Assembly (NCBI GenBank): GCA_964036045.1
Contig: OZ038402.1
Coordinates: 1,457,380 to 1,521,379 of the forward strand
DNA from: Eutreptiella sp. 'Long Island Sound 2002'
Lineage: Eukaryota > Euglenozoa > Euglenophyceae > Eutreptiales > Eutreptiaceae
Length of the DNA stretch: 64,000 nucleotides
Direction of reading: 5' to 3'
In this document: positions 1 through 64,000 of the stretch, one piece after another
Layout: the number at the start of each line of letters is the position of its first letter
Numbering within the stretch: position 1 is the first letter of the stretch
The notes under the pieces: generated by a model
What the model saw: the letters and a program-made list of their open reading frames with translations, nothing else
Told to the model about the DNA's origin: nothing
Database searches by the model: none
Position numbers and translations under genes: made by a program

Positions 1-358
1 TACATAGGCCCAGCGGCCACAACGTGGGTCCCCCTGGGTGCTCAAGTACCCGTATTGTCACTAAATCATCACCCAAACCCATCCCAGGGGCAACAGAAGG
101 GTTTCGGAAAAAGGCGAATTTCGGAAATCTTGCAGGTGTCACTAACCAGCCTACACAACGGCAATTTCGGGGCTTTTGGAGGGGCCATGACTCGGGCTAT
201 ATGGGCTTGGCAGCCACTACGTGGGTCCCCATGGGTGCTCAAGTACCCGTATTGTCACTAAATCATCACCCAAACCCATCCCAGGGGCGACAGAAGGGTT
301 TCGGAAAAAGTCGAATTTTTGGAAATCTTGCAGGTGTCACTAAACAGCCTTATCCAGC
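1..358. repeat. Dispersed repeat A, two tandem copies (first truncated by window edge)
   Basis: Two head-to-tail copies of a ~175-bp unit with a shared core (GTGGGTCCCC ... GCTCAAGTACCCGTATTGTCA, then a stretch ending AGAAGGGTTTCGGAAAAA). Related copies lie at about 28548-28740 and 45960-46137. Short ORFs in several frames run through all copies and none is preferred, so this is read as non-coding repeat. Confidence 0.85.
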
Positions 359-785
359 GTGACAACGGCTAAGTCCTCACTAGCAAGGGCCCATAGGGGG
401 GGGCGACCGGGGGTACCTGGAGTTCGGACCCGGGACCCCCGCCATGGGTTAGGGGGTCCATGTACAAGAAAAAAGTTGCCCAGGACCTGGGTCTAAATCT
501 ACACACAGCACCCAGAGTACGCAAAGAAGTTTTGACCCCCCCCCGACACCCCCCCACCCCCCCCACCCCCCCAAAAAGGGGTACCCGGGTACGGGGGGCT
601 AAAGGGGTCAAAAACGAAAAATTCATTGGGGGATCATTTTCTCTCCTAAAATGATGATTTTACAAGGGGTTGGACATCCGGTACCATACCTTGGGGTATT
701 GTACGCGAATGACCCCAAAAAAGGGGGGTATATGGCGTACGCACCTGCGCTTGATCTAACAACCCTCTTCGAGGTGATTTACTCC
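359..785. repeat. Rest of composite repeat A-B; repeat B at about 622-785
   Basis: Together with the second A unit this matches 28548-29133 in order, giving a ~600-bp composite element. Its right part (repeat B, ~165 bp, from TCATTGGGGGAT to AACCCTCTTCGAGGTGA) also occurs alone at 12638-12802 and 16604-16782, so B is mobile or was amplified independently of A. C-runs separate the modules. Confidence 0.8.
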
Positions 786-1206
786 TTGACTCGTTAGGTG
801 TAGAATTTCTTTGTCCTGCTCCATTTGACCTTGAATTCCTGAACATGCTCACCACCTTCCACAGGAATGCTTTGGACAGCACCCTTGGGCGGTGGCTTGG
901 CCCTTTTGCGGTTCACCAAGTGGCGGTCCTCTACCCCCCCTTGGGGAAGGACAAGGGGCGAGGAAAGACAACGGGGGGGGAGGTACAACATGTGTGCTGT
1001 TTGTTTGGCTAACTTGTACATAGCACGGGTCGTCTTCCGGGGTGTGAGCAAGGGGTTGAGTATGGCGGTTGTGCGCGACGGTTCCCTCGCATGCACAAGG
1101 GAACACACCCGAAAATACCCGGAGTGACGGTTCCCTCATACCCCCAATTCGTATGCAAAGGACGAGTGAGACGAAACAAGACGTGCAAACAAGAAGGCAT
1201 ATGGAA
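786..1206. other. Spacer without a recognisable gene
   Basis: No domain, splice pattern or repeat match recognised. Contains one run of eight or more G. Overlapping short ORFs on both strands look like chance. Confidence 0.5.
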
Positions 1207-2050
1207 AAAAAATGAGTTCTACAATGATCCCACAAATGACTGCGGTAGCGGATCTGACATGCAGTGAGCCAGAAACACTGCGTGAAATGGGGGTAGATGT
1301 ATGCAAGTCATTCGTAATACAACACCACGTCTCCTGCACAAAGCCCCAATGCCTCAAATATATAACAAAAGCATTGCTCACTCGTTGCCGTGTAAGACAA
1401 ACAGCGTGGAATTGGCCGGCCCCACCCACTCTAACAGCGTATGCCCTCCGCCCCAAGTGGGGGGAGGGGGGGCGTAGGAGGTTAGGGTAGGCCACCCTAA
1501 CAGCCCAACCCGTATCAGGGTCTTTGAACTGGAGGCAAACAAATAACGTTTGCACAGCCCCAGCCCACTTGGGGTCCCAAAGTGGGGACATTGAAACATG
1601 GAGACATAGTCCATGCAGACACTCACCAGATTTGCCAATCGACTGTTGCAATAGGGCTGGTCCGTCACACAGGATTTTTCCAGAGCTGATGCAGCCATCG
1701 TGCACCCACTCAGGAAACGCTCCTTGTGTTGATGTATGTGCATGTGGATGATCGCATTCCACAGATTGGACCTCTGGAGGCAGGTCCCCAACTAGAAGAG
1801 GAAGCAATTGGACTTCACCTCGAGCTGAAGCAGAAAGGAAGCTTAGTGAACCAGAAAAGCGCTGTCAAGGACAGGGTGGGGCGTGTGCATATCCACCTTG
1901 GGCCTGAAGCTGTGTTGCTACTTGTGGCAGCCTCACTTGGAAATAGCACAAAGTTGTGTCCTTGCTTTGTTGTTGAATGTTGACAAGCGTACAATTTGTC
2001 AGCACATGGTGTCCCGTTGGTGAGATAACCCCCACTACAAGCATACACAA
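1207..2050 (-). CDS. Candidate spliced gene inside repeat D (unknown product)
   Basis: On the minus strand there are three open blocks with good splice signals. A block ending at 1937 is followed by GTGAGG. Exon 2 (1791-1627, 165 nt) is preceded by a pyrimidine-rich CTTCTAG and followed by GTGAGT. A third block starting at 1333 is preceded by TTTGTGCAG. In one frame all three junctions are phase 0, giving about 130 residues with several cysteines (for example GTCLQRSNLWNAI and ETWCCITNDLHT). The same signals occur in copies 2 and 3. No family was recognised and no reliable start codon was found, since upstream ORFs open with non-ATG codons. In copy 3 exon 2 is destroyed by an insertion. It could equally be a non-coding repeat that happens to keep splice-like motifs. 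Confidence 0.3.
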
Positions 2051-2190
2051 AAATGTCGCTGTAGGTAAATGAATCAATGCATTCAGCAAACCTGATATGA
2101 GATGCAACACATTGCCACATTTTGTGCTGTACAAAGAACACACAAGCTGCTCTGCATCACGAGAAGGGTCACCTCACAATGCAGAATGAG
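1207..2190. repeat. Repeat unit D, copy 1
   Basis: A ~1-kb unit present again at 4905-6135 and, split by an insertion, at 6136-6750 plus 7620-8130. Copies 2 and 3 are adjacent in tandem. Copy 1 stops matching after about 2190, beside a transposase remnant. Similarity between copies is very high over the whole unit, including non-coding parts, indicating recent duplication. Confidence 0.85.
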
Positions 2191-2552
2191 CAGCCTGGTA
2201 AGTGCTCGGTCAGACGGACCGGATCATGCGGACAGTCTAAGTACAACATATGTGTCCCGTGCAAACTACAGTTCACATGCCGCTTGCAGCGGTGGGACGT
2301 ATATCTCTCGGGGTCGCGTAATTTTATGCCAACACGGAGCGTTTTCAGGGGTTTGTGCCCTTGTTGCCTCATTTGTGCCCGCTGAGTGTCCCAAAGGTGG
2401 GGGTATGTGGGGTATATTCGGAAAGCCCTTGAAAGGGGCAATTTGGAACACCCTGGGTCTGCATGCTGTACTGACGACATATTGGAGATTTTTGTCCGTT
2501 TTGGACGGTGCCTGTGTTGCTTGCTGCCCCTTTTTGTCAACAGGCAGCTACC
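2191..2552. other. Spacer between repeat D and transposase remnant
   Basis: No recognisable gene. Overlapping ORFs on both strands show no domain. It may be the 5' flank of the element at 2553. Confidence 0.4.
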
Positions 2553-3345
2553 ATGTCCGCATACAAATTCACGCAACGTGCTGTTGCTTCCCCCGATGCA
2601 CCACAGCAACCTTTGGTGCGCAAAAGGGCACGCTCTGGGGGTGCAGAGTGGGTGTGTGTGACTCGGCGTCCTGCCAAGCAGGCCAAGAAACCCCGTACAG
2701 GCGGTTCGCAGCAACCTGCCTGCACCCACAAGGAACACGACATTCTGTCCACGGCAGAGGCCGCTGCTTTTGCAACCCAGTTTTGGGACCGTAAGGAGCA
2801 CCCCACCAAGGCTTCGCAACATGAATTTCTGGCAACCTGCATCGACGTCGATGTGGAGCAAAATGTGAAACATGCAGGTCGCCAGAAGTACACCAGGAAG
2901 AGGGGGCACCAGAAAACGTATTTTGTACCGTACCGTGGGTCGCGGCGACAAATTTGTAAGACCCAGTTCCTCCACTATTTCAAAATTTCGCGCATCGTTG
3001 TGGAGTCTGTGGCCAAAGCCAAAGCAGCCGCGGCTGTCGCCAGCCCCTGATCCTGAAAACCGTGAGGCCCATCCTGGCTTTGTCTGGGTGAAATCAGGGT
3101 ACAGTGAGGCCATCGCATGGCGCAAGGCCCGGCTGACGAAACAGCGAAATGTGGACCTCACAACTGATGGCCTGTGGGCCATGCCCTTGAACACAGGATG
3201 GGCACCAGTCAAGGCACGCAGGCTACAAGATTGGGAAAAACTAAAGAAATATGTTCCCAGTCACAAGCAGGGGGATGTGTGCCCCAATGGAGTCCCCGCC
3301 CTTGTGGAGGGGGGCAACAATGACACCGACTCGGATTCCGAATAA
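2553..3345 (+). pseudogene. Probable DNA-transposase remnant, N- and C-terminal parts in different frames
   Basis: An ATG at 2553 opens 165 codons: a basic N-terminal region (VRKRARSGG, KQAKKPR), then a segment with YFVPYRGSRRQICKTQFL followed by HYFKISRIVVESV. The pattern Y-x-V-x4-R-x-(I/V)-C-K-x2-F-L resembles the segment before the DDE core in a family of uncharacterised eukaryotic transposases (recalled by pattern, not searched). The frame ends at TGA 3048-3050. The +1 frame continues immediately with PENREAHPGFVW and a lysine-rich stretch (LQDWEKLKKYVPSH) to an acidic end DTDSDSE and TAA at 3345. No DDE catalytic core lies between the blocks, so this looks like an internally deleted, frameshifted derivative. 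Confidence 0.4.
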
Positions 3346-3777
3346 TGAGTGATCCCCTGGAGCAGTGCCCCGTCCTGTGTGTCGTCTCTTGTTCAGCCCT
3401 GTGCTCAAAACTGTGACCACCTACCCCCCCCCAACCCATACGTTTCTGAAACGGCCTTTTCTCACAGATTTCAAAAAGCATATACATACCACCCCCCTAC
3501 GGAACGAAATTTTGGTGCATTGGACCAAAACTTGAAAAAACCCCGAAAAATTGCGAATTTGCTCTGTGTTGGCATGAAATGAATGTCCCCGAGAGATATT
3601 TGGACTCTAGATCCCTGTCACCTGAGTATGCAGCTGTACGTTGCCACCACGCCCTGATATATGAAAGTGACGTCACGTGGCAGTGGGGGCTGTCGAGGCC
3701 CAGGTACATATAGATGCATCCAGGGATATGACCAGTGAGTGCATGGGGCGTCTCCACCGCTCATGCAGTGAGTTTCG
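3346..3777. other. Spacer
   Basis: No gene recognised. 3423-3590 contains a C-run and a GAAACGGCC-type segment resembling, in reverse, internal sequence of the TIR element at 6751-7619. Confidence 0.4.
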
Positions 3778-4050
3778 ATGTGTTGTCATTCGCCTCCGTA
3801 TGTTTTCGCATCTCATGGTTTGCCAACTCGGCAGCTAAATTAGCTTGACGAGGATTCACCATCACTGGATGCAGGTCGTGCGCGCATGCGCCTGCGTGAC
3901 CCTTCTGCTTCTTGGGAGGTGCCGAGCTTAAAGGTGCTGCACTCGCCCACATCCAAAAAGCAGTAGAATTTAGTTTCGATTGTGAGCCTGCCTTGGCTCA
4001 GCCCAAACTTCACATGCATTACTATGCACACATTCAAAACCCGGGTACCA
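3778..4050. repeat. Duplicated segment H, copy 1
   Basis: Matches 4408-4775 through CATTCGCCTCCG, GGATTCACCA(T/G)CACTGGATGCAGG and CACATTCAAAACCCGG-type blocks. This copy lacks the small insertion found in copy 2 and so serves as the empty site. Confidence 0.75.
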
Positions 4051-4150
4051 AATGATTTGTGGGACACCTTCAGTGGCCCGTGTATCCCAAAGGAATAGTT
4101 CGTTCTAAGACTGCAATGCTGACAGGCCGATGCGCTCGCCAGCACCAGAA

Positions 4151-4345
4151 GACGTCTCGGGGGCCCAAAAGAGGGCGGAAATGCTACGTCACCTCTGCAT
4201 TCTCGGGGATCCCCAACTCCAAGCGCAGGGAGCAAAATCAGAAGTGGCCCCCAGTCAAAGGGAACAAAATCAGAAATGGCAGCCTCACCCTTGCCTTCTT
4301 GGGGGCCCAAAAGAGGGCGGAAATGCTATGTCACCTCTGCATGGG
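4151..4345. repeat. Short direct repeat pair
   Basis: A ~43-bp block beginning GGGGGCCCAAAAGAGGGCGG is present at about 4158-4202 and again at about 4302-4345, with a variant phrase (AAATCAGAARTGGC) between. No coding evidence. Confidence 0.7.
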
Positions 4346-4407
4346 CATTTCTGGAAGTGGGGTGGCGCACAGCCGGAACACTGACGCTGCAGGCACTCTG
4401 GTGCCGC

Positions 4408-4775
4408 TTTCATTCGCCTCCGCACGCCCGCATCTCAGGGTTTGCCGAATCAACGGCTAAATCCAGCTTGACAAGGATTCACCAGCACTGGATGCAGGTT
4501 GCGCACACATGCGGGGAGGTGCCGCGCTGGAACGTGCTTCCGGGCATGACTTTCGGACTCACCCACATGCAAAAAGTAGTTCTTAGAAATTAGTTTAGAT
4601 TTTTTTTTTGCAACAGGCCTGCGCTGAGTAGCGATGAGGCTCTCGGGTTCACATCCCGGTCTCTGCATCAGTGCTGCAGGGCGCTGCAGTTCTTAGAAAT
4701 TAGTTTGGCTTAGTTTACCTTGGCTGAGCAGAATCTTCACATCAATTATTATGCAGACATTCAAAACCCGGACAG
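4408..4775. repeat. Duplicated segment H, copy 2, carrying a retroposon
   Basis: Paralogue of 3778-4050 but longer, because a 91-bp insert plus its duplicated target lies at 4597-4706. Otherwise collinear. Confidence 0.75.
4597..4687 (-). mobile_element. Short retroposon (SINE-like) with 19-bp target duplication
   Basis: A 91-bp insert is flanked by perfect 19-bp direct repeats AGTTCTTAGAAATTAGTTT (4578-4596 and 4688-4706). The paralogous segment at 3778-4050 has no insert. The left edge on the plus strand is T10, so read on the minus strand the element ends in a poly(A) tail. A long TSD plus an A-tail is the signature of LINE-type target-primed reverse transcription. The body contains CGGGTTCACATCCCG, which could form a T-arm-like hairpin on the plus strand, but it is opposite to the tail orientation, so a tRNA origin is not claimed. 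Confidence 0.85.
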
Positions 4776-4904
4776 CGGATGATTCTTTGTAGGACACGTT
4801 GACTTGGGTGGCCCGCATATCCCAAATAAATATTTTGTCCTGAAATTACAACAACAAATGAACGAAAGAAAGGGGGGCAGGGGCAACAAAGAAGAATGAG
4901 GACG

Positions 4905-6135
4905 AGAAGGGTCACCTCACAATGCAGAATGACCAGCCTTATGCCAAACATGAGAGGGTGCATGCCCCATGGGCCATAGATTTGGTAACCTGTGCCAGAA
5001 AAAATGCTACAAAATTTTGTTGGTCCAGACCAAGATGAGCTGCAACAGCCTGCTCACTGTATGGGACTCGAGACAACCTCTCAGAATCAAGGTTCAGAGC
5101 TGTCCAGTTCTACGGTGATCCCACAAATGACTGCGGTAGCGGATCTGACATGCAGTGAGCCAGAAACACTGCGTGAAATGGGGGTAGATGTATGCAAGTC
5201 ATTCGTAATACAACACCACGTCTCCTGCACAAAGCCCCAATGCCTCAAATATAACAAAAGCATTGCTCACTCGTTGCCGTGTAAGACAAACAGCGTGGAA
5301 TTTGCCGGCCCCACCCACTCTAACAGCGTATGCCCTCCGCCCCAAGTGGGGGGAGGGGGGGCGTAGGCGGTTAGGGTAGGCCACCCTAACAGCCCAACCC
5401 GTATCAGGGTCTTTGAACTGGAGGCAAACCAATGAGCTTTGCACAGCCCCAGCCCTCTTGGGGTCCCAAAGTGGGGAGAAATCATATGGTGGCAAACACC
5501 CTGCCTTCTTGGGGCCTCCCTACATGGAGACATAGCCCATGCAGACACTCACCAGAGTTGCCAATCGACTGTTGCAATAGGGCTGGTCCGTCACACAGGA
5601 TTTTTCCAGAGCTGATGCAGCCATCGTGCACCCACTCAGGAAACGCTCCTTGTGTTGATGTATGTACATATGGATGATCGCATTCCACAGATTGGACCTC
5701 TGGAGGCAGGTCCCCAACTAGAAGAGGAAGCAATTGGACTTCACCTCGAGCTGAAGCAGAAAGGAAGCTTAGTGAACCAGAAAAGCGCTGTCAAGGACAG
5801 GGTGGGGCGTGTGCAAATCCACCTTGGGCCTGAAGCTGTGTTGCTACTTGTGGCAGATTGTGGCAGCACTTGGAAATAGCACAAAGTTGTGTCCTTGCTC
5901 TGTTGTTGAATGTTGACAAGCGTACAATTTGTCAGCACATGGTGTCCCGTTGGTGATATAACCCCCACTACAAGCATACCCCAAAATGCCGCTGTAGGTA
6001 AATGAATCAATGCATTCAGCACACCTGATGCAAGATGCAACACATTACCTCATTTTGTGCTGTACAAAGATCACAAAAGCTGCTCTGCATCACGAGAAGG
6101 GTCACCTCACAATGCAGAATGACCAGCCTTATGCC
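4905..6135. repeat. Repeat unit D, copy 2
   Basis: Full unit with flanking part beginning GAGAAGGGTCACCTCACAATG. The minus-strand splice-like signals of copy 1 are mostly conserved, but the block-1 donor is altered (GTGCTG instead of GTGAGG) and an in-frame TGA follows the third block, so this copy is probably not functional. Confidence 0.85.
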
Positions 6136-6750
6136 AAACATGAGAGGGTGCATGCCCCGTGTGCAAGATAAAAGGTTCAGAGCTGTTCAGTTCTATGATG
6201 ATCCCACAAATGACTGCGGTAGCGGATCTGACATGCAGTGCGCCAGAAAAACTGCGTGAAATCGGGGTAGATGTATGCAAGTCATTCGTAATACAACACC
6301 ACGTCTCCTGCACAAAGCCCCAATGCCTCAAATATAACAAAAGCATTGCTCACTCGTTGCCGTGTAAGACAAACAGCGTGGAATTTGCCTGCCCCACCCA
6401 CTCTAACAGCGTATGCCCTCCGCCCCAAGTGGGGGGAGGTGGGGTGGTAGGCTGTTAGGGTAGGCCACCCTAACAGCCCAACCCGTATCAGGGTCTTTGA
6501 ACTGGAGGCAAACCAATGAGCTTTGCACAACCCCAGCCCTCTTGGGGTCCCAAAGTGGGGAGAAATCATATGGTGGCAAACACCCTGCCTTCTTGGGGCC
6601 TCCCTACATGGAGACATAGTCCATGCAGACACTCACCAGATTTGCCAATCGACTGTTGCAATAGGGCTGGTCCGTCACACAGGATTTTTCCAGAGCTGAT
6701 GCAGCCATCGTGCACACCACTCAGGAAACGCTCCTTGTGTTGATGTATGT
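6136..6750. repeat. Repeat unit D, copy 3, left part
   Basis: Directly follows copy 2 and matches it to 6750, where the TIR element begins. The match resumes at 7620. Confidence 0.85.
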
Positions 6751-7619
6751 GTCCGAAAACCTGGGGGGGGGGGGTCATTGATGGTTTTGATGGATTTTTG
6801 CCAGTGTTGGCCTTTTTCCCGTTGCTACGTGTCTAGTGGTGGGGGGTATATTATACCTTTTTGAAATGGCCTTGAAAAGGGCTTTTCGGAGATGTATGGG
6901 TTGGGGGGGGGGGGGGGGAGGTGACCATATTTTTGAGAAATTCGGCCGGGACTGTCCGAGGTTCGGGGGTTTTCAGCAGGTCTACGCAGGGTTCTGCTGC
7001 CCTGTTTTGGCGTGCCATACAGTGTCGGTTGATTTTACGGAGCATGGTGTTCCGGAAGGGGGGTGTATTGTACCTTTTCGGAACAATGTTGGAAAGGGCT
7101 TTTCAGAGATGTGTGGGTTGGGGTAGGGTAGGGGACGATATGTTTGAGAAATTGGGCCGGGATGGTCACGGGTTGTGTCGCGTTTGGATTTGTCAATCTC
7201 TAGGCACCAAGAACATGCAACAAAGAGAAAAAAGGCGGGAATAGCCGCAACATACCATTAGACCACACCCCAACACCTTCAAAAATGGATTCCCCGCCCC
7301 CAAAATAGGGGGGGGGGGGGTGCCTAACCCGCCAAAAACCTACAAAAAGCGGTGCCGGTGACGTGGATATTACAATTTTGGCCCCTGTCACCAGCGTGGC
7401 ACTAGCAGCCGAAAATGGGCAAAATTTCAACAAAATCCAGATTTTCTCAAACATATTGTCAAACCATGAGCTGAAAACTTCAGAAATGAATCAGGCACCC
7501 TCAAAATACGGGGGGGTACCCTCAACACCCCATAATTCTCGAAAAATCCAACCGCCCCGGACCCGAAACCATCAAAACCACCGAAAAGGGCCAATGACCC
7601 CCCCCCCAGGTTTTCGGAC
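6751..7619. mobile_element. 869-bp TIR transposon (non-autonomous) inserted in repeat D copy 3
   Basis: Starts GTCCGAAAACCTGGGG and ends CCCCAGGTTTTCGGAC, perfect terminal inverted repeats that continue beyond a G/C-run with TCATTG/CAATGA. The host reads GATGTATGT before it and ATGTACATATGG after it, whereas the unoccupied copy 2 reads GATGTATGTACATATGG. This gives a 4-bp ATGT duplication, or 2-bp TG if the TIR is taken as TGTCCG. Inside are two degenerate direct copies of a ~140-bp segment (about 6833-6970 and 7045-7160). No transposase ORF is seen, so it must have moved in trans. The superfamily cannot be named from TIR and TSD alone. Confidence 0.88.
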
Positions 7620-8130
7620 ATGTACATATGGACGATCGCATTCCACAGATTGGACCTCTGGAGGCAGGTCCCCAACTAGAAGAGGAATTGGACTTCACCT
7701 CGAGCTGAAGCAGAAAAGAAGCTCAGTGAACCAGAAAAGCGCTGTCAAGGACAGGGTGGGGCGTGTGCACATCCACCTTGGGCCTGAAGCTGTGTTGCTA
7801 CTTGTGGCAGCCTCACTTGGAAATAGCACAAAGTTGTGTCCTTGCTTTGTTGTTGAATGTTGACAAGCGTACAATTTGTCAGCACATGGTGTCCCGTTGG
7901 TGATATAACCCCCACTACAAGCATACCCCAAAATGTCGCTGTAGGTAAATGAATCAATGCATTCAGCAAACCTGATACAAGATGCAACACATTGCCACAT
8001 TTTGTGCTGTACAAAGATCACAGAAGCTGCTCTGCATCACGAGAAGGGTCACCTCACAATGCAGAATGACCAGCCTTATGCCAAACATGAGAGGGTGCAT
8101 GCCCCATGGGCCATAGATTTGGTAACCTGT
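7620..8130. repeat. Repeat unit D, copy 3, right part
   Basis: Continuation of copy 3 after the TIR element. Exon-1-like sequence is retained, while the exon-2-like block is cut by the insertion. Confidence 0.85.
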
Positions 8131-8394
8131 GCCAGAAAAAATGCTGCAAAAGAGGACAAGGAGCTTGCCCCATCTGACATGTCCGCCAGATTATCATTAT
8201 CCTCACCTGATGCAGGCAGTGTGTTTCTGTCCCTCCTCCGCCCACCGAAAGGGCCTGAAACAATGGCATACAGAAACAGTGTACAACTACCAGCAGTCGG
8301 CACAAACCAGCAGTCACAGTAAATTTGCCGTACCGGCGGGGACACACGGCATTCCACTGTACACACCTTATTTGGTCACGATAGTTTTCGGGTT
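8131..8394 (-). CDS. Exon-like segment, including a 48-nt block with canonical splice sites
   Basis: Minus strand: 8254-8207 (48 nt) is preceded by TTGTTTCAG and followed by CAG then GTGAGG, textbook acceptor and donor. Upstream and downstream frames are open and a Ser/Asp-rich stretch (DNDNLADMSDGASSLSS) follows if the donor is not used. It lies 5' of D copy 3 on the same strand and could be an upstream exon of the gene whose downstream part became repeat D. Product unknown. Confidence 0.3.
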
Positions 8395-8506
8395 TGCACT
8401 TTCCCACTGTGGCCCTTTATGTTTTTTGCGACCAGTCACAAAAAATGACCCCCCCCCCCCGGACCCGGACCCCCCAAGTGGCGCCAAAATTATATCCATC
8501 CCTGGT
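8395..8506. mobile_element. Right end of a hAT-like element, left end not found
   Basis: Shares the TTTCCCACTGTGGCC block, the C-run and terminal ATCCATCCCTG with the right end of the complete hAT-type element at 20229-21057. No matching CAGGGATGGAT terminus with a GTCCCCAT target copy was seen to the left, so it is probably a truncated copy. Confidence 0.55.
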
Positions 8507-9257
8507 CCCCATTGAAGGGGACAAGAATGGCCTACGCTGGGTCGTCAGTGGTAAAATGCTCTGAGGGGTGGTCCTTGAGGGCCGCCCGGAAAAGAAAGAA
8601 AAATTAGTTCCTTAAGGACTGCCCTGATCAGAAGTGGCCCAAAAGTGGCACATTGGCTACAAAAGTCTCTATCCTCAACACAAGGGGCAACTTTTCTCCA
8701 ACTGGAGTGGTAGTATGAGGTGGACTAAGCAAATCCTTCACCCAAAAAAGGGGGGGGGGGGGTTGGGGATATGAAAACCTTCCTTTTGCCTAAAACTTTG
8801 GCCAACGAAAAAAGGGGGGGTTATGTAAAAACCCCCCATGCTGTCGTTCTCCGCAGATGCCCCCCACCCCTGGCTCCACTCAACAAGAGCATGGAATAGG
8901 AGTGCTGACCCATGGATTGATATTGCCCCGGCAACAATCACACAACCGACGTACAATATTTGGAATCTCCCTGAAATGTCGAAAATGCTGTGCATTAGCA
9001 AAGTGATGGCTTTCTCAAAAAAAAAAAAAAAAAAAGAAGAAGAAGAAGCATGGATCACACAGGCAACGATGACTTTCGGTGCCTGTGATGCTAAGTAAGG
9101 TGAAGACCTCCTCAACATTTTGGCTGCCTGGAAGGGGAGGGGTGCCAGAAGAATATGGAATAGGGGAGCTGATCCATGGATTGAGTGAGAGTGGTGACCA
9201 GTGATGACCAGTGGTTACCATCTCAGAATATTGCACACAGAAGGCTATCGCACAGAA
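8507..9257. other. Spacer with low-complexity tracts
   Basis: Contains G-runs, an A18 tract followed by (GAA)n at about 9018-9047, and a short duplicated phrase (GGAATAGG...CTGA(C/T)CCATGGATTGA) at about 8892-8925 and 9158-9185. No gene seen. Confidence 0.5.
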
Positions 9258-11897
9258 TCATATGGCTGTTGGCGACCCATCTCCTAACCAGGGCACTCCT
9301 GGCACCTGAAGGGTCCTGACTGGACTGCCACCGCGAATCCCGCACATAGCCTCGGATACGTGTGAGTGGGCGTCAAACGACCCGTCACCTGCGGACTGCC
9401 CCATCGCACAGTATTGCAGTGCTTCATACATGTGGTGTGCAGTAGGATACGGTTTGCTCCACACATGATTCTGCCCGGCGAGCTTGGCTTCGGCGATGTC
9501 CTGCTTGCTGGTGTGGGTTGTCGCCCCGATGATGATGGCGGGCTTCAGCTGCTTGTGCCTCTCAAGGGCTCGGATGGCTATCGTGGTTTCCCATCCGTCC
9601 AAATCGCCGCCTGCAGGGGCCAGGTTCTTGTCCATCGTAATCAACTGGAAGCTGCTAGACTGCTTCACTTGCCGCACTGCCTCCTCTCCCGTGGAAACGC
9701 AGATCACATTCCACTTTGCTGGGGCAAACACATCGGACTCGGTGAACCGGATCTTCAGCAGCTTCTGGTTGATGAGGCTGTCGTCCACGACCATCACATT
9801 CCAATCATACATGGACAACGAAGGCGGGGCAGGTCGTGGAGCAGGGGCAAAAAGGGTGGAAGATGTGGAGCCATCGGACTTTGTGCTGCACGAGAGAACG
9901 GCGCTCCTGGGACCGAAAACGGACCGACTGCCCGAGGACGACGACTGCGCGGTGCCAGACATCCGAAACTGTCGAATGCTGTTCGGGGCACTAAACGAGT
10001 GGTGACGGACGGCCGCGGGCAACTGGCCAGAAGAGGTCTGGGATTCTCCATTTGTAGAGAAAGGGCTCTCGGACAGTGAGGTTGTTGAGGCTGAGGCTGG
10101 CATTGCACACGACATGCGGAGCTGGTGATCGGTCTCAACAACGTCTTCCATTGTGATGAGCTGGCGACTGGCAGCGCAGATAAGCTCCAGCGCGGGGTGC
10201 AGCAATGCCGCGTGCTTCGAAAGGAGCTCGCCCATTGGATTTCCGTCACTTCTACTGATGTCCGCCTGAGCAAACTCCTCCAACTGCTCCAACGAGTCGG
10301 CAATCATGGTGTAGGCGGTTGAGATGGGGTTGATGACCTTGTCATTGACACCGTCAATGAAACGCTTAACGCTTGCATGACGTAGGCTGGGATCATCTTT
10401 GTGGGCGAAAACCATGTGCACGGCTTGGCTGCCTACTCCAAACGTGGTGGTGGTGGCATACACCTCTACTTCGGTCCCATGCTCGTGCCTCATCTTGGCG
10501 AGCTGCCAACAGGGGTCAGCGGGATTTGTTGAGGACAACAATGGAGATTTGCAAAAAATGGAATTGTGAGACTTTCCGAGGGCGTCTCCGACGCTGCCGA
10601 ATCCCACCAGACGGCACATGGCTGCATTTGCGAAGGTGACCACCATGTCCGCATCAAACACCACCACAGCCTCTCGCAGATTCTCAAGCAGGGCTTGATA
10701 CGGCTGCAACCGAGCACTGTCCCTGAGGTCTCTAATGTCCTGGAACTTCAAAGACCAAACACTGCCCCCCAGCCAAGTCGCACTCACCGCAGCCGTCCAG
10801 GAAAGGCACGAGCTGTCGGGTTGTATGCAGACCACAACAGGGGATTTCTCATCACAGAAAACGGTCTCGAACACGTGGAGATCGCTCTGGACCACAAGAT
10901 TGCGGATGTTCTCGCCCTTTTTGCACTTCAGAAGTCGCCTGTGCCGGTCACACAGGGAGAGCATCCGCCCGGTTTGCTTGTCAATCAAAGTGGCGGCAGT
11001 GAGACCCAGCGGCTCGAGGACTTCGGATACGTGATGCAGAGCCACTATTCCGGCGATCATGACCCACTGGTTGAAGTATGCAGCTGCCCAATACCACACA
11101 CTCGTGTACAGCATCCACAAATTGACGCCCCATGGCACAATGATGAACACCAGCACAGCCAGCGATGCATGGATAGTCACATGTTTGATGCAACTGTAGG
11201 GGAGCTTCCAGGTCAGGGCGACGAGACCCACACAGCGGAAGGCCAAAGGCAGAACGATGGCAGCAACGCTGATGTACGCCCCCGTCCTCCAAGGCTCTAC
11301 GGCCTTGTAGACACACGGTTCCTCGAATTCCAGCTGCAAGACGGTGCAGACAGCAAAGAACACCGCGGCGCAAGCAGCTAAAAGATGCAGCAAGCGTGTC
11401 AGGCAATTTCGACGGCTGGGTTGCTCTTTGTCGGTGTGGAGGATTCCGGATAACTTGCACTGGATTGCAGACAGGAAGACCAATACTGCGACATTCGCAC
11501 ACCATGTGGTCCCACAACGGACAACCTGTCGTATGCAGCTAACCACCCCACCATGAGCGGGACTATCCAGAAGCATTACGAGGGACTGGATGAGACTCAA
11601 CCAGCAGAGCGATTTGGTGGCTCCATGAAGGAGGCAGTTGTTGAAGAATGTGTCGTATCGAAGCAAATGGACTGCTGTCATCAGCATGGCAATGTGCACT
11701 GCGGTTTCTAGGCCGATGGACAGGAAATCGATGTGCAGTACGCTCAAAGAAATGTGCAAAGTCCCGAGAAATATGGTGATCAGCATTTTCCACGGCTTCT
11801 TGTAAGGGTGAGGGTGATGGGGCTTAATCCTCGGTGATGATGGCGATGGGAGTGAGAGGGGTTGAAGCGGGGAACGCAGCTGGGGAAATGCCATCAT
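9258..11897 (-). CDS. Multi-pass membrane protein with PAS domain, degenerate kinase dimerisation segment and receiver domain
   Basis: Intronless, 879 aa from the ATG at 11897 (the frame stays open to a TTG two codons upstream). Seven or eight hydrophobic segments lie between residues ~39 and 290. A PAS-like domain spans ~399-503 (LLENLREAVVVFDADMVVTF). Residues ~510-590 look like a two-helix histidine-kinase dimerisation segment in which the usual H is D519 (FIDGVNDKVINPIS). No ATP-binding domain follows; a Ser-rich linker leads to a receiver domain (~699-829) with the full residue set: D705/D706, phospho-acceptor D756, T793 and K815. A working receiver without its own kinase suggests it is phosphorylated by a partner or acts as a phosphate sink. 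Ends in TGA. Likely role: membrane sensor in a phosphorelay; ligand unknown. Confidence 0.85.
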   Translation of the reverse strand: MMAFPQLRSPLQPLSLPSPSSPRIKPHHPHPYKKPWKMLITIFLGTLHISLSVLHIDFLSIGLETAVHIAMLMTAVHLLRYDTFFNNCLLHGATKSLCWLSLIQSLVMLLDSPAHGGVVSCIRQVVRCGTTWCANVAVLVFLSAIQCKLSGILHTDKEQPSRRNCLTRLLHLLAACAAVFFAVCTVLQLEFEEPCVYKAVEPWRTGAYISVAAIVLPLAFRCVGLVALTWKLPYSCIKHVTIHASLAVLVFIIVPWGVNLWMLYTSVWYWAAAYFNQWVMIAGIVALHHVSEVLEPLGLTAATLIDKQTGRMLSLCDRHRRLLKCKKGENIRNLVVQSDLHVFETVFCDEKSPVVVCIQPDSSCLSWTAAVSATWLGGSVWSLKFQDIRDLRDSARLQPYQALLENLREAVVVFDADMVVTFANAAMCRLVGFGSVGDALGKSHNSIFCKSPLLSSTNPADPCWQLAKMRHEHGTEVEVYATTTTFGVGSQAVHMVFAHKDDPSLRHASVKRFIDGVNDKVINPISTAYTMIADSLEQLEEFAQADISRSDGNPMGELLSKHAALLHPALELICAASRQLITMEDVVETDHQLRMSCAMPASASTTSLSESPFSTNGESQTSSGQLPAAVRHHSFSAPNSIRQFRMSGTAQSSSSGSRSVFGPRSAVLSCSTKSDGSTSSTLFAPAPRPAPPSLSMYDWNVMVVDDSLINQKLLKIRFTESDVFAPAKWNVICVSTGEEAVRQVKQSSSFQLITMDKNLAPAGGDLDGWETTIAIRALERHKQLKPAIIIGATTHTSKQDIAEAKLAGQNHVWSKPYPTAHHMYEALQYCAMGQSAGDGSFDAHSHVSEAMCGIRGGSPVRTLQVPGVPWLGDGSPTAI

Positions 11898-12340
11898 AGT
11901 CAAGTCCTGGAACAGAATCCGCAGAGATACAGAACGTCAGCAGCCTACCCGCACCACGCGTGAGGCACGTGAGGCACTCTCTTAGCCCCAGGGGATCTGG
12001 GATCGCCCAAGTGGAGTGGCCGGGGCACGGTCACCTGTGCGCAAGCACGCTGCCAGACCACACATCAGGGATGCGCCTCCTCAAGGCCCTTGGCTATGCC
12101 ACAATGCCAGATCGGGAACCAGGGCAGCCACTCCAATAGTGAAAAATGTAAGTCGTGCACGAAAAAATCGTCTAGTCGTGTAATTCTATTGCCTTCGGCA
12201 GTGCACCTCGAAGAGAGGTTGACAGTCAGCCAATCAGTCCCTGAGCCAGCAAGCAGGCAGTCAGACAGATACACACAGTTTGGGTTTTTTGTCAGTGGCA
12301 GATGCGGCCCCAAGCAGCAGGGAGGCCTTTCGACGCAATA
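11898..12340. other. Upstream region of the sensor gene; no other gene
   Basis: Presumably holds the promoter of the minus-strand gene, but no core element is recognisable. 12163-12181 (AAAATCGTCTAGTCGTGT) matches in reverse a motif at 46184-46200 within another repeat, so part of this is repeat-derived. Confidence 0.4.
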
Positions 12341-12514
12341 CACGTAGTGGCCGAGTGGTAACGCAGCCGACCGACATCCGTGTGGGCGTCGGTTCGAACC
12401 CCAGTCTGCCCACTTTTGCGCCGCCGCCGGCGGCGGCGCTAAAAGTCAGCAGATCGGGATTCGGACCGACGCCTGCACATCTGGCATCGGCTGAGTTACC
12501 ATTGGACCGCTGGC
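12341..12514. repeat. Head-to-head pair of tRNA-like (SINE-type) elements around a perfect palindrome
   Basis: Left arm: pol III A-box-like TGGCCGAGTGG at 12348 and B-box GGTTCGAACCC at 12391, start-to-start 43 nt, as in a tRNA gene. The right arm is its inverted relative (reverse complement contains AATGGTAACTCAGCCGA ... GGTCCGAATCCC). Between them 12418-12439 is a perfect GC-only 22-bp palindrome, extended by ACTTTT/AAAAGT. Acceptor and T-stem pairing of the left arm is poor, so it is not a functional tRNA. The ~170-nt arrangement would fold into one long hairpin. Confidence 0.7.
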
Positions 12515-12544
12515 CATGTTACCACTGTTGTGCGTCCCCACTGC

Positions 12545-12950
12545 TTGTAGCCTATTAAGCAAAAACTTTTGACCCCCCCCCCACCCCCCCCCTCAAAAAA
12601 GTGATATCCAGTTTTAGGGGGTAGAGGCCTCAAAATCAAAAAATCCATTGGGGGATGCTCTTATTGGGCAAAATAATGATTTTACAAGGGGTTGGACATC
12701 CAATATCATGCCTTGGGGTATGCTACGCGAATGACCCCACAAAAGGGGGGTATATGACGCCCGCGCCTGCGCTTGATCTAACAACCTCTCTTCGAGGTGA
12801 TTTTGCGGCAAATGCGTGTAATTTTTTTTTGCGGTAAGTCGTGTAAATTATAAAAAAAATTGAATTTTTTTTTTGCGGTAAAGGCGTGTATTTTTTTTTT
12901 GCGGTAAGTTGTGTAAATTATTAAAAAAATTGAAAAATTGAAAGAAATGC
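12545..12950. repeat. C-run, repeat B copy, and tandem repeat G
   Basis: 12638-12802 is a copy of repeat B (see 622-785). It is followed by two tandem copies of a ~60-bp AT-rich unit (TTTTTTTTGCGGTAA(A/G)...GTGTA) at about 12803-12935. Inverted relatives of this AT unit lie at 46140-46240. Confidence 0.75.
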
Positions 12951-13313
12951 AACCTTTGCAATACATGCGCAATATGTACAGCTGCCGGTTCCGTATGGCA
13001 CCCCATAGCGACCTTAACGATGGAACGCCGGGTCCACAAAGCACATAGTACTCTGCGTGGCCACCAATTAGTTGGGACTCAGCCAATATAACATAATTTC
13101 ACATGGAGTCATTGGCACGAGACACAAAATCAGGCCCAAGAAAAGAGTCCTGACAGGGCCATGGCAGGATTGTGTATAAAGTCTGATGTCTTATGTGGCA
13201 TGTTGTGTTTTGGAGTGTATACAACAAGATGTGTGATATGTCTCATATAGATCTGATGCTTGGAGGAAGGGGGGCGGGGGGTTGGTGTCCAAATGGGTGT
13301 GCAAAAAGTTGAT
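12951..13313. other. Spacer
   Basis: No gene, RNA or repeat recognised apart from a short G-run. Confidence 0.45.
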
Positions 13314-13745
13314 GCCCCCCACCCCATAGGTCCCCATAGGCCCCGATAGGTCCCCATAGGTCCCCATAGGGACCCATAGGCCCCAGAGGTGCCCATAGGT
13401 CCCCATAGGTGCCCATAGGCCCCCGGAGGCCCCCATAGGTCCCCATAGGCCCCGATAGGTCCCCATAGGTCCCCATAGGCCCCTAGAGGTGCCCATAGGT
13501 GCCCATAGGTGCCCATAGGCCCCCATAGGTCCCCATAGGTCCCCATAGGTTCCCATAGGTCCCCACAGGCCCCCATAGGTCCCCACAGGCCCCCATAGGT
13601 CCCCACAGGCCCCCATAGGCCCCCATAGGTCCCCACAGGCCCCCATAGGTCCCCATAGGTCCCCAAAGGTCTCCATAGGCCCCCATAGGTGCCCACGGCC
13701 CACATAGGTCCCCATAGGCCCCCACAGGCCCCCATAGGTCCCCAT
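13314..13745. repeat. Minisatellite of 10-bp unit (TCCCCATAGG type)
   Basis: About 40 copies of a 10-bp unit with the last or first base varying (CCCCATAGGT, CCCCATAGGC, GCCCATAGGT, CCCCACAGGC). The same unit reappears as a short run at 45417-45466, exactly at the right edge of the 22-bp satellite. All frames are open because the unit lacks stops; the resulting Gly/Tyr/Trp/Pro ORFs are not genes. Confidence 0.95.
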
Positions 13746-13787
13746 ACTGTCACTGTCTGTGCCAGTGCTTCCGTTTATTGTCAACTG

Positions 13788-13852
13788 TCCACCAGCAAAA
13801 CTGTTACTGTAACTGTCACTGTCACTGTCACTGTCACTGTCACTGTGTCACT
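13788..13852. repeat. (CACTGT)n microsatellite
   Basis: Repeated ACTGTC/CACTGT hexamers. Shorter runs occur at about 13742-13760 and 20462-20485. Confidence 0.9.
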
Positions 13853-14292
13853 CAGACTGCGTCACTGAGTGACAAAACGCTGAACCCGAACCCATCCCAC
13901 CAAAAAGTTGACCCCATTATTATTGAAATCCCTGGTGGCAAGCACGGTGGACCAGATGTACCTAACAGCCAGACCAGAGATAGCAACAACAACAGCATTG
14001 CATTGCAGTGCCAACCAGAATGATGTCCTGAGCAGGAGGAAGGAAAATAATCCACATACTCTGGTTTTGTGCATGGTCGTGTTCCACAGCTGGCGATCTT
14101 GGAGAGCCCGGGGGTGAAGGGACAGCAATACGGAATGTTATGTTGGCCAGCGGCGCATAGTCATGGTGCACCACTGAAGCACCACGCTCATATTTGAAGC
14201 TGATGAACTTGTTGCCAAGGGCGCTAAGCAAAAAGGTATACAATTGGGCACCCAAACTGGTACAGCACTGCACAAAACAAACTTAAAACCCA
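13853..14292. other. Spacer
   Basis: No supported gene. Short ORFs on both strands without recognisable domains. Confidence 0.45.
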
Positions 14293-14321
14293 TTTTGCAC
14301 CGTAAAAGTGACGGTGCAAAA
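14293..14321. other. Perfect 11-bp stem hairpin
   Basis: TTTTGCACCGT and its exact complement ACGGTGCAAAA flank a 7-nt loop. It could be a MITE core or a transcript hairpin; no flanking target duplication is evident. Confidence 0.6.
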
Positions 14322-14356
14322 AAATGACGGTTTCACCGGGTAGTGGTGCTTGGACA

Positions 14357-14575
14357 AGGGCGGTGCTTGGCCATAGAACAGTGGAATGTTCAGCAATAGG
14401 TCTCCACCGACAGACCTACGCTCCAGCATCAGTTCGCAACGCGGCGCAGCCACGACACGACAAGGGCGGTGCTTGGCCATAGAACAGTGGGAAGTTCAGC
14501 AATAGGTCCCCACCGACAGACCTAAGCTCCAGCATCAGTTCGCAACGCGGCGCAGCCGACAAGGGCGGTGCTTGG
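14357..14575. repeat. Tandem duplication, ~105-bp unit
   Basis: Two near-identical units running from ACAAGGGCGGTGCTTGG through CAGTTCGCAACGCGGCGCAGCC, then a third partial start. Only a few substitutions separate the copies. Confidence 0.9.
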
Positions 14576-15412
14576 ACAAGGGGCCATGAGGCAACGGATA
14601 CTGGGCTCGGATACGCCCCCCGTGTTACAGGCGCATGGTCATCACCACACTCAGTTCAATGTTTTGCCTTGCTGCACTGCAGCGCAAGCCAGATCAGTGG
14701 ACCAAGGGGGGGGGGATGGTACTATGGTAGCGGGTTTGATAAGTGGTGAGGATTAGCCATCTGAGACCATGTGTTGCAGTGACGGAGTACCTGCACCGTG
14801 CACGCACCGCGTAATGTTTTGATCGAACTCCCTCCATATGGTCCTTGCTTGGACCACTTAAAAAGGACACACCAAACAGGTTTCCAACGTTGCCTGTTGT
14901 TGATGCGAAGAGTATTTTGGGTGTTGTTGCTTAACACGTCATAATTGTTGTATGGTTGGTGGTAATTTAGTGGCAGAACTGAGGCAAGCAAGACTGTAGG
15001 AGAGACAACGCAGTATGTGCAATAATAGTACTTTTCATTTCAAGTCCCGTATGCATACCCATCTAGGAAACAAAGCTAATGCACTCGCAACACAGCACAG
15101 AGTAGTATTCGGTCACACCACTTTTAGAAGCCCTCAAATGGATTCATTGCCCTTGGAAACGGGGTGCAAAAAATTGGGTGCATAGGTCCATGGCCGAAAA
15201 ACAGTAATAATAACCCAATAACAACTCCAATACGCGCACTGCGGGGGGGGGGAGGGCGTATATTACTTTCCCAGTGGAAGGCCCAGCCTTCCCATTGTGC
15301 ATAAAGCACAAGAGACTGAAAGCATGACCTGGATTTGCAACAAGGGTCAAGAAGAGACCGAAGGCCGTGGATCATTTAAACCAACATCAGTGCGTGGAGT
15401 ATGTTCGACAGT
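14576..15412. other. Spacer
   Basis: No gene recognised. One G-run at 14705-14714 and one at 15243-15251. Confidence 0.45.
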
Positions 15413-16600
15413 TCAAGATGAAAGAGAGACCGAAGGGGAGGGGTGTAGGTAGGGGTGGGGGGATTGGTTGGGGTAGGGGGATAGGTTGGGGGAGGGTCCT
15501 GCGAAGAGGAGAGGGCCTTTGGGCACGGGTAGGGTTGAGGCGCGTATGTCTCTGCGAGGCTTCTCTTGATAGAGAAGGAAATAAGCCAAGAGCCCGCCAA
15601 GGGGCACAACAAGGAGTGCCAAAAGGGCAAGCAAAGCAACGTCTGATTCCTCAGCGTCGACGCCTCCGCTGGGGCTGGGGCTGGGGCCGGGGCTGGGGCT
15701 GGGGCTGTTCGAGACATTAGAAACCCCGACTATTGAGAAAGTCTGGACAGTTGTGACCAAATAGCAGCAAACTTCAAATGGCACACAATCTGCGACAGTA
15801 CCCCCCTCACTGAGGATAGCAATGCCAGCCGTAGATCCATCGTTGTAGCGATAGAACTCCGGGGGAGCATCGCAGCCTGTTCCTAGGCGGACAGTGAAGC
15901 TCATTTGAACATTGGAAATCCTGTTTCCAGAAGCATCCCAGCGAGCCACATAAATGACCAGAGATGCCGCATAGTGCGATGTAAGAGGCAGATTCAGGGA
16001 AACTCCAAGAGTAGAAGGTGTGGAACTGAAATCTGATACCACCACAATTGTCCTCTCGACGCTTGTGCCCCAATCGATGATGTCATAGTCCTAGCCATTG
16101 ACTGAAATTGTTGGCATCGGAAACGATTGTGCATACCACGCCCCAACAGCTAATGATGTGCCTTGATGGGCAAGTTCCGTTGACAGACTCGTTGGTGCAA
16201 CAGATGGTAAGCTGCCAAATGTGAACCCCATGAAATTTTGCACCCACGTCTGAAACTCCGTGGTGCCAGCAATTGCCACCACGTTTGCCCTTGGACTTGC
16301 ACTTGGGCTTGAGCTTACACTTGGACGTGACTGCGTCTTTGGGGTTGGGGTCAGGCTTGGGGTCCTCGATGGGATCATGGTTGGGGTCCGGCTTGGGGTC
16401 CTCGATGGGATCATGGTTGGGGTCATGGTTGGGGTCCTCGATGGGCTCCTGGTTGGGGTCATGGTTGGGGTCATGGTTGGGGTCATGGTTGGGGTCATGG
16501 TTGGGGTGTGCGTCATGGTGGGAATCGGGGTCATGGTGGGGCTTGGGGTCGGGGTTGCAGTAGGGCACACATTCTGCGAAGAACCCTGCCTCCCGGACCA
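15413..16600 (-). pseudogene. Thr/Pro-rich single-pass membrane protein, 5'-truncated and with an in-frame TAG
   Basis: One minus-strand frame runs from ~16600 to 15413, broken only by TAG at 16093-16091. Order: a Thr/Met/Pro stalk from 12-bp repeats (TPTMTPTMTPT, ~16330-16560), a ~75-aa region, the TAG, an ordinary-looking ~120-aa domain (DYDIIDWGTS ... GCDAPPEFYRYNDGS ... CVPFEVCCYL), a Ser-Pro linker (SPSPSPGPSPSPS), a hydrophobic span (VALLALLALLVVPLGGLLAY) and a basic tail ending in TGA. This is the layout of a type I surface glycoprotein. The apparent ATG at 16609 lies inside repeat B, which has replaced the true 5' end. A nonsense mutation in a dead gene is the simplest reading; a sequencing error is also possible. 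Confidence 0.6.
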
Positions 16601-16603
16601 AAA

Positions 16604-16782
16604 ACTCATTGGAGGATGCCCTTATTGCACCAAATAATGATTTTACAAGGGGTTAAACTAACAATTCAACCCCTTGGGGTGGGGTACGCGAATAGGCCCA
16701 AAAAGGCCCAAAATGGGGGGTATGTGGCGTTTTCCCCTGTATACGCCCGCCTGCCTTTGATCTAACAACCTCTGCGAGGTGA
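16604..16782. repeat. Repeat B copy abutting the membrane-protein gene
   Basis: Begins with the CTCATTGGAGGAT end and finishes AACCTCTGCGAGGTGA. Its left edge coincides with the loss of homology to the gene at 15413-16600. Confidence 0.8.
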
Positions 16783-17085
16783 CTTCGATTTTTGAGCTGC
16801 CGAGGGTGAAAAGCTGCATAAGCAGGTTGGGTACCAATCCCTTGGGTGACCCCCCCCCCCCCCCGGAGCTAATACCCAAATAGGGTGAAAAACACGTAAA
16901 TACGGCCTAAAACATGCTTTACATACCTTGGATGGTCGTTTTAAGTGATCACAATATCAAAAAAATAAGTTTCGAAAACTTCGATTTTTGAGCTGCCCAA
17001 GGTGAAAAACTGCATACGCAGGTTCTGTACCAATTCCTTGGGTGACCCCCCCCCCCCCCCCAGCGCCCAATGGGGGAGTCTTTGC
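16783..17085. repeat. Repeat C, about one and a half copies
   Basis: Unit ~190 bp: CTTCGATTTTTGAGCTGCC, GGTGAAAAACTGCATAAGC, a long C-run, AATAGGGTGAAAAACAC, then AACATGCTTTACATACCTTG and AGTTTCGAAAA. Further copies at 27495-28040 and 45520-45945, always in tandem. Confidence 0.85.
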
Positions 17086-17100
17086 ACTGCACGCGCACTA

Positions 17101-17208
17101 CGCGCTACTTTTAGACTATGTTCCCCCCGAAGAGCCCCCAAGCACACCCCTTGGAAACGCCCTTAGAATTAGGTGACCCAAACTGCCCAGCTCAAGAAAG
17201 TTGCAAAC
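17101..17208. repeat. Direct repeat F, copy 1
   Basis: 108-bp block (CGCGCTACTTTTAGACTATG ... AAGAAAGTTGCAAAC) repeated almost identically at 18971-19079 in the same orientation, enclosing 1.76 kb of GC-rich sequence. Confidence 0.9.
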
Positions 17209-18970
17209 CACCTTCCCTTCACATAACACACATGATGCTCAATAGAGAGCGACCACAGAGATCCGTCAGGACGGCCCAGGCTCCCCAAGGCCGCAGACTG
17301 GGGGAGAGTCCCCACGGCTCCTTCCAAGGGCGCACCATGTCCATATCCACGACGCGAGTCCTGAGTGGTAAAGCCGCACGAGCTCCTCCATAAGGGATCG
17401 GGCATCAAGGCCGTCTTCTCCCTCGCCCCATTACCACGAAGGCCATGCATGGGGGAGTCCCCATGCATTCTCGGGGGTCCCCAAACAAAGGGGGACAAAA
17501 TCAGAATTCAAAACCTCCGCTAGGGGTCACCATGATACCCCTAGGGGCCCCTAGTATCTCAAAGTATGGGTCTCTAGTACGGCCAGACGCCCAAATAGTT
17601 GCACTGCGCCCGCAATGCGCGCGCACTGCGCTTGAGGCGCCCCCAATACCCAAATAGGGTGAAAAACACGTAAATAGGGCATTCGTCTTTTAGCGTCCGC
17701 TGGCCTATGTACAAAGGCAGAGGGGCGGGGAGGTGGGCCGAGTCGAGTTCAGGCGCCCGTGGCCTCCCCTACAGGCCCCCCGCCTGTGTCCGCACGGCGG
17801 CCAGGAGGGACGAGCAGAAGGGGACTAGGTCTCTTCCGTGCTGGCCCTGCCGTGCTGCCGCCGTTGAGGCAGTGTGGACTGGGGTGGCGAAGGCGCTGAG
17901 GGGGTGCCGCCACTGGGTCAGAGGAGCCCCCCCCCCCCCCCCCCCGGCGGCGTCGGCCGCAGCGCGAGGGGGGGGGGGGGGGGGCGCACGCGGAGCATGT
18001 CCGCTACTGACCTGGTGCCTTTGGCTGAGACCGCCTCCGACCCCTAGGCGGGGATCGACGCCGCGGTAAGGCACGGCTACTCACGACCGCTGAGATGCGT
18101 CTGAACACGTCGGGGAGCGACGCCGGCGGGGGCGGGGGCTGCTCGTCTGGGGGGGGGGGGGGGGAAGCAGAAGCCCGCGGCGCGGGAGGCGCCCTTGTAG
18201 GGCCGGAGGAGACAGCGGCGCCCGTGGGCACCGGCCCGGGGTTGTCCCCCCCTACCGTTGGTGGGGGGGAGAACGCGTCAGCGTCCCCTCCGCCTGAACG
18301 TGTTGGCCCCTCATTTACCGAGCCCCCCCGGTCAGCCAGGAGGTTAAGCGCTTGGCGTTTCGGGGGCCTGAGGTCGTCGGGTCCCATTGCAGAGGAAGGG
18401 CGGGTGCCCAGCGTTCTGGGAGGGGCCGCGCACCGGCGAGATGCCGGGGGGGCCGAGTCCGGGAGGTCCTCGGAGGCCGGGCGGGCCCGTCCAAGCCAGG
18501 AGGACAGCGCTGCCGCTCCTGCGCGCCGGTCCTCGGGGACGAGCACCTGGCGGCCTGGCGCGACCCGGGGCGGGGCCCTCGGGCAGCGCGGGCCCGCCGA
18601 GGGGTCGGTGTGCCCTTCGTGGCCCACTCGGCAGCAGCGGCTGATGCCCCAGCCAAGGCTTTTGCACCTGGGGCACAACGGCGCCCCGTGTTCCAAGCAG
18701 AGCGCGCCCTGAGTGTCGTTGCCCGCCCCTGGCGTGCGGCTGCGCTGCGGAGCGGCGAGAGGGACACTCTTGGGTGGCGCCCGTGGGGGTCTCTTGCGGT
18801 ACGGCAGTAAGGGGGGCCCACCCTCGAGGGGGCGGGGATAGTAGTCCATGAGGAAGCGGTCACCTAGCGGCGGCCGCATGCGGGCAGGCGCCCGCAGGCG
18901 CCGGACCCATGAGTCCCGGCAGTGCGTCGCCAGGCGCATAAGGGGGAAAGTTTGCCCAGCGCGCGCCCTG
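17209..18970 (-). other. GC-rich block between direct repeats, with a possible Gag-like ORF
   Basis: Minus-strand ORF 19017-18004 (337 codons) is the longest. It is Pro/Arg/Ala-rich and has one Cys/His cluster (CLEHGAPLCPRCKSLGWGIS then CCRVGHEGH) reminiscent of a zinc knuckle in retroelement Gag proteins. Other frames are also open because the GC content is high, so coding status is unproven. Includes C- and G-runs around 17931-17983. Confidence 0.25.
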
Positions 18971-19079
18971 CGCGCTACTTTTAGACTATGTCCCCCCCGA
19001 AGAGCCCCCAAGCACACCCCTTGGAAACGCCCTTAGAATTAGGTGACCCAAACTGCCCCAGCTCAAGAAAGTTGCAAAC
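18971..19079. repeat. Direct repeat F, copy 2
   Basis: Partner of 17101-17208, same orientation, few differences. Too short and lacking obvious TG...CA ends to be called an LTR. Confidence 0.9.
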
Positions 19080-19371
19080 TGGGGTACACAGTACCACTCT
19101 CGCTCCTTTAAGGGCGATCTTGGTCAACACCTTAGCAAGTTGGGAGAATGGGGGGTTAGGAGTGCACAACTGCATCGATCTCCAGTAGAAGCGATAGGCG
19201 TTATTGAGGTATCGCGAACAGTAGAGCTGCATCATAACATTGGTCCCACAAGTGTGGGTGTCAATACATTCAGTACAATAGTGCTCCTTACACTCATCAC
19301 AAACTGCGACGGTGGAGCGTCCTGGCAACACAACACACACACTTCTGCCTCATCCTCTGCCTCATCTTGCG

Positions 19372-19766
19372 TGCCACAACCGAGCAAACAGTTGCGCAAT
19401 GCGTGCCCTGTACCACCCGTGCACGTCATTGTACCCCCCCCCCCTTGTCTAAGCTACGCCAAAGTACCAAATTAATACGGTCCCTACGCCTACTGTAGCT
19501 TGGACACGGGCGTAGCTTAGACAGGGGGGGGGGGGGTAACATTGTTGGCGGGCTGTCAAAGTGCCATTCTTTCTTCCAATGAATGGCACAATGACATGAA
19601 TCCGGCCCTTATAAGCACCATCATGGCCCCCAACTTCGAAATCAAAGAAATCACCCATCCCATACCCAATCCAAATCAAAACATCTGCTGATGTCCCGGG
19701 GGCCAAGGGGCAAATCCATATAATGTTGCCCAACATATCAACGGCAACAGTCCACCGGTAGGGCAC
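19372..19766 (-). pseudogene. DDE-type transposase fragment, split by a MITE
   Basis: Minus frame: WTVAVDMLGNIIWICPLAPG, then FEVGGHDGAYKGRIHVIVPF, then GTLTARQQCY, interrupted by the MITE at 19434-19536, resuming NDVHGWYRARIAQLFARLWH. The sequence D-x-x-G-x-I-x-W...PG, (G/D)xGAYKG and a terminal RARI..LFARL helix fits the DDE_Tnp_4/IS5-like eukaryotic transposase fold (family knowledge, not searched). Removing the insert and one TA rejoins the frame exactly. The upstream catalytic region is not here; a related upstream piece lies at 29870-30090. Non-autonomous remnant. Confidence 0.65.
19434..19536. mobile_element. 103-bp MITE with TA target duplication inside a transposase
   Basis: Ends are C12 plus TTGTCTAAGCTACGCC and GGCGTAGCTTAGACA plus G13, inverted repeats of about 28 bp, flanked by TA on both sides. 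The central CCAAATTAATACGGTCC is shared with 26252-26322 and 27118-27210. A TA duplication suggests Tc1/mariner-type mobilisation. Excision restores the host transposase frame. Confidence 0.88.
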
Positions 19767-19814
19767 GGGTCACAAAAGATGCCCGGCGCGCGCCCGGCGC
19801 GCTAACGTTCCCCC

Positions 19815-21556
19815 TAAGCTGCAGTATCACCTCGTGGCGTGCCGCAAAAAACGGGCGGGCCGACAGTCCGGCACACACGCGGCCCCCCAGGGGGAGGAGG
19901 GAGCGGCACCGCCCCAGTGGGGCCCCGCGCAGCAGCGTACCCGCCACCAGGTGGCGCTCCACCAGGCCCACCGCCTTGAGCAGGATTTGGGCCCGGTCCC
20001 CAAGCGGCAGGCGCGTGCCCCGGTGGTCCGGGGAGGCCGGGAGCACCCGCCCCGCGAACGCCTCGTAGTCCAGGGCCAGCTCAGCCTAGGAGACTTCCGC
20101 CGGCCCTGGCATCCGGGCCAGCGCCCTGGCCCACCTGACCAAAGCTTGGACAAAGTCCTGGGGCCACCGCCAGCCCGGCGGGGCCCCCGGACGGAGTCGC
20201 GGCTGGTTGCGGATTGTGTCCCCCGGAACAGGGATGGATCTAACTGGGGGGGGGTGGGTGTCCCTCCCTACCCACCCCCTCCCTCCCCCCTGTTGTGACG
20301 AGGGTTCACGATATGCGTCACAAAAAAACCCGGTCACAGATTGAGCCACGCAGGGTACCAGGAAGCAGGCAGCACACCCCTTCACTTGAAGCATTCAATG
20401 CAAACCATTGCATATTCCGGGAAACAGTTGTTTGTCTTTTTTGCTGGTGCACTAGGGTTCTTATCCACTGTCACTGTCACTGTCAGTACCCAGTACCCAC
20501 AGCTGCACCCACAGCACCCACAGCCAGAGCAATTGCTGCGGCGCGACGGGCTGCATGGCTCCTTTTTTTTCGGCATGCCGCGGCTGAAACACACTGCCGA
20601 TCACACTGAACACCCACCTTCTTTCGACCCATGACAGAACCATGACAAAGGCTGTCGGAAGGATGCGGCAGACAAAAGAGCTGCTGCGAATGTCGTCAGT
20701 CTTGAGAGCCTACAGAGAACACAGTGTCAGTTGACACCGCGTCTCACCTCTCTGTCACGCATGCAAGCAGAATGACACAAAAACAGAATTGTCACAAAAA
20801 CACAGGAAGCTCAGGAACACAAAGATGAGCAATCCAGAAACCATCCAGCATGCCCTCGGAAAATACCACTGCCCTCGGAAAGTACCACTGCCCTTGGAAA
20901 GTACCACAGAGCCTTTTGGGTGTCACAATATTTTCAGAAAAGCTGTTTTCCCACTATGGCCTATTGTATTTTTTGTGACATGTCACAATTCACTACCCCC
21001 CTCCCCTTCCCCCCCACCCCCACCCCCTGAGTGGCACACAAATTAGATCCATCCCTGCCCCGGAAGGGGGCCGACGAAGTCGCCCCAGGGGAAGGGGTTG
21101 TGGGGCCGCGGTCGCGGCTGATCCGGGAACAAGGAATCCCTGTGGCCCGCCTGGTTCCCGTGGCTCACAGCCATGCGGGCTGCGAGGACTGCCAGGTACA
21201 TGCCGTACAGGCGGTACAGGAACTCGTCCAAGAACCCCGATCCACCCCCTGCGCCAGTCGGAGGGGGAAGAGGTCCACCTTCCGCAGGCGGGCCGGCCAC
21301 TGGTCCGGCGGCCTCAGTTGGGGGATGGCCGTCGCCGCGTCATCGAGCCAGGGACGCCATATCCCCCTGCCCTGCTCCCACTCCGGGCAGTCCCACAGGA
21401 CGTGGACTTCGTCCTCGTGCGCTGCACCGCAGTGGGGGCACGAGTTGGTCCGCAGGCCATGGCCCGACACCCTCGCCGCCGTCCACAGGGCCCCGGCCAT
21501 GAGGCCGCGCAGCAGCGACTTCTCCAACTCCGTGGAGGCTGCGTTGTTCTCGCATT
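19815..21556 (-). pseudogene. C-terminal part of a LINE-like retroelement ORF, interrupted by a hAT-type element
   Basis: Minus strand. 21556-21066: ELEKSLLRGLMAGALW, a zinc-finger-like CPHCGAAHEDEVHVLWDCPEW (C-x2-C-x8-H-x4-C), then after a frameshift near 21270, DEFLYRLYGMYLAVLAARMA and NPFPWGDFVGPLPG. After the insertion (20228-19815): DTIRNQPRLRPGAPPGWRWP, then an in-frame TAG at 20088-20086 where the context suggests Trp, then ELALDYEAFAGRVLPAS and LLPLGGRVCAGLSARPFFAA. The CPHCG...HVLWDCPEW pattern is typical of retroelement ORFs I associate with dinoflagellate genomes (from memory). Dead: one stop, one frameshift, one insertion. Confidence 0.6.
20229..21057. mobile_element. 829-bp hAT-type non-autonomous transposon with 8-bp target duplication
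   Basis: Perfect 15-bp TIRs CAGGGATGGATCTAA / TTAGATCCATCCCTG, flanked by CCCCGGAA at 20221-20228 and 21058-21065. The 8-bp duplication and CAGGG start are hAT hallmarks. Joining the flanks minus one TSD continues the retroelement frame without change. No transposase ORF is recognisable inside; it contains a (CACTGT) run, C-runs and the TTTCCCAC(T/G)(A/G)TGGCC block found near other right ends (8395, 62735). Confidence 0.92.
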
Positions 21557-22175
21557 GGGGGGGATACCTTTAAACTTTCAGGCTCAAGGGATTTTTGGTA
21601 ATCATCACACAGACACCCTGCCTCCAGCACGTTCATTGTGCGCGTCCAAAAATGGATTTCAAACATAGTACACATGCATCAAACCCAATCATTTCGATGC
21701 ACAAACCAGAAATGCAAAAGAGATAAGGAAGGACTAGAGACTGGACTGCAAAAAGCGTGCTGTATTGGTTGACCATGTGCATCTAAGGTCTCTGGAACAA
21801 ACATCCTTCCTAAATGCTGAGTCTCTGGAACAAACATCCTTCCTAAATGCTGAGAAGAAAACAAAATGGAATGTCACCAACTTTGGGTGCCAATGGACCT
21901 TCAGCAGCCAAAGAGCTTCCAAGTCATGCTGGTTTGCAATGGGGCTAAGAGAAATGGGCACCAGAGAAGATAGTCTGCTGATATAAATAGAATTCAGTCA
22001 GCTGACCAGAAGAACGGAGCAATCGTTCGAATCAGCATATCTCACCACAACAGCCAAGTCCGCTGGCACACAGTGGCCAGTGACAAAGGGCTGTTGGAAA
22101 AGGCAGTGGTAAGGGTTGGCATGAGGCACGATGACTGTAGGCTGAAAAAGACAGCAGAATGTAATGCATGAAGTA
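21557..22175. other. Spacer with a 33-bp direct duplication
   Basis: 21788-21820 and 21821-21853 are identical 33-bp tandem copies (start GTCTCTGGAACAAACATCC). No gene recognised in the rest. Confidence 0.6.
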
Positions 22176-22305
22176 GTCACTGAGTCCCCTCCCTGAGGGT
22201 TCTCACTGAGTCCCCTCCCTGAGGGTTGTCACTGAGTCCCCTCCCTGAGGGTTGTCACTGAGTCCCCTCCCTGGGGGTTGTCACTGAGTCCGCTTCCTGG
22301 GGGTT
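22176..22305. repeat. 26-bp minisatellite, five copies
   Basis: Unit GTCACTGAGTCCCCTCCCTG plus AGGGTT, with A/G and C/G variants in the last two copies. Confidence 0.92.
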
Positions 22306-22771
22306 GTCCCCAAGGTCCTGGGCCTTCCAGTACTTTGTCTGGGGATGAGGACGTCAAGAACGACCTGTGCCTTTCACTGTTGTTCAACAGAGCAGGGTGT
22401 GGGGTAGCCCAGCAGAGCTCGCTGCCACAACACCCCGCACAGACTGGGGGAGCAAACACACGAAAGAGCCGCAAAGGCCGAGAGCTTTTAACGAAGCGGA
22501 TGTATTAGACTGGTCAACGGAGGGGACAAACAGGCAGAAGCGCGCACACACAGACGGACACACAATTAATATCACAGCTGGACAAAACTGTGTAGAATCC
22601 TTGATGCTGGCGACAGAAGGGGGCTCTGACCACCACAAAAAGGAAAAAAGCAGAACTGGACCGAGACAGAAGAAACAGATGCAAACCTTTTGATGGCTTA
22701 CGAAATCGCTCATATTTCATTAATTCACTCACATTCATTCACGACAGGCAGGGCCAATGTCTGACGAAGTA
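22306..22771. other. Spacer
   Basis: No supported gene. Overlapping ORFs of ~75-109 codons on both strands without recognisable domains. Confidence 0.4.
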
Positions 22772-23384
22772 AACCCCCCCCCAAATTTAGTACCCCCCCC
22801 CCCCGGCCTTATTAAGCAATCTGCCATATTTAGTACCCCCCTGAGCCTCCCAAGCAAACGGTGCATGAACACATCCAGGGTACAGTTTTTAGAACTGCAA
22901 GTGTCACTTGAAGAACGAAGTCAGTTTCATCTGCTTTTTTGTGTTGGAAGCAACAGCAGAGGCATGGGCCACAGCTGCAGAAGATGCTGCATTAGCTCCA
23001 TCCGCCCCTGTAACACACACATCTTCAAAATGTTCCTCTGGATCAAATTTTTAATCTGGCAAAGATCGGAGGCTGACAACCTCACCCTGACCCCATGTGT
23101 ACCCGAGCTTGTTCCCCAATGTCTTGTTCCTCTGAAGATGTCTCAGAAGGTTCATCAGACAGGCCATCAAGTCCTGGGTCCACCTGCTGCAACTCAAAAT
23201 CAGATTCAGAATCGGAATGTTCCATGCAGCCAACAGAAAGCAAAGCTGAATGAAACGTGAAAAGTACGCGTGGCACGCACCTCCCAAATTCAGTAGCCAC
23301 CCCAAATTTAGTACCCCCCCCCCCGGCCTTATTGAGCATCCTGCCATGTTTAGTCCCCCAGGGGACTAAATTTTGGGGGGGGGG
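22772..23384 (-). mobile_element. ~613-bp TIR element with A/T-rich core termini and TA flanks
   Basis: The left end has C9-CAAATTTAGTACCCCC and the right end GGGGACTAAATTTTGGGG, inverted copies; TA dinucleotides abut both ends (22770-22771, 23385-23386). A second internal phrase (GGCCTTATT(A/G)AGCA(A/T)(T/C)CTGCCAT...TTTAGT) is repeated directly near each end. Carries the small coding blocks described at 22904-23225. The TA duplication is tentative because no empty site is available. Confidence 0.55.
22904..23225 (-). CDS. Small acidic coding blocks ending in a PIP-box-like motif, inside the TIR element
   Basis: Block 1 opens with ATG at 23225: MEHSDSESDFELQQVD, a very acidic Ser/Asp/Glu stretch, ending at TGA near 23082 beside a GTGAGG donor-like site. 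Block 2 (23052-22904, different frame) reads KFDPEEHFEDVCVTG then Ala-rich sequence and ends KKQMKLTSFFK, TGA at 22906-22904. QMKLTSFF fits the PCNA-interaction pattern Q-x-x-(L/I/M)-x-x-F-F, found C-terminally in several eukaryotic transposases. Simple splicing at the visible GTGAGG does not keep frame, so a frameshift or other intron is needed. May be an internally deleted transposase. Confidence 0.35.
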
Positions 23385-24453
23385 TATCATTAGTGCATCA
23401 CAATCACATCTGTAAGATGCCTGATGCTCAGAAGGCGTATTATCATGAGTGATGATGGAGCATGACGTGCAGCCATCACCGCAGACTCCTGAAACTTCAG
23501 AAGTGGGCATTTGTATGTGTAGAGCTGACTACGCTTGGTGGGGAATACACAACACCAATCGATAGGTAGAGGTAGAGATAGAGGGCTCGGGCGCTTTCCC
23601 GGCGCCAGCGAGCCATATCATTAGAGTCGTGGCCGGAGATGCGTGTATACGATGAGTTCTGGGATGTTTGTGAGCTGTGCCAGGCTGCGGCACGGTACGT
23701 CTCACGCGCGCGTTTACAGTGCCCGAGCTGGCGCTGTACTGAGACCAACAAACTCCGATTCCCTCGTGACGTGCAGGGGCGTGGGGATGGGGGCAGGGGC
23801 AGGGGTCCGGCAGCGTGGCACACCCCGCCAGTGCAGTACAGGACATGCACATCGTGGGGACCCGCACGCTGCAGTGGCCGTGTCGGAACGCAGACGGCCC
23901 ATTGTGTGGCCCCCCACATGCAGCAGCCCTGCGACAGGGCCTTCCACCGGGTGCGCCAGAGCCCATCAGGGCCGCGTCTACCGTTTACGCTACGAACACG
24001 GAAGCGAAGGGGCAGTCTGATAACGGTTTGGGCAAAACACAGCTTCGCCGGAAGCTTCTGAAGCCAGGCATCATAACCATGGGATAGGAAACAAGCACAG
24101 ACTCGTGCAGTCACTCGCAAACAGTGGAGGTCACCTGCAGGGAAGCAAAACACACGGGAACGCCTTTACTGTTCTAGCTCAATCCACAACGTACAATGTA
24201 CACGCACATAGCAGTGCCACAGCGTGGGCGTTGGTGCCGCGTTGTCTACCGCACACTTCCATATTAAATTCCATTACTGCATCCCAAAATACATATAGAC
24301 CTGGGCAGACTCAAAACTGGACATGGACATGGAGGATGACAAAGAACGTTTGCTAAGCAACGTTGTTTCCATTTTCAAGAAAATTGCAATCGTCCTGGAA
24401 CGTTGCTTGCAGCTACCTGCTTTGCTGAGTCGTGTCACATTCAGCATGAAAAC
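23385..24453. other. Region with competing ORFs, no confident gene
   Basis: A plus ORF (23639-24061; VYDEFWDVCELCQAAARYVS) and an overlapping minus ORF (24153-23497, 218 codons) cover the same DNA. Neither shows a domain I can name. The downstream side of the CCCH gene (24.1-24.45 kb) shows nothing further. Confidence 0.3.
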
Positions 24454-25902
24454 TCAATGGGGCTTAAGCTTTAGCAGCTGCTGCAGGGTGACACCGCTGG
24501 ACACCGGCTGCTGTTGTACCCGGCATTTGTCAGTGCCTCGGTGGGTGGCGTGCACTACAATCTGAAGTAAAGATTGAAAAAATTGGAGATCGACAATGAC
24601 TTGGAGTCGGTCACTTTTGGGGTTCCCAACAGGTTGCCCACTGCCCAATTCTTCATACAATGACGAGATCTCACAGACCTGCCTCGACATTTCCTGCATG
24701 GCTGCAGCTCCTTTCGTTAGAGCCTGCCCGGCCTCTGGCTGTGACGGCAAATTGCAGCGTTCGCTGTGGTACCTGGTCGTTTGGTTGTTGGCTGCATCTC
24801 CAACAGCATTCGCTTGACAGGTCTCCACACCGTCTCTCGGCACCTTTTCTTCGTTGATACAGCGGAGCTCAGCCCGGCCATGTGCAAAAAAGCATTTGGC
24901 TCCAAAATCGCACTGACCAGTCAACCAATTGCGGCAGATGGTCGTTTTGTACTTGGCCGGGTCTGCAAGAGCATTGCATCGCACACTGCTCTGGCAGTCG
25001 CTGCCTGGCGCCTTGTCTTCTTTGAGAGGCCGTAGCTCTCCTTGGCCATGTGCAAAAAAACATCGAGCCCCATAGTCACACTCACCTGTCACCCAATTCC
25101 GGCAAATGGTCGTCTTGTACTTTGCTGGGTCTCCAATCACATTGTGCCGCAGGTCGTTCTGACTGTTGTCCGCATTTTCCTTTTCACCAGCCCGAAGTTC
25201 ACTGTCGCCGTGAGCGAAAGTACAACCGGTCCCAAACTCGCAGTGACCATTCAGCCAATTGTGGCAAAGGCGGGTCTTGTACTTGGGCGTGGACTCATTC
25301 ACCACCAGCTTCTGCTTCTGCATTGAAGTCCCAACTTCGGAAGATTGAAGTTCAGCATGGCCATGGGCAAAAATACAACGGGCTCCGAACTCACACTCAC
25401 CTTGCAACCAGTTGCGGCAGATGCGGGTCTTATACCTGGCTGCTTTGTCATCAGAGAGTTGAAACTGCGAGGTCTCCACTGCTGGAGGCTCTGGACCAGA
25501 GCCAGGCTCCAGCATATCCCTCAGGTGGATTCCGGACACAGGTTTACCACACGCCTGGGTCTCATAAAAAGCATTAACCACCTGCTCAAGGTTGCGGTGC
25601 TTCATCCCTTTGCCTCCGTCATCCAAAGCCATGTTCAACGAGGGTACGACCTCTTGAAAAGGGTCTTGAGAGGATATTGAGCACGTCGACGCACGGCCGC
25701 TGACGCTCTCTGTCAGGCCCAGGCTGTCACTGCCCTCATGGTCAGTGCTTTTTTGACTCCGTCTCCAACTATCCGCCTGAGCATCCGTCCACTTGGCACA
25801 CAATACTTCCACCATCGCATCTATCTTATCGGTCATCTCCATATCTGCATCCAGGTAGATGTTGAGAGCTTGCGAGTACACTGCATCGGGCACCGTGGTC
25901 AT
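24454..25902 (-). CDS. Tandem CCCH zinc-finger protein (probable RNA-binding)
   Basis: Intronless, 482 aa from ATG at 25902 (the open frame extends 44 codons further upstream to a TTG). Four CCCH fingers of spacing C-x7-C-x5-C-x3-H: C162-C170-C176-H180, C213-C221-C227-H231, C267-C275-C281-H285 and C323-C331-C337-H341. Each is led by YKT(R/T)(I/L)C, like the (R/K)YKTEL lead-in of TIS11/TTP proteins that bind AU-rich mRNA. The fingers repeat every ~50-56 residues with near-identical sequence (CRNWLTGQCDFGAKCFFAHG), implying internal duplication; a decayed fifth unit follows (~362-384). The N-terminal 150 residues are acidic and finger-free. Ends in TGA. Likely cytoplasmic or nuclear regulator of mRNA; target unknown. 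Spacing x7 rather than x8 sets it apart from canonical TTP. Confidence 0.88.
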   Translation of the reverse strand: MTTVPDAVYSQALNIYLDADMEMTDKIDAMVEVLCAKWTDAQADSWRRSQKSTDHEGSDSLGLTESVSGRASTCSISSQDPFQEVVPSLNMALDDGGKGMKHRNLEQVVNAFYETQACGKPVSGIHLRDMLEPGSGPEPPAVETSQFQLSDDKAARYKTRICRNWLQGECEFGARCIFAHGHAELQSSEVGTSMQKQKLVVNESTPKYKTRLCHNWLNGHCEFGTGCTFAHGDSELRAGEKENADNSQNDLRHNVIGDPAKYKTTICRNWVTGECDYGARCFFAHGQGELRPLKEDKAPGSDCQSSVRCNALADPAKYKTTICRNWLTGQCDFGAKCFFAHGRAELRCINEEKVPRDGVETCQANAVGDAANNQTTRYHSERCNLPSQPEAGQALTKGAAAMQEMSRQVCEISSLYEELGSGQPVGNPKSDRLQVIVDLQFFQSLLQIVVHATHRGTDKCRVQQQPVSSGVTLQQLLKLKPH

Positions 25903-26250
25903 ATTGCGAAAAGTGGCTGCGGCGAAAGTGTAATGAAAGCAGGTTTGAACAAGAGTGCTGTGTGGTGTTTCACTGTGATGACGTCGGTTCAGCTCAATGC
26001 TCTGTTGCCCTGATCCCCCCCGAAAGAGGGACAAGGGACTCCCAGCAAAACTTCACGCACAACTCAAAACAAAACTACTGGAATTTTTGGTTGTGATTCA
26101 AAAGAGCACGATGCAGCCATTCAATGGCTGAAGCCCGGCTCCAAGCCGATTGATTGGCATACAGTAGACCTGGCCCACGTGGCCCTGGGCTGTCTGGCAG
26201 CCAAATCTCATCAACTATGGGGACAAAGGGACACAACATGACTCATATGT
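25903..26250. other. Upstream region of the CCCH gene
   Basis: No separate gene. The promoter presumably lies here; no recognised element. Confidence 0.4.
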
Positions 26251-26251
26251 A

Positions 26252-26322
26252 CCCCCCCCCCCCCCGTGTCCAACGAACAATTTGGTCCCAAATCAATACG
26301 GTCCGAACGGGAGTGTTCATTG
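26252..26322. mobile_element. MITE-like hairpin related to 19434-19536
   Basis: After TA and a C-run, GTGTCCAACGAACA is mirrored by TGTTCATTGGACAC (one mismatch), around TTGGTCCCAAATCAATACGG. The outer G-run expected on the right is missing, so the element is incomplete. Confidence 0.55.
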
Positions 26323-26590
26323 GACACGCCGTTCGAGGCACGCGACAATATTGTGAAACGGCGGTGACACGTCCTGAGGCACAAGATACCCAGCGCATTC
26401 AAAGCACAAAGCGATGGAGGCCTCCAATTAGCACTTTTCAGAGTAGAAGCCCTTGTTGCGGTCCCGCTTCATGCGGAAAAGCTGAACATGCTCACCGGGC
26501 TTGGGGCAGAAGTGGCAGCCCAGTCTGGCTGAGGCACCTTCGGGATGGACAGATTTGATGGGACAGCACTGTCCTCCATCAAATCATGGG

Positions 26591-27050
26591 TTAGGTACAG
26601 GGTGTTCTCAAAAACATGGCACAAACCACACACCCCCACCCTGAATTGGCCGGAACGAACACACGACCATCGGGAGTTTTACATTGTTCCCAACCCGGTG
26701 GAAGCGAAGGGTGTGTTGGGGGTGGTGCGGCCGTGAGACGGGGGCTGCAGTGCCCCCTCCGATGACGATAATGACATAGGTGATGGTGAGTGCAAAGGGA
26801 ACTGCACAGCACTGAGAGGGACGGCTGGGTTCTCATAATCACAGTCATTTCTGGTGTACTTGAGGCGTACAAAAGCATCTCCTTGTGTGGAGGGCCCAAG
26901 AATTGTGTGGTACAGCTTGTATAGCACCTCCCGGCGAGGTGCAAGCAGAGAATCAGTCATGGGGGGCAATAGAGGTCCTGTAGTTGAGGGACACCATTTC
27001 CTCGCAACCTGCTTTACAAATTTGCCCACCAATACTTCAAAACACATCAC
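26591..27050 (-). CDS. Coding-like segment with a partial WW-domain motif
   Basis: One minus frame reads LPPGWEQCKTPDGRVFVPAN, matching the first half of a WW domain (LPPGWE...DGR-x-(Y/F)), preceded by a Pro-rich APPPTHPS. A different frame upstream (27050-26760) reads smoothly as EVLYKLYHTILGPSTQGDAF and DAFVRLKYTRNDCDYENPAV. An acceptor-like CACTGCAG lies between them, so two exons of a split gene are possible. The second Trp-Pro half of the WW domain is not in the open frame. Product uncertain. Confidence 0.3.
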
Positions 27051-27117
27051 AACAGCCCTTCATTTCCCCAAAACTTTAGCCTCAAACCGCGGTTCTGGGG
27101 CCCGGTACCTAATAAGT

Positions 27118-27210
27118 ACCTAATTAATTTGGTCCCAAGTTAACACGGTCCGAACGGAAGTGTTCGTTGGACAGAGTGTTCGTTGGACACGGGGGGCGGG
27201 GACATGGGGT
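27118..27210. mobile_element. MITE-like fragment, third member of the CAATACGGTCC group
   Basis: TTGGTCCCAAGTTAACACGG followed by TCCGAACGG and a right end GTGTTCGTTGGACACGGGG, with the last ~17 bp duplicated. The left inverted half is absent. Confidence 0.5.
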
Positions 27211-27494
27211 CGGGCTTATTTCTGGTTCCTCGTGTTGGCTCACTCGACTCCCCCCTTGCCAGCAGTGTGGCAAAACTAAAGTTATTTGCACAACTCTAGT
27301 TGAATACTGGTAAGCCTCCGTACTCGCCACGATTCATCAGCGCACAAGCGGGGCATATCTTGAGACCAAGGTACACCCCCACTACACGCACCGCGCCTCC
27401 GACTCCCCCCAAGACATCGGCTTAGCAATCAATGCAAATTCTATTGGCTTCGGCAAGTCCACCTCGCAGAGAATCTACTCCGAGCAACGCACAC

Positions 27495-28040
27495 AAAAAA
27501 TAGGGAAAAAACGACATAAATACGGCCTAAAACATGCTTTATATCCCCTGGATGGTCATATTGTGTGGTCACAATATCAAAAAAGTAAGTTTCGAAAACT
27601 TTGATTTTTGAGCTATCCAAGGAGAAAAACTGCATAAGCACGTTGTGTACCCATCCCTTGGGAGCGCCCCCCCCCACCCCGGAGCTAATACCCAAATAGG
27701 ATGAAAAACACATAAATACGGCCTAAAACATGCTTTACATTCCTTGGTCGTCTTAGGAGATCACAATATCAAAAAAGTAAGTTTCGAAAACTTCGATTTT
27801 TGAGCTCTATAGGCTGAAAAACTGCATTAGCAGGTTGGGTACCAATCCCTTGGGACCCCCCCCCCCCCGGCCCATTAACCAAATAGGGTGAAAAACACAT
27901 AAACACGGCCTAAAACATGCTTTACATACCTTGGATGGTTGTTTCAGGTGATCACAATATCGAAAAAAATAAGTTTCGAAAACTTCGATTTTTGAGCTGC
28001 CCAGGGTGAAAAACTGCATAAGCAGGTTGTGGGCCGGCCC
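27495..28040. repeat. Repeat C, three tandem copies
   Basis: Three ~190-bp units with the same order as 16783-17085 (TTTTGAGCT..., C-run, GTGAAAAACACATAAA, ATGCTTTACAT, AGTTTCGAAAACTT). Short ORFs across them are shared by all copies but degenerate. Confidence 0.9.
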
Positions 28041-28547
28041 ATTCACTAGGCCATTATTGGTGGAAACAGCCATTTCGCGTCTTTGGCACCGGCATTGACC
28101 GGCCCTGGGCACGGCTACAGACTGCAAAAAACGTGCTTTCGTATCCTAGTAGGCATATACTGTCACAACATCCCCACTCACACCCCTCAGAGCGGGTACC
28201 ACGGGGTCACCTAGGTCGCCGAAACCGCCAACGTAGCAAAAATGGCTAAAAGTGCATAAACTGCAGAAGCGCTCGTCCCACATACAAACCCCATGGAGTC
28301 AGCACCTGGAAACAGTTTTTCGGCTCAAAATCGAGAAAAAAACCAAAAGATTCATGATTTTCGACCCAAAAAATGGGGGGTCATTTTTTTTGACATTTTT
28401 GACCCCCCCCCCCCAACCTCCCTCAAAACCTCAAAAAAGTGGGTTTGAAGTGGGGGGGGTCTGGGGGGGGGGGGGGGTCCGGACCAAAAACTCATTGGGG
28501 GATGTGTTTATTGGACAAAATAATGAGTTTACAAGGGCCACAGCAAT
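28041..28547. other. Spacer with homopolymer tracts
   Basis: G- and C-runs at 28404-28415 and 28454-28479. 28487-28520 is a fragment of the start of repeat B. No gene. Confidence 0.45.
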
Positions 28548-29133
28548 TTTGGGGCTTTCGGAGGGCCCATGGCACGGGCTACATAGGCCTAGCGGCCACT
28601 ACGTGGGTCCCCACGGGTGCTCAAAGACCCGTATTGTCACGAAATGATCACCCAAACCCATCCCAGGGGCAACGGAAGGGTTTCATGAAAAACCGAATTT
28701 CAAAAAACTTTCACGTGCCCCAAAATAGCCTATCCAGCGTGAAAACGGCCAAGTCCTCACTGCCAAGGGGCCATATGGGGGGGGCCGACCGGGGGTACCT
28801 GGAGTTGGGACCCGGGACCCCTGCCATCGGTTAGGGGTCCATATACAAGAAAAAAGTTCTTCAGGACCCAGGTCCAAAAACACACACAGCAGCCACAATA
28901 CGCAAAGAAGTTTTGACCCCCCCCAAAAAAGGGGTATCCAGGTGTGGGGGGGGGGGGGTACGGGGGTGAAATCCAAAAAGTCATTGGGGGATCATTTTTG
29001 GTCCTGAAATGATGATTTTACAAGGGGTTAGACGTTAGAAACCATACCTTGGGGTATGCTACGCGCACGACCGGAAAAAAGGGGGGGTATACGACGCTCG
29101 CGCCTGCGCTTGATCTAACAACCTCTCTTCGAG
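28548..29133. repeat. Composite repeat A-B, second copy
   Basis: Collinear with 171-785: A unit, intermediate segment with GGGGTACCTGGAGTT(G/C)GGACCC-like text, C-run, and repeat B ending TCTCTTCGAGGTGA. Confidence 0.85.
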
Positions 29134-29869
29134 GTGAATTTCAAGTTTGGTCGGTACATCCTGTACCAGATGCGGGAGGTGTATGTACTGTATCATTCTG
29201 GTACCTCAAGCAGTGCGATTGGGATTCATGGAGCTTAGAAAGCTGATCAGTTTGTCATGCAGTTGTGGTCCATTGCCGGTTGGTAAGACTGGTTTTACTG
29301 ATAGGTTGTCTGCTTTTCCTCCAAAGGCCATGCGGCCGAAGGTACTCAGGGGAAGAGCACTTGATTGTCCCTCAATCCTTTTGGTGTAATGAAAGTCTTG
29401 TGCGCGGCACATAGGTCACACTTTGTCAGAGATATGACGGGCACATGTGCCCGGGTGCATTTCGTACCGGGCTGTATCTTTTACAAGGGGGGGGGGGAGG
29501 GGGCAGCATCAGAATGATTCCTGGTCAAGTATTTGATGTTGTATCGCTTGTGAGCCCCTGCTTGATTCCAAGATGCTTCAAAGGTGTTTGAATTGCCCCG
29601 TGCCCAGCCCTTGGCTACTTCGCACAGCTGTTGCTAGTGGAACTTGCAATTTTTGTGGGTCACACTCAATGTATGTCCCATCAGTTGGCTTGCCGCAACC
29701 AGACCAAAATACAATTTTGCCGCTGAACATGTTGTGCTCGCTTGCTTTGTTTGCTTGCAAGCGCTTGCTGCACAGTCGCAGAGTGTCTGCATGCATCATG
29801 GGGGGGGGGGGGTCGCCCGGCGCGCGCCTGGCGCATGCCCAGCGTGCTACTTTTGATTAACTATCCCAA
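29134..29869 (-). other. Region with coding-like minus-strand pieces, unassigned
   Basis: 29412-29206 reads KRIEGQSSALPLSTFGRMAF and DNLSVKPVLPTGN. 29799-29578 reads GKIVFWSGCGKPTDGTYIEC; the TDGTYIEC part resembles the first-Asp segment of DDE transposases. They may belong to the transposase remnant at 29870-30090 but the order does not fit one protein. Contains a G-run at 29800-29811. Confidence 0.3.
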
Positions 29870-30090
29870 CATATCAACGGCAACAGTTACCTTGTAAACA
29901 TGCGACACATACTTAGATTTCCGCAAGTCAGCGCTCCATATGCCACCAATCGAATTGATGGGCATGGAGTCCGTGAAATGGGGACAATGGTTAACGTGTC
30001 AGCCCAGCGAATTTCTTGTACAACATGGTGAGATGTTCCCAAACACAAGCAACGCTTTGACGCCAAGCCGCCTCTGAACACCCTTTGGTG
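29870..30090 (-). pseudogene. Upstream piece of the DDE-type transposase seen at 19372-19766
   Basis: Minus frame: SMPINSIGGIWSADLRKSKY then VSHVYKVTVAVDMLG, ending at the same VAVDMLG that begins the 19.7-kb fragment; the DNA over CCCAACATATCAACGGCAAC is identical in the two. A TGA in the same frame precedes it. So the two loci carry overlapping parts of one transposase family. Confidence 0.5.
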
Positions 30091-30123
30091 CCCGACACAA
30101 GAGCACCGGTTTCTACGGGTGGG

Positions 30124-30207
30124 TATCCTCAACCAGAAAGGGGCCAGTCCATATCCTCAACCAGAAAGGGGCCAGTCCATATCCCCCACCGGAAAGGGGC
30201 CATGCAA
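30124..30207. repeat. 28-bp tandem repeat, three copies
   Basis: Units TATCCTCAACCAGAAAGGGG plus CCAGTCCA, twice exact and once diverged. Confidence 0.9.
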
Positions 30208-33200
30208 AAAGCGCGGTCCTCCGTATCAAAAGTGGCCCAAAAAGATGCACCGCGCACGCCCGGTGCGATGACACTCCCCCATAGGGACGAGAGTTTACCA
30301 AAGTGCTGAAGCAACATCATGACCTGTGCCCATATTTGGTGCCCTGCAGTCCCGGATGTGGATTATTCTTGGCAATCGTTGTGGAAGTGAGAGAATTCCT
30401 TCGTCTGCAAAAGGGTTCCGGCACTATTCAAGAGGTCAGAAACACGATGGGGCCAATCCACCTGCACCAAGACGCTGCCCTCAGCCACAAGCCGCCAACC
30501 GCCTATCCACAACCGCCGTTGCAGGGGCACACTGTGTTCCGCGGGGGTGCAACGGCACCCACCCCTTTCACCCTTTCGCAGGTGCCGCCTACCGGCCCAA
30601 GTGCCATTGGTGTGGGTGAGAGGCACAGTGCGACGCCAAGGTCATCCGACCGGGGGTCACTGTACACACGGGGCCATTTGGTGCGGCCACGGCCCATGTG
30701 CCTCTGATGCTCCGAACGGGGGGGGGGGGGGGGACAGCCGCGGCACGGGTTTGGTACGTGCGAACTTTGGAATGGCGGGACTCGATGCGGAGAAGTCTGG
30801 GCACCAATTCTTAAATTCCACTGAAAGTTCTGGCACCAAAGGCCCGGATTGCGACACAACAAAGGGAGACCGTGAACGCTGGGTATCAGTTCCTACGGGG
30901 CTATGGGGGGTGCTGCTACTGCCTGGAGGCCCGGGCGGGCACAAGGGGAATCCGCATGCCAAAGAGCGTTGACAGTGACCCCCACAAAATGGCCACAGAC
31001 CTTCAAATGCCGTGGGGCATGGCTTGGCACACCCCCTCCCCCCGGGTAACACACGCCCGCGGCGCTCATCCCCAAGCCCCCCCCCCCCCGCCATCACAGG
31101 CCACAGCGCGCCCCCTCCGCCGCACTCCACCGCACATCCCGCCCCAAACGGCCCTCCCCCTCCCAAAGCAACGACCCCCTCCACCGCGGGTCACAAAGTG
31201 AGGGCCCTGCGGCACGCGGGCACAGGGGCCCAGGCAACCGGCGGAGGGGCGGCGCAGGGCTGTCGGCGCAAGAGGTCTGTGCACAACGGATGACCGGTCC
31301 TGCGAGCCCCCCCCCCCCCCTCCGAAACAAAACCCTCAAGCAACACCCCCCAAGCGGCCACCCCCGCGGCCAATGCCTGCGGACTGAGGGGGGGGGGGGG
31401 CATCCAGCGGCCGCCCCATCCCCTTGGGACACCCCCTGCCCACCCCCTCCCACGGGGGGACCCCAGACAAACCCCATCGCACTCACTCTCCAAAACCGCC
31501 CGCCGTCCGGGGGGCCCTGCCCGCCCTCCAAGGGCCCCTGTGCGGCACTCACCAAGCGGCCCGCCCCCCCCCCGATGGTCCGAGGGGGTTGGGGGGTGGG
31601 GCTTGGACTGGGCCCCCGATCGTCCAGGGGGCGTGCCATGCCTCCCCCAGCGAGGCCGCCCTCCCGCGGCCCTTTGAGCGCGGGAGTAGCCGTGTGGTCT
31701 GGGGGGCACAAGGCCTCGGTATTCGGTTGGTTTGCCTTTTGGCGGCGCCCATTGGCCTCTCGCCCTTTGCACATTCTGACCCTCTGTGGGCCCGAACGTG
31801 TTTTGGTTGTGTCAACGGAGCCCCCGGATGACTTGTCCTGTTTGACTACTCCGGGGGTCGGCCGTCCCGGAGACGGGCTGTTGCCTGTGCCATTGACCAG
31901 GGGCATCCAGAAACACCCACCGAGTCCATTGGGGGGGTTTGCCTTGGGGATGTGGGGGAAGGGGGGGCTTGTGCAGACAGACTGCCCCCCGTTTGTGCGG
32001 GGCCCGCCCCATTGTACCGACCCGGGCCCCAGGGGTCTACAGCCGCTGGCACGTGCAGACACTGTCCGCGTGCCGTCGACCCCCGAATGCCATCCCCCGA
32101 CCGCAGGGCCCTGTGAGGGAGGGCGCCCAGGCTGCCCCCCCCCCCCCCCCCCTCCACACCACCGCACTGCCCTCCCGGGGCCCAGGGCGGAGGCCCTGCA
32201 CTGGCCCCGTGCAGCGCCAGCGACCGGGCGGTGATGTTGGGGGGGGGGGACGCCCCCCTTGCGCCCCCCCCCTCCCTCCCCCCGTACAAGTGCACGTGGG
32301 TCATTGTGGGGGATGCCCCAATGTCCCAAACAATCGGTTGCTACAACTGCCCGACTGCCCCTCCCATGGCCATGGCCAGGGGGTGCCACCCCCCCCCCCC
32401 ATGTGCCCTGGCCCATGGACCCCGCATCCCCCAAAACGGTCCGATGGGGGGGTCAGACCCCCCCCCCACAAGAGCGGGGGGGCGTAGCACGGGCTCTACA
32501 AACGTCCGCCCCCCCCCCCCGCCCTCAGTGCAGGGGCCCTGGGGCAGACCTCAGGGGCAGTGGGAGGGACAGCGATGCCCGGGCCTCTGCCAACGCAGGG
32601 CCCAGAGGCGGTGCCCCGGCCCCGGGGGACCCAATGGCACACCCCCATCCCCAATGCCCCCCCCCCCCCCCCCTCCGCACACCCCCATCTCAGGGGGTGC
32701 CGTCGGAGTGTCCAATACGCCCTACGATGGCAGTTGGAGGGTAACCGCTGGGGGTAACATGCACACATAAAAAAGACCAAAAAAGCGAAGCCCAAAAGAG
32801 CACACACACTGGGAATTGAACCTGGGACCCTTGTTGTTAGAGTTTAATACAACCACCACCGAAGGTACCTCAGGATCTGGTGTCTCCCCAACACCAGAGA
32901 GTGCATGCCATAGTAAAAAAAAGGGGGTGAGTGTCCTTATGGCACCCCCTGCCCCATCCCCAATGCCCCCCCCCCCTCCGCACACGCCGTCCACCCCCCC
33001 CCCCCCCCCGCAGACGTTGGATGCCAACCTGCACACGCCCAACGCCCGCAGAGCCACGAGGGCAGCACAAGGCGCTCTGCGATGACGGTGCCAGAGGCGC
33101 CCTTTGCCGGGACCACCAGAGTGCCCAGTGCACTCCCGCACTCACAGAGGGCGGGCCCCAATCGCTGACGGCAGTGCACCCCCGCCGCCCTCCGGAACGC

Positions 33201-33632
33201 CGGGCTCACGTGGCTGTGAAGGATTGACGCGGTTTTGGGGGTTATTGGGGCCAGGCCATTGGGAGTGTGTTGCTTGTGACCCCCCAAGACCCGTGCGCCG
33301 CATGCCTCAGCGCACGCGACTGTGATCCCGGGGGCTGGCGCGGCGTGTGTCAGTGTGTGAGAGGGCGTCGGGTGAGGCACGGCCACTGAAGGTCCCCCGT
33401 CCGGGAGGCGACCGGTGGTGCATGTCCCTTGCGGATCGTATTTCATACGGCCACGTCACGCAGCCTCCCCCGTTTTGGAGTGCTGGCCGCTCCTTTTGTG
33501 CCGCAGGCGCTGTGCCGGTCCCGTGTTCGGTTGCCGCGCTTTGCACGTGCACAAGCAAAGCGGAGCGTTGCATGGGCACTGATACACAGCCCCCGCCGGC
33601 CATGCGCCGGATGCCGCAGGTGCACACCCACC
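30208..33632 (-). other. GC-rich block with probable minus-strand exons, not assembled
   Basis: High GC leaves many frames open, so length is not evidence. Segments that read like protein and carry splice signals include 33213-33010, between CCTTCACAG and GTTGGC, encoding HVSPAFRRAAGVHCRQRLGP and GTLVVPAKGASGTVIAERLV. Others are 30900-30750 (SRSPFVVSQSGPLVPELSVE) and 30610-30363 (VLVQVDWPHRVSDLLNSAGT). The phases and order could not be reconciled into one gene and no family is recognised. C/G-runs of 10-18 bases punctuate the intervening DNA. Confidence 0.3.
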
Positions 33633-33832
33633 NNNNNNNNNNNNNNNNNNNNNNNNNNNNNNNNNNNNNNNNNNNNNNNNNNNNNNNNNNNNNNNNNNNN
33701 NNNNNNNNNNNNNNNNNNNNNNNNNNNNNNNNNNNNNNNNNNNNNNNNNNNNNNNNNNNNNNNNNNNNNNNNNNNNNNNNNNNNNNNNNNNNNNNNNNNN
33801 NNNNNNNNNNNNNNNNNNNNNNNNNNNNNNNN
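33633..33832. other. Assembly gap of exactly 200 N
   Basis: A round 200-N block marks a scaffold join; its true size is unknown. ORFs drawn across it are meaningless. Confidence 1.
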
Positions 33833-35349
33833 TTGTCCCAGTGGCTGGTCATGTGCCCCAACCCAAAGCCCGGTTGTCATGCATGTGACGAGCTTTGAGT
33901 GAGGCAGTCGGTCCGGTGTTGGTCATATGCCTCAAACCTTACCACAGGTACCTGTACAGAGAAGCGGACAGGGGAAGGGGAAGGCTACAAGGCATGTGTG
34001 CAACAAGCACGGCAGCTTTGCAGCCCCCAGCCACCGCCCCCCCCCATCGGCGCATCAATACCCGTGGGTTGCCTGCCATCGACACCCCATCAAAGCCAAA
34101 TCTGGTGGAGGCCACGGAGTTGACACTGGCACTCCCGATGCAAGACATACAAAGGCTGACGCGAGGGGGGGCGGCTTGTTCCAATATTGACCTGCGACAA
34201 CTTGTGGGGGTCTGGAAGGGGGGGGGGCCGCAATAGGTCAGGTGTGGACCCGCCACTGTCGCTCCAGCCGCGGCTGCCCCACAGCCTTCATTGCTCTCTC
34301 AGTTCATCAGTTCACCAGCACATGCAAGCACAGCCATGGTACCCACGCAAACCCAAACATGGAACACCACATACACGCCACGACCCGGACTCAGTATCAT
34401 GTGTGCAGTGTCCCAAGGCAGTAAAGCCCAGAACCACAGGTCCACAGCCCTTACCCCAGCCACGGAGGCAGGGACATGGAACTGTTGGAACACAAGCAAG
34501 GCCAGTGACCGGACGAACATGTGAGGGGGGGAGGGGAGGGGGGGGGGGGGCTTGGATCTCAAACAGGCCACCCCCCTTGGTCTGACGGCAGAAGCAGCAA
34601 CGAGGGCGGCAGTCACACCACAGCCCAATCCGCGCCGGCACATCCCACTACAATACTCAGGGGGCCCGGCAACGGCTTCTGGACGTCATGCGGCAGCACT
34701 GCTACGGCCTATGCCCCGCTTTGTTCACGGGCTCACTGCAACAGAGAACGATGGCAACACCGGGCCACCCCGCCTGACGGGAGGGGCTGCACCGCATGGC
34801 ACTGTGATGAGGCCCCCCAGGAAGTGCGAAGAAGAGGGGGCTCCGCATCCGCACACCCCCACAGACAACCCCCTCAAGGCGCCCCTCAAGACGCCCCTGT
34901 ACAGGCCAGGGGTCACCCCCCACACGCAGCCCAACTTCCGAGGGACCGCCGCCTCCTCTGTTCCAAGTCTCCTTCGGGACAAGGGACTGGGGGATTCCCC
35001 AAAGCGCCGCTGGCCCGTGCCCTGTGCCCATGGGACTGTGGGGGTACGTCCCTCTCTGCCCCGGCCCATGTCCCTCGGGGGCTCGGCGGCGTCACATCCG
35101 TTTGTTGATGGGGGGCACTCAAGGGGCCACAACGTGCGATTGAGGCCCCGGCCTGTCCAAAGGCCCCGTGCCCCAGCGCAGCAGCGGGACCGGGGGGGCA
35201 GTGGGTCAGGGGGCGGCACCCCCCAATTCCGTCGGGACGCCCCCTGCGGAGGCAGCCCCACACATCGCCGCTGCGCCCAGGCCGGTCCTTAACGGGGGAA
35301 AAAAAGTGTTCCAGTGCACAGTTTTCCCAAAAAAGCCCGCGGGCGCTCC
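33833..35349. other. GC-rich spacer, nothing confident
   Basis: Many overlapping ORFs on both strands, G-runs at 34219 and 34537-34549, no recognisable domain. Confidence 0.35.
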
Positions 35350-35465
35350 ATGTGTTAGCGGTGGACGGTTGGCGGTTGACGGTCGGCGACTGGCGGCTGG
35401 TGGTTGGCGGTTGGCGGCGGTTGGCGGTTGGTGGCAGTTCGCGGTTGGCGGTTGGTGGTCCCTTG
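35350..35465. repeat. Degenerate GGCGGTT heptamer array
   Basis: About fifteen GGCGGTT/GGTGGTT/GACGGTT units in tandem. The same GCGGTT word is dispersed in the hAT-type MITEs at 52980 and 53529 and at 60.5 kb. Confidence 0.8.
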
Positions 35466-35474
35466 GGGCGGTCC

Positions 35475-37360
35475 TTAACAAAAAACAAATCTCTCAAGTC
35501 CCTTAAGGACCCCCTTGGCTGCGCCACTTCCCCCACTTCCCGTGGGCCCAGGGCCGGCGAGCGACGCCAAAAGGGGGAACGGGGCCCGCCCACGCGAGGC
35601 ATGGGGCGCATGGCCCCGCCGCTCACCCTCCGCCACGAAGACGCCGTCCGGGCCACAAGGCCCTGCAACCGCCGCCCGGCCCGTGGCCCCTGCCCTGGCC
35701 CATGCCCCCGTCCTGCGGAGGGGGGCCGGACATGCCAAACCCGCCGGATCCGCCGGGCCCGCCCTCTCAGGGCCGCCGCCTCCAATGCGCCCACGACGTC
35801 CCCTGTGCAGCCCCGGGCCCTCCACATCGCCGTCCCATGAGACGCCGCACAAGCGATGGACCGCGGCACTGCACCGGCGCACGAAGGACCTGTCCGGACG
35901 CGCTCGGGCGGGGGGCGGACCGCGGGGTCTTGCCATAGAAATGGGTCGTCTTCCACAATTTGAAGGCCCTGTCCTCCACAGCCCGGCCGCGCACGACGCC
36001 ACAAAACGCCTTCGCCTTCTCGAAAATGGGTGCGCCATCGTCGTCCCGCCTCGGGTCCCCTGCCCCCGCGGTCCGGACCCCCTCCTTCGCGGAGGAGGGC
36101 ACCCCATGTCACACCCGCCGGCGCACGTGAACAGTTCCTCAAAAGCGTGGGTCGCCCCCGCCGCATCAAAGCCTAGGCCCCGTGTTGGTCTTCACGCGCA
36201 CGGCCGCCCCCCGGACGCACGTTCCCGCGCGGCGCGGGCCTCACGCCGCGCGGCACGGGCCTCCATGCCCCACGCCCGCCCGGCGATGTCCGCGTTCTCC
36301 CGCCGCCTGGGGCCCGGGATCGTCCGTGTGGTCGGACCAACGCGGTGCCGTGCGCGCGACGGTCCTGCTTTACGGGCGGCGCACGGGGCCCGGCGCCCGC
36401 TGGTGCGCCCGCGGCACCAGCGGCGGACTGGACCGAGGCACCCCCGGCCAGCGCACACAAAACCGGCACCGCGATGGCGGTGAAGCGGCATCCCTAAGAC
36501 CTCCCGGTGCCCAGTCCCCGTCGGGGGTGGGGGGGGGAGGGAGGCGTCCGGCCACGGGGGCGCGCACGATCTCCGGCCAAGGTCAGCCATACCCTCCCCC
36601 CGTCCCTCGCTCACGAAGGCCGATTCATGGGCCGCGCCCATCGAGTCCAGCGTGGCGCTTGCCAGTGCCTTGCGGCGCACCCACTCCCCCTCGACCGCCT
36701 TGTGAATGTCTGCCCATGGCTCTCGATGGGCGACAAAGCCCGCAGCGGCGCACACCAAACCTCCGGCGGCATCATCACCGGGCCTTCGGTCTCTTTGGGG
36801 CTCGCAGTCGCGTCGCCTCATGGGCTGCGTCCAGGCACAGCATCGCCGCCATGGCGATCAACACGGCTGAGCACGCGCCAAACACCGGGTGGGGCTCAGC
36901 CACGCCGCACAGCTCCGCGACCGCCCACGTGCAGTCGGCCAGCGAATTGGCGGTGTCGCAGAGCAGCCACCACTCGGCCGCCTTGCGAGTCGACCGCCGG
37001 TAGGCAACGAGGAACCGGCCCGCACAGCCCAGGCACAGCGGCGCGGCCGCTGCGGTCGGGACCGTGCGGACGGGGTGGCCCGGCGCCGGGATGTCCGAGA
37101 CCCACAACGCCAGTTCGCACGCCACGTCCAGTGCCTTGGCGCGGAAGCCCTCATCGAATGCGCTGCACTCGGAAAACAGAAAGAGAACTGCACAAGTCGT
37201 GTAGATGCCGTGCACAAGATGGCCGCTTCGGTGCAGAGCCCGATCACCGCACGATTCAAAGGGGAGGATAGCCAAGGCATTGCATCCCACGCATGCTGGC
37301 GAAGCATAGGCCTCCTGCAATGATGATGGGCATGTGACTCCCCCACTGCCTAATCTGCTG
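35475..37360 (-). CDS. Probable split gene for a membrane protein, cut off upstream by the satellite array
   Basis: Minus strand. An open block from 37355 to 36776 reads FDEGFRAKALDVACELALWV, LCLGCAGRFLVAYRRSTRKA, then ADCTWAVAELCGVAEPHPVF and ACSAVLIAMAAMLCLDAAHE, with three or four hydrophobic segments and an acceptor-like TTTTCCGAG at 37168. Further blocks with good donors: 36709-36615 (DIHKAVEGEWVRRKALASAT, donor GTGAGC), about 36317-36190 (ENADIAGRAWGMEARAARRE, donor GTGAAG), 36175-36116 (FDAAGATHAFEELFTCAGG, donor GTGTGA) and from 36060 (APIFEKAKAFCGVVRGRAVE, after GGGGGCAG). Exact joins do not all keep phase, so the model is provisional. PEX11-like layout was considered but not demonstrable. 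The 5' end meets the satellite at ~37365. Confidence 0.4.
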
Positions 37361-37367
37361 ACCCAAG

Positions 37368-40300
37368 TACGGTACCGCAGCGCGGCGGTACCGGTACCGA
37401 AGCGCGGCTGTACCGGTACCGCAGCCCGGCTGTACTGGTACCGAAGCGCGGCTGTACCATTACCGAAGCGCGGCTGTACCGGCACCGCAGCGCGGCTGTA
37501 CTGGTACCGCAGCGCGGCTGTACCGGTGCCGAAGCGCGGCTGTACCGGTACCGCAGCGCGGCTGTACCGGTACCAAAGCACGGCTGTACCAATACTGCAG
37601 CGCGGTTGTACCGGTACCGCAGCCCGGCTGTACCGGTGCCGAAGCGCGGCTGTACCGGTACCAAAGCGCGGCTGTACCAATACTGCAGCGCGGTTGTACC
37701 GGTACCGCAGCCCGGCTGTACTGGTACCGCAGCGCGGCTGTACCATTACCGAAGCGCGGCTGTACCGGCACCGCAACGCGGCTGTACCAATACCGCAGCG
37801 CGGCTGTACCGGTGCCGAAGCGCGGCTATACCGGTACCGCAGCGCGGCTGTACCGGTACCGAAGCGCGGCTGTACCGGTACCGAAGCGCGGCTGTACCGG
37901 TACCGAAGCGCGGCTGTACCGGTACCGCAGCGCGGCTGTACCGGTACCGCAGCGCGGCTGTACCGGTACCGCAGCGCGGCTGTACCGGTACCGAAGCGCG
38001 GCTGTACCGGTACCGAAGCGCGGCTGTACCGGTACCGCAGTGCGGCTGTACCGGTACCGAAGCTCGGCTGTACTGGTACCGAAGCGCGGCTGTACCGGTA
38101 CCGCAGCGCGGCTGTACCGGTACCGCAGCGCGGCTGTACCGGTACCGCAGCGCGGCCGTACCGATACCGCAGCGCGGCTGTACCGGTACCGAAGCGCGGT
38201 TGTACCGGTACCACAGCGCGGCTGTACCGGCTATACCGGTACCAAAGCGCGGCTGTGCCGGTACCGCAGCGCGGCTGTGCCTGTAACGCGGCGCGGCTGT
38301 ACCGGTACCGCAGCGCGGCTGTACCGGTACCGAAGCGCGGCTGTACCGGTACCGAGGCGCGGCTGTACCGGTACCGAAGCGCGGCTGTACTGGTACCTTA
38401 GCGCGGCCGTACCGGTACCGAAGCGCGGCTGTACCGGTACCGAAGCGCGGCTGTACTGGTACCGAAGCGCGGCTGTACCGGTACCGCAGCGCGGCTGTAC
38501 CGGTACCGCAGCGCGGCTGTACCGGTACCGCAGCGCGGCTGTACCGGTACTGCAGCGCGGCTGTACCGATACCGAAGCGCGGCTGTACCGGTACCGAAGC
38601 GCGGTTGTACCGGTACCACAGCGCGGCTGAACCGGCTGTACCGGTACCAAAGCGCGGCTGTGCCGGTACCGCAGCGCGGCTGTGCCTGTAACGCGGCGCG
38701 GCTGTACCGGTACCGCAGCGCGGCTGTACCGGTACCGAAGCGCGGCTGTACCGGTGCCGAGGCGCGGCTGTACCGGTACCGAAGCGCGGCTGTACTGGTA
38801 CCTTAGCGCGGCCGTACCGGTACCGAAGCGCGGCTGTACCGGTACCGAAGCGCGGCTGTGCTGGTACCGAAGCGCGGCTGTACCGGTACCGCAGCGCGGC
38901 TGTACCGGTACCGAAGCGCGGCTGTACTGGTACCAAAGCACGGCTGTACCGGTACCAAAGCGCGGCTGTACCGGTACCGAAGCGCGGCTGTACCGGTACC
39001 GCAGCGCGGCTGTACCCGTACCGCAGCGCGGCTGTACCGGTACCAAAGCGCGGTTGTACCGGTACCGAAGCGCAGGCTGTACCGGTACCGAAGCGCGGAT
39101 GTACCAGTACCACAGCGCGGCCGTACCGGTACCGCAGCGCGGCTGTACCGGTACCGCAGCGCGGCTGTACCGTTACCGCAGCGCGGCTGTACCGGTACCG
39201 TAGCGCGGCTGTACCGGTACCGCAGCCCGGCTGTACTGGTACCGCAGCGCGGCTGTACCGGTACCGCAGCCCGGCTGTACCGGTACCGCAGCGCGGCTGT
39301 ACCGGTACCGCACCGCGGCTGTACCGGTACCGAAGCGCGGCTGTACTGGTACCAAAGCACGGCTGTACCGGTACCAAAGCGCGGCTGTACCGGTACCGCA
39401 GCGCGGCTGTACCGGTACCGCAGCGCGGCTGTACCCGTACCGCAGCGCGGATGTACCGGTACCAAAGCGCGGCTGTACCGGTACCGAAGCGCAGGCTGTA
39501 CCGGTACCGAAGCGCGGATGTACCGGTACCGCAGCGCGGCTGTACCGGTACCGCAGCGCGGCTGTACCGGTACTGCAGCGCGGCTGTACCGGTACTGCAG
39601 CGCGGCTGTACCGTTACCGCAGCGCGGCTGTACCGGTACCGTAGCGCGGCTGTACCGGTACCGCAGCGCGGCTGTACCATTACCGAAGCGCGGCTGTACC
39701 GGCACCGTAGCGCGGCTGTATCCACCGCAGCGCGGCTGTACCGGTGCCGAAGCGCGGCTGTACCGGTACCAAAGCGCGGCTGTACCGATACTGCAGCGCG
39801 GTTGTGCCGGTACCGAAGCGCGGCTGTACCGGTACCACAGCGCGACTGTACCGGCACCGCAGCGCGGTTGTACTGGTACCGAAGCGCGGCTGTACCGGTA
39901 CCGCAGCGCGGCTGTACCGGTCCCGAAGCGCGGCTGTACCGGTACCGCAGCGCGGCTGTACCGGTACCGCAGCGCGGCTGTACCGGTACCGAAGCACGGC
40001 TGTACCGGTAGCGAAGCGCGGCTGTACCGGTAACGAAGCGCGGCTGTACAGGTACCGAAGCGCAGCTGTACCAGTACCACAGCGCGACTGTACCGGCACC
40101 GCAGCGCGGTTGTACTGGTACCGAAGCGCGGCTGTACCGGTACCGCAGCGCGGCTGTACCGGTCCCGAAGCGCGGCTGTACCGGTACCGCAGCGCGGCTG
40201 TACCGGTACCGCAGCGCGGCTGTACCGGTACCGAAGCACGGCTGTACCGGTAGCGAAGCGCGGCTGTACCGGTAACGAAGCGCGGCTGTACAGGTACCGC

Positions 40301-43300
40301 AGCGCGGCTGTACTCGTACCGAAGCGCGGCTGTACTGGTACCGAAGCGCGGCTGTACCGGTACCGAAGCGCGGCTGTACCGGTACCGCAGCGCGGCTGTA
40401 CCGGTACCGCAGCGCGGCTGTACCGGTACCGAAGCGGTACCGAAGCGCGGCTGTACCGGTACCGCAGCGGTGCTGTACCGGTACCAAAGCGCGGATGTAC
40501 CGGTACTGAAGCGCGGCTGTACCGGTACCGAAGCACGGCTGTACCGGTACCGCGGCGAGGCTGTACCGGTAACGAAGCGCGGCTGTACAGGTACCGCAGC
40601 GCGGCTGTACAGGTACCGCAGCGCGGCTGTACTGGTACCGAAGCGCGGCTGTACCGGTACCGCAGCGGTGCTGTACCGGTACCAAAGCGCGGATGTACCG
40701 GTACTGAAGCGCGGCTGTACCGGTACCGAAGCACGGCTGTACCGGTACCGCGGCGAGGCTGTACCGGTAACGAAGCGCGGCTGTACCGGTACCGAAGCGC
40801 GGCTGTACCGGTACCGCAGCGCGGCTGTACCGGTACCGCAGCGCGGCTGTACCGGTACCGCAGCGCGGCTGTACCGGTACCGAAGCGGTACCGAAGCGCG
40901 GCTGAACCGGTACCAAAGCGCGGCTGTACCGGTACTGAAGCGCGGCTGTACCAGTACCAAAGCGCGGCTGTACCGGTACCGAAGCGCGGCTATACTGGTA
41001 CCGAAGCGCGGCTGTACCGGTACTGCAGCGCGGCTGTACCGGTACCGAAGTGCGGCTGTACCGGTATCGCAGCGCGGCTGTACCGGTACCGAAGCGGTAC
41101 CGCAGCGCGGCTGTACCGGTACCAAAGCGCGGCTGTACCGGTACTGAAGCGCGGCTGTACCAGTACCAAAGCGCGGCTGTACCGGTACCGAAGCGCGGCT
41201 GTACTGGTACCGAAGCGCGGCTGTACCGGTACTGCAGCGCGGCTGTACCCGTACCGAAGTGCGGCTTCTACCCGTACCGAAGCGCGGCTGTACCGGTACC
41301 GCAGCGCGGCTGTACCGGTACCGAGGCGGTACCGCAGCGCGGCTGTACCGGTACCAAAGCGCGGCTGTACCGGTACTGAAGCGCGGCTGTACCAGTACCA
41401 AAGCGCGGCTGTACCGGTACAGAAGCGCAGCTGTACTGGTACCGAAGCGCGGCTGTACCGGTATTGCAGCGCGGCTGTACCGGTACCGAAGTGCGGCTGT
41501 ACCGGTACCATAGCGCGGCTGTACCATTACCGAAGCGCGGCTGTACCGGTATCGCAGCGCGGCTGTACCGGTACCGCAGCGCAGCTGTACCATTACCGAA
41601 GCACGGCTGTACCGGTACCACAGCGCGGCTGTACCGGTACCGAAGCGCGGCTGTACTGGTACCGAAGCGCGGCTGTACCGGTACCGAAGCGCGGCTGTAC
41701 CGGTACCGCAGCGCGGCTGTAATGGTACCGAAGCGCGGCTGTACCGATACCGCAGCGCGGCTGTACCGGTACCGAAGCGCGGCTGTACCAGTACCGAAGC
41801 GCGGCTGTACTGGTACCGAAGCGCGGCTGTACCGGTACCGCAGCGCGGCTGTACCGGTACCGAAGCTCGGCTGTACTGGTACCGCAGCGCGGCTGTACCG
41901 GTACCGAAGCGCGGTTGTACCGGTACTGAAGCGCAGCTGTACGTACTGCAGCGCAGCTGTGCCATTACCGCAGCGCGGCTGTACCGGTACCGTAGCGCGG
42001 CTGTACCGGTACCGCAGCGCAGCTGTACCGTTACCCAAGCGCGGCTGTACCGGTGCCGAAGCGCGGCTGTACCGGTATCAAAGCGCGGCTGTACCGGTAC
42101 CGAAGCGCAGCCGTACCGGTACCGAAGCGCGGCTGTAGCGGTACCGCAGCGCGGCTGTACCGGTACCGCAGCGCGGCTATACCGGTACCGAAGCGCGGCT
42201 GTACCGGTACCGAAGCGCGGCTGTACTGGTACCGAAGCGCGGCTGTACCGGTACCGCAGCGCGGCTGTACCGGTACCGAAGCGCGGCTGTACCGGTACCG
42301 TAGCGCGGCTGTACCGGTACCGCAACGCAGCTGTACCGTTACCCAAGCGCGGCTGTAGCGGTACCGCAGCGCGGCTGTACCGGTATCGAAGCGCGGCTGT
42401 ACCGGTACCGAAGCGCGGCCGTACCGGTACCGCAGCGCGGCTGTAGCGGTACCGCAGCGTGGCTGTACCGGTACCGCAGCGCGGCTGTACCGGTACCGAA
42501 GCGCGGTTGTACCGGCACCGCAGCGCGGCTGTACCGGTACCGCAGCGCGGCTGTACCGGTACCGCAGCGCGGCTGTACCATTACCGAAGCACGGCTGTAC
42601 CGGTACCGAAGCGCGGCTGTACCGGTACCGCAGCGCGGCTGTACCGGTACCGCAGCGCGGCTGTACCGGTACCAGAGCACGGCTGTACCGGTACCAAAGC
42701 GCGGCTGTACCGGTACCGAAGCGCAGCCGTACCGGTACCGAAGCGCGGCTGTAATGGTACCGAAGCGCGGCTGTACCGATACCGCAGCGCGGCTGTACCG
42801 GTACCGAAGCGCGGCTGTACCGGTACCGAAGCGCGGCCCTTACCGAAGCGCGGCTGTACCGGTACCGCAGCGCGGCTGTACCGGTACCGAAGCGCGGCTG
42901 TACCGGTACCGTAGCGCGGCTGTACCGGTACCGCAGCGCAGCTGTACCGTTACCCAAGCGCGGCTGTAGCGGTACCGCAGCGCGGCTGTACCGGTACCGA
43001 AGCGCGGCTGTACCGGTACCGAAGCGCGGCCGTACCGGTACCGCAGCGCGGCTGTAGCGGTACCGCAGCGTGGCTGTACCGGTACCGCAGCGCGGCTGTA
43101 CCGGTACCGAAGCGCGGCTGTACCGGTACCATAGCGCGGCTGTACCGGTACCGCAGCGCGGCTGTACCGGTACCGAAGCGCGGCTGTACCGGTACCGCAG
43201 CGCGGCTGTACCGGTACCGCAGCGCGGCTGTACCGGTACCGCAGCGCGGCTGTACCATTACCGAAGCACGGCTGTACCGGTACCGAAGCGCGGCTGTACC

Positions 43301-44006
43301 GGTACCGAAGGACGGCTGTACCGGTACCGCAGCGCGGCTGTACCGGTACCGGAGCGCGGCTGTACCGGTACCGCAGCGCGGCTGTAATGGTACCGAAGCG
43401 CGGCTGTACCGGTACCGAAGCGCGGCTGTACTGGTACCGAAGCGCGGCTGTACGGGTACCGCAGTGCGGCTGTACCGGTACCGCAGCGCGGCTGTACCGG
43501 TACCGAAGCGCGGCTGTACCGGTACCGCAGCGCGGCTGTACCGGTACCGCAGCGCGGCTGTACCGGTACCGCAGCGCGGCTGTACCGGTACCGCAGCGCG
43601 GTTGTACCGGTACCGAAGCGCGGCTGTACCGGTACCGCAGCGCGGCTGTACCGGTACCGCAGCGCGGCTGTACCGGTACCGAAGCGCGGCTGTACCGGTA
43701 CCGCAGGGCGGCTGTACCGGTACCAAAGCGCGGTTGTACCGGTACCGAAGCGCAGCTGTACGTACTGCAGCGCAGCTGTACCATTACCGCAGCGCGGCTG
43801 TACCAGTACCGCAGCGCGGCTGTACCGGTACTGCAGCGCAGCTGTACCGTTACCCAAGCGCGGCTGTACCGGTGCCGAAGCGCGGCTGTACCGGTATCAA
43901 AGCGCGGCTGTACCGGTACCAAAGCGCAGCCGTACCGGTACCGAAGCGCGGCTGTAGCGGTACCGCAGCGCGGCTGTACCGGTACCGCAGCGCGGCTATA
44001 CCGGTA
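37368..44006 (+). repeat. 22-bp satellite array, left (long) arm
   Basis: About 300 copies of GCGCGGCTGTACCGGTACCG followed by AA or CA. The penultimate base (A or C) is the main variable site; single substitutions elsewhere. Higher-order structure is visible: a block with the unusual words CTGTAACGCGGCG and CCTTAGCGCGGCC occurs at 38228-38412 and again about 405 bp later, and blocks containing the deletion junction GAAGCGGTACC recur near 40435, 40883, 41091 and 41327. The unit has no stop codon in most registers, so ORFs up to 1056 codons with a 22-residue period arise on both strands; they are by-products. Confidence 0.97.
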
Positions 44007-44044
44007 CCCTAACCCTAACCCTAACCCTAACCCTAACCCTAACC
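44007..44044 (+). repeat. Six CCCTAA telomere repeats at the satellite inversion point
   Basis: Six exact copies of CCCTAA plus CC. On the plus strand this is the orientation of a left chromosome end whose body would lie to the right. Left junction GGTACCCTAA overlaps the satellite's GGTACC; right junction is AACCGAAGGTACCGG. Confidence 0.98.
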
Positions 44045-45416
44045 GAAGGTACCGGTACAGCCGCGCTTTGGTACCGGTACAGCCGCGCTGCAGTACCGGT
44101 ACAGCCGCGCTGCAATACCGGTACAGCCGCGCTGCGGTGCCGGTACAGCCGCGCTTCGGTACCGGTACAGCCGCGCTTTGGTACTGGTACAGCCGCGCTT
44201 CGGTACCGGTACAGCCGCGCTTCGGTACCGGTACAGCCGCGCTGCGGTACCGGTACAGCCGCGCTTCGGTACCGGTACAGCCGCGCTGCGGTACCGGTAC
44301 AGCCGCGCTGCGGTACCGGTACAGCCGCGCTGCGGTACCGGTACAGCCGCGCTTCGGCACCGGTACAGCCGCGCTTTGGTACCGGTACAGCCGCGCTGCG
44401 GTACCGGTACAGCCGCGCTTCGGTACTGGTACAGCCGCGCTTCGGTACCGGTGCAGCCTCGCCGCGGTACCGGTACAGCCGCGCTGCGGTACCAGTACAG
44501 CCGCGCTTCGGTACCGGTACAGCCGCGCTTTGGTACCGGTACAGCCGCGCTGCGGTACCGGTACAGCCGCGCTTCGGTACCGGTACAGCCGCGCTTCGGT
44601 ACCGGTACAGCCTCGCCGCGGTACCGGTACAGCCGCGCTGCGGTACCAGTACAGCCGCGCTTCGGTACCGGTACAGCCGCGCTTCGGTACCGGTACAGCC
44701 GCGCTTCGGTACCGGCACAACCGCGCTTCGGTACCGGTACAGCCGCGCTTCGGTACCGGTACAGCCGCGATTCGGTACCGGTACGCCGCGCTTCGCTACC
44801 GATACAGCCGCGCTTTGGTACCGGTACAGCCGCGCTTCGGTACCGGTACAGCCGCGCTTCAGTATCGGTACAGCCGCGCTTCGGTACCGGTACAGCCGCG
44901 CTTCGGTACCGGTACAGCCGCGATTTGGTACTGGTACAGCCGCGCTTTGGTACCGGTGCAGCCGCGCTTCGGTACCGCTACAGCCGCGCTTCGGTACCGG
45001 TACAGCCGCGCTTTGGTACCGGTACAACCGCGCTTCGGTACCGGTACAGCCGTGCTTCAGTACCGGTACAGCCGCGCTGCGGTACCGGTACAGCCGAGCT
45101 TCGGTACCGGTACAGCCGCGCTTCGGTACCGGTACAACCGCGTTGCGGTACCGGTACAGCCGCGCTTCGGTTCCGGTACAGCCGCGCTGCGGTACCGGTA
45201 CAGCCGCGCTTCGGTACCGGTACAGCCGCGCTGCGGTACCGGTACACCCGCGCTTCGGTACCGGTACAGCCGCGCTTTGGTACCGGTACAGCCGCGCTGC
45301 GGTACCGGTACAGCCGCGCTTTGGTACAGGTACAGCCGCGCTTCGGCACTAGTACAGCCGCGCTGCGGTACCGGTACAGCCGCGCTTCGGTACCGGTACA
45401 GTCGCGCTGCGGTACC
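44045..45416 (-). repeat. 22-bp satellite array, right (short) arm, inverted
   Basis: About 62 copies of the same unit in reverse complement (CGGTACCGGTACAGCCGCGC), with the same A/C versus T/G variable site. Ends at a run of the 10-bp CCCCATAGG repeat. Confidence 0.97.
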
Positions 45417-45466
45417 AGGTCCCCATAGGCCCCCATAGGCCCCCATAGGTCCCCATAGGTCCATAG
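45417..45466. repeat. Short run of the CCCCATAGG minisatellite bordering the satellite
   Basis: Four to five units of the repeat that forms 13314-13745. Confidence 0.9.
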
Positions 45467-45519
45467 GGCGCTTCAACGGCCTGCACAGCACGATTAGCAC
45501 CTCGAAAAGGGGAGAGAAC

Positions 45520-45945
45520 AGACCATTTTTGAGCTGCCGAGGCTGGTAAACTACATAAGCAGGTTGTGCCTTGGACCCCTTGGGAGCCCCCCCCCCCCAA
45601 AAAAAAACCAAGTAGGGTGAAGAACACATAAAGAGGGGTTAAAACATGCTTTCCATAGGATATTTGATCATTTTGGATGGTCAAAGTATCAAAAAAATCA
45701 GTTTTGGAAATTTCCATTTTTGAGTTGCTGAGGCGGGAAAACTGCTTAAGCAGGTTGTGCCCTAGACCCCTTTGGGAGCCCCCCCCCCCCCCCAACACCC
45801 AGATAGGGTGAAAACCACATAAAGAGGGGCTAAATCAAGCTTTACATAGCATATTTCATCATTGTGAGTGGTCACAATATCAAACTTTTTTTGCAAAATT
45901 TTCCATTTTTGACTTGCAGAGGGTGGAAAACTGCTTAAGCAGTTT
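45520..45945. repeat. Repeat C, two diverged tandem copies
   Basis: TTTTTGAGCTGCCGAGG, AAACT(A/G)C(A/T)TAAGCAGG, C-run, AGGGTGAA(G/A)A(A/C)CACATAAAGAGG, ATGCTTTCCATAG; more diverged from the 27.5-kb copies than those are from each other. Confidence 0.85.
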
Positions 45946-45959
45946 GTGCACACACCAAA

Positions 45960-46240
45960 TGCCATTGAACCACCTACAGACAGCAATTTCGAAGCTTTTG
46001 GGGGGGCCATGGCTCGGGCGAGATGGGCCCAGTGGCCACTAGGTGGGTCCCCATGGGCGCTCAAGTACCCGTATTGTCACCAAATGATCACCCAAACCCA
46101 ACCTAGGGGCAACAGAAGGGTTTCGGAAAAAGTCGAAATGTGAAAATTTACGGCTTACACGACTTACCGCAAAAAAAAAACACGACTAGACGATTTTTTT
46201 TGTTACAGGCATTTACCGCAAAAAAAAAATACACGAATTA
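45960..46240. repeat. Repeat A copy followed by inverted repeat-G copies
   Basis: 45960-46137 matches repeat A. 46140-46240 contains two ACCGCAAAAAAAAA units, the reverse orientation of 12803-12935, with CACGACTAGACGATTTTT as the reverse of 12163-12181. Confidence 0.75.
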
Positions 46241-46392
46241 CAACATACACACTCCAATAGGGCACGCTGCGAGTGGGTTTCAAGATTGCCCGACCACGCC
46301 CGGGACTGCCCTGCCTTCCGATTTGCTATTCGCGCACGGCAAAATAGGTGAGCTGTGTTACTAGGTCCACCAACCCATGTAATTTTTCCCAT

Positions 46393-47388
46393 TTAGCGGT
46401 GTAGCACTCTGTAGTAATAGCGCTTGACAGAAAATTGTATCCAGCGCGCCACGAGATCTGCTACAAAATTTTCCGTTGGGGCAATTCGGTAATGATTTAC
46501 AGTTAGATCTTTGCCCATCCACAACGTGTGCTGAGCCGGCATCATCATGCTATTCGGGCTGATTATGAACCCGCCTCTCATGCGTATGCGGTGAGGCTGG
46601 TTGCCTGCGCGACTCGGAGTTGGTCTTTAGAGATGAGTAAGATATCATCAAAGTACCATGTCCATTGGAACATTGGACAGAATGCGCGCAAATAAATGCT
46701 ATAGCAGCCAAGGGCTTAGTCCCACCGAAGGGTACCCGAACAATGCAATATCTACCCCCCCCCCACGCCCCAATTCGGACGGCATTTATTTGGCTAGCCG
46801 GCAAATGTATTGACCACTAGCAGTTTTTAGGATCTAATTTACATGCCCACAAGTCTGGCATGCTCTGCCTCAATAAATGTGCTAAACCTTCAAGAGAGGG
46901 TAACCAGAATTTACAGGCTTTCCTGGAACACCACGCATGAAATTGGGTCATGTTAACGATCATTACTGCCTTTTCGGACTTTGAGGAAAACTTGGGCAGC
47001 GGGGGGGGGGGGTCTTCAGTTGGCTGTAACAGGTCTTCTGTGCACGAAGCATGGCTTGTGCCTTTGGGCACCGAGCCAAAGGTTGAGGTGGGCCAAACAC
47101 AACCGCAGCGATAAAGGCCGGATCACGCCACAGTTCCCAAAGGTCCTCTGGGATTTTCACGGACCCCCTACACCCAATACCTTTACTTGCTATTTCTAAT
47201 GTCACATGTTGTGTTGAGCCCAAAGTTGGTGAGCTCGCAAAATTGGGGGGTTGGGGGGCAAATTCTACGAATCGGTGCAACACAACCTCGACCAATTTGA
47301 GGTCCCGTTGCATTGTAGAGAGATGGGATGGTGGTCTGTCAATGATCCACTTCAGTGATTCTTGCCACCACATATGCAAAAGGCCCAA
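46393..47388 (-). pseudogene. Reverse transcriptase remnant
   Basis: Minus strand, three frames. 47388-46980: GLLHMWWQESLKWIIDRPPS ... VTLEIASK. 46970-46820: KAVMIVNMTQFHAWCSRKAC ... ACKLDPKNC, the last part like the first catalytic-Asp strand (K-(L/I)-D). 46800-46690: ASQINAVRIGAWGGGRYCIV then VPFGGTKPLAAIAF, corresponding to the LPFG palm motif. 46664-46600: WYFDDILLISKDQLR, an exact Y-x-D-D active site (46655-46644). 46575-46396: GFIISPNSMMMPAQHTLWMG then KDL, the post-YxDD G(F/W)xxxPxK...W(L/M)G pattern. Frameshifts and stops between blocks show it is dead. Family (LTR, DIRS or other) not decided; no LTRs or recombinase recognised. Confidence 0.65.
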
Positions 47389-49609
47389 AACACGGGCACG
47401 CGGGGCTCAACAAAGAGAGGACATTTTTATGTCGTGTCTGAGAAGTGCTCATCCTAGTTTTTGCCGCACTTAACGCATCGCTCTTGTTTGATTGGGTCCA
47501 CTAGATCCACGTGTACATCCTAAAGCCTGTCGTCTGACCGATTCATGATGTTGTGTGGGGTGGCGGGTAGTTGTGGGTGAGGGCTGGGCAACCAGTGATT
47601 TGGGTAGCCGTGCAGGTTCTTCCATAGATGTCCCCTAGAGCACACCAAAACTCGTATGTGCTTGACTCGACCGCCATACGGGGTGGGTCCGACACGCAGC
47701 AGGGCGTCGTAATGCGATGATTTCTGTGGGTTTACACCGGGGCTGGGGTGCTCTACGAGGTGGGATATGGGGACCGAGCGGGACTCTCTCGGCGACATGG
47801 ATTTATTGCCAACGGTGTCCCCGTCCACGTTGATGACTACCAGTTGTGTGAGGGGACCCTCGTCCACGAAGATAGGCCAGCTATCTTCGGAGGATGTGGG
47901 TTTGATACCGATGCCTCTGCGGGCGTCGGGCCACGGCAAAAAGGACTAGCAAGTGGATTGTCCATGACAATGGTGGGTTGGCATATGCTGTTGCCTATGC
48001 CTCATAGTTCCAGCGGCCCCGCCAAGGTGCGACGCAATTTGGGAACCCTGCCCATGCAAGCAAGGCAGCTCCAAGGCGAAGCCAAGAATGCCACCCAACA
48101 TAGTGTTGTGCCGATCCCCAAAGCAAGGAGCGTTCAGCGGACTGCAATGCTTTTGGGAATATCCCAAATGGGACGACACCACATCGGTCTGATTCGGCAA
48201 GATACACGGCCAAATAGTGACTCTAGGCCTCACACCACAGTCCCAACAGCACAGTTGTGCTTGTATTGTAGCCCTACCCGCTGACCTATACTGTCCCGCC
48301 CTGTCCCGCGCAGGCAGGCACAAGACTCACATACCACCTCAATTGCTAACCTAGGTATGCCACTGCCGTTGGCACTTTTGGTGAAAATTCATAGTTGTTT
48401 GCGCTTGGTGACATTGGTCTCGGACAAACTTGCAGCTTCGTTGACATGAAGGAGATGGGCCATGGAGAGACTTGCCAAGGCCAAGGTGACGGTGTCGCAC
48501 GGATTGAATATGGGTTGGGCCATGTAGACAAGCATGCAGCTCCGGGGTTCCCCAACCCCATTTTGGGGCCAAGTGATGGTAGATTCGGTCGGCCCCGGCA
48601 GCCATGGCCCAATGTTTGGGCATGAAAATGATGGGAAGGAATTCAAGCTTCTTGCAGAGGCGGACCACGGACAGGACACTTTGAAGGGATGTGGACGACT
48701 TTCCCTGGGGACCAAGTAAACAGAGACGGGCGGACAAGAGGTCACCAGGTGTGAACTCGGGATACTTTATGGCTACTTTGGATAATTTGCACAAGGTGGA
48801 AAGCCATGCCACGAAGCCAAGGAGCTCCAGTTTCTTGCATAGGCGGGCCGCGAAGAAGACACCCCAAAGGGATGTGGACAATTTGCCCTGGGAGGCCAAG
48901 AAACGGAGATGGATGGAGATCAGGGCACCAGCTATGAACTCGGGATACTTTATGGCTGATTTGGATAATTCATGCAAGGTGGGTAGTCATGCCGTGACTG
49001 TTTCTCGGGCCCACCGAGGGATGGCCAAGGAGAGGTTATTGGTCGCTGGGTCGGCCGCGCACATGTCGGACAAGGTCGCGGCCAAGTAACAAAATCGACC
49101 GGCAAGGGGGAGAAGGAGGGGATGCGGAAAATCAGCCCAATGCGGGCTGGGAATGGGGGCGGCTGTCGCTACCTGGACATTTGGTTGGCGCCCCCCCCCC
49201 CCCCCCCCCGAGCTCGGGGGAATCACACTAGCCGACGAAGCCACAGAGGCTAGGGCAGTATGCATTTGGGCCGGAGAAGGGGGCATTAGGTCATGGAGAG
49301 CCTTGCTTGGACCAATGGAGCTTCCCACAACGGATACATGGGTACGGTGGAGGGCCGGGGACATCATACATACGTCCTGTCAACAACATCGTGTAAATCC
49401 TCCAAGCCCCAATTTGGGTACATCCGCCACGATAGGGGTGTGCACCCGCCCGGGTCTAGGGCCAAGGGCCGCTAGGGGGGATTCATTTGGGAAGGCAGAG
49501 TTGGGACAAACGGCGCCTACGGGGCCACATGGGAATGATTGGCACACCTGCGTGCCCACTGAGCGTACATGCCACATTGGAAACAGGCTCCGGGTACTGC
49601 AATGGTAGA
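47389..49609 (-). pseudogene. Degenerate ORFs upstream of the RT, including a tandem-duplicated segment
   Basis: Minus frames from 49367 to 47520 read in places like protein (NLSLAIPRWARETVTA; KSAIKYPEFIAGALISIHLR; DEGPLTQLVVINVDGDTVGN). 48640-49010 is a ~185-bp tandem duplication, giving paired peptides KYPEFIAGALISIHLRFLAS and KYPEFTPGDLLSARLCLLGP. In the upstream unit a TGA (codon after TVTA) replaces the TGG seen in its partner. They could be the 5' part of the retroelement at 46.4-47.4 kb, but no domain is named. Contains a C-run at 49191-49209. Confidence 0.35.
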
Positions 49610-50198
49610 TGGTGGCGCAGTGCTGCAACAAGCTGGGACGGCGTGGGGCCTAGTCACTAGGCATCAGCGAAATTATAGAGAAAACACAGCAACCCTCCGC
49701 CAGCATTTTCCCCGATAGCACCAACTCCAAAGGTTTGGATTCAACATAGCACAACAGGGCATGGGCAACATCACGCTACCAAACCTATGGCAAGGATTGC
49801 TGAGAGAGGGAGACCACAACATCCCAAGACGGCGGGGGGACCTTGGGCCCTGTGAGCTAGGCCAGCTGTCACTCAATGTCCGCAAGCTCCTTCCGAATGT
49901 CCACTTGAGGGCAACTATCATCAAGAATCTCAGAAGGTTGAACAACATCCCAGGTTCCTAGTCACTTGACTCCACATTGAGTCAAAGAGCGTACGTGTTC
50001 TACTAGGCTGCCCATCTCACAAAGGCCTGGCGCACCAAAGAGTGAGTCTATGCACGAGAATGAAAGTGAAGGTGATAGCAAATCAAGATCTTGGTCTGTA
50101 TGGGAGAGGGAAGAGTCATGATCATAAGATTCCGCAGAAGCTTGCGAAAGTTCATCAAAATCTAAGTGTCTACACGGATGAGAGCTAGGAGCGGAGGG
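49610..50198. other. Spacer
   Basis: No gene recognised. Confidence 0.4.
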
Positions 50199-51600
50199 CT
50201 AGGTTAGGGAATGAATGAAAGCTTCAAGTGTGCGTGGGACCATGAAAGGTTCCTCATCATAGAGTGGGTTCTTCATGCGGCGTACCTTTGCGAGGACACT
50301 CGCTTTCTCATTACAAATAATACCCGGGTGTGAGGGAACATGATACCATTCAAGGCTGCCACAGTGGCAATCAATGAGTTGCAAAAGTGCCACCAAAGTT
50401 CAAAGTATGCGACTGGGCTAGTACTACAAACCTAGCCTCGTGCGTAGCCATGTGGCCCCATTGAAGACCCACTCGCTGTGTGTGACGATGGCAATATCAT
50501 GGCTGGCTTCAATTTCATTTGGCTAGGGGCGGGCGGGGGGGGGGGGGGGCATCCCACCCCACCCCAAAAGGCCCCTCCCTCTAAGGGCACCACCCTCCTT
50601 ACAACGGGGTGGGGTGGGATGGGGCCAAATCGGTTGATTGCCAAAATTGAAAATGGAAGGTGATAGCATTGTTGGCCTAGCTAGGTGGTTCCAGTTTATT
50701 GCTGGTGGTATCTAGATGGTTGTTGTTCAAAACCTGTTCAAAAGCGTTGAATGTTGCCACTTACAAAGCATAAGCCCACCTGCCTTCGATGCACCCTTCC
50801 TCCCGATTCAAAATGCACGGTGCTAAGGTATACCATTCCATCCCTTTCCAAACCCCCGCTGTAAAAGCACACACCCCCCCCTTTCCAAGTGGGGTGGGGT
50901 GGCCCGCCCCATCATGTGTGCAGATAGACAGAGCCCTGTTTACCGCTAGTCGCTCAGCCGCCTGCTTAGTTTGACCCAATTGGAGTTGTAAAGAGCCAAC
51001 TCAAGCTCATGTTCAACATAGACGCCGTAGCCGCCGATATAGTCTTAGTGTCATGCCATTTGGACAAGCCGTCCATGTAGATGAGTTTGACGTCCCTAGA
51101 CTCCAATGTGTGCATTGTTTGGAGGAAAATGTTTTTGGCACCTTGTTTGCGGAGAACTTGTCTTTTTTGCTTGCTTTCGGCGGCCGGCATTCGGTGCAAA
51201 AGAGAAATATCAGTGGCTTTACGCAACTAAAACCCTTTTCCCAATATGTGGGAGGCAATAGCATGCAGCATGGAAGCCAGGAGTCGGGGCGGGATGTGTT
51301 TGCACAAGAATTGTTCTCACTGCAACAGTGTGCGGTGCCAAGCACGTAAAAAACCCAACCAATAGCAGGTCGCAGGCGAGGCATGTGCTCTTTGGGAAAA
51401 TAGCCAATTGGAGATCGTGGCAGACCATGCAATCAGACCGTGGGCGTGTGTGAGTGACTTTTCTCGGTGTGTGCTCAGCAATGAATCAAAGGAGGGGATG
51501 CTCTGTCCCTCATGGGCAAAGGGGAGCCTTGTTGCACCGAGGAGGGCCCGGGCCTTCTGCAGGAAACTGCAGGACAAGAGCACATGGTCCCTTGTTTGTG
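50199..51600 (-). pseudogene. LINE-type C-terminal remnant: zinc-knuckle-like segment and RNase H domain
   Basis: Minus strand. ~51590-51535: DHVLLSCSFLQKARALLG, like the HxLxxC end of a zf-RVT motif. ~51110-51060: VKLIYMDGLSKWHD, first RNase H Asp in (I/Y)xDG. In another frame GGYGVYVEHELELALYN, then AAERLAVNRALSIC (second acidic residue E, near 50950). After about 500 bp of unrelated G/C-rich sequence, LEWYHVPSHPGIICNEKASV (50360-50305), the W-x-x-VPSHxGIxxNExA motif. Frameshifts and an insertion separate the blocks. The gene ends near 50199. Confidence 0.6.
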
Positions 51601-52979
51601 GGGCACTGTTGATGGGGCAGTGTACCGGGTGGGGTGGCCAATGTCGCAGGTGATGGCCTGTGTTGAGCTTGTTCCCTTGTTCCCGTGCTCTCCCCGTCAG
51701 ACGGTTCAGGCGGTGCGCTATGTGCGCGTCGCAGAAGCAAGCAACAACGGACCGACATCATCAACCCCTCTTCTGGACCCGTTGGCTCGCCAGAAAAGTC
51801 GCCAAAACCTTGGCCCCAGTCAAAGACTTCGACAGCGGACCCCCCCCCCCGAAATATGGAGAAGATTGCATTCTCTCCCATTCCCACGGTAACAAAGGTC
51901 TTTCATCAATGAACTGCTCTGCCCCGACACACATGTGCGCCCCGCAGCCCCACACGCACACGCACAAGGGCACTTAGGCCCAAACCACCAGAACCCCATG
52001 GTGCCAGGCATTGTGCCCCTGCACAGTACCAGACATCATGGGAAAACAACATGCGGTTATGCCAGAGTTGGGGCCACTGTCCAGCAAACCATACGTGAAC
52101 GTGAACGGACGTGAGCCTATCCCTCTGCTCGATGCGAACCATGTCAAAAAGTCGGGCACCTGCGGACAGTTACCGCTCACCACCAGGGGGGGGGGGGGGG
52201 TTGGCACAAGGCCTTGGTGGTAGGCTCTGTTAGCCTGTGCCGGCGCCTATTGGCCTCTCACCCTTGAACCTTCTGCTATGACAAGCAGGCATCCGCACTA
52301 CTGCGGGCATCCGCACTGCCGCGGGCATCCCCCTGCCTGGGAGAGGGAATCCAGAATGCAACTTCTGCCCATGGCGTCCTCCCCTGACGTATGCCTGTTA
52401 TGCGGTCATCACGAAGACCCCAGGCTGGGAGGTGCTCACCACAACCCGCAACCGGGGGAGGGGGTAATGGTGATGAGATGCGGAAAAGGTCAGAACGGGA
52501 AGCATTGCGTTTGGTGCACATGTCAATGCTCATTTGCTAGACGCCGCTGGTCGCAAACCCCAGCCCCACCCCCTTCTGTACGCCGCCGGACGCCAAAGAA
52601 ACTTTGTCGGACACTGAATCCAACTCGTACCCTCACTAAAAGGGGTCGCACAGCACAACTGCCGGCTGTCGGCGTTCGGGGGGTTGACCGCCGGACCAGA
52701 GGGCGGGCCTTCAGGACCATCCTTCTTCCTGGGCTCCATAAAACCAGCCCTGCAACTTCCATCCACTGACTTGTGGGCTGAGGTGGGGTAACAACGGCCG
52801 CCCTTCCCCAAGCCCCGGGGCTCTAGCGCGTCCCTGCCCAGCCCCTGGGGAAGGCCCCTGGAGAGTGGGGCAGTCGTCCCTCTGCTCACAGGTGCTGCTG
52901 CTGCCCCTTGGCGTCCCTCCCACGCCGGCGCCGGCAATGCCCCACATTCAGTCTTTCCCAAGACCGTCAAGTTCGGAGG
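51601..52979. other. Mixed region without a confident gene
   Basis: The plus ORF 52278-52769 contains VCLLCGHHEDP and CVWCTCQC Cys clusters, but the minus strand is equally open. 52201-52265 resembles 31708-31780 (GGCACAAGGCCT(T/C)GGT...CCATTGGCCTCTC-like), so part is a dispersed repeat or paralogous exon. Confidence 0.3.
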
Positions 52980-53200
52980 CAGGGATGCATCAGAAGGGAA
53001 GGGGCCTCAGAGGCGGCCCCAGCAGCGGTTAGGCAGGCGGTTGGAGGAGGTTGCCAAAGCGGTTGGGGGCGGTTACTGTCGGTTACAAATGCCATTGCGG
53101 CTGGCACTTGGCGTCAGGGGGACAGTGGCTGGACATAGGCTGGGCGCCGTGGAGAAAAGGGGGGGGGGGGTACCTCCCCCCCCCTTCCAATGCATCCCTG
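52980..53200. mobile_element. hAT-type MITE, 221 bp, TSD TTCGGAGG
   Basis: Starts CAGGGATGCATCAGAAGG, ends CCTTCCAATGCATCCCTG; flanked by TTCGGAGG at 52972-52979 and 53201-53208. Internal GCGGTT words repeat several times, comparable to the subterminal transposase-binding repeats of hAT elements. No ORF of its own. Confidence 0.92.
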
Positions 53201-53528
53201 TTCGGAGGGTGCTCCCCACCCATCTGATGTGGGGGAGGTGACACAGGGCCCGGGGTGTTCCGGATCAGGGTCACCCATCGGTTTCGGGGGGGGGGGGGGG
53301 TCCAGCGGCTTACCCCTGTGCACACCGCCTTGTGACTCCCGTATGCCTTGCCATGTGACGCTGCTGGGGCAGCCATCCCCAACCGGCAGCGGTGCCAGAC
53401 ACAACACTCCACCGCGTCATGTTCCATCATGTCGCATGCCGCTTGGGTGGGACGGAGAGCACGGCCTTCGTCGCCAGCCAAAGCAGAGGGACGAATGTAT
53501 TCTTAGCCCGTTCTGCCTGCCTCATACC

Positions 53529-53747
53529 CAGGGATGCATCAGAAGGGAAGAGGCCTCAGAGGCGGCCCCAGAGGCGGTTAGGCAGGCGGTTGGCGGGGGT
53601 TGCCGAAGCGGTTTGGGGCGGTAACTGTCGGTTACAAATGCCATTGAAGCCGACACTTGGCGTCAGGGGGACAGTGGCTGGGCGTTGGCTGGGCGCCGTG
53701 GAGGAGGGGTGGCGGGGACCCTCCCCCCCCCCTCCAACGCATTGCTG
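53529..53747. mobile_element. hAT-type MITE, 219 bp, TSD CTCATACC
   Basis: Second copy of the same family: starts CAGGGATGCATCAGAAGG, flanked by CTCATACC at 53521-53528 and 53748-53755. Its right terminus is mutated (CAACGCATTGCTG instead of CAATGCATCCCTG), so it has probably lost mobility. Internal sequence is >90 percent like 52980-53200 by eye. Confidence 0.9.
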
Positions 53748-53962
53748 CTCATACCCTCCCTCGCCGTGACCAGCATATGGACCACCTCTGCGGATTCGGG
53801 CGCCTGTTCCACTGATGTTCTGCAGTCCTGCGCAGGGATACAAACTCGAAAAGCGCGTGCCAATCTCGAAACAAGCGCGCGGGAGCGCGCCGCCACCGCA
53901 CGCCACCCAAAAGCGCGGGTGTATGTGAACGCACGCACACCAGGATTGGCTGGACATGGAGT

Positions 53963-54850
53963 ATGCTGACCAAGGCTCCGCCGAAATCTGTACTTACTGC
54001 ACTTGCCCTCCGGGCCTTTGGCAAACTTGATTTGGCCTATTTGATGAAAAAAAAGACCTCTATCCAACACCTACTTCAGATTATCAACAAAGTGAATGCC
54101 GTCTCTGCCGTCAGCCGTCGTCAGTGCAAAATGCCCTTCGGCAGGCCCATGGAGGGTCCGAACCCGCCCGGCACATCCCACGTGCAAGTCGGGCGCGGTG
54201 CCAATGGGCTACAGGGCCGACAGAAAGGATAATCGGCGCAACACCGTCAAGGTGATGGTGAGGGCAGGCGGGGGCGGCGATTTTAGTGGTGCGGATCGGC
54301 GGCCTGTTCCCCCGACGGAGGCCTGGTTGCGGGTTCTGTCCGAGGGTGTGTCGCGCCCCATGCCACAGGGGGGTCAGCAAGGGGACATGGGGTTCGCGAT
54401 AAATGCCAAATTGAGACGGTCCGAAGTCTGCCGGCGTGCAGCGTCGCGTCGCCTGCTCGAAATCTTCAAATCGGTGGGCCTGTGAGTTTGGGGGGCGCTT
54501 TTTAAAAAAAAAAAAAAAGAACGAAAGCGCGGCTAAAAGCGCACACTTTTTCTCTTTGAAAGAAGCGTGTGTCTCAAAAAGTCGTGGAATGGGGCGCGCA
54601 CGCGGCGCTCCAGCGATTCGTGGTATTTGGCGAGCTCAACGTGTTCGGTGGTCGTGCATCTTCTTCCCCCACTTCCCCCGCCGCCCCTGTTCAGTGCAGT
54701 GCGGCCGGTGACATCACCGGGGCCGCCTCCGCCAGAAATGACGGGGGCCCCTGTCCCAAGTTCCGGCGGGGCCCCACATCACCGGCAGCGCCTCGCCATC
54801 CATTGGCCCCCCGAGGGACTCCCATAGCCCCCCCCCCTCCCCCCCTGCCC
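53963..54850 (+). CDS. Candidate split gene, plus strand, unknown product
   Basis: Protein-like blocks: 53963-54150 (KSVLTALALRAFGKLDLAYL, IQHLLQIINKVNAVSAV), 54210-54480 after acceptor GGGCTACAG (EAWLRVLSEGVSRPMP, RRAASRRLLEIFKSVG) ending at donor GTGAGT (54480), and 54570-54800 after an A-run and TTTGAAAG (VVEWGAHAALQRFVVFGELN). The first block is equally open on the other strand. Junction phases could not be settled. No family recognised. Confidence 0.3.
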
Positions 54851-55915
54851 CAGGGCTGCACTGGAATGTGCAGATGGGGTGGGGCGGGGGGTCCCGCAGG
54901 GGGAGTCGCTTGAAGGGAAGGGGCGCGGAGGGGGCGGTGCAGGGGCGGCTGCAGAGGCGGGGGCTGCGGAGCACACAAGCGGGTGGGAGGCTGCGGTGGC
55001 GGTTACAAAAGCGGTTGGCAGAAGGTAGGGGTCCAGCCAGGGAAGTAGTAGAAGGGGGGGGGGGGGGCTTTGCCTAAGGGGAGGGGGTGGTTACCCAAGG
55101 GTCACACAACCCCTTGCCTCATGCCTTTGCTTGCCCCCCAACCACCTGCAACCGCCCCTCCAACCGCCAGTAACTGCCCCCAACCGCTTTGTGAGTCACC
55201 TGCAAGCGCCATTGTAACTGCCCCTGGGACCCCCGAACCCCCCCCCTCCCCATTAAGCAAAGGCCTGGGGGAGGGGGGGGGTCTGGGACCCAAAAGTTTG
55301 TGTACCAGAAATGGCCCGATCAGATCTTCCCAACGGTACATTTCGTTGTTTCCCACGGTGGCCACTTTGGTGTGTTGGGGGGGGGGGGGGCTCCCCCCCC
55401 CCCCAGGGACTTAAGCAGCGGGGGGGGGGGGGGGGAGCGGGGGCGGGGTCCAGGGGAGGGGGGGAGGGGGTCCAGGGGGAAGGCCCCCCCCCCGTCCCTG
55501 CCAGAACATACCCAATCCACAGGGAACAGAAAAATTGTTGGAGAATGAACAACTCAGCACATGGAAATGTCATGTTGTTGGCCGTAAACAAAGAAAATTC
55601 ATCATTGAATGTCAATTCAGGCTGCCCACATCTCACCAATAAACAACAACTACAACAAAGCGGGACATTCACCATCTCATGCCAAATGACAGCGATCTTT
55701 CTTGTCAGTCAGAATTAGACTCGCCTGAACTGGTCGCGTGTGGCCATTTTTTTGTGCCACAGCGACAAACTCGCACAGTGTGGCCATTGGTACGCTTAAA
55801 AAACATGTGGCACATGCCTTTTGTGCCTCGTTGTAGGCTTTTTGCCACGGGGGGGGGGCGTCTCCTCGCTTTTATACGCGACCCCCCCCCAATAGAAGTG
55901 GGCCGAAGGCCCCCA

Positions 55916-55951
<36 letters not shown>

Positions 55952-56280
55952 TTGGAGGGGGGGTTCAGGGAGGGGGCGATGGGGGGGGGGGGGGTCGGTT
56001 GGGGGGGGTGTCCAGGTGGGGCAATTTGGGGTGGTGAGGGGGGGGGGGGGGGCAGAGGCTCCCCTTACCTCCCCTTGCCCTCAATCTAACCATACCATCA
56101 CCATAAACCTAACCCTAACCTTTGCAGCCAGTTGGTTTGGCCATGCCAGCCATGTTAATTGGGCTACACAAGATCCCCCAAATTTCGTTCATGGCTGCTT
56201 TTGCCACATCATTGCTCTCCATTTTGGACCCCAACACTCATTCTAACCCGAGCCTACGGTGAGAGCTAGGGCTAGGGGCA
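54851..56280. other. G/C-homopolymer-rich spacer
   Basis: Very long G-runs (about 55918-55951 is nearly all G), C-runs at 55386-55394 and 55488-55494, and at 55125-55250 a C-rich mirror (AACCGCC words) of the GCGGTT repeats. 56109-56121 has a short AACCTAACCCTAACC. No gene supported. Confidence 0.5.
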
Positions 56281-56302
56281 GGGTTAGGGTTAGGGTTAGG
56301 GT
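56281..56302 (+). repeat. Interstitial TTAGGG run before tandem unit 1
   Basis: GGGTTAGGGTTAGGGTTAGG, directly followed by GTCACCGAGCTGG. Degenerate relatives (GCTAGGGGCAGGG) precede it. Confidence 0.9.
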
Positions 56303-57473
56303 CACCGAGCTGGTGGAACCAGTCTTGGTTTTATAACCCTTTTTAGGGTCTAGAGTGGACCTACCAGGTTTAGCAGCAGCAGCAACAAGCAGCAAGCAGC
56401 AACAAGCAGCAAGCAGCACGCGCGAAATGGGGAAAAATCAGAACTCCGTCGTGGTGCTTCACATTCGGCTGAAATTTTGGTGGATGATACCTATGGGTGT
56501 GAGGGACAACCACACAAAGTTTGAGCCAGAAACTCAACGGTGGCGGCCGGGATTGGGTGTCGCAAGTGGCGGACCTCATTTTCAAAAACTGCAATTTAGG
56601 GCCAAAAACAGCCATTTTTGGGCCAAAAGAGCCCTAGAACCCATTCAAAACGGCCAAGGAAAGGTAAAAGGGTGGGTGCACTCCATGTGCGGCTTGACTT
56701 TCTTGTGTCAACGAGCCATTTGCGGCCCTCTGACTCCACCATATGTCCCGGAAACGGCCCAAAAAGGCCCCCACAAGCCCCAAATTTTGTGCAGATTGGC
56801 TGGCGACAGCCACAAACCAAGAATAGGCCATATCTTTGGCTACATGGCTCAAAACGCGATTCCAAGGGCACCTAATCCACCCGCAACCCCCCTCGTTTTG
56901 TGGTTTCCACCCCTCAAAATTGCCCAAATGGACGCCTAGACCCCCGTACCCAAGCCCAATAGGCTGCGGCAAGCTGCAAGCTCAAGCCCAAACAGGTGGG
57001 TGCCCAAATGGGTCAATAGGGTCCAATAGGGGCAGAAAAATGACTTTTCTCAAAAATGATCCTAGACCATGTGTGATGCTAAAACAAGTGTTTTTGGACT
57101 GTTTTGAGCTTGGGGTGGCCCATTTTGGTCCTCCGAAAATCCCAAAATGCCTTGAAGATGCGCTGTTTTGGGACCAAAAATGGGTCAAAAATGGGTCAAA
57201 ACCGCATTTTTCCAAAACTCATCCTAGACCATTTGGGGTGCACAAATGGGTGAAATGAGCCTATTTTGAGCCCATTTTGGGGCATTTTGGCCCCTCACAA
57301 GTCCATAAAAGCCTTGAAAGTGGGCCTTGTGGTGAAGGGGATCACTTGCAAGCTGATTCCACCCTGTCAACGGCCTTCAATGTGTAACTCATTGGTGTCC
57401 CTCACCATTCATATCTAATGTTCCCTCCCCCACCAGCTCGGTCCCAATATTCAGTCTTGATTAGGGCTAGGGT
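56303..57473. repeat. 1171-bp subtelomere-like unit, copy 1
   Basis: Begins CACCGAGCTGGTGGAACC and ends CACCAGCTCGGTCCC... then GATTAGGG. Its two ends carry an inverted GGACCGAGCTGGTGG-type word. Contains a CAG-rich patch (56370-56420) and repeated CCAAAAATGGGTCAAAA phrases. ORFs up to 194 codons recur in shifted form in copy 2 and are not conserved as protein. Confidence 0.9.
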
Positions 57474-58629
57474 CACCGAGCTGGTGGAACCAGTCTTGGT
57501 TTTATAACCCTTTTTAGTGTCTAGGGTGCACCTACCAGGTTTAGCAGCAAGCAGCAGCAAGCAGCAGCAAGCAGCAAGCAAGCAGCAGCACGCGCGAAAT
57601 GGGGAAAAAATCAGAACTCCGTCGTGGTGCTTCGGATTTGGCTGAAATTTTGGTGGATGATACCGATGGGTGTGAGGGACAACCCTACAAAGTATGAGCA
57701 AGAAACTCAACGGTGGCGGCCGGGAACAGCTGTCGCAAGTGGCGGACCTCAGTTTCAAAAACTGCAGTTTAGGGCCAAAACAGCCATTTTTGGGCCAAAA
57801 AAGCCCTAGAACCCATTCAAAACGGCCAAACAAAGGGAAACGGTGGGTACACTGCACGTGCGGCTTGACTTTCCTGTGTCAACAAGCCCTTTGCGGCCCT
57901 CTAACTCCACCATATGTCCGGAAACGGCCCAAAAAGGCCCCCAGAAGCCCCAAATTTTGTGCAGATTGGCTGGCGACAGCCACAAACCAAGAACAGGCCA
58001 TATCTTTGGCTACATGGCTCAAAATGCGATTCCGAGGGCACCTAGTCCACCCGCAACCCCCCTCGTTTTGTGGTTTCCACCCCTCAGAATTGCCCAAATG
58101 AACGCCTAGACCCCCATACATAGCCCCAGCAGGCTGCGGCAAGCTGCAAGCTCAAGCCCAAACAGGTGGGTGCCCAAATGGGTCAACAGGGTCCAGTAGG
58201 GGCAAAAAATGACTTTTTTCAAAAATGATCCTACACCATGTGTGATGCTAAAACAAGTGTTTTTGGACCATTTTGAGCTTGTGGTGGCCCATTTTGGTCC
58301 TCCGAAAATCCCAAAATGCCTTGAAAATGGGCTGTTTTGGGACCAAAAATGGGTCAAAAATGGGTCAAAAACACATTTTTCCAAAACTCATCCTAGACCA
58401 TTTGGGGTGCACCAACGGGTGAAATGAGCCCATTTTGAGCCCATTTTGGGGGAATTTGGCCCCTCAGAAGTCCAAAGAAGCCTTGAAAGTGGGCCTTGTG
58501 GTGATGGGGATCACTTGCAAGCTGATTCCACTCTATCAACGGCCTTCAATGTGTGACTCATTGGTGTCCCTCACCATTCATATCTAATGTTCCTTCCCCA
58601 ACCAGCTCGGTCCCAATATCCAGTCTTGA
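57474..58629. repeat. Subtelomere-like unit, copy 2
   Basis: Same unit, separated from copy 1 by GATTAGGGCTAGGGT and followed at 58630 by TTAGGG repeats. The copies differ by scattered substitutions and small indels, mostly in the CAG patch. Confidence 0.9.
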
Positions 58630-58648
58630 TTAGGGTTAGGGTTAGGGT
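58630..58648 (+). repeat. Interstitial TTAGGG run after tandem unit 2
   Basis: Three TTAGGG copies plus T, then a degenerate GGGTAGGGTTAGGAGTAGG tail to about 58685. Confidence 0.9.
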
Positions 58649-60311
58649 CAAGGGAAAGGTTTGGGGGTAGGGTTAGGAGTAGGCTGAGGGTTGGGGTGGG
58701 CATTAGAGTCAAGATTGGGTTCAAGGATAATGTTGGGGTGCAAAGTGGACAAAATGGGCAAGGGGAATGAAAAAAACAAATTTCGGGCGCCTTTGGCCGC
58801 AGCTGCTGGCCAGTAGCTGTTGACCCTTGGCAACTAAGTTGGCCCGGAGGGCAGGGAGGGGGGGGGGGAGGGGGGGGGGGGAGTCGCGTACCAGAACCGA
58901 GGAGACGTCCCCCCCGTGCTTTTTGCCTTTTATGACCGGTGATCCTATCTTTAAACCTAAAATAGAGCAACGCGTCAATTACATCTTCACGTTTTGCGCG
59001 TAGCAACGGTGGGTCCGGGGAGGTGAAATACACTGACGACGAGCGTTGGGGCATGGTAGTCTGGAAAACAAGGTATATGGAGCACACATGGAGCAATATG
59101 TACACAGTGTATGGCATGCGCCGAAGGCGCCGAAAAATTTTTCCCATGACTAATAAAGCAAGTCCCTGCCCCCCCCCCCCCTCCTTCTGTAGGGCCATTC
59201 TACTACTTTCCCGGGGTCCAGATGCCTGCCGTTTCGGTTGGAGGGTGCCGCTGGTTGGGCGTGTCAGGCAGGGGCGGATGGACGCCCCCCCCCCCCCCCC
59301 CCCGAAACCCCAACCCGGAGCCCCACCCCCTTCCATAACGCAGTTTGGGTAGCGAAGGCCCCCCCCCAAGGGGGACCGGGCGGCGCGGGGGCCAACCCCC
59401 TACCCCCGAACGGGGGGGGGACCCGTTCTCAAGCGGTGGAAACCCCCCCCGTGGGGGGGGGGGGGGTGATCCACACCTCCAAAAGATCAGCGCATCGTCC
59501 CAAGGGGGTCTGTGTTGGGGGCATTGGGGGGAGGGGGTTGCGGAGCCAAAGAGCACACACACGCGCGCACATGCAAACCCCCGCGGCAGACCCCCATTGG
59601 CAGCAGCACCCGTCCCCCACCCCCCCCTCCGCCAGTGTTCAGCACAGCACCGCGCCCACCCGCACACCGCCGCGCCACTCCAGCAAACCCCCACCCCCCG
59701 AGCCCCGCCCGCTACGCCCGTCGCAGGGATGCCGACGGGCAATGGGCTGGTCCCGCACCGCGCCCAACTCCGCACCTCCCGCGCAGCCGCCCCAAGGCCC
59801 CACCGCCCCGGGGCCCGGGCCGGGGCTGAACAACAAGTGCCACTCCGGACCCTCATCCCTCGGACGTCTGTCTGACCGCGTCGACCCCCCCCCCTCCCGT
59901 TCTCCCCCCCCCCCCCCCCCCCGAATGGTGACGTGTGAGCTGTCACGTGTGGTGTGTTGTTTGAGTCAACGTCAGCACGACCCGCCGAACATGCAGTTCA
60001 CAAGACAGAGAGAAAACCTTGTCAAGGGCCGAAAAACGGCCCTGGGCGCCTTTCGCAAAAAGTCTGGATGAAGAGTGTGAGCGTGACTTTTTGCGTGGGA
60101 GAGAGGGCAACATCATCAACTTATATTCTGGCATATACAGATTGGACAGACAAAGAGCATACAAGTATGATATATGCAGCAAAACATCTAAGCACGCAGG
60201 ATTTAGAGCTTAGAAGCCAGGTCAAACAAGAGACCCCTCCCCCGCCCCCCCCACCTGTGGGTGGCGTTGAGGCTAGGCTCTGTAAGACTAGCCAGCCCTC
60301 CCCCCCCCCTC
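58649..60311. other. GC-rich spacer downstream of the transporter gene
   Basis: Contains many C/G-runs (58860-58882, 59168-59181, 59287-59302, 59456-59467, 59886-59922). ORFs up to 277 codons are Pro/Arg/Gly-rich and occur in several frames; none recognised. Confidence 0.4.
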
Positions 60312-62973
60312 TCACTTCCCCTCCCCCTCCCCTTCTGCCTCGCGCAGATCCAGAGCCGCGGCGGCGTGCTCCGCCGCCGCGGCCTCGGCGGCGGCGGCGC
60401 GCTGCGCGGCCCTCTTGGCCTTTGCCTCCTGCTGCTTGACGTAGGTGTACCACACCATCCCGAGGAATGCGATGCCCATGCCTGTGGAAGCGCGTGAGGC
60501 GGTGCCGCTGTGCCGGGGGGGGGGAGGGGGGCGGTTGCCGCAGTGGGTGCAACAGCGGTTGGGTGGTTCTGGCGGTTACGAAGTGGGAGGCCGTTTCGGA
60601 GCGGTTGGAGGCCGTTGGGGGGCGGACGGTCGCGACGGGGGAGCGGCACCCTGTCACCCCCGAACGGGGGGCAGGGTAACCGCCCGCCGTGGGATGCGGA
60701 CGTCGAAGGCCCCCCCCCACTCCCCCTGTACCGAAGAGCAACACGCCCCCTGCCCCCCCCCCTTCCCAAGAGGTGCCGCTAATTGGGGGGAGCAGACTGC
60801 AGCTGCTGGACCCCCCGTCCAGCGGCCCCCCCAACCTCCGCCGACCCGCAACGGCGTTGGGGACCCGCTAACCGCCGGGCCCCGCTTCTGGAACCGCCCC
60901 TGCACAGCCCCTGCCCTTCAAGCGGCCATCGAATCCCGGTCGAAACGGACGCCGGCGCACGACGCCGCACTCGGGTCCGGCGCAGGGCCATTTCCGCCCC
61001 ATCAGAGAGTGAGGGCGGTGGGGGGCGGGGGAGGGGGGGCGGGTTTGGATCAGAGGCCCCCATGACCGGGCCCTCCCCAAACCAGAAGACTCCGTTGACA
61101 TCGGGCGGCAGACGGGCTCTCTCTCTCTCCCCACCCCCTCTCTCTGTCTCTCTCTCTCCCCCCGTGATCCGTCCCTCAAAGTGTTTAGCACCTCCTGGGC
61201 CACATTTTGAGGGAGAAATAGATCTTTGGGGTCGCCTTGACCCCCCGGTCTAGGGCTCCTGTTGGACGAGGGGGTCCAGCCCCCCCCCCCCCGTGTGACA
61301 TTCCGTCAGGTTGTTGCTCCTTTACGGGGCCCTGGACAGTCACCCGTTGTTCCCTTCGCATGTTGCGTCGGGTCGCTGCGTTCTGTCGGCCGCTGCGGCC
61401 GGTGCTCCTGCTCGTGTCGTTTCCGCGTTCGCGGAGCCCTGTCGATGGTGTGCCGGGGCTGTGCTGGATGTGGCGGGATGTGCCGTTTGCACGTCAGCGG
61501 CGCCCAGTAATTGGCGTATTGGGGGTTGTGTTGGTTGTTGTGGGGGTCGTTTGACTGTTTTTGCTGTCCCAACACCTCCGTCCGCAGGCCGTCCACCCCC
61601 TGCCTTGCTGCGTTTCCGTGTGCGTGAGGCCCAGGTGCCCTGCTCCTCCACGCGTTGTCCCGGCCGTCCACCGCATCCACCGCATCCCCCACTCCGTGGG
61701 TCGCGCGTGCGCAGGGCGCGTTCCTCGTTGGTTGCGGGTAGTGTGCGCTCCGCGGGTGGCGTGCGCTCCGTCATGGTTGACGCGGGTGGCGTGCGCGCCT
61801 GCCCCTGTGGTGTCCCGGATGATTTACGATGCACTGTCTCCAGCCCCCCCGCTAAGGGAAACAGTTGTGTGTGCACGACTGGCACTGCTCAAAGCAAAGC
61901 AGAAATGCAAAGCAAAAGTCGAAGAATAAAGCTCTTCAGTGAACTATCCTATGAACTATCATCTGCCCCCCCCCCCCCCATTGTGCGGGGGTTTTTTAGA
62001 GGCGCCAGAGGCACCAAAAAAATATTGGGCCGAACGCCCGGAGAAACCCTTGGCCCAATCACTTCAAGGGAGGGGGGGGGGGGGGGGGGCTGCCCCGCCC
62101 CTGCGCCTCTGGGGCCTGTTTGGGGCTTCACTCTTCAGCCATTTTGGAAGCCGCGGTGGCCCAGAGGATGGGCTTGAGCGCCGCCTCCCCAGCACACGGC
62201 CCCCCCCACGCGGGAGGCGCCGGGCAGGGGGAGGGGGGGGCCAGAGGGCACCCAGGGCACAGGAAGGGGGTGGACGTGGGGACGCTCTGCAAGACCAGGC
62301 ACTGGGGGCTGAGGGGGGGATTAGCGGGGGTGACCACGCGGCCGGGGGGGCTGGGGAGGGGGGCGAGGGGGTGCCTTGCGGCACAACCCCCTCTACACCA
62401 TCGCGGCCCTGCAGGGGGTGGTCACCGCCCCGGCACCAGGGCACAGGAGGGCATCTTCAGGGCACACGGTACAACGGACGGTGGCCCGCCGACGGCTGTA
62501 GGCAACGGCGGTGGACGCTGAACCGAGGGGGGGTTGGCTTGCGCAACCGCTGAGGGACCGGATGCGGGTGACCGGTGGCTGCCAGCGGTTGACCGGGTGC
62601 GGTGGATGGGGTCTTTCATAACAAACCCCGCGGCAGGAACGAAGGAGAAGAGAGGGGGGGGGGGGGGAGGGCATCTGGAACCCAAAAGTTCGTGCACCAA
62701 AAATGACCCAAATCAAGATTTCCTTTGCTAAATTACATCATTTCCCACTATGAAATCTGGTTCAAGGGGCGGTACCCCCCCCCCTCCTCCTGCGGTTCTC
62801 AGCTGTTCTAATACATCCCTGCCCAGCAGATAGGAAAACGTCCTGACTCCATGCCCTGCCCCTAGCCCTGACCAAACGCACCGAGTAAGTTCGTGGCATC
62901 AAACGGCTGTTGTAGCCACACGAAGCCAAAGAAGATGACCGCGCACGTCTTGAAATGGCCCACCACTTGATAT
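60312..62973 (-). CDS. Drug/metabolite-type sugar-phosphate or nucleotide-sugar transporter (TPT/SLC35 family), last two exons
   Basis: Penultimate exon 62973-62882 (92 nt) lies between acceptor CGCACGCAG and donor GTGCGT and encodes YQVVGHFKTCAVIFFGFVWL then QQPFDATNLL. The last exon, 60481-60312 (170 nt, acceptor CTTCCACAG), encodes MGIAFLGMVWYTYVKQQEAK then an Ala/Glu-rich tail ending GEGK and TGA. The intron (2400 bp) is phase 1 on both sides, joining as NLL-G-MGIAFLGMVWYTY. This matches the C-terminal end of SLC35E3/triose-phosphate-translocator proteins (V-x-GH-x-K...F-G-x4-D/P-x...G...L-x-G-M-x-x-YT-x-x-K; family knowledge). Two final membrane helices; the rest of the gene lies beyond the window on the right. 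The protein would sit in Golgi/ER or plastid membrane; substrate unknown. The charged Ala/Glu/Lys tail is longer than usual. Confidence 0.78.
62735..62821. mobile_element. hAT-like right end inside the transporter intron
   Basis: ATTTCCCACTATG..., C-run, then CTAATACATCCCTG, comparable to the right ends at 8395-8506 and 21041-21057. The left terminus with a CCCAGCAG target copy was not found, so it is partial or diverged. Confidence 0.45.
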
Positions 62974-63958
62974 CTGCGTGCGCGGGATGTGCAACCGGAA
63001 CGGGTGACCGATGCATGCGCGGGCAGGCGTGCTCGGAGTGGGGGAGCACGGCTGGAAATACGCACTTGCAAAATGGAGGCTTGAACCACCGGAAACGTGC
63101 CAACACGCGCACAAAACCGCGCATGGGCGCGCCCATACACACACGGCGTGAGGAGACCAAAGACCCGAGCACAAACCCACTGTGGATCGACAGGCAGGCA
63201 GGGCAGGGCACTGGTCGTTAACAACTCGCTTGCGCACGATGCAGGGTTGCCAACATTGTCACTGCACTACCTGCAGAAAGGCGCCTAGCCTCAAACAATG
63301 ATTTGGTTCTGTATGGCCTGATGAGGTGTCCTGAGACTTGCTTTTCTGTGCAACGTATCATCCACAATGGGTCTTGGTCGTTGGTTCATTGTTTCCCTTC
63401 ACACACACACACACACACACACACACTTCGGCGACAAACAGAGCACAGAGAAGACTGGTCTGGATGTACTAGATCTCGTCAGGTGCAAAGCAGAACAAAA
63501 ACAGTAGCATGTCCCGCCTGCACTAGGCGCCTTTCTGTGTGAGGAGAAACAGGGCCAGCAGCTCAACGGCAGCCTTGGGCAAGCCCGCGGTCACGCCTGC
63601 ATAGCAAGCAGAGCGTAAGGCTCTGCAAATTTACCTCAGGGTGGGTTCACCCCTGTCCCTGCCCTCTGCACCTCCTCACCGGGAACCCGGACGATAGACC
63701 AACAGCGTTTGCTTCAGGTTAGGTGCCCTGTCCCAATTACTACCAGGTGCCCGCACGTCACATCACCACTGACAGTCTTGAAACAAAGCAAAAGGACGAA
63801 AGGGCAAAAAGGGAAAGCAGGAAGTCCCGTAACCGGGGCTCCACACACACACGCATACAGGGTGGCAGCTGGCAACAAATCCTGAGGTATCTTGGTTCCT
63901 TGTGCTGTGCTGGTGTGTGAGCGTGCCCGTATACCTGGCTGTGGTGGGTGCTGTTCCA
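62974..63958. other. Intronic or intergenic sequence upstream of the transporter exons
   Basis: Lies 5' of the penultimate exon, so probably intron. Contains (AC)13 at 63401-63426. No further transporter-like exon was recognised before the window ends. Confidence 0.45.
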
Positions 63959-64000
63959 GTGGTTGAGTCACCAGGCTCGTGCCGCGAAGGCGCCGGTTCG
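63955..64000 (+). repeat. tRNA-like SINE start, truncated by window end
   Basis: AGTGGTTGAGTCACC and a terminal GGTTCG have the same GTGGT-to-GGTTCG spacing (36 nt) as the left tRNA-like arm at 12341-12514. Too short to judge further. Confidence 0.4.

What the first reader, a model, noticed from the sequence alone, without database searches (positions are those of the whole stretch)
37368..45416. Inverted 22-bp satellite arms meeting at a CCCTAA telomere block
About 300 copies in one orientation and about 62 in the other face each other across six exact CCCTAA repeats. Seen directly. The right arm plus telomere has exactly the layout of a chromosome left end (CCCTAA, satellite, CCCCATAGG repeats, repeat C). 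The left arm is attached to the outer side of that telomere in inverted orientation. Inference: an end-to-end fusion with loss of one telomere, a capture of telomere repeats, or a false palindromic join. If real, it is a dated fusion scar with the subtelomeric satellite preserved on both sides.
Basis: partly seen in the sequence, partly recalled or inferred. Interest (0 to 1): 0.85.

Follow-up and report, generated by a model that had tools for sequence, protein, structure and literature searches.

The report
Telomere patch inside an inverted satellite
In a euglenoid alga's chromosome, an array of a 22-letter repeat flips direction at one point, and six telomere repeats sit at the flip; this looks like a scar of a mended DNA break inside the chromosome rather than two chromosome ends that fused.

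Summary
About 302 copies of a 22-bp satellite (37370-44008) face about 62 inverted copies (44048-45416), with one orientation switch and exactly six CCCTAA repeats (44007-44042) beside it. The unit is a near-palindrome, so orientation rests on 4 of 22 positions, but these are nearly clean.

The chromosome-end reading is weakened. The window lies 1.46-1.52 Mb into a 25.9-Mb scaffold of a 2.28-Gb euglenophyte genome. All 200 exact 29-mers of the satellite lie here or inside scaffold C19. The two telomere-bearing ends seen (first 10 kb of C7 and C19) have 5-6 kb of CCCTAA, then other repeats. CCCCATAGG and 'repeat C' are dispersed.

Best explanation: telomeric repeats inserted at a double-strand break, coupled to an inverted satellite junction. 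Without the 36 bp the site is a hairpin with a 3-nt loop, the best hairpin axis of 7,894 positions. Horse ITSs with inversions are a published precedent.

The class recurs: head-to-head telomere blocks lie between inverted arrays of other satellites on C27 (arms 99.7% alike) and C15 (99.1%). The window's arms keep no mirror order, which argues against a fold-back read or recent sister fusion, but not against other misjoins. No reads were available.

The parts
37370..44008 (+). Left satellite arm, about 302 unit lengths of CGGTACCGCAGCGCGGCTGTAC (near-palindromic 22-mer), one orientation throughout
   Evidence: TRF; orientation path model; empty-site boundary 44008
44007..44042 (+). Interstitial telomeric block, six exact CCCTAA; as an insert relative to the satellite it is (CTAACC)x6 at 44009-44044, 36 bp
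   Evidence: exact match; boundaries
44045..44047 (.). GAA: the 3-nt spacer/loop that would separate the two arms if the telomeric block were absent
   Evidence: DNA fold of joined flanks, stem closing on a 3-nt loop, -18.1 kcal/mol for 40 nt
44048..45416 (-). Right satellite arm, about 62 unit lengths, inverted
   Evidence: orientation path model and diagnostic positions
45417..45462 (+). CCCCATAGG decamer repeats abutting the right arm; a genome-wide dispersed repeat (20,712 exact 29-mers)
   Evidence: TRF; genome count
45523..45949 (+). 'Repeat C', about 191-bp tandem unit, 2.2 copies; relatives (70-75% alike) at 16.8 kb and 27.5 kb of the window and copies on many scaffolds
   Evidence: TRF; BLAST; genome search
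33633..33832 (.). Run of 200 N, most likely an assembly gap; the array and everything to its right lie in one N-free stretch

Best explanation
This is a rearrangement scar inside a chromosome. A double-strand break in an interstitial 22-bp satellite array was repaired with telomeric repeats (six TTAGGG units added to the right-hand 3' end, in telomerase's direction), and the repair is coupled to an inverted junction of the array. Shown: one orientation switch in about 365 units; 36 bp of pure telomere repeat beside it; flanks that, without the repeats, read as continuous satellite TACC^GAAG; and a site at the 5' edge of the 3-nt loop of the strongest hairpin axis in the array. Inferred: either (a) the inversion came first and the hairpin tip broke and was patched, or (b) break, telomere addition and inverted joining were one event. 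By either route the 36-bp insert lengthens the spacer from 3 to 39 nt, which by yeast data should make the palindrome less prone to nuclease cutting. No function for the array is implied.
For: The ITS site is the best hairpin axis of 7,894 positions (loops 3-8, stems scored to 60 bp; score 45, best elsewhere 27). The empty site is satellite on both sides with GG at the 3' end in register with TTAGGG; in mammals most ITSs enter at breaks with 1 or more in-register nucleotides (67-80% of informative loci in four species, PMC2246262, passages; 31 of 40 in horse, PMC7215372). Three horse ITS loci came with inversions or inverted duplications. The satellite is internal: 88+24 of 200 exact 29-mers in the window, the other 88 on C19 at 12.3 and 14.35-14.36 Mb, all one way there. 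The two arms fit each other's unit profile (log-likelihood per unit of the right arm -5.10 +/- 0.12 under left, -5.38 +/- 0.15 under C19a, -6.13 +/- 0.10 under C19b) and share the GAAG-type consensus, unlike the GCAG-type C19 arrays (printed before that script failed). ITSs are common in this genome: at least 22 separate places on C1 (capped list). Two of 20 C1 ITSs sit inside tandem arrays in direct orientation. The same kind of axis with other satellites on C27 and C15.
Against: No empty orthologue or sister allele was available, so insertion is inferred from neighbouring units. The microhomology is only 2 nt. The profile difference between left arm and C19a is about two standard deviations, and exact 44-mer sharing runs the other way: right arm 25.6% with C19a, against 14.8-24.4% (mean 19.6%) for left sub-arrays of equal size; at 33-mers 39.9% against 38.6-45.6%. 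Why the array is inverted is not explained by ITS insertion alone. GAA could also be filler or a degenerate first repeat (TTCGG), which would favour fusion of a capped end. 19 of 20 sampled C1 ITSs have no inverted flanks, and 16 of 21 head-to-head ITSs have none longer than 15 bp, so the link between ITS and inversion is a minority pattern. A 70-nt fold around the block alone is no better than shuffles.
Confidence: 0.6

Rival explanations
1. End-to-end fusion scar: two ends (natural or newly capped within satellite) fused head to head, one telomere half was then lost and the arms diverged.
For: Head-to-head TTAGGG..CCCTAA blocks (gap up to 20 nt) occur at 26 places and the opposite order at 0 in the whole genome. 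On C27 and C15 such blocks lie exactly between inverted satellite arms; the 198-bp family at the C15 site is near the left ends of C10, C19 and C20 in one orientation and, in the other, on C3, C8 and C12 (capped list).
Against: The window block is single-orientation and 36 bp; the 22-bp satellite was listed only in scaffold interiors; no part of the subtelomeres of C7 or C19, nor the 198-bp or 21-bp satellite, matches the window at E 1e-5, while a positive control does; arms show no mirror order.
Confidence: 0.2
2. Assembly artefact: a chimeric or fold-back read, or a false join of two satellite contigs.
For: There is a run of 200 N 3.5 kb left of the array, 10 kb left of the junction; on C1 at 200.83 Mb a run of N is directly followed by CCCTAA repeats (N may be a gap or a withheld stretch); near-perfect palindromes at C27 and C15 could themselves be such artefacts.
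Against: Mirror-order identity of units is 0.9038 against 0.9033 +/- 0.0033 for permuted order (best of all shifts 0.9152, at 19 units), so the arms are not copies of one another read back, whereas C27 and C15 give 99.7% and 99.1% in mirror register. No N between 33833 and 64000. An assembler does not invent the 36-bp block.
Confidence: 0.12
3. The telomeric block came in with, or is the tail of, a mobile element.
For: A dispersed family with ..CCACCAGCTCGGT.. next to TTAGGG/CCCTAA-like repeats recurs in this genome and at three places in this window.
Against: At 44 kb the block is flanked directly by satellite on both sides; that family's marker is not there.
Confidence: 0.04
4. Chance: microsatellite growth from a variant unit next to an independent inversion.
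For: Rare units read GGTACCTTAG, which contains TTAG.
Against: Needs a variant unit next to the only switch of the array; the insert is six pure repeats with satellite on both sides.
Confidence: 0.04

Closest known systems
Short interstitial telomeric sequences inserted during double-strand-break repair (primates, rodents, horse; PMC2246262, PMC7215372)
   Same: Short pure telomere repeats; flanks that read as uninterrupted sequence once the block is removed; 2 nt in register at the 3' end; three horse loci carry inversions or inverted duplications at the insertion site (passages of both papers and section 2.5 of the second).
   Different: Lies in a satellite array beside its only orientation switch; a euglenophyte, not a mammal; no empty orthologue compared.
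Fusion ITS (human 2q13 type; head-to-head, as described in passages of PMC7215372)
   Same: Telomere repeats between two blocks of repetitive DNA in opposite orientation.
   Different: Single-orientation, 36 bp, satellite not found at chromosome ends, no matching subtelomeric sequence beside it.
Inverted-repeat axis loci C27:1,269,025-1,269,212 and C15:57,975,639-57,975,811 of the same genome
   Same: Telomeric block on the axis of inverted satellite arms.
   Different: Head-to-head telomere repeats, arms 99.7% and 99.1% alike in mirror register; other satellites (21 bp, 198 bp).
Fragile inverted repeats cut as hairpins by Mre11-type nucleases (yeast, PMC8053094; E. coli SbcCD, PMC4245961)
   Same: The empty site would be an inverted repeat with a 3-nt spacer, inside the <9-nt range of Mre11/Sae2 attack (PMC8053094 abstract and one section; PMC4245961 passages).
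   Different: No test in a euglenoid; arms here are about 90% alike, not identical.

Membership tests
Short ITS of the DSB-repair type | Short pure telomeric repeat at a non-terminal site | tested here: met
   36 bp exact, 1.50 Mb inside a 25.9-Mb scaffold
Short ITS of the DSB-repair type | Flanks contiguous in an ITS-less orthologue | tested here: inconclusive
   Only neighbouring satellite units could serve as the empty state: TACC^GAAG is a common unit form (41% of 228 left-arm units); no orthologue available
Short ITS of the DSB-repair type | Nucleotides at the 3' break end in register with the telomeric repeat | tested here: met
   GG at the 3' end of CTTCGG before TTAGGG; 2 nt only
Fusion ITS (head-to-head) | TTAGGG array followed by CCCTAA array | tested here: not met
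   CCCTAA only; the genome-wide head-to-head search lists 26 places, none here
Fusion ITS (head-to-head) | Subtelomeric sequence beside the block | tested here: not met
   No match at E 1e-5 to 3.7-4.7 kb of C19 and C7 subtelomere or to the 198-bp satellite anywhere in the window; positive control matched. Other chromosome ends not read
Subtelomeric satellite | Located next to terminal telomere arrays | tested here: not met
   All 200 exact 29-mers in C25 1.49-1.50 Mb and C19 12.3/14.35-14.36 Mb; diverged copies listed are also internal (capped list). Only two telomere-bearing ends were read, 10 kb each
Fold-back (palindromic read) artefact | Second arm is the mirror copy of the first, unit by unit | tested here: not met
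   0.9038 against permuted 0.9033 +/- 0.0033; best of all shifts 0.9152
Real genomic junction | Single molecules span it | not testable with these tools
   No reads held

The most novel reading that the evidence does not exclude
In this euglenophyte, breaks inside satellite DNA are repeatedly capped with short telomere repeats and joined head to head. Telomere blocks then mark the axes of inverted satellite arrays in several unrelated satellite families, and the block acts as a spacer that makes the resulting palindrome less fragile. The window would be an old member of the class, and C27 and C15 young ones.
Probability: 0.25. Interest if true: 0.65.

Novelty: new variant of a known kind. Interest (0 to 1): 0.42.

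Why it matters
ITS insertion with rearrangement has been documented in mammals. A genome where telomere blocks sit on the axes of inverted arrays of three unrelated satellites (22, 21 and 198 bp) would show the route in a distant eukaryote, and would give a graded series (near-identical arms at C27 and C15, fully reshuffled arms in the window) for how such palindromes age. It also offers a test of whether a telomeric insert at a palindrome centre stabilises it.

Tried and rejected
Mirror test for a fold-back origin of the right arm: no trace (earlier ungapped sliding comparisons, lost register after indels). Right arm as an import from the C19 arrays: the unit profile favours the left arm modestly, but 44-mer sharing slightly favours C19a, so this is not closed. 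Shared flanks between satellite loci (a carrier element): the 120-bp flanks printed look unrelated and BLAST found only dispersed repeats. The junction elsewhere in the genome: the right junction is unique at up to 2 mismatches; the left 20-mer has one more exact match, at C5:15,022,331, not followed up, and 12 with one mismatch, while the reversed control had 8. Mobile-element tail: rejected on flanks. Literature, judged from listings: four searches on ITS insertion, on Euglena telomere plus satellite, on ITS plus satellite plus inversion breakpoints, and on subtelomeric palindrome fusions showed no title or abstract start reporting this locus or class in Euglena; only open-licence papers are held. 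The main text of PMC11252322 has 0 occurrences of 'telomer' and of 'satellite'.

C25:1-10000 reads N throughout, so its own end could not be checked. Five of 26 head-to-head places were not fetched; two of the 22 listed C1 ITSs (200.0 and 200.8 Mb) were looked at but are not in the flank statistics. One search stopped with an error after printing consensus lines; the rest was rerun. The comparison printed nothing and was repeated with a positive control.
Full report
WHERE IT IS. The window is G000:C25:1457380-1521379; the genome has 2.28 Gb in 2,205 contigs, and C25 is 25.93 Mb. That sequence is printed for Eutreptiella in the abstract of PMC3621762 (search listing), so the genome is a euglenophyte; genus and species are not settled. 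Its scaffold C1 is 201 Mb, whereas the largest chromosome of the published E. gracilis assembly is 121.4 Mb (PMC11252322, passages), so it is not that assembly.

WHAT IS THERE. A 22-bp satellite runs from 37370 to about 45416 (365 copies). A path model with two orientations finds one switch, at 44047/44048. The unit equals its own reverse complement at 18 of 22 positions, so 'inverted arms' rests on four positions, which are nearly clean: 62/62, 62/62, 60/62 and 60/64 inverted letters in the right arm, against 1/306, 0/305, 2/301 and 1/301 in the left. The block (CCCTAA)x6 at 44007-44042 is exact. Taken as an insert it is 36 bp, 44009-44044; removing it leaves ...CGGCTATACCGGTACC-GAA-GGTACCGGTACAGCCG..., which folds as a hairpin with a 3-nt loop (-18.1 kcal/mol for 40 nt, -69.0 for 120 nt). 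Among 7,894 positions of the ITS-less array (loops 3-8, stems to 60 bp) this is the best hairpin axis (score 45; best elsewhere 27). Since the switch itself makes that axis, this says that the block lies within 3 nt of the only switch. With the block present the 141-nt region folds far below shuffles (-54.8 against -24.9 +/- 2.7 kcal/mol) with the block in the loop; a 70-nt piece around the block alone does not (-5.7 against -4.9 +/- 1.8).

IS IT A CHROMOSOME END? No support. The exact 29-mer of the satellite occurs 200 times in the genome: 88 forward and 24 reverse in the window, and 88 on C19 (16 at 12.32, 67 at 14.350, 5 at 14.360 Mb), all in one orientation there. Diverged copies are listed at C21:5.44, C16:17.71 and C7:82.75 Mb (a capped list). 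In 10-kb stretches around these six other arrays, none has three or more exact telomere repeats inside the array; the C16 stretch has three CCCTAA copies outside it. Of four left ends fetched (10 kb each: C1, C7, C19, C25), two carry telomere arrays: C7 has 880 and C19 1,055 copies of CCCTAA, followed by palindromic repeats (GGTCTATAGACC on both; GTCCGACGGAC on C7), with no CCCCATAGG and no satellite. C1 shows no telomere array and C25 reads N. Four right ends (2 kb each) show no telomere array. CCCCATAGG occurs 20,712 times as an exact triple 29-mer, and repeat C is on many scaffolds.

DO THE ARMS BELONG TOGETHER? Both have the same consensus (GAAG type), while the C19 arrays are GCAG type. 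The right arm's log-likelihood per unit is -5.10 +/- 0.12 under left-arm profiles, -5.38 +/- 0.15 under C19a and -6.13 +/- 0.10 under C19b. Against this, exact 44-mer sharing is higher with C19a (25.6%) than with left sub-arrays of equal size (14.8-24.4%); at 33-mers it is within their range (39.9% against 38.6-45.6%). Mirror-order identity is 0.9038, no better than permuted order (0.9033 +/- 0.0033); the best of all shifts is 0.9152, at 19 units. So the right arm is not a recent fold-back of the left, and a hairpin-read artefact, which would give near identity, is very unlikely.

TELOMERIC BLOCKS ELSEWHERE IN THIS GENOME. The exact 38-mer has 22 separate places in the listed part of C1 (list cut at 100 rows). 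I fetched 20 of these 22 for flank statistics: 1 has inverted flanks (C1:120.43 Mb, 132 bp identical), 2 lie inside direct tandem arrays (C1:584,161, in a repeat like that of the C7 subtelomere, and C1:100,870,442), 1 has only a 17-bp direct match, 16 show nothing. Head-to-head TTAGGG..CCCTAA (gap up to 20 nt) occurs at 26 places; the opposite order at none. Of 21 head-to-head places examined (20 fetched plus C1:120.43), 5 have inverted-flank scores of 33-132 (C1:120.43, C6:121.17, C15:57.98, C27:1.27 and contig C1097, the last two with the same flanks), 7 score 8 and 9 score 4-6; 60 random flank pairs gave a maximum of 7 and a mean of 5.2, so the scores of 8 are barely above chance. On C27 the arms are a 21-bp satellite, 99.74% alike without gaps over 4,988 bp, which is almost all that was fetched; on C15 a 198-bp satellite of about 1.07 kb per side within arms that are 99.09% alike over 2,316 bp. 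The 198-bp family lies near the left ends of C10, C19 and C20 in one orientation, in the other on C3, C8 and C12, and the C15 copy is 58 kb from the end of its scaffold (capped list; the lengths of C3, C8, C10, C12 and C20 were not seen). The near-perfect C27 and C15 palindromes may themselves be assembly artefacts; that was not tested.

HOW IT MOST LIKELY AROSE. Orientation and register fit telomerase adding repeats to the 3' end on the right side of a break: bottom strand ...CTTCGG then TTAGGG, with GG in register. In mammals, ITSs enter in one step at breaks and most have such in-register nucleotides (PMC2246262, passages; PMC7215372, section 2.5). Three horse loci combine ITS insertion with inversions or inverted duplications. 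In yeast, Mre11/Sae2 attack on inverted repeats needs loops under 9 nt (PMC8053094, abstract and one section), so a 3-nt spacer would be open to attack and a 39-nt one not. This suggests hairpin-tip break and patch, or one combined event; I cannot separate them. Six pure repeats in satellite that differs by 5-7% from its consensus weakly favour a younger insert.

VERDICT. Real sequence feature, wrong setting for a fusion of natural chromosome ends; most likely a rearrangement-associated ITS in an interstitial satellite, and one of a small recurring class in this genome.

Noticed in passing
G000 C27:1269025-1269212 (L079, L083, L084) and C15:57975639-57975811 (L080, L085, L086): Head-to-head telomere repeats between inverted satellite arms, 99.74% alike over 4,988 bp and 99.09% over 2,316 bp. 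The C27 flanks recur on contig C1097.
   Followed up: partly
window 56304, 57433-57475, 58602; L034, L035, L040, L041, L064, L066, L068: A dispersed repeat family in which ..CCAGCTCGGT.. (in some copies in both orientations) adjoins TTAGGG/CCCTAA-like repeats, so part of this genome's interstitial telomere repeats travels with a repeat family.
   Followed up: partly
whole genome G000: TTAGGG..CCCTAA (gap up to 20 nt) at 26 places, CCCTAA..TTAGGG at none.
   Followed up: partly
L021, L022 (left ends of C7 and C19): Subtelomeres made of short palindromic repeats (GGTCTATAGACC; on C7 also AAATTGTCCGACGGACAATTT-type and GAGGGGATAATTTTAAATTATCCCCTC-type units) next to 5-6 kb of CCCTAA.
   Followed up: no
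C3:164.04-164.71 Mb: The 198-bp satellite, otherwise listed mostly near scaffold ends, forms many blocks in one orientation at this place; possible old fusion region.
   Followed up: no
L081, C1:200828400-200829000: A run of N (gap or withheld) directly followed by CCCTAA repeats, 137 kb before the end of C1: possibly a telomere-bearing contig start placed internally.
   Followed up: no
C1 ITSs L037, L047, L082: Three ITSs share the same flanking sequence (L037 and L047 compared over about 270 bp per side at 97%; L082 seen by eye), so one ITS locus was duplicated or is part of a repeat.
   Followed up: no
window 9258-11936 (-) and 24454-26052 (-): Open frames with a PAS domain and (below cut-off) a response-regulator domain, and with four CCCH zinc-finger stretches.
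   Followed up: partly
window 33633-33832: Run of 200 N, most likely an assembly gap.
   Followed up: yes
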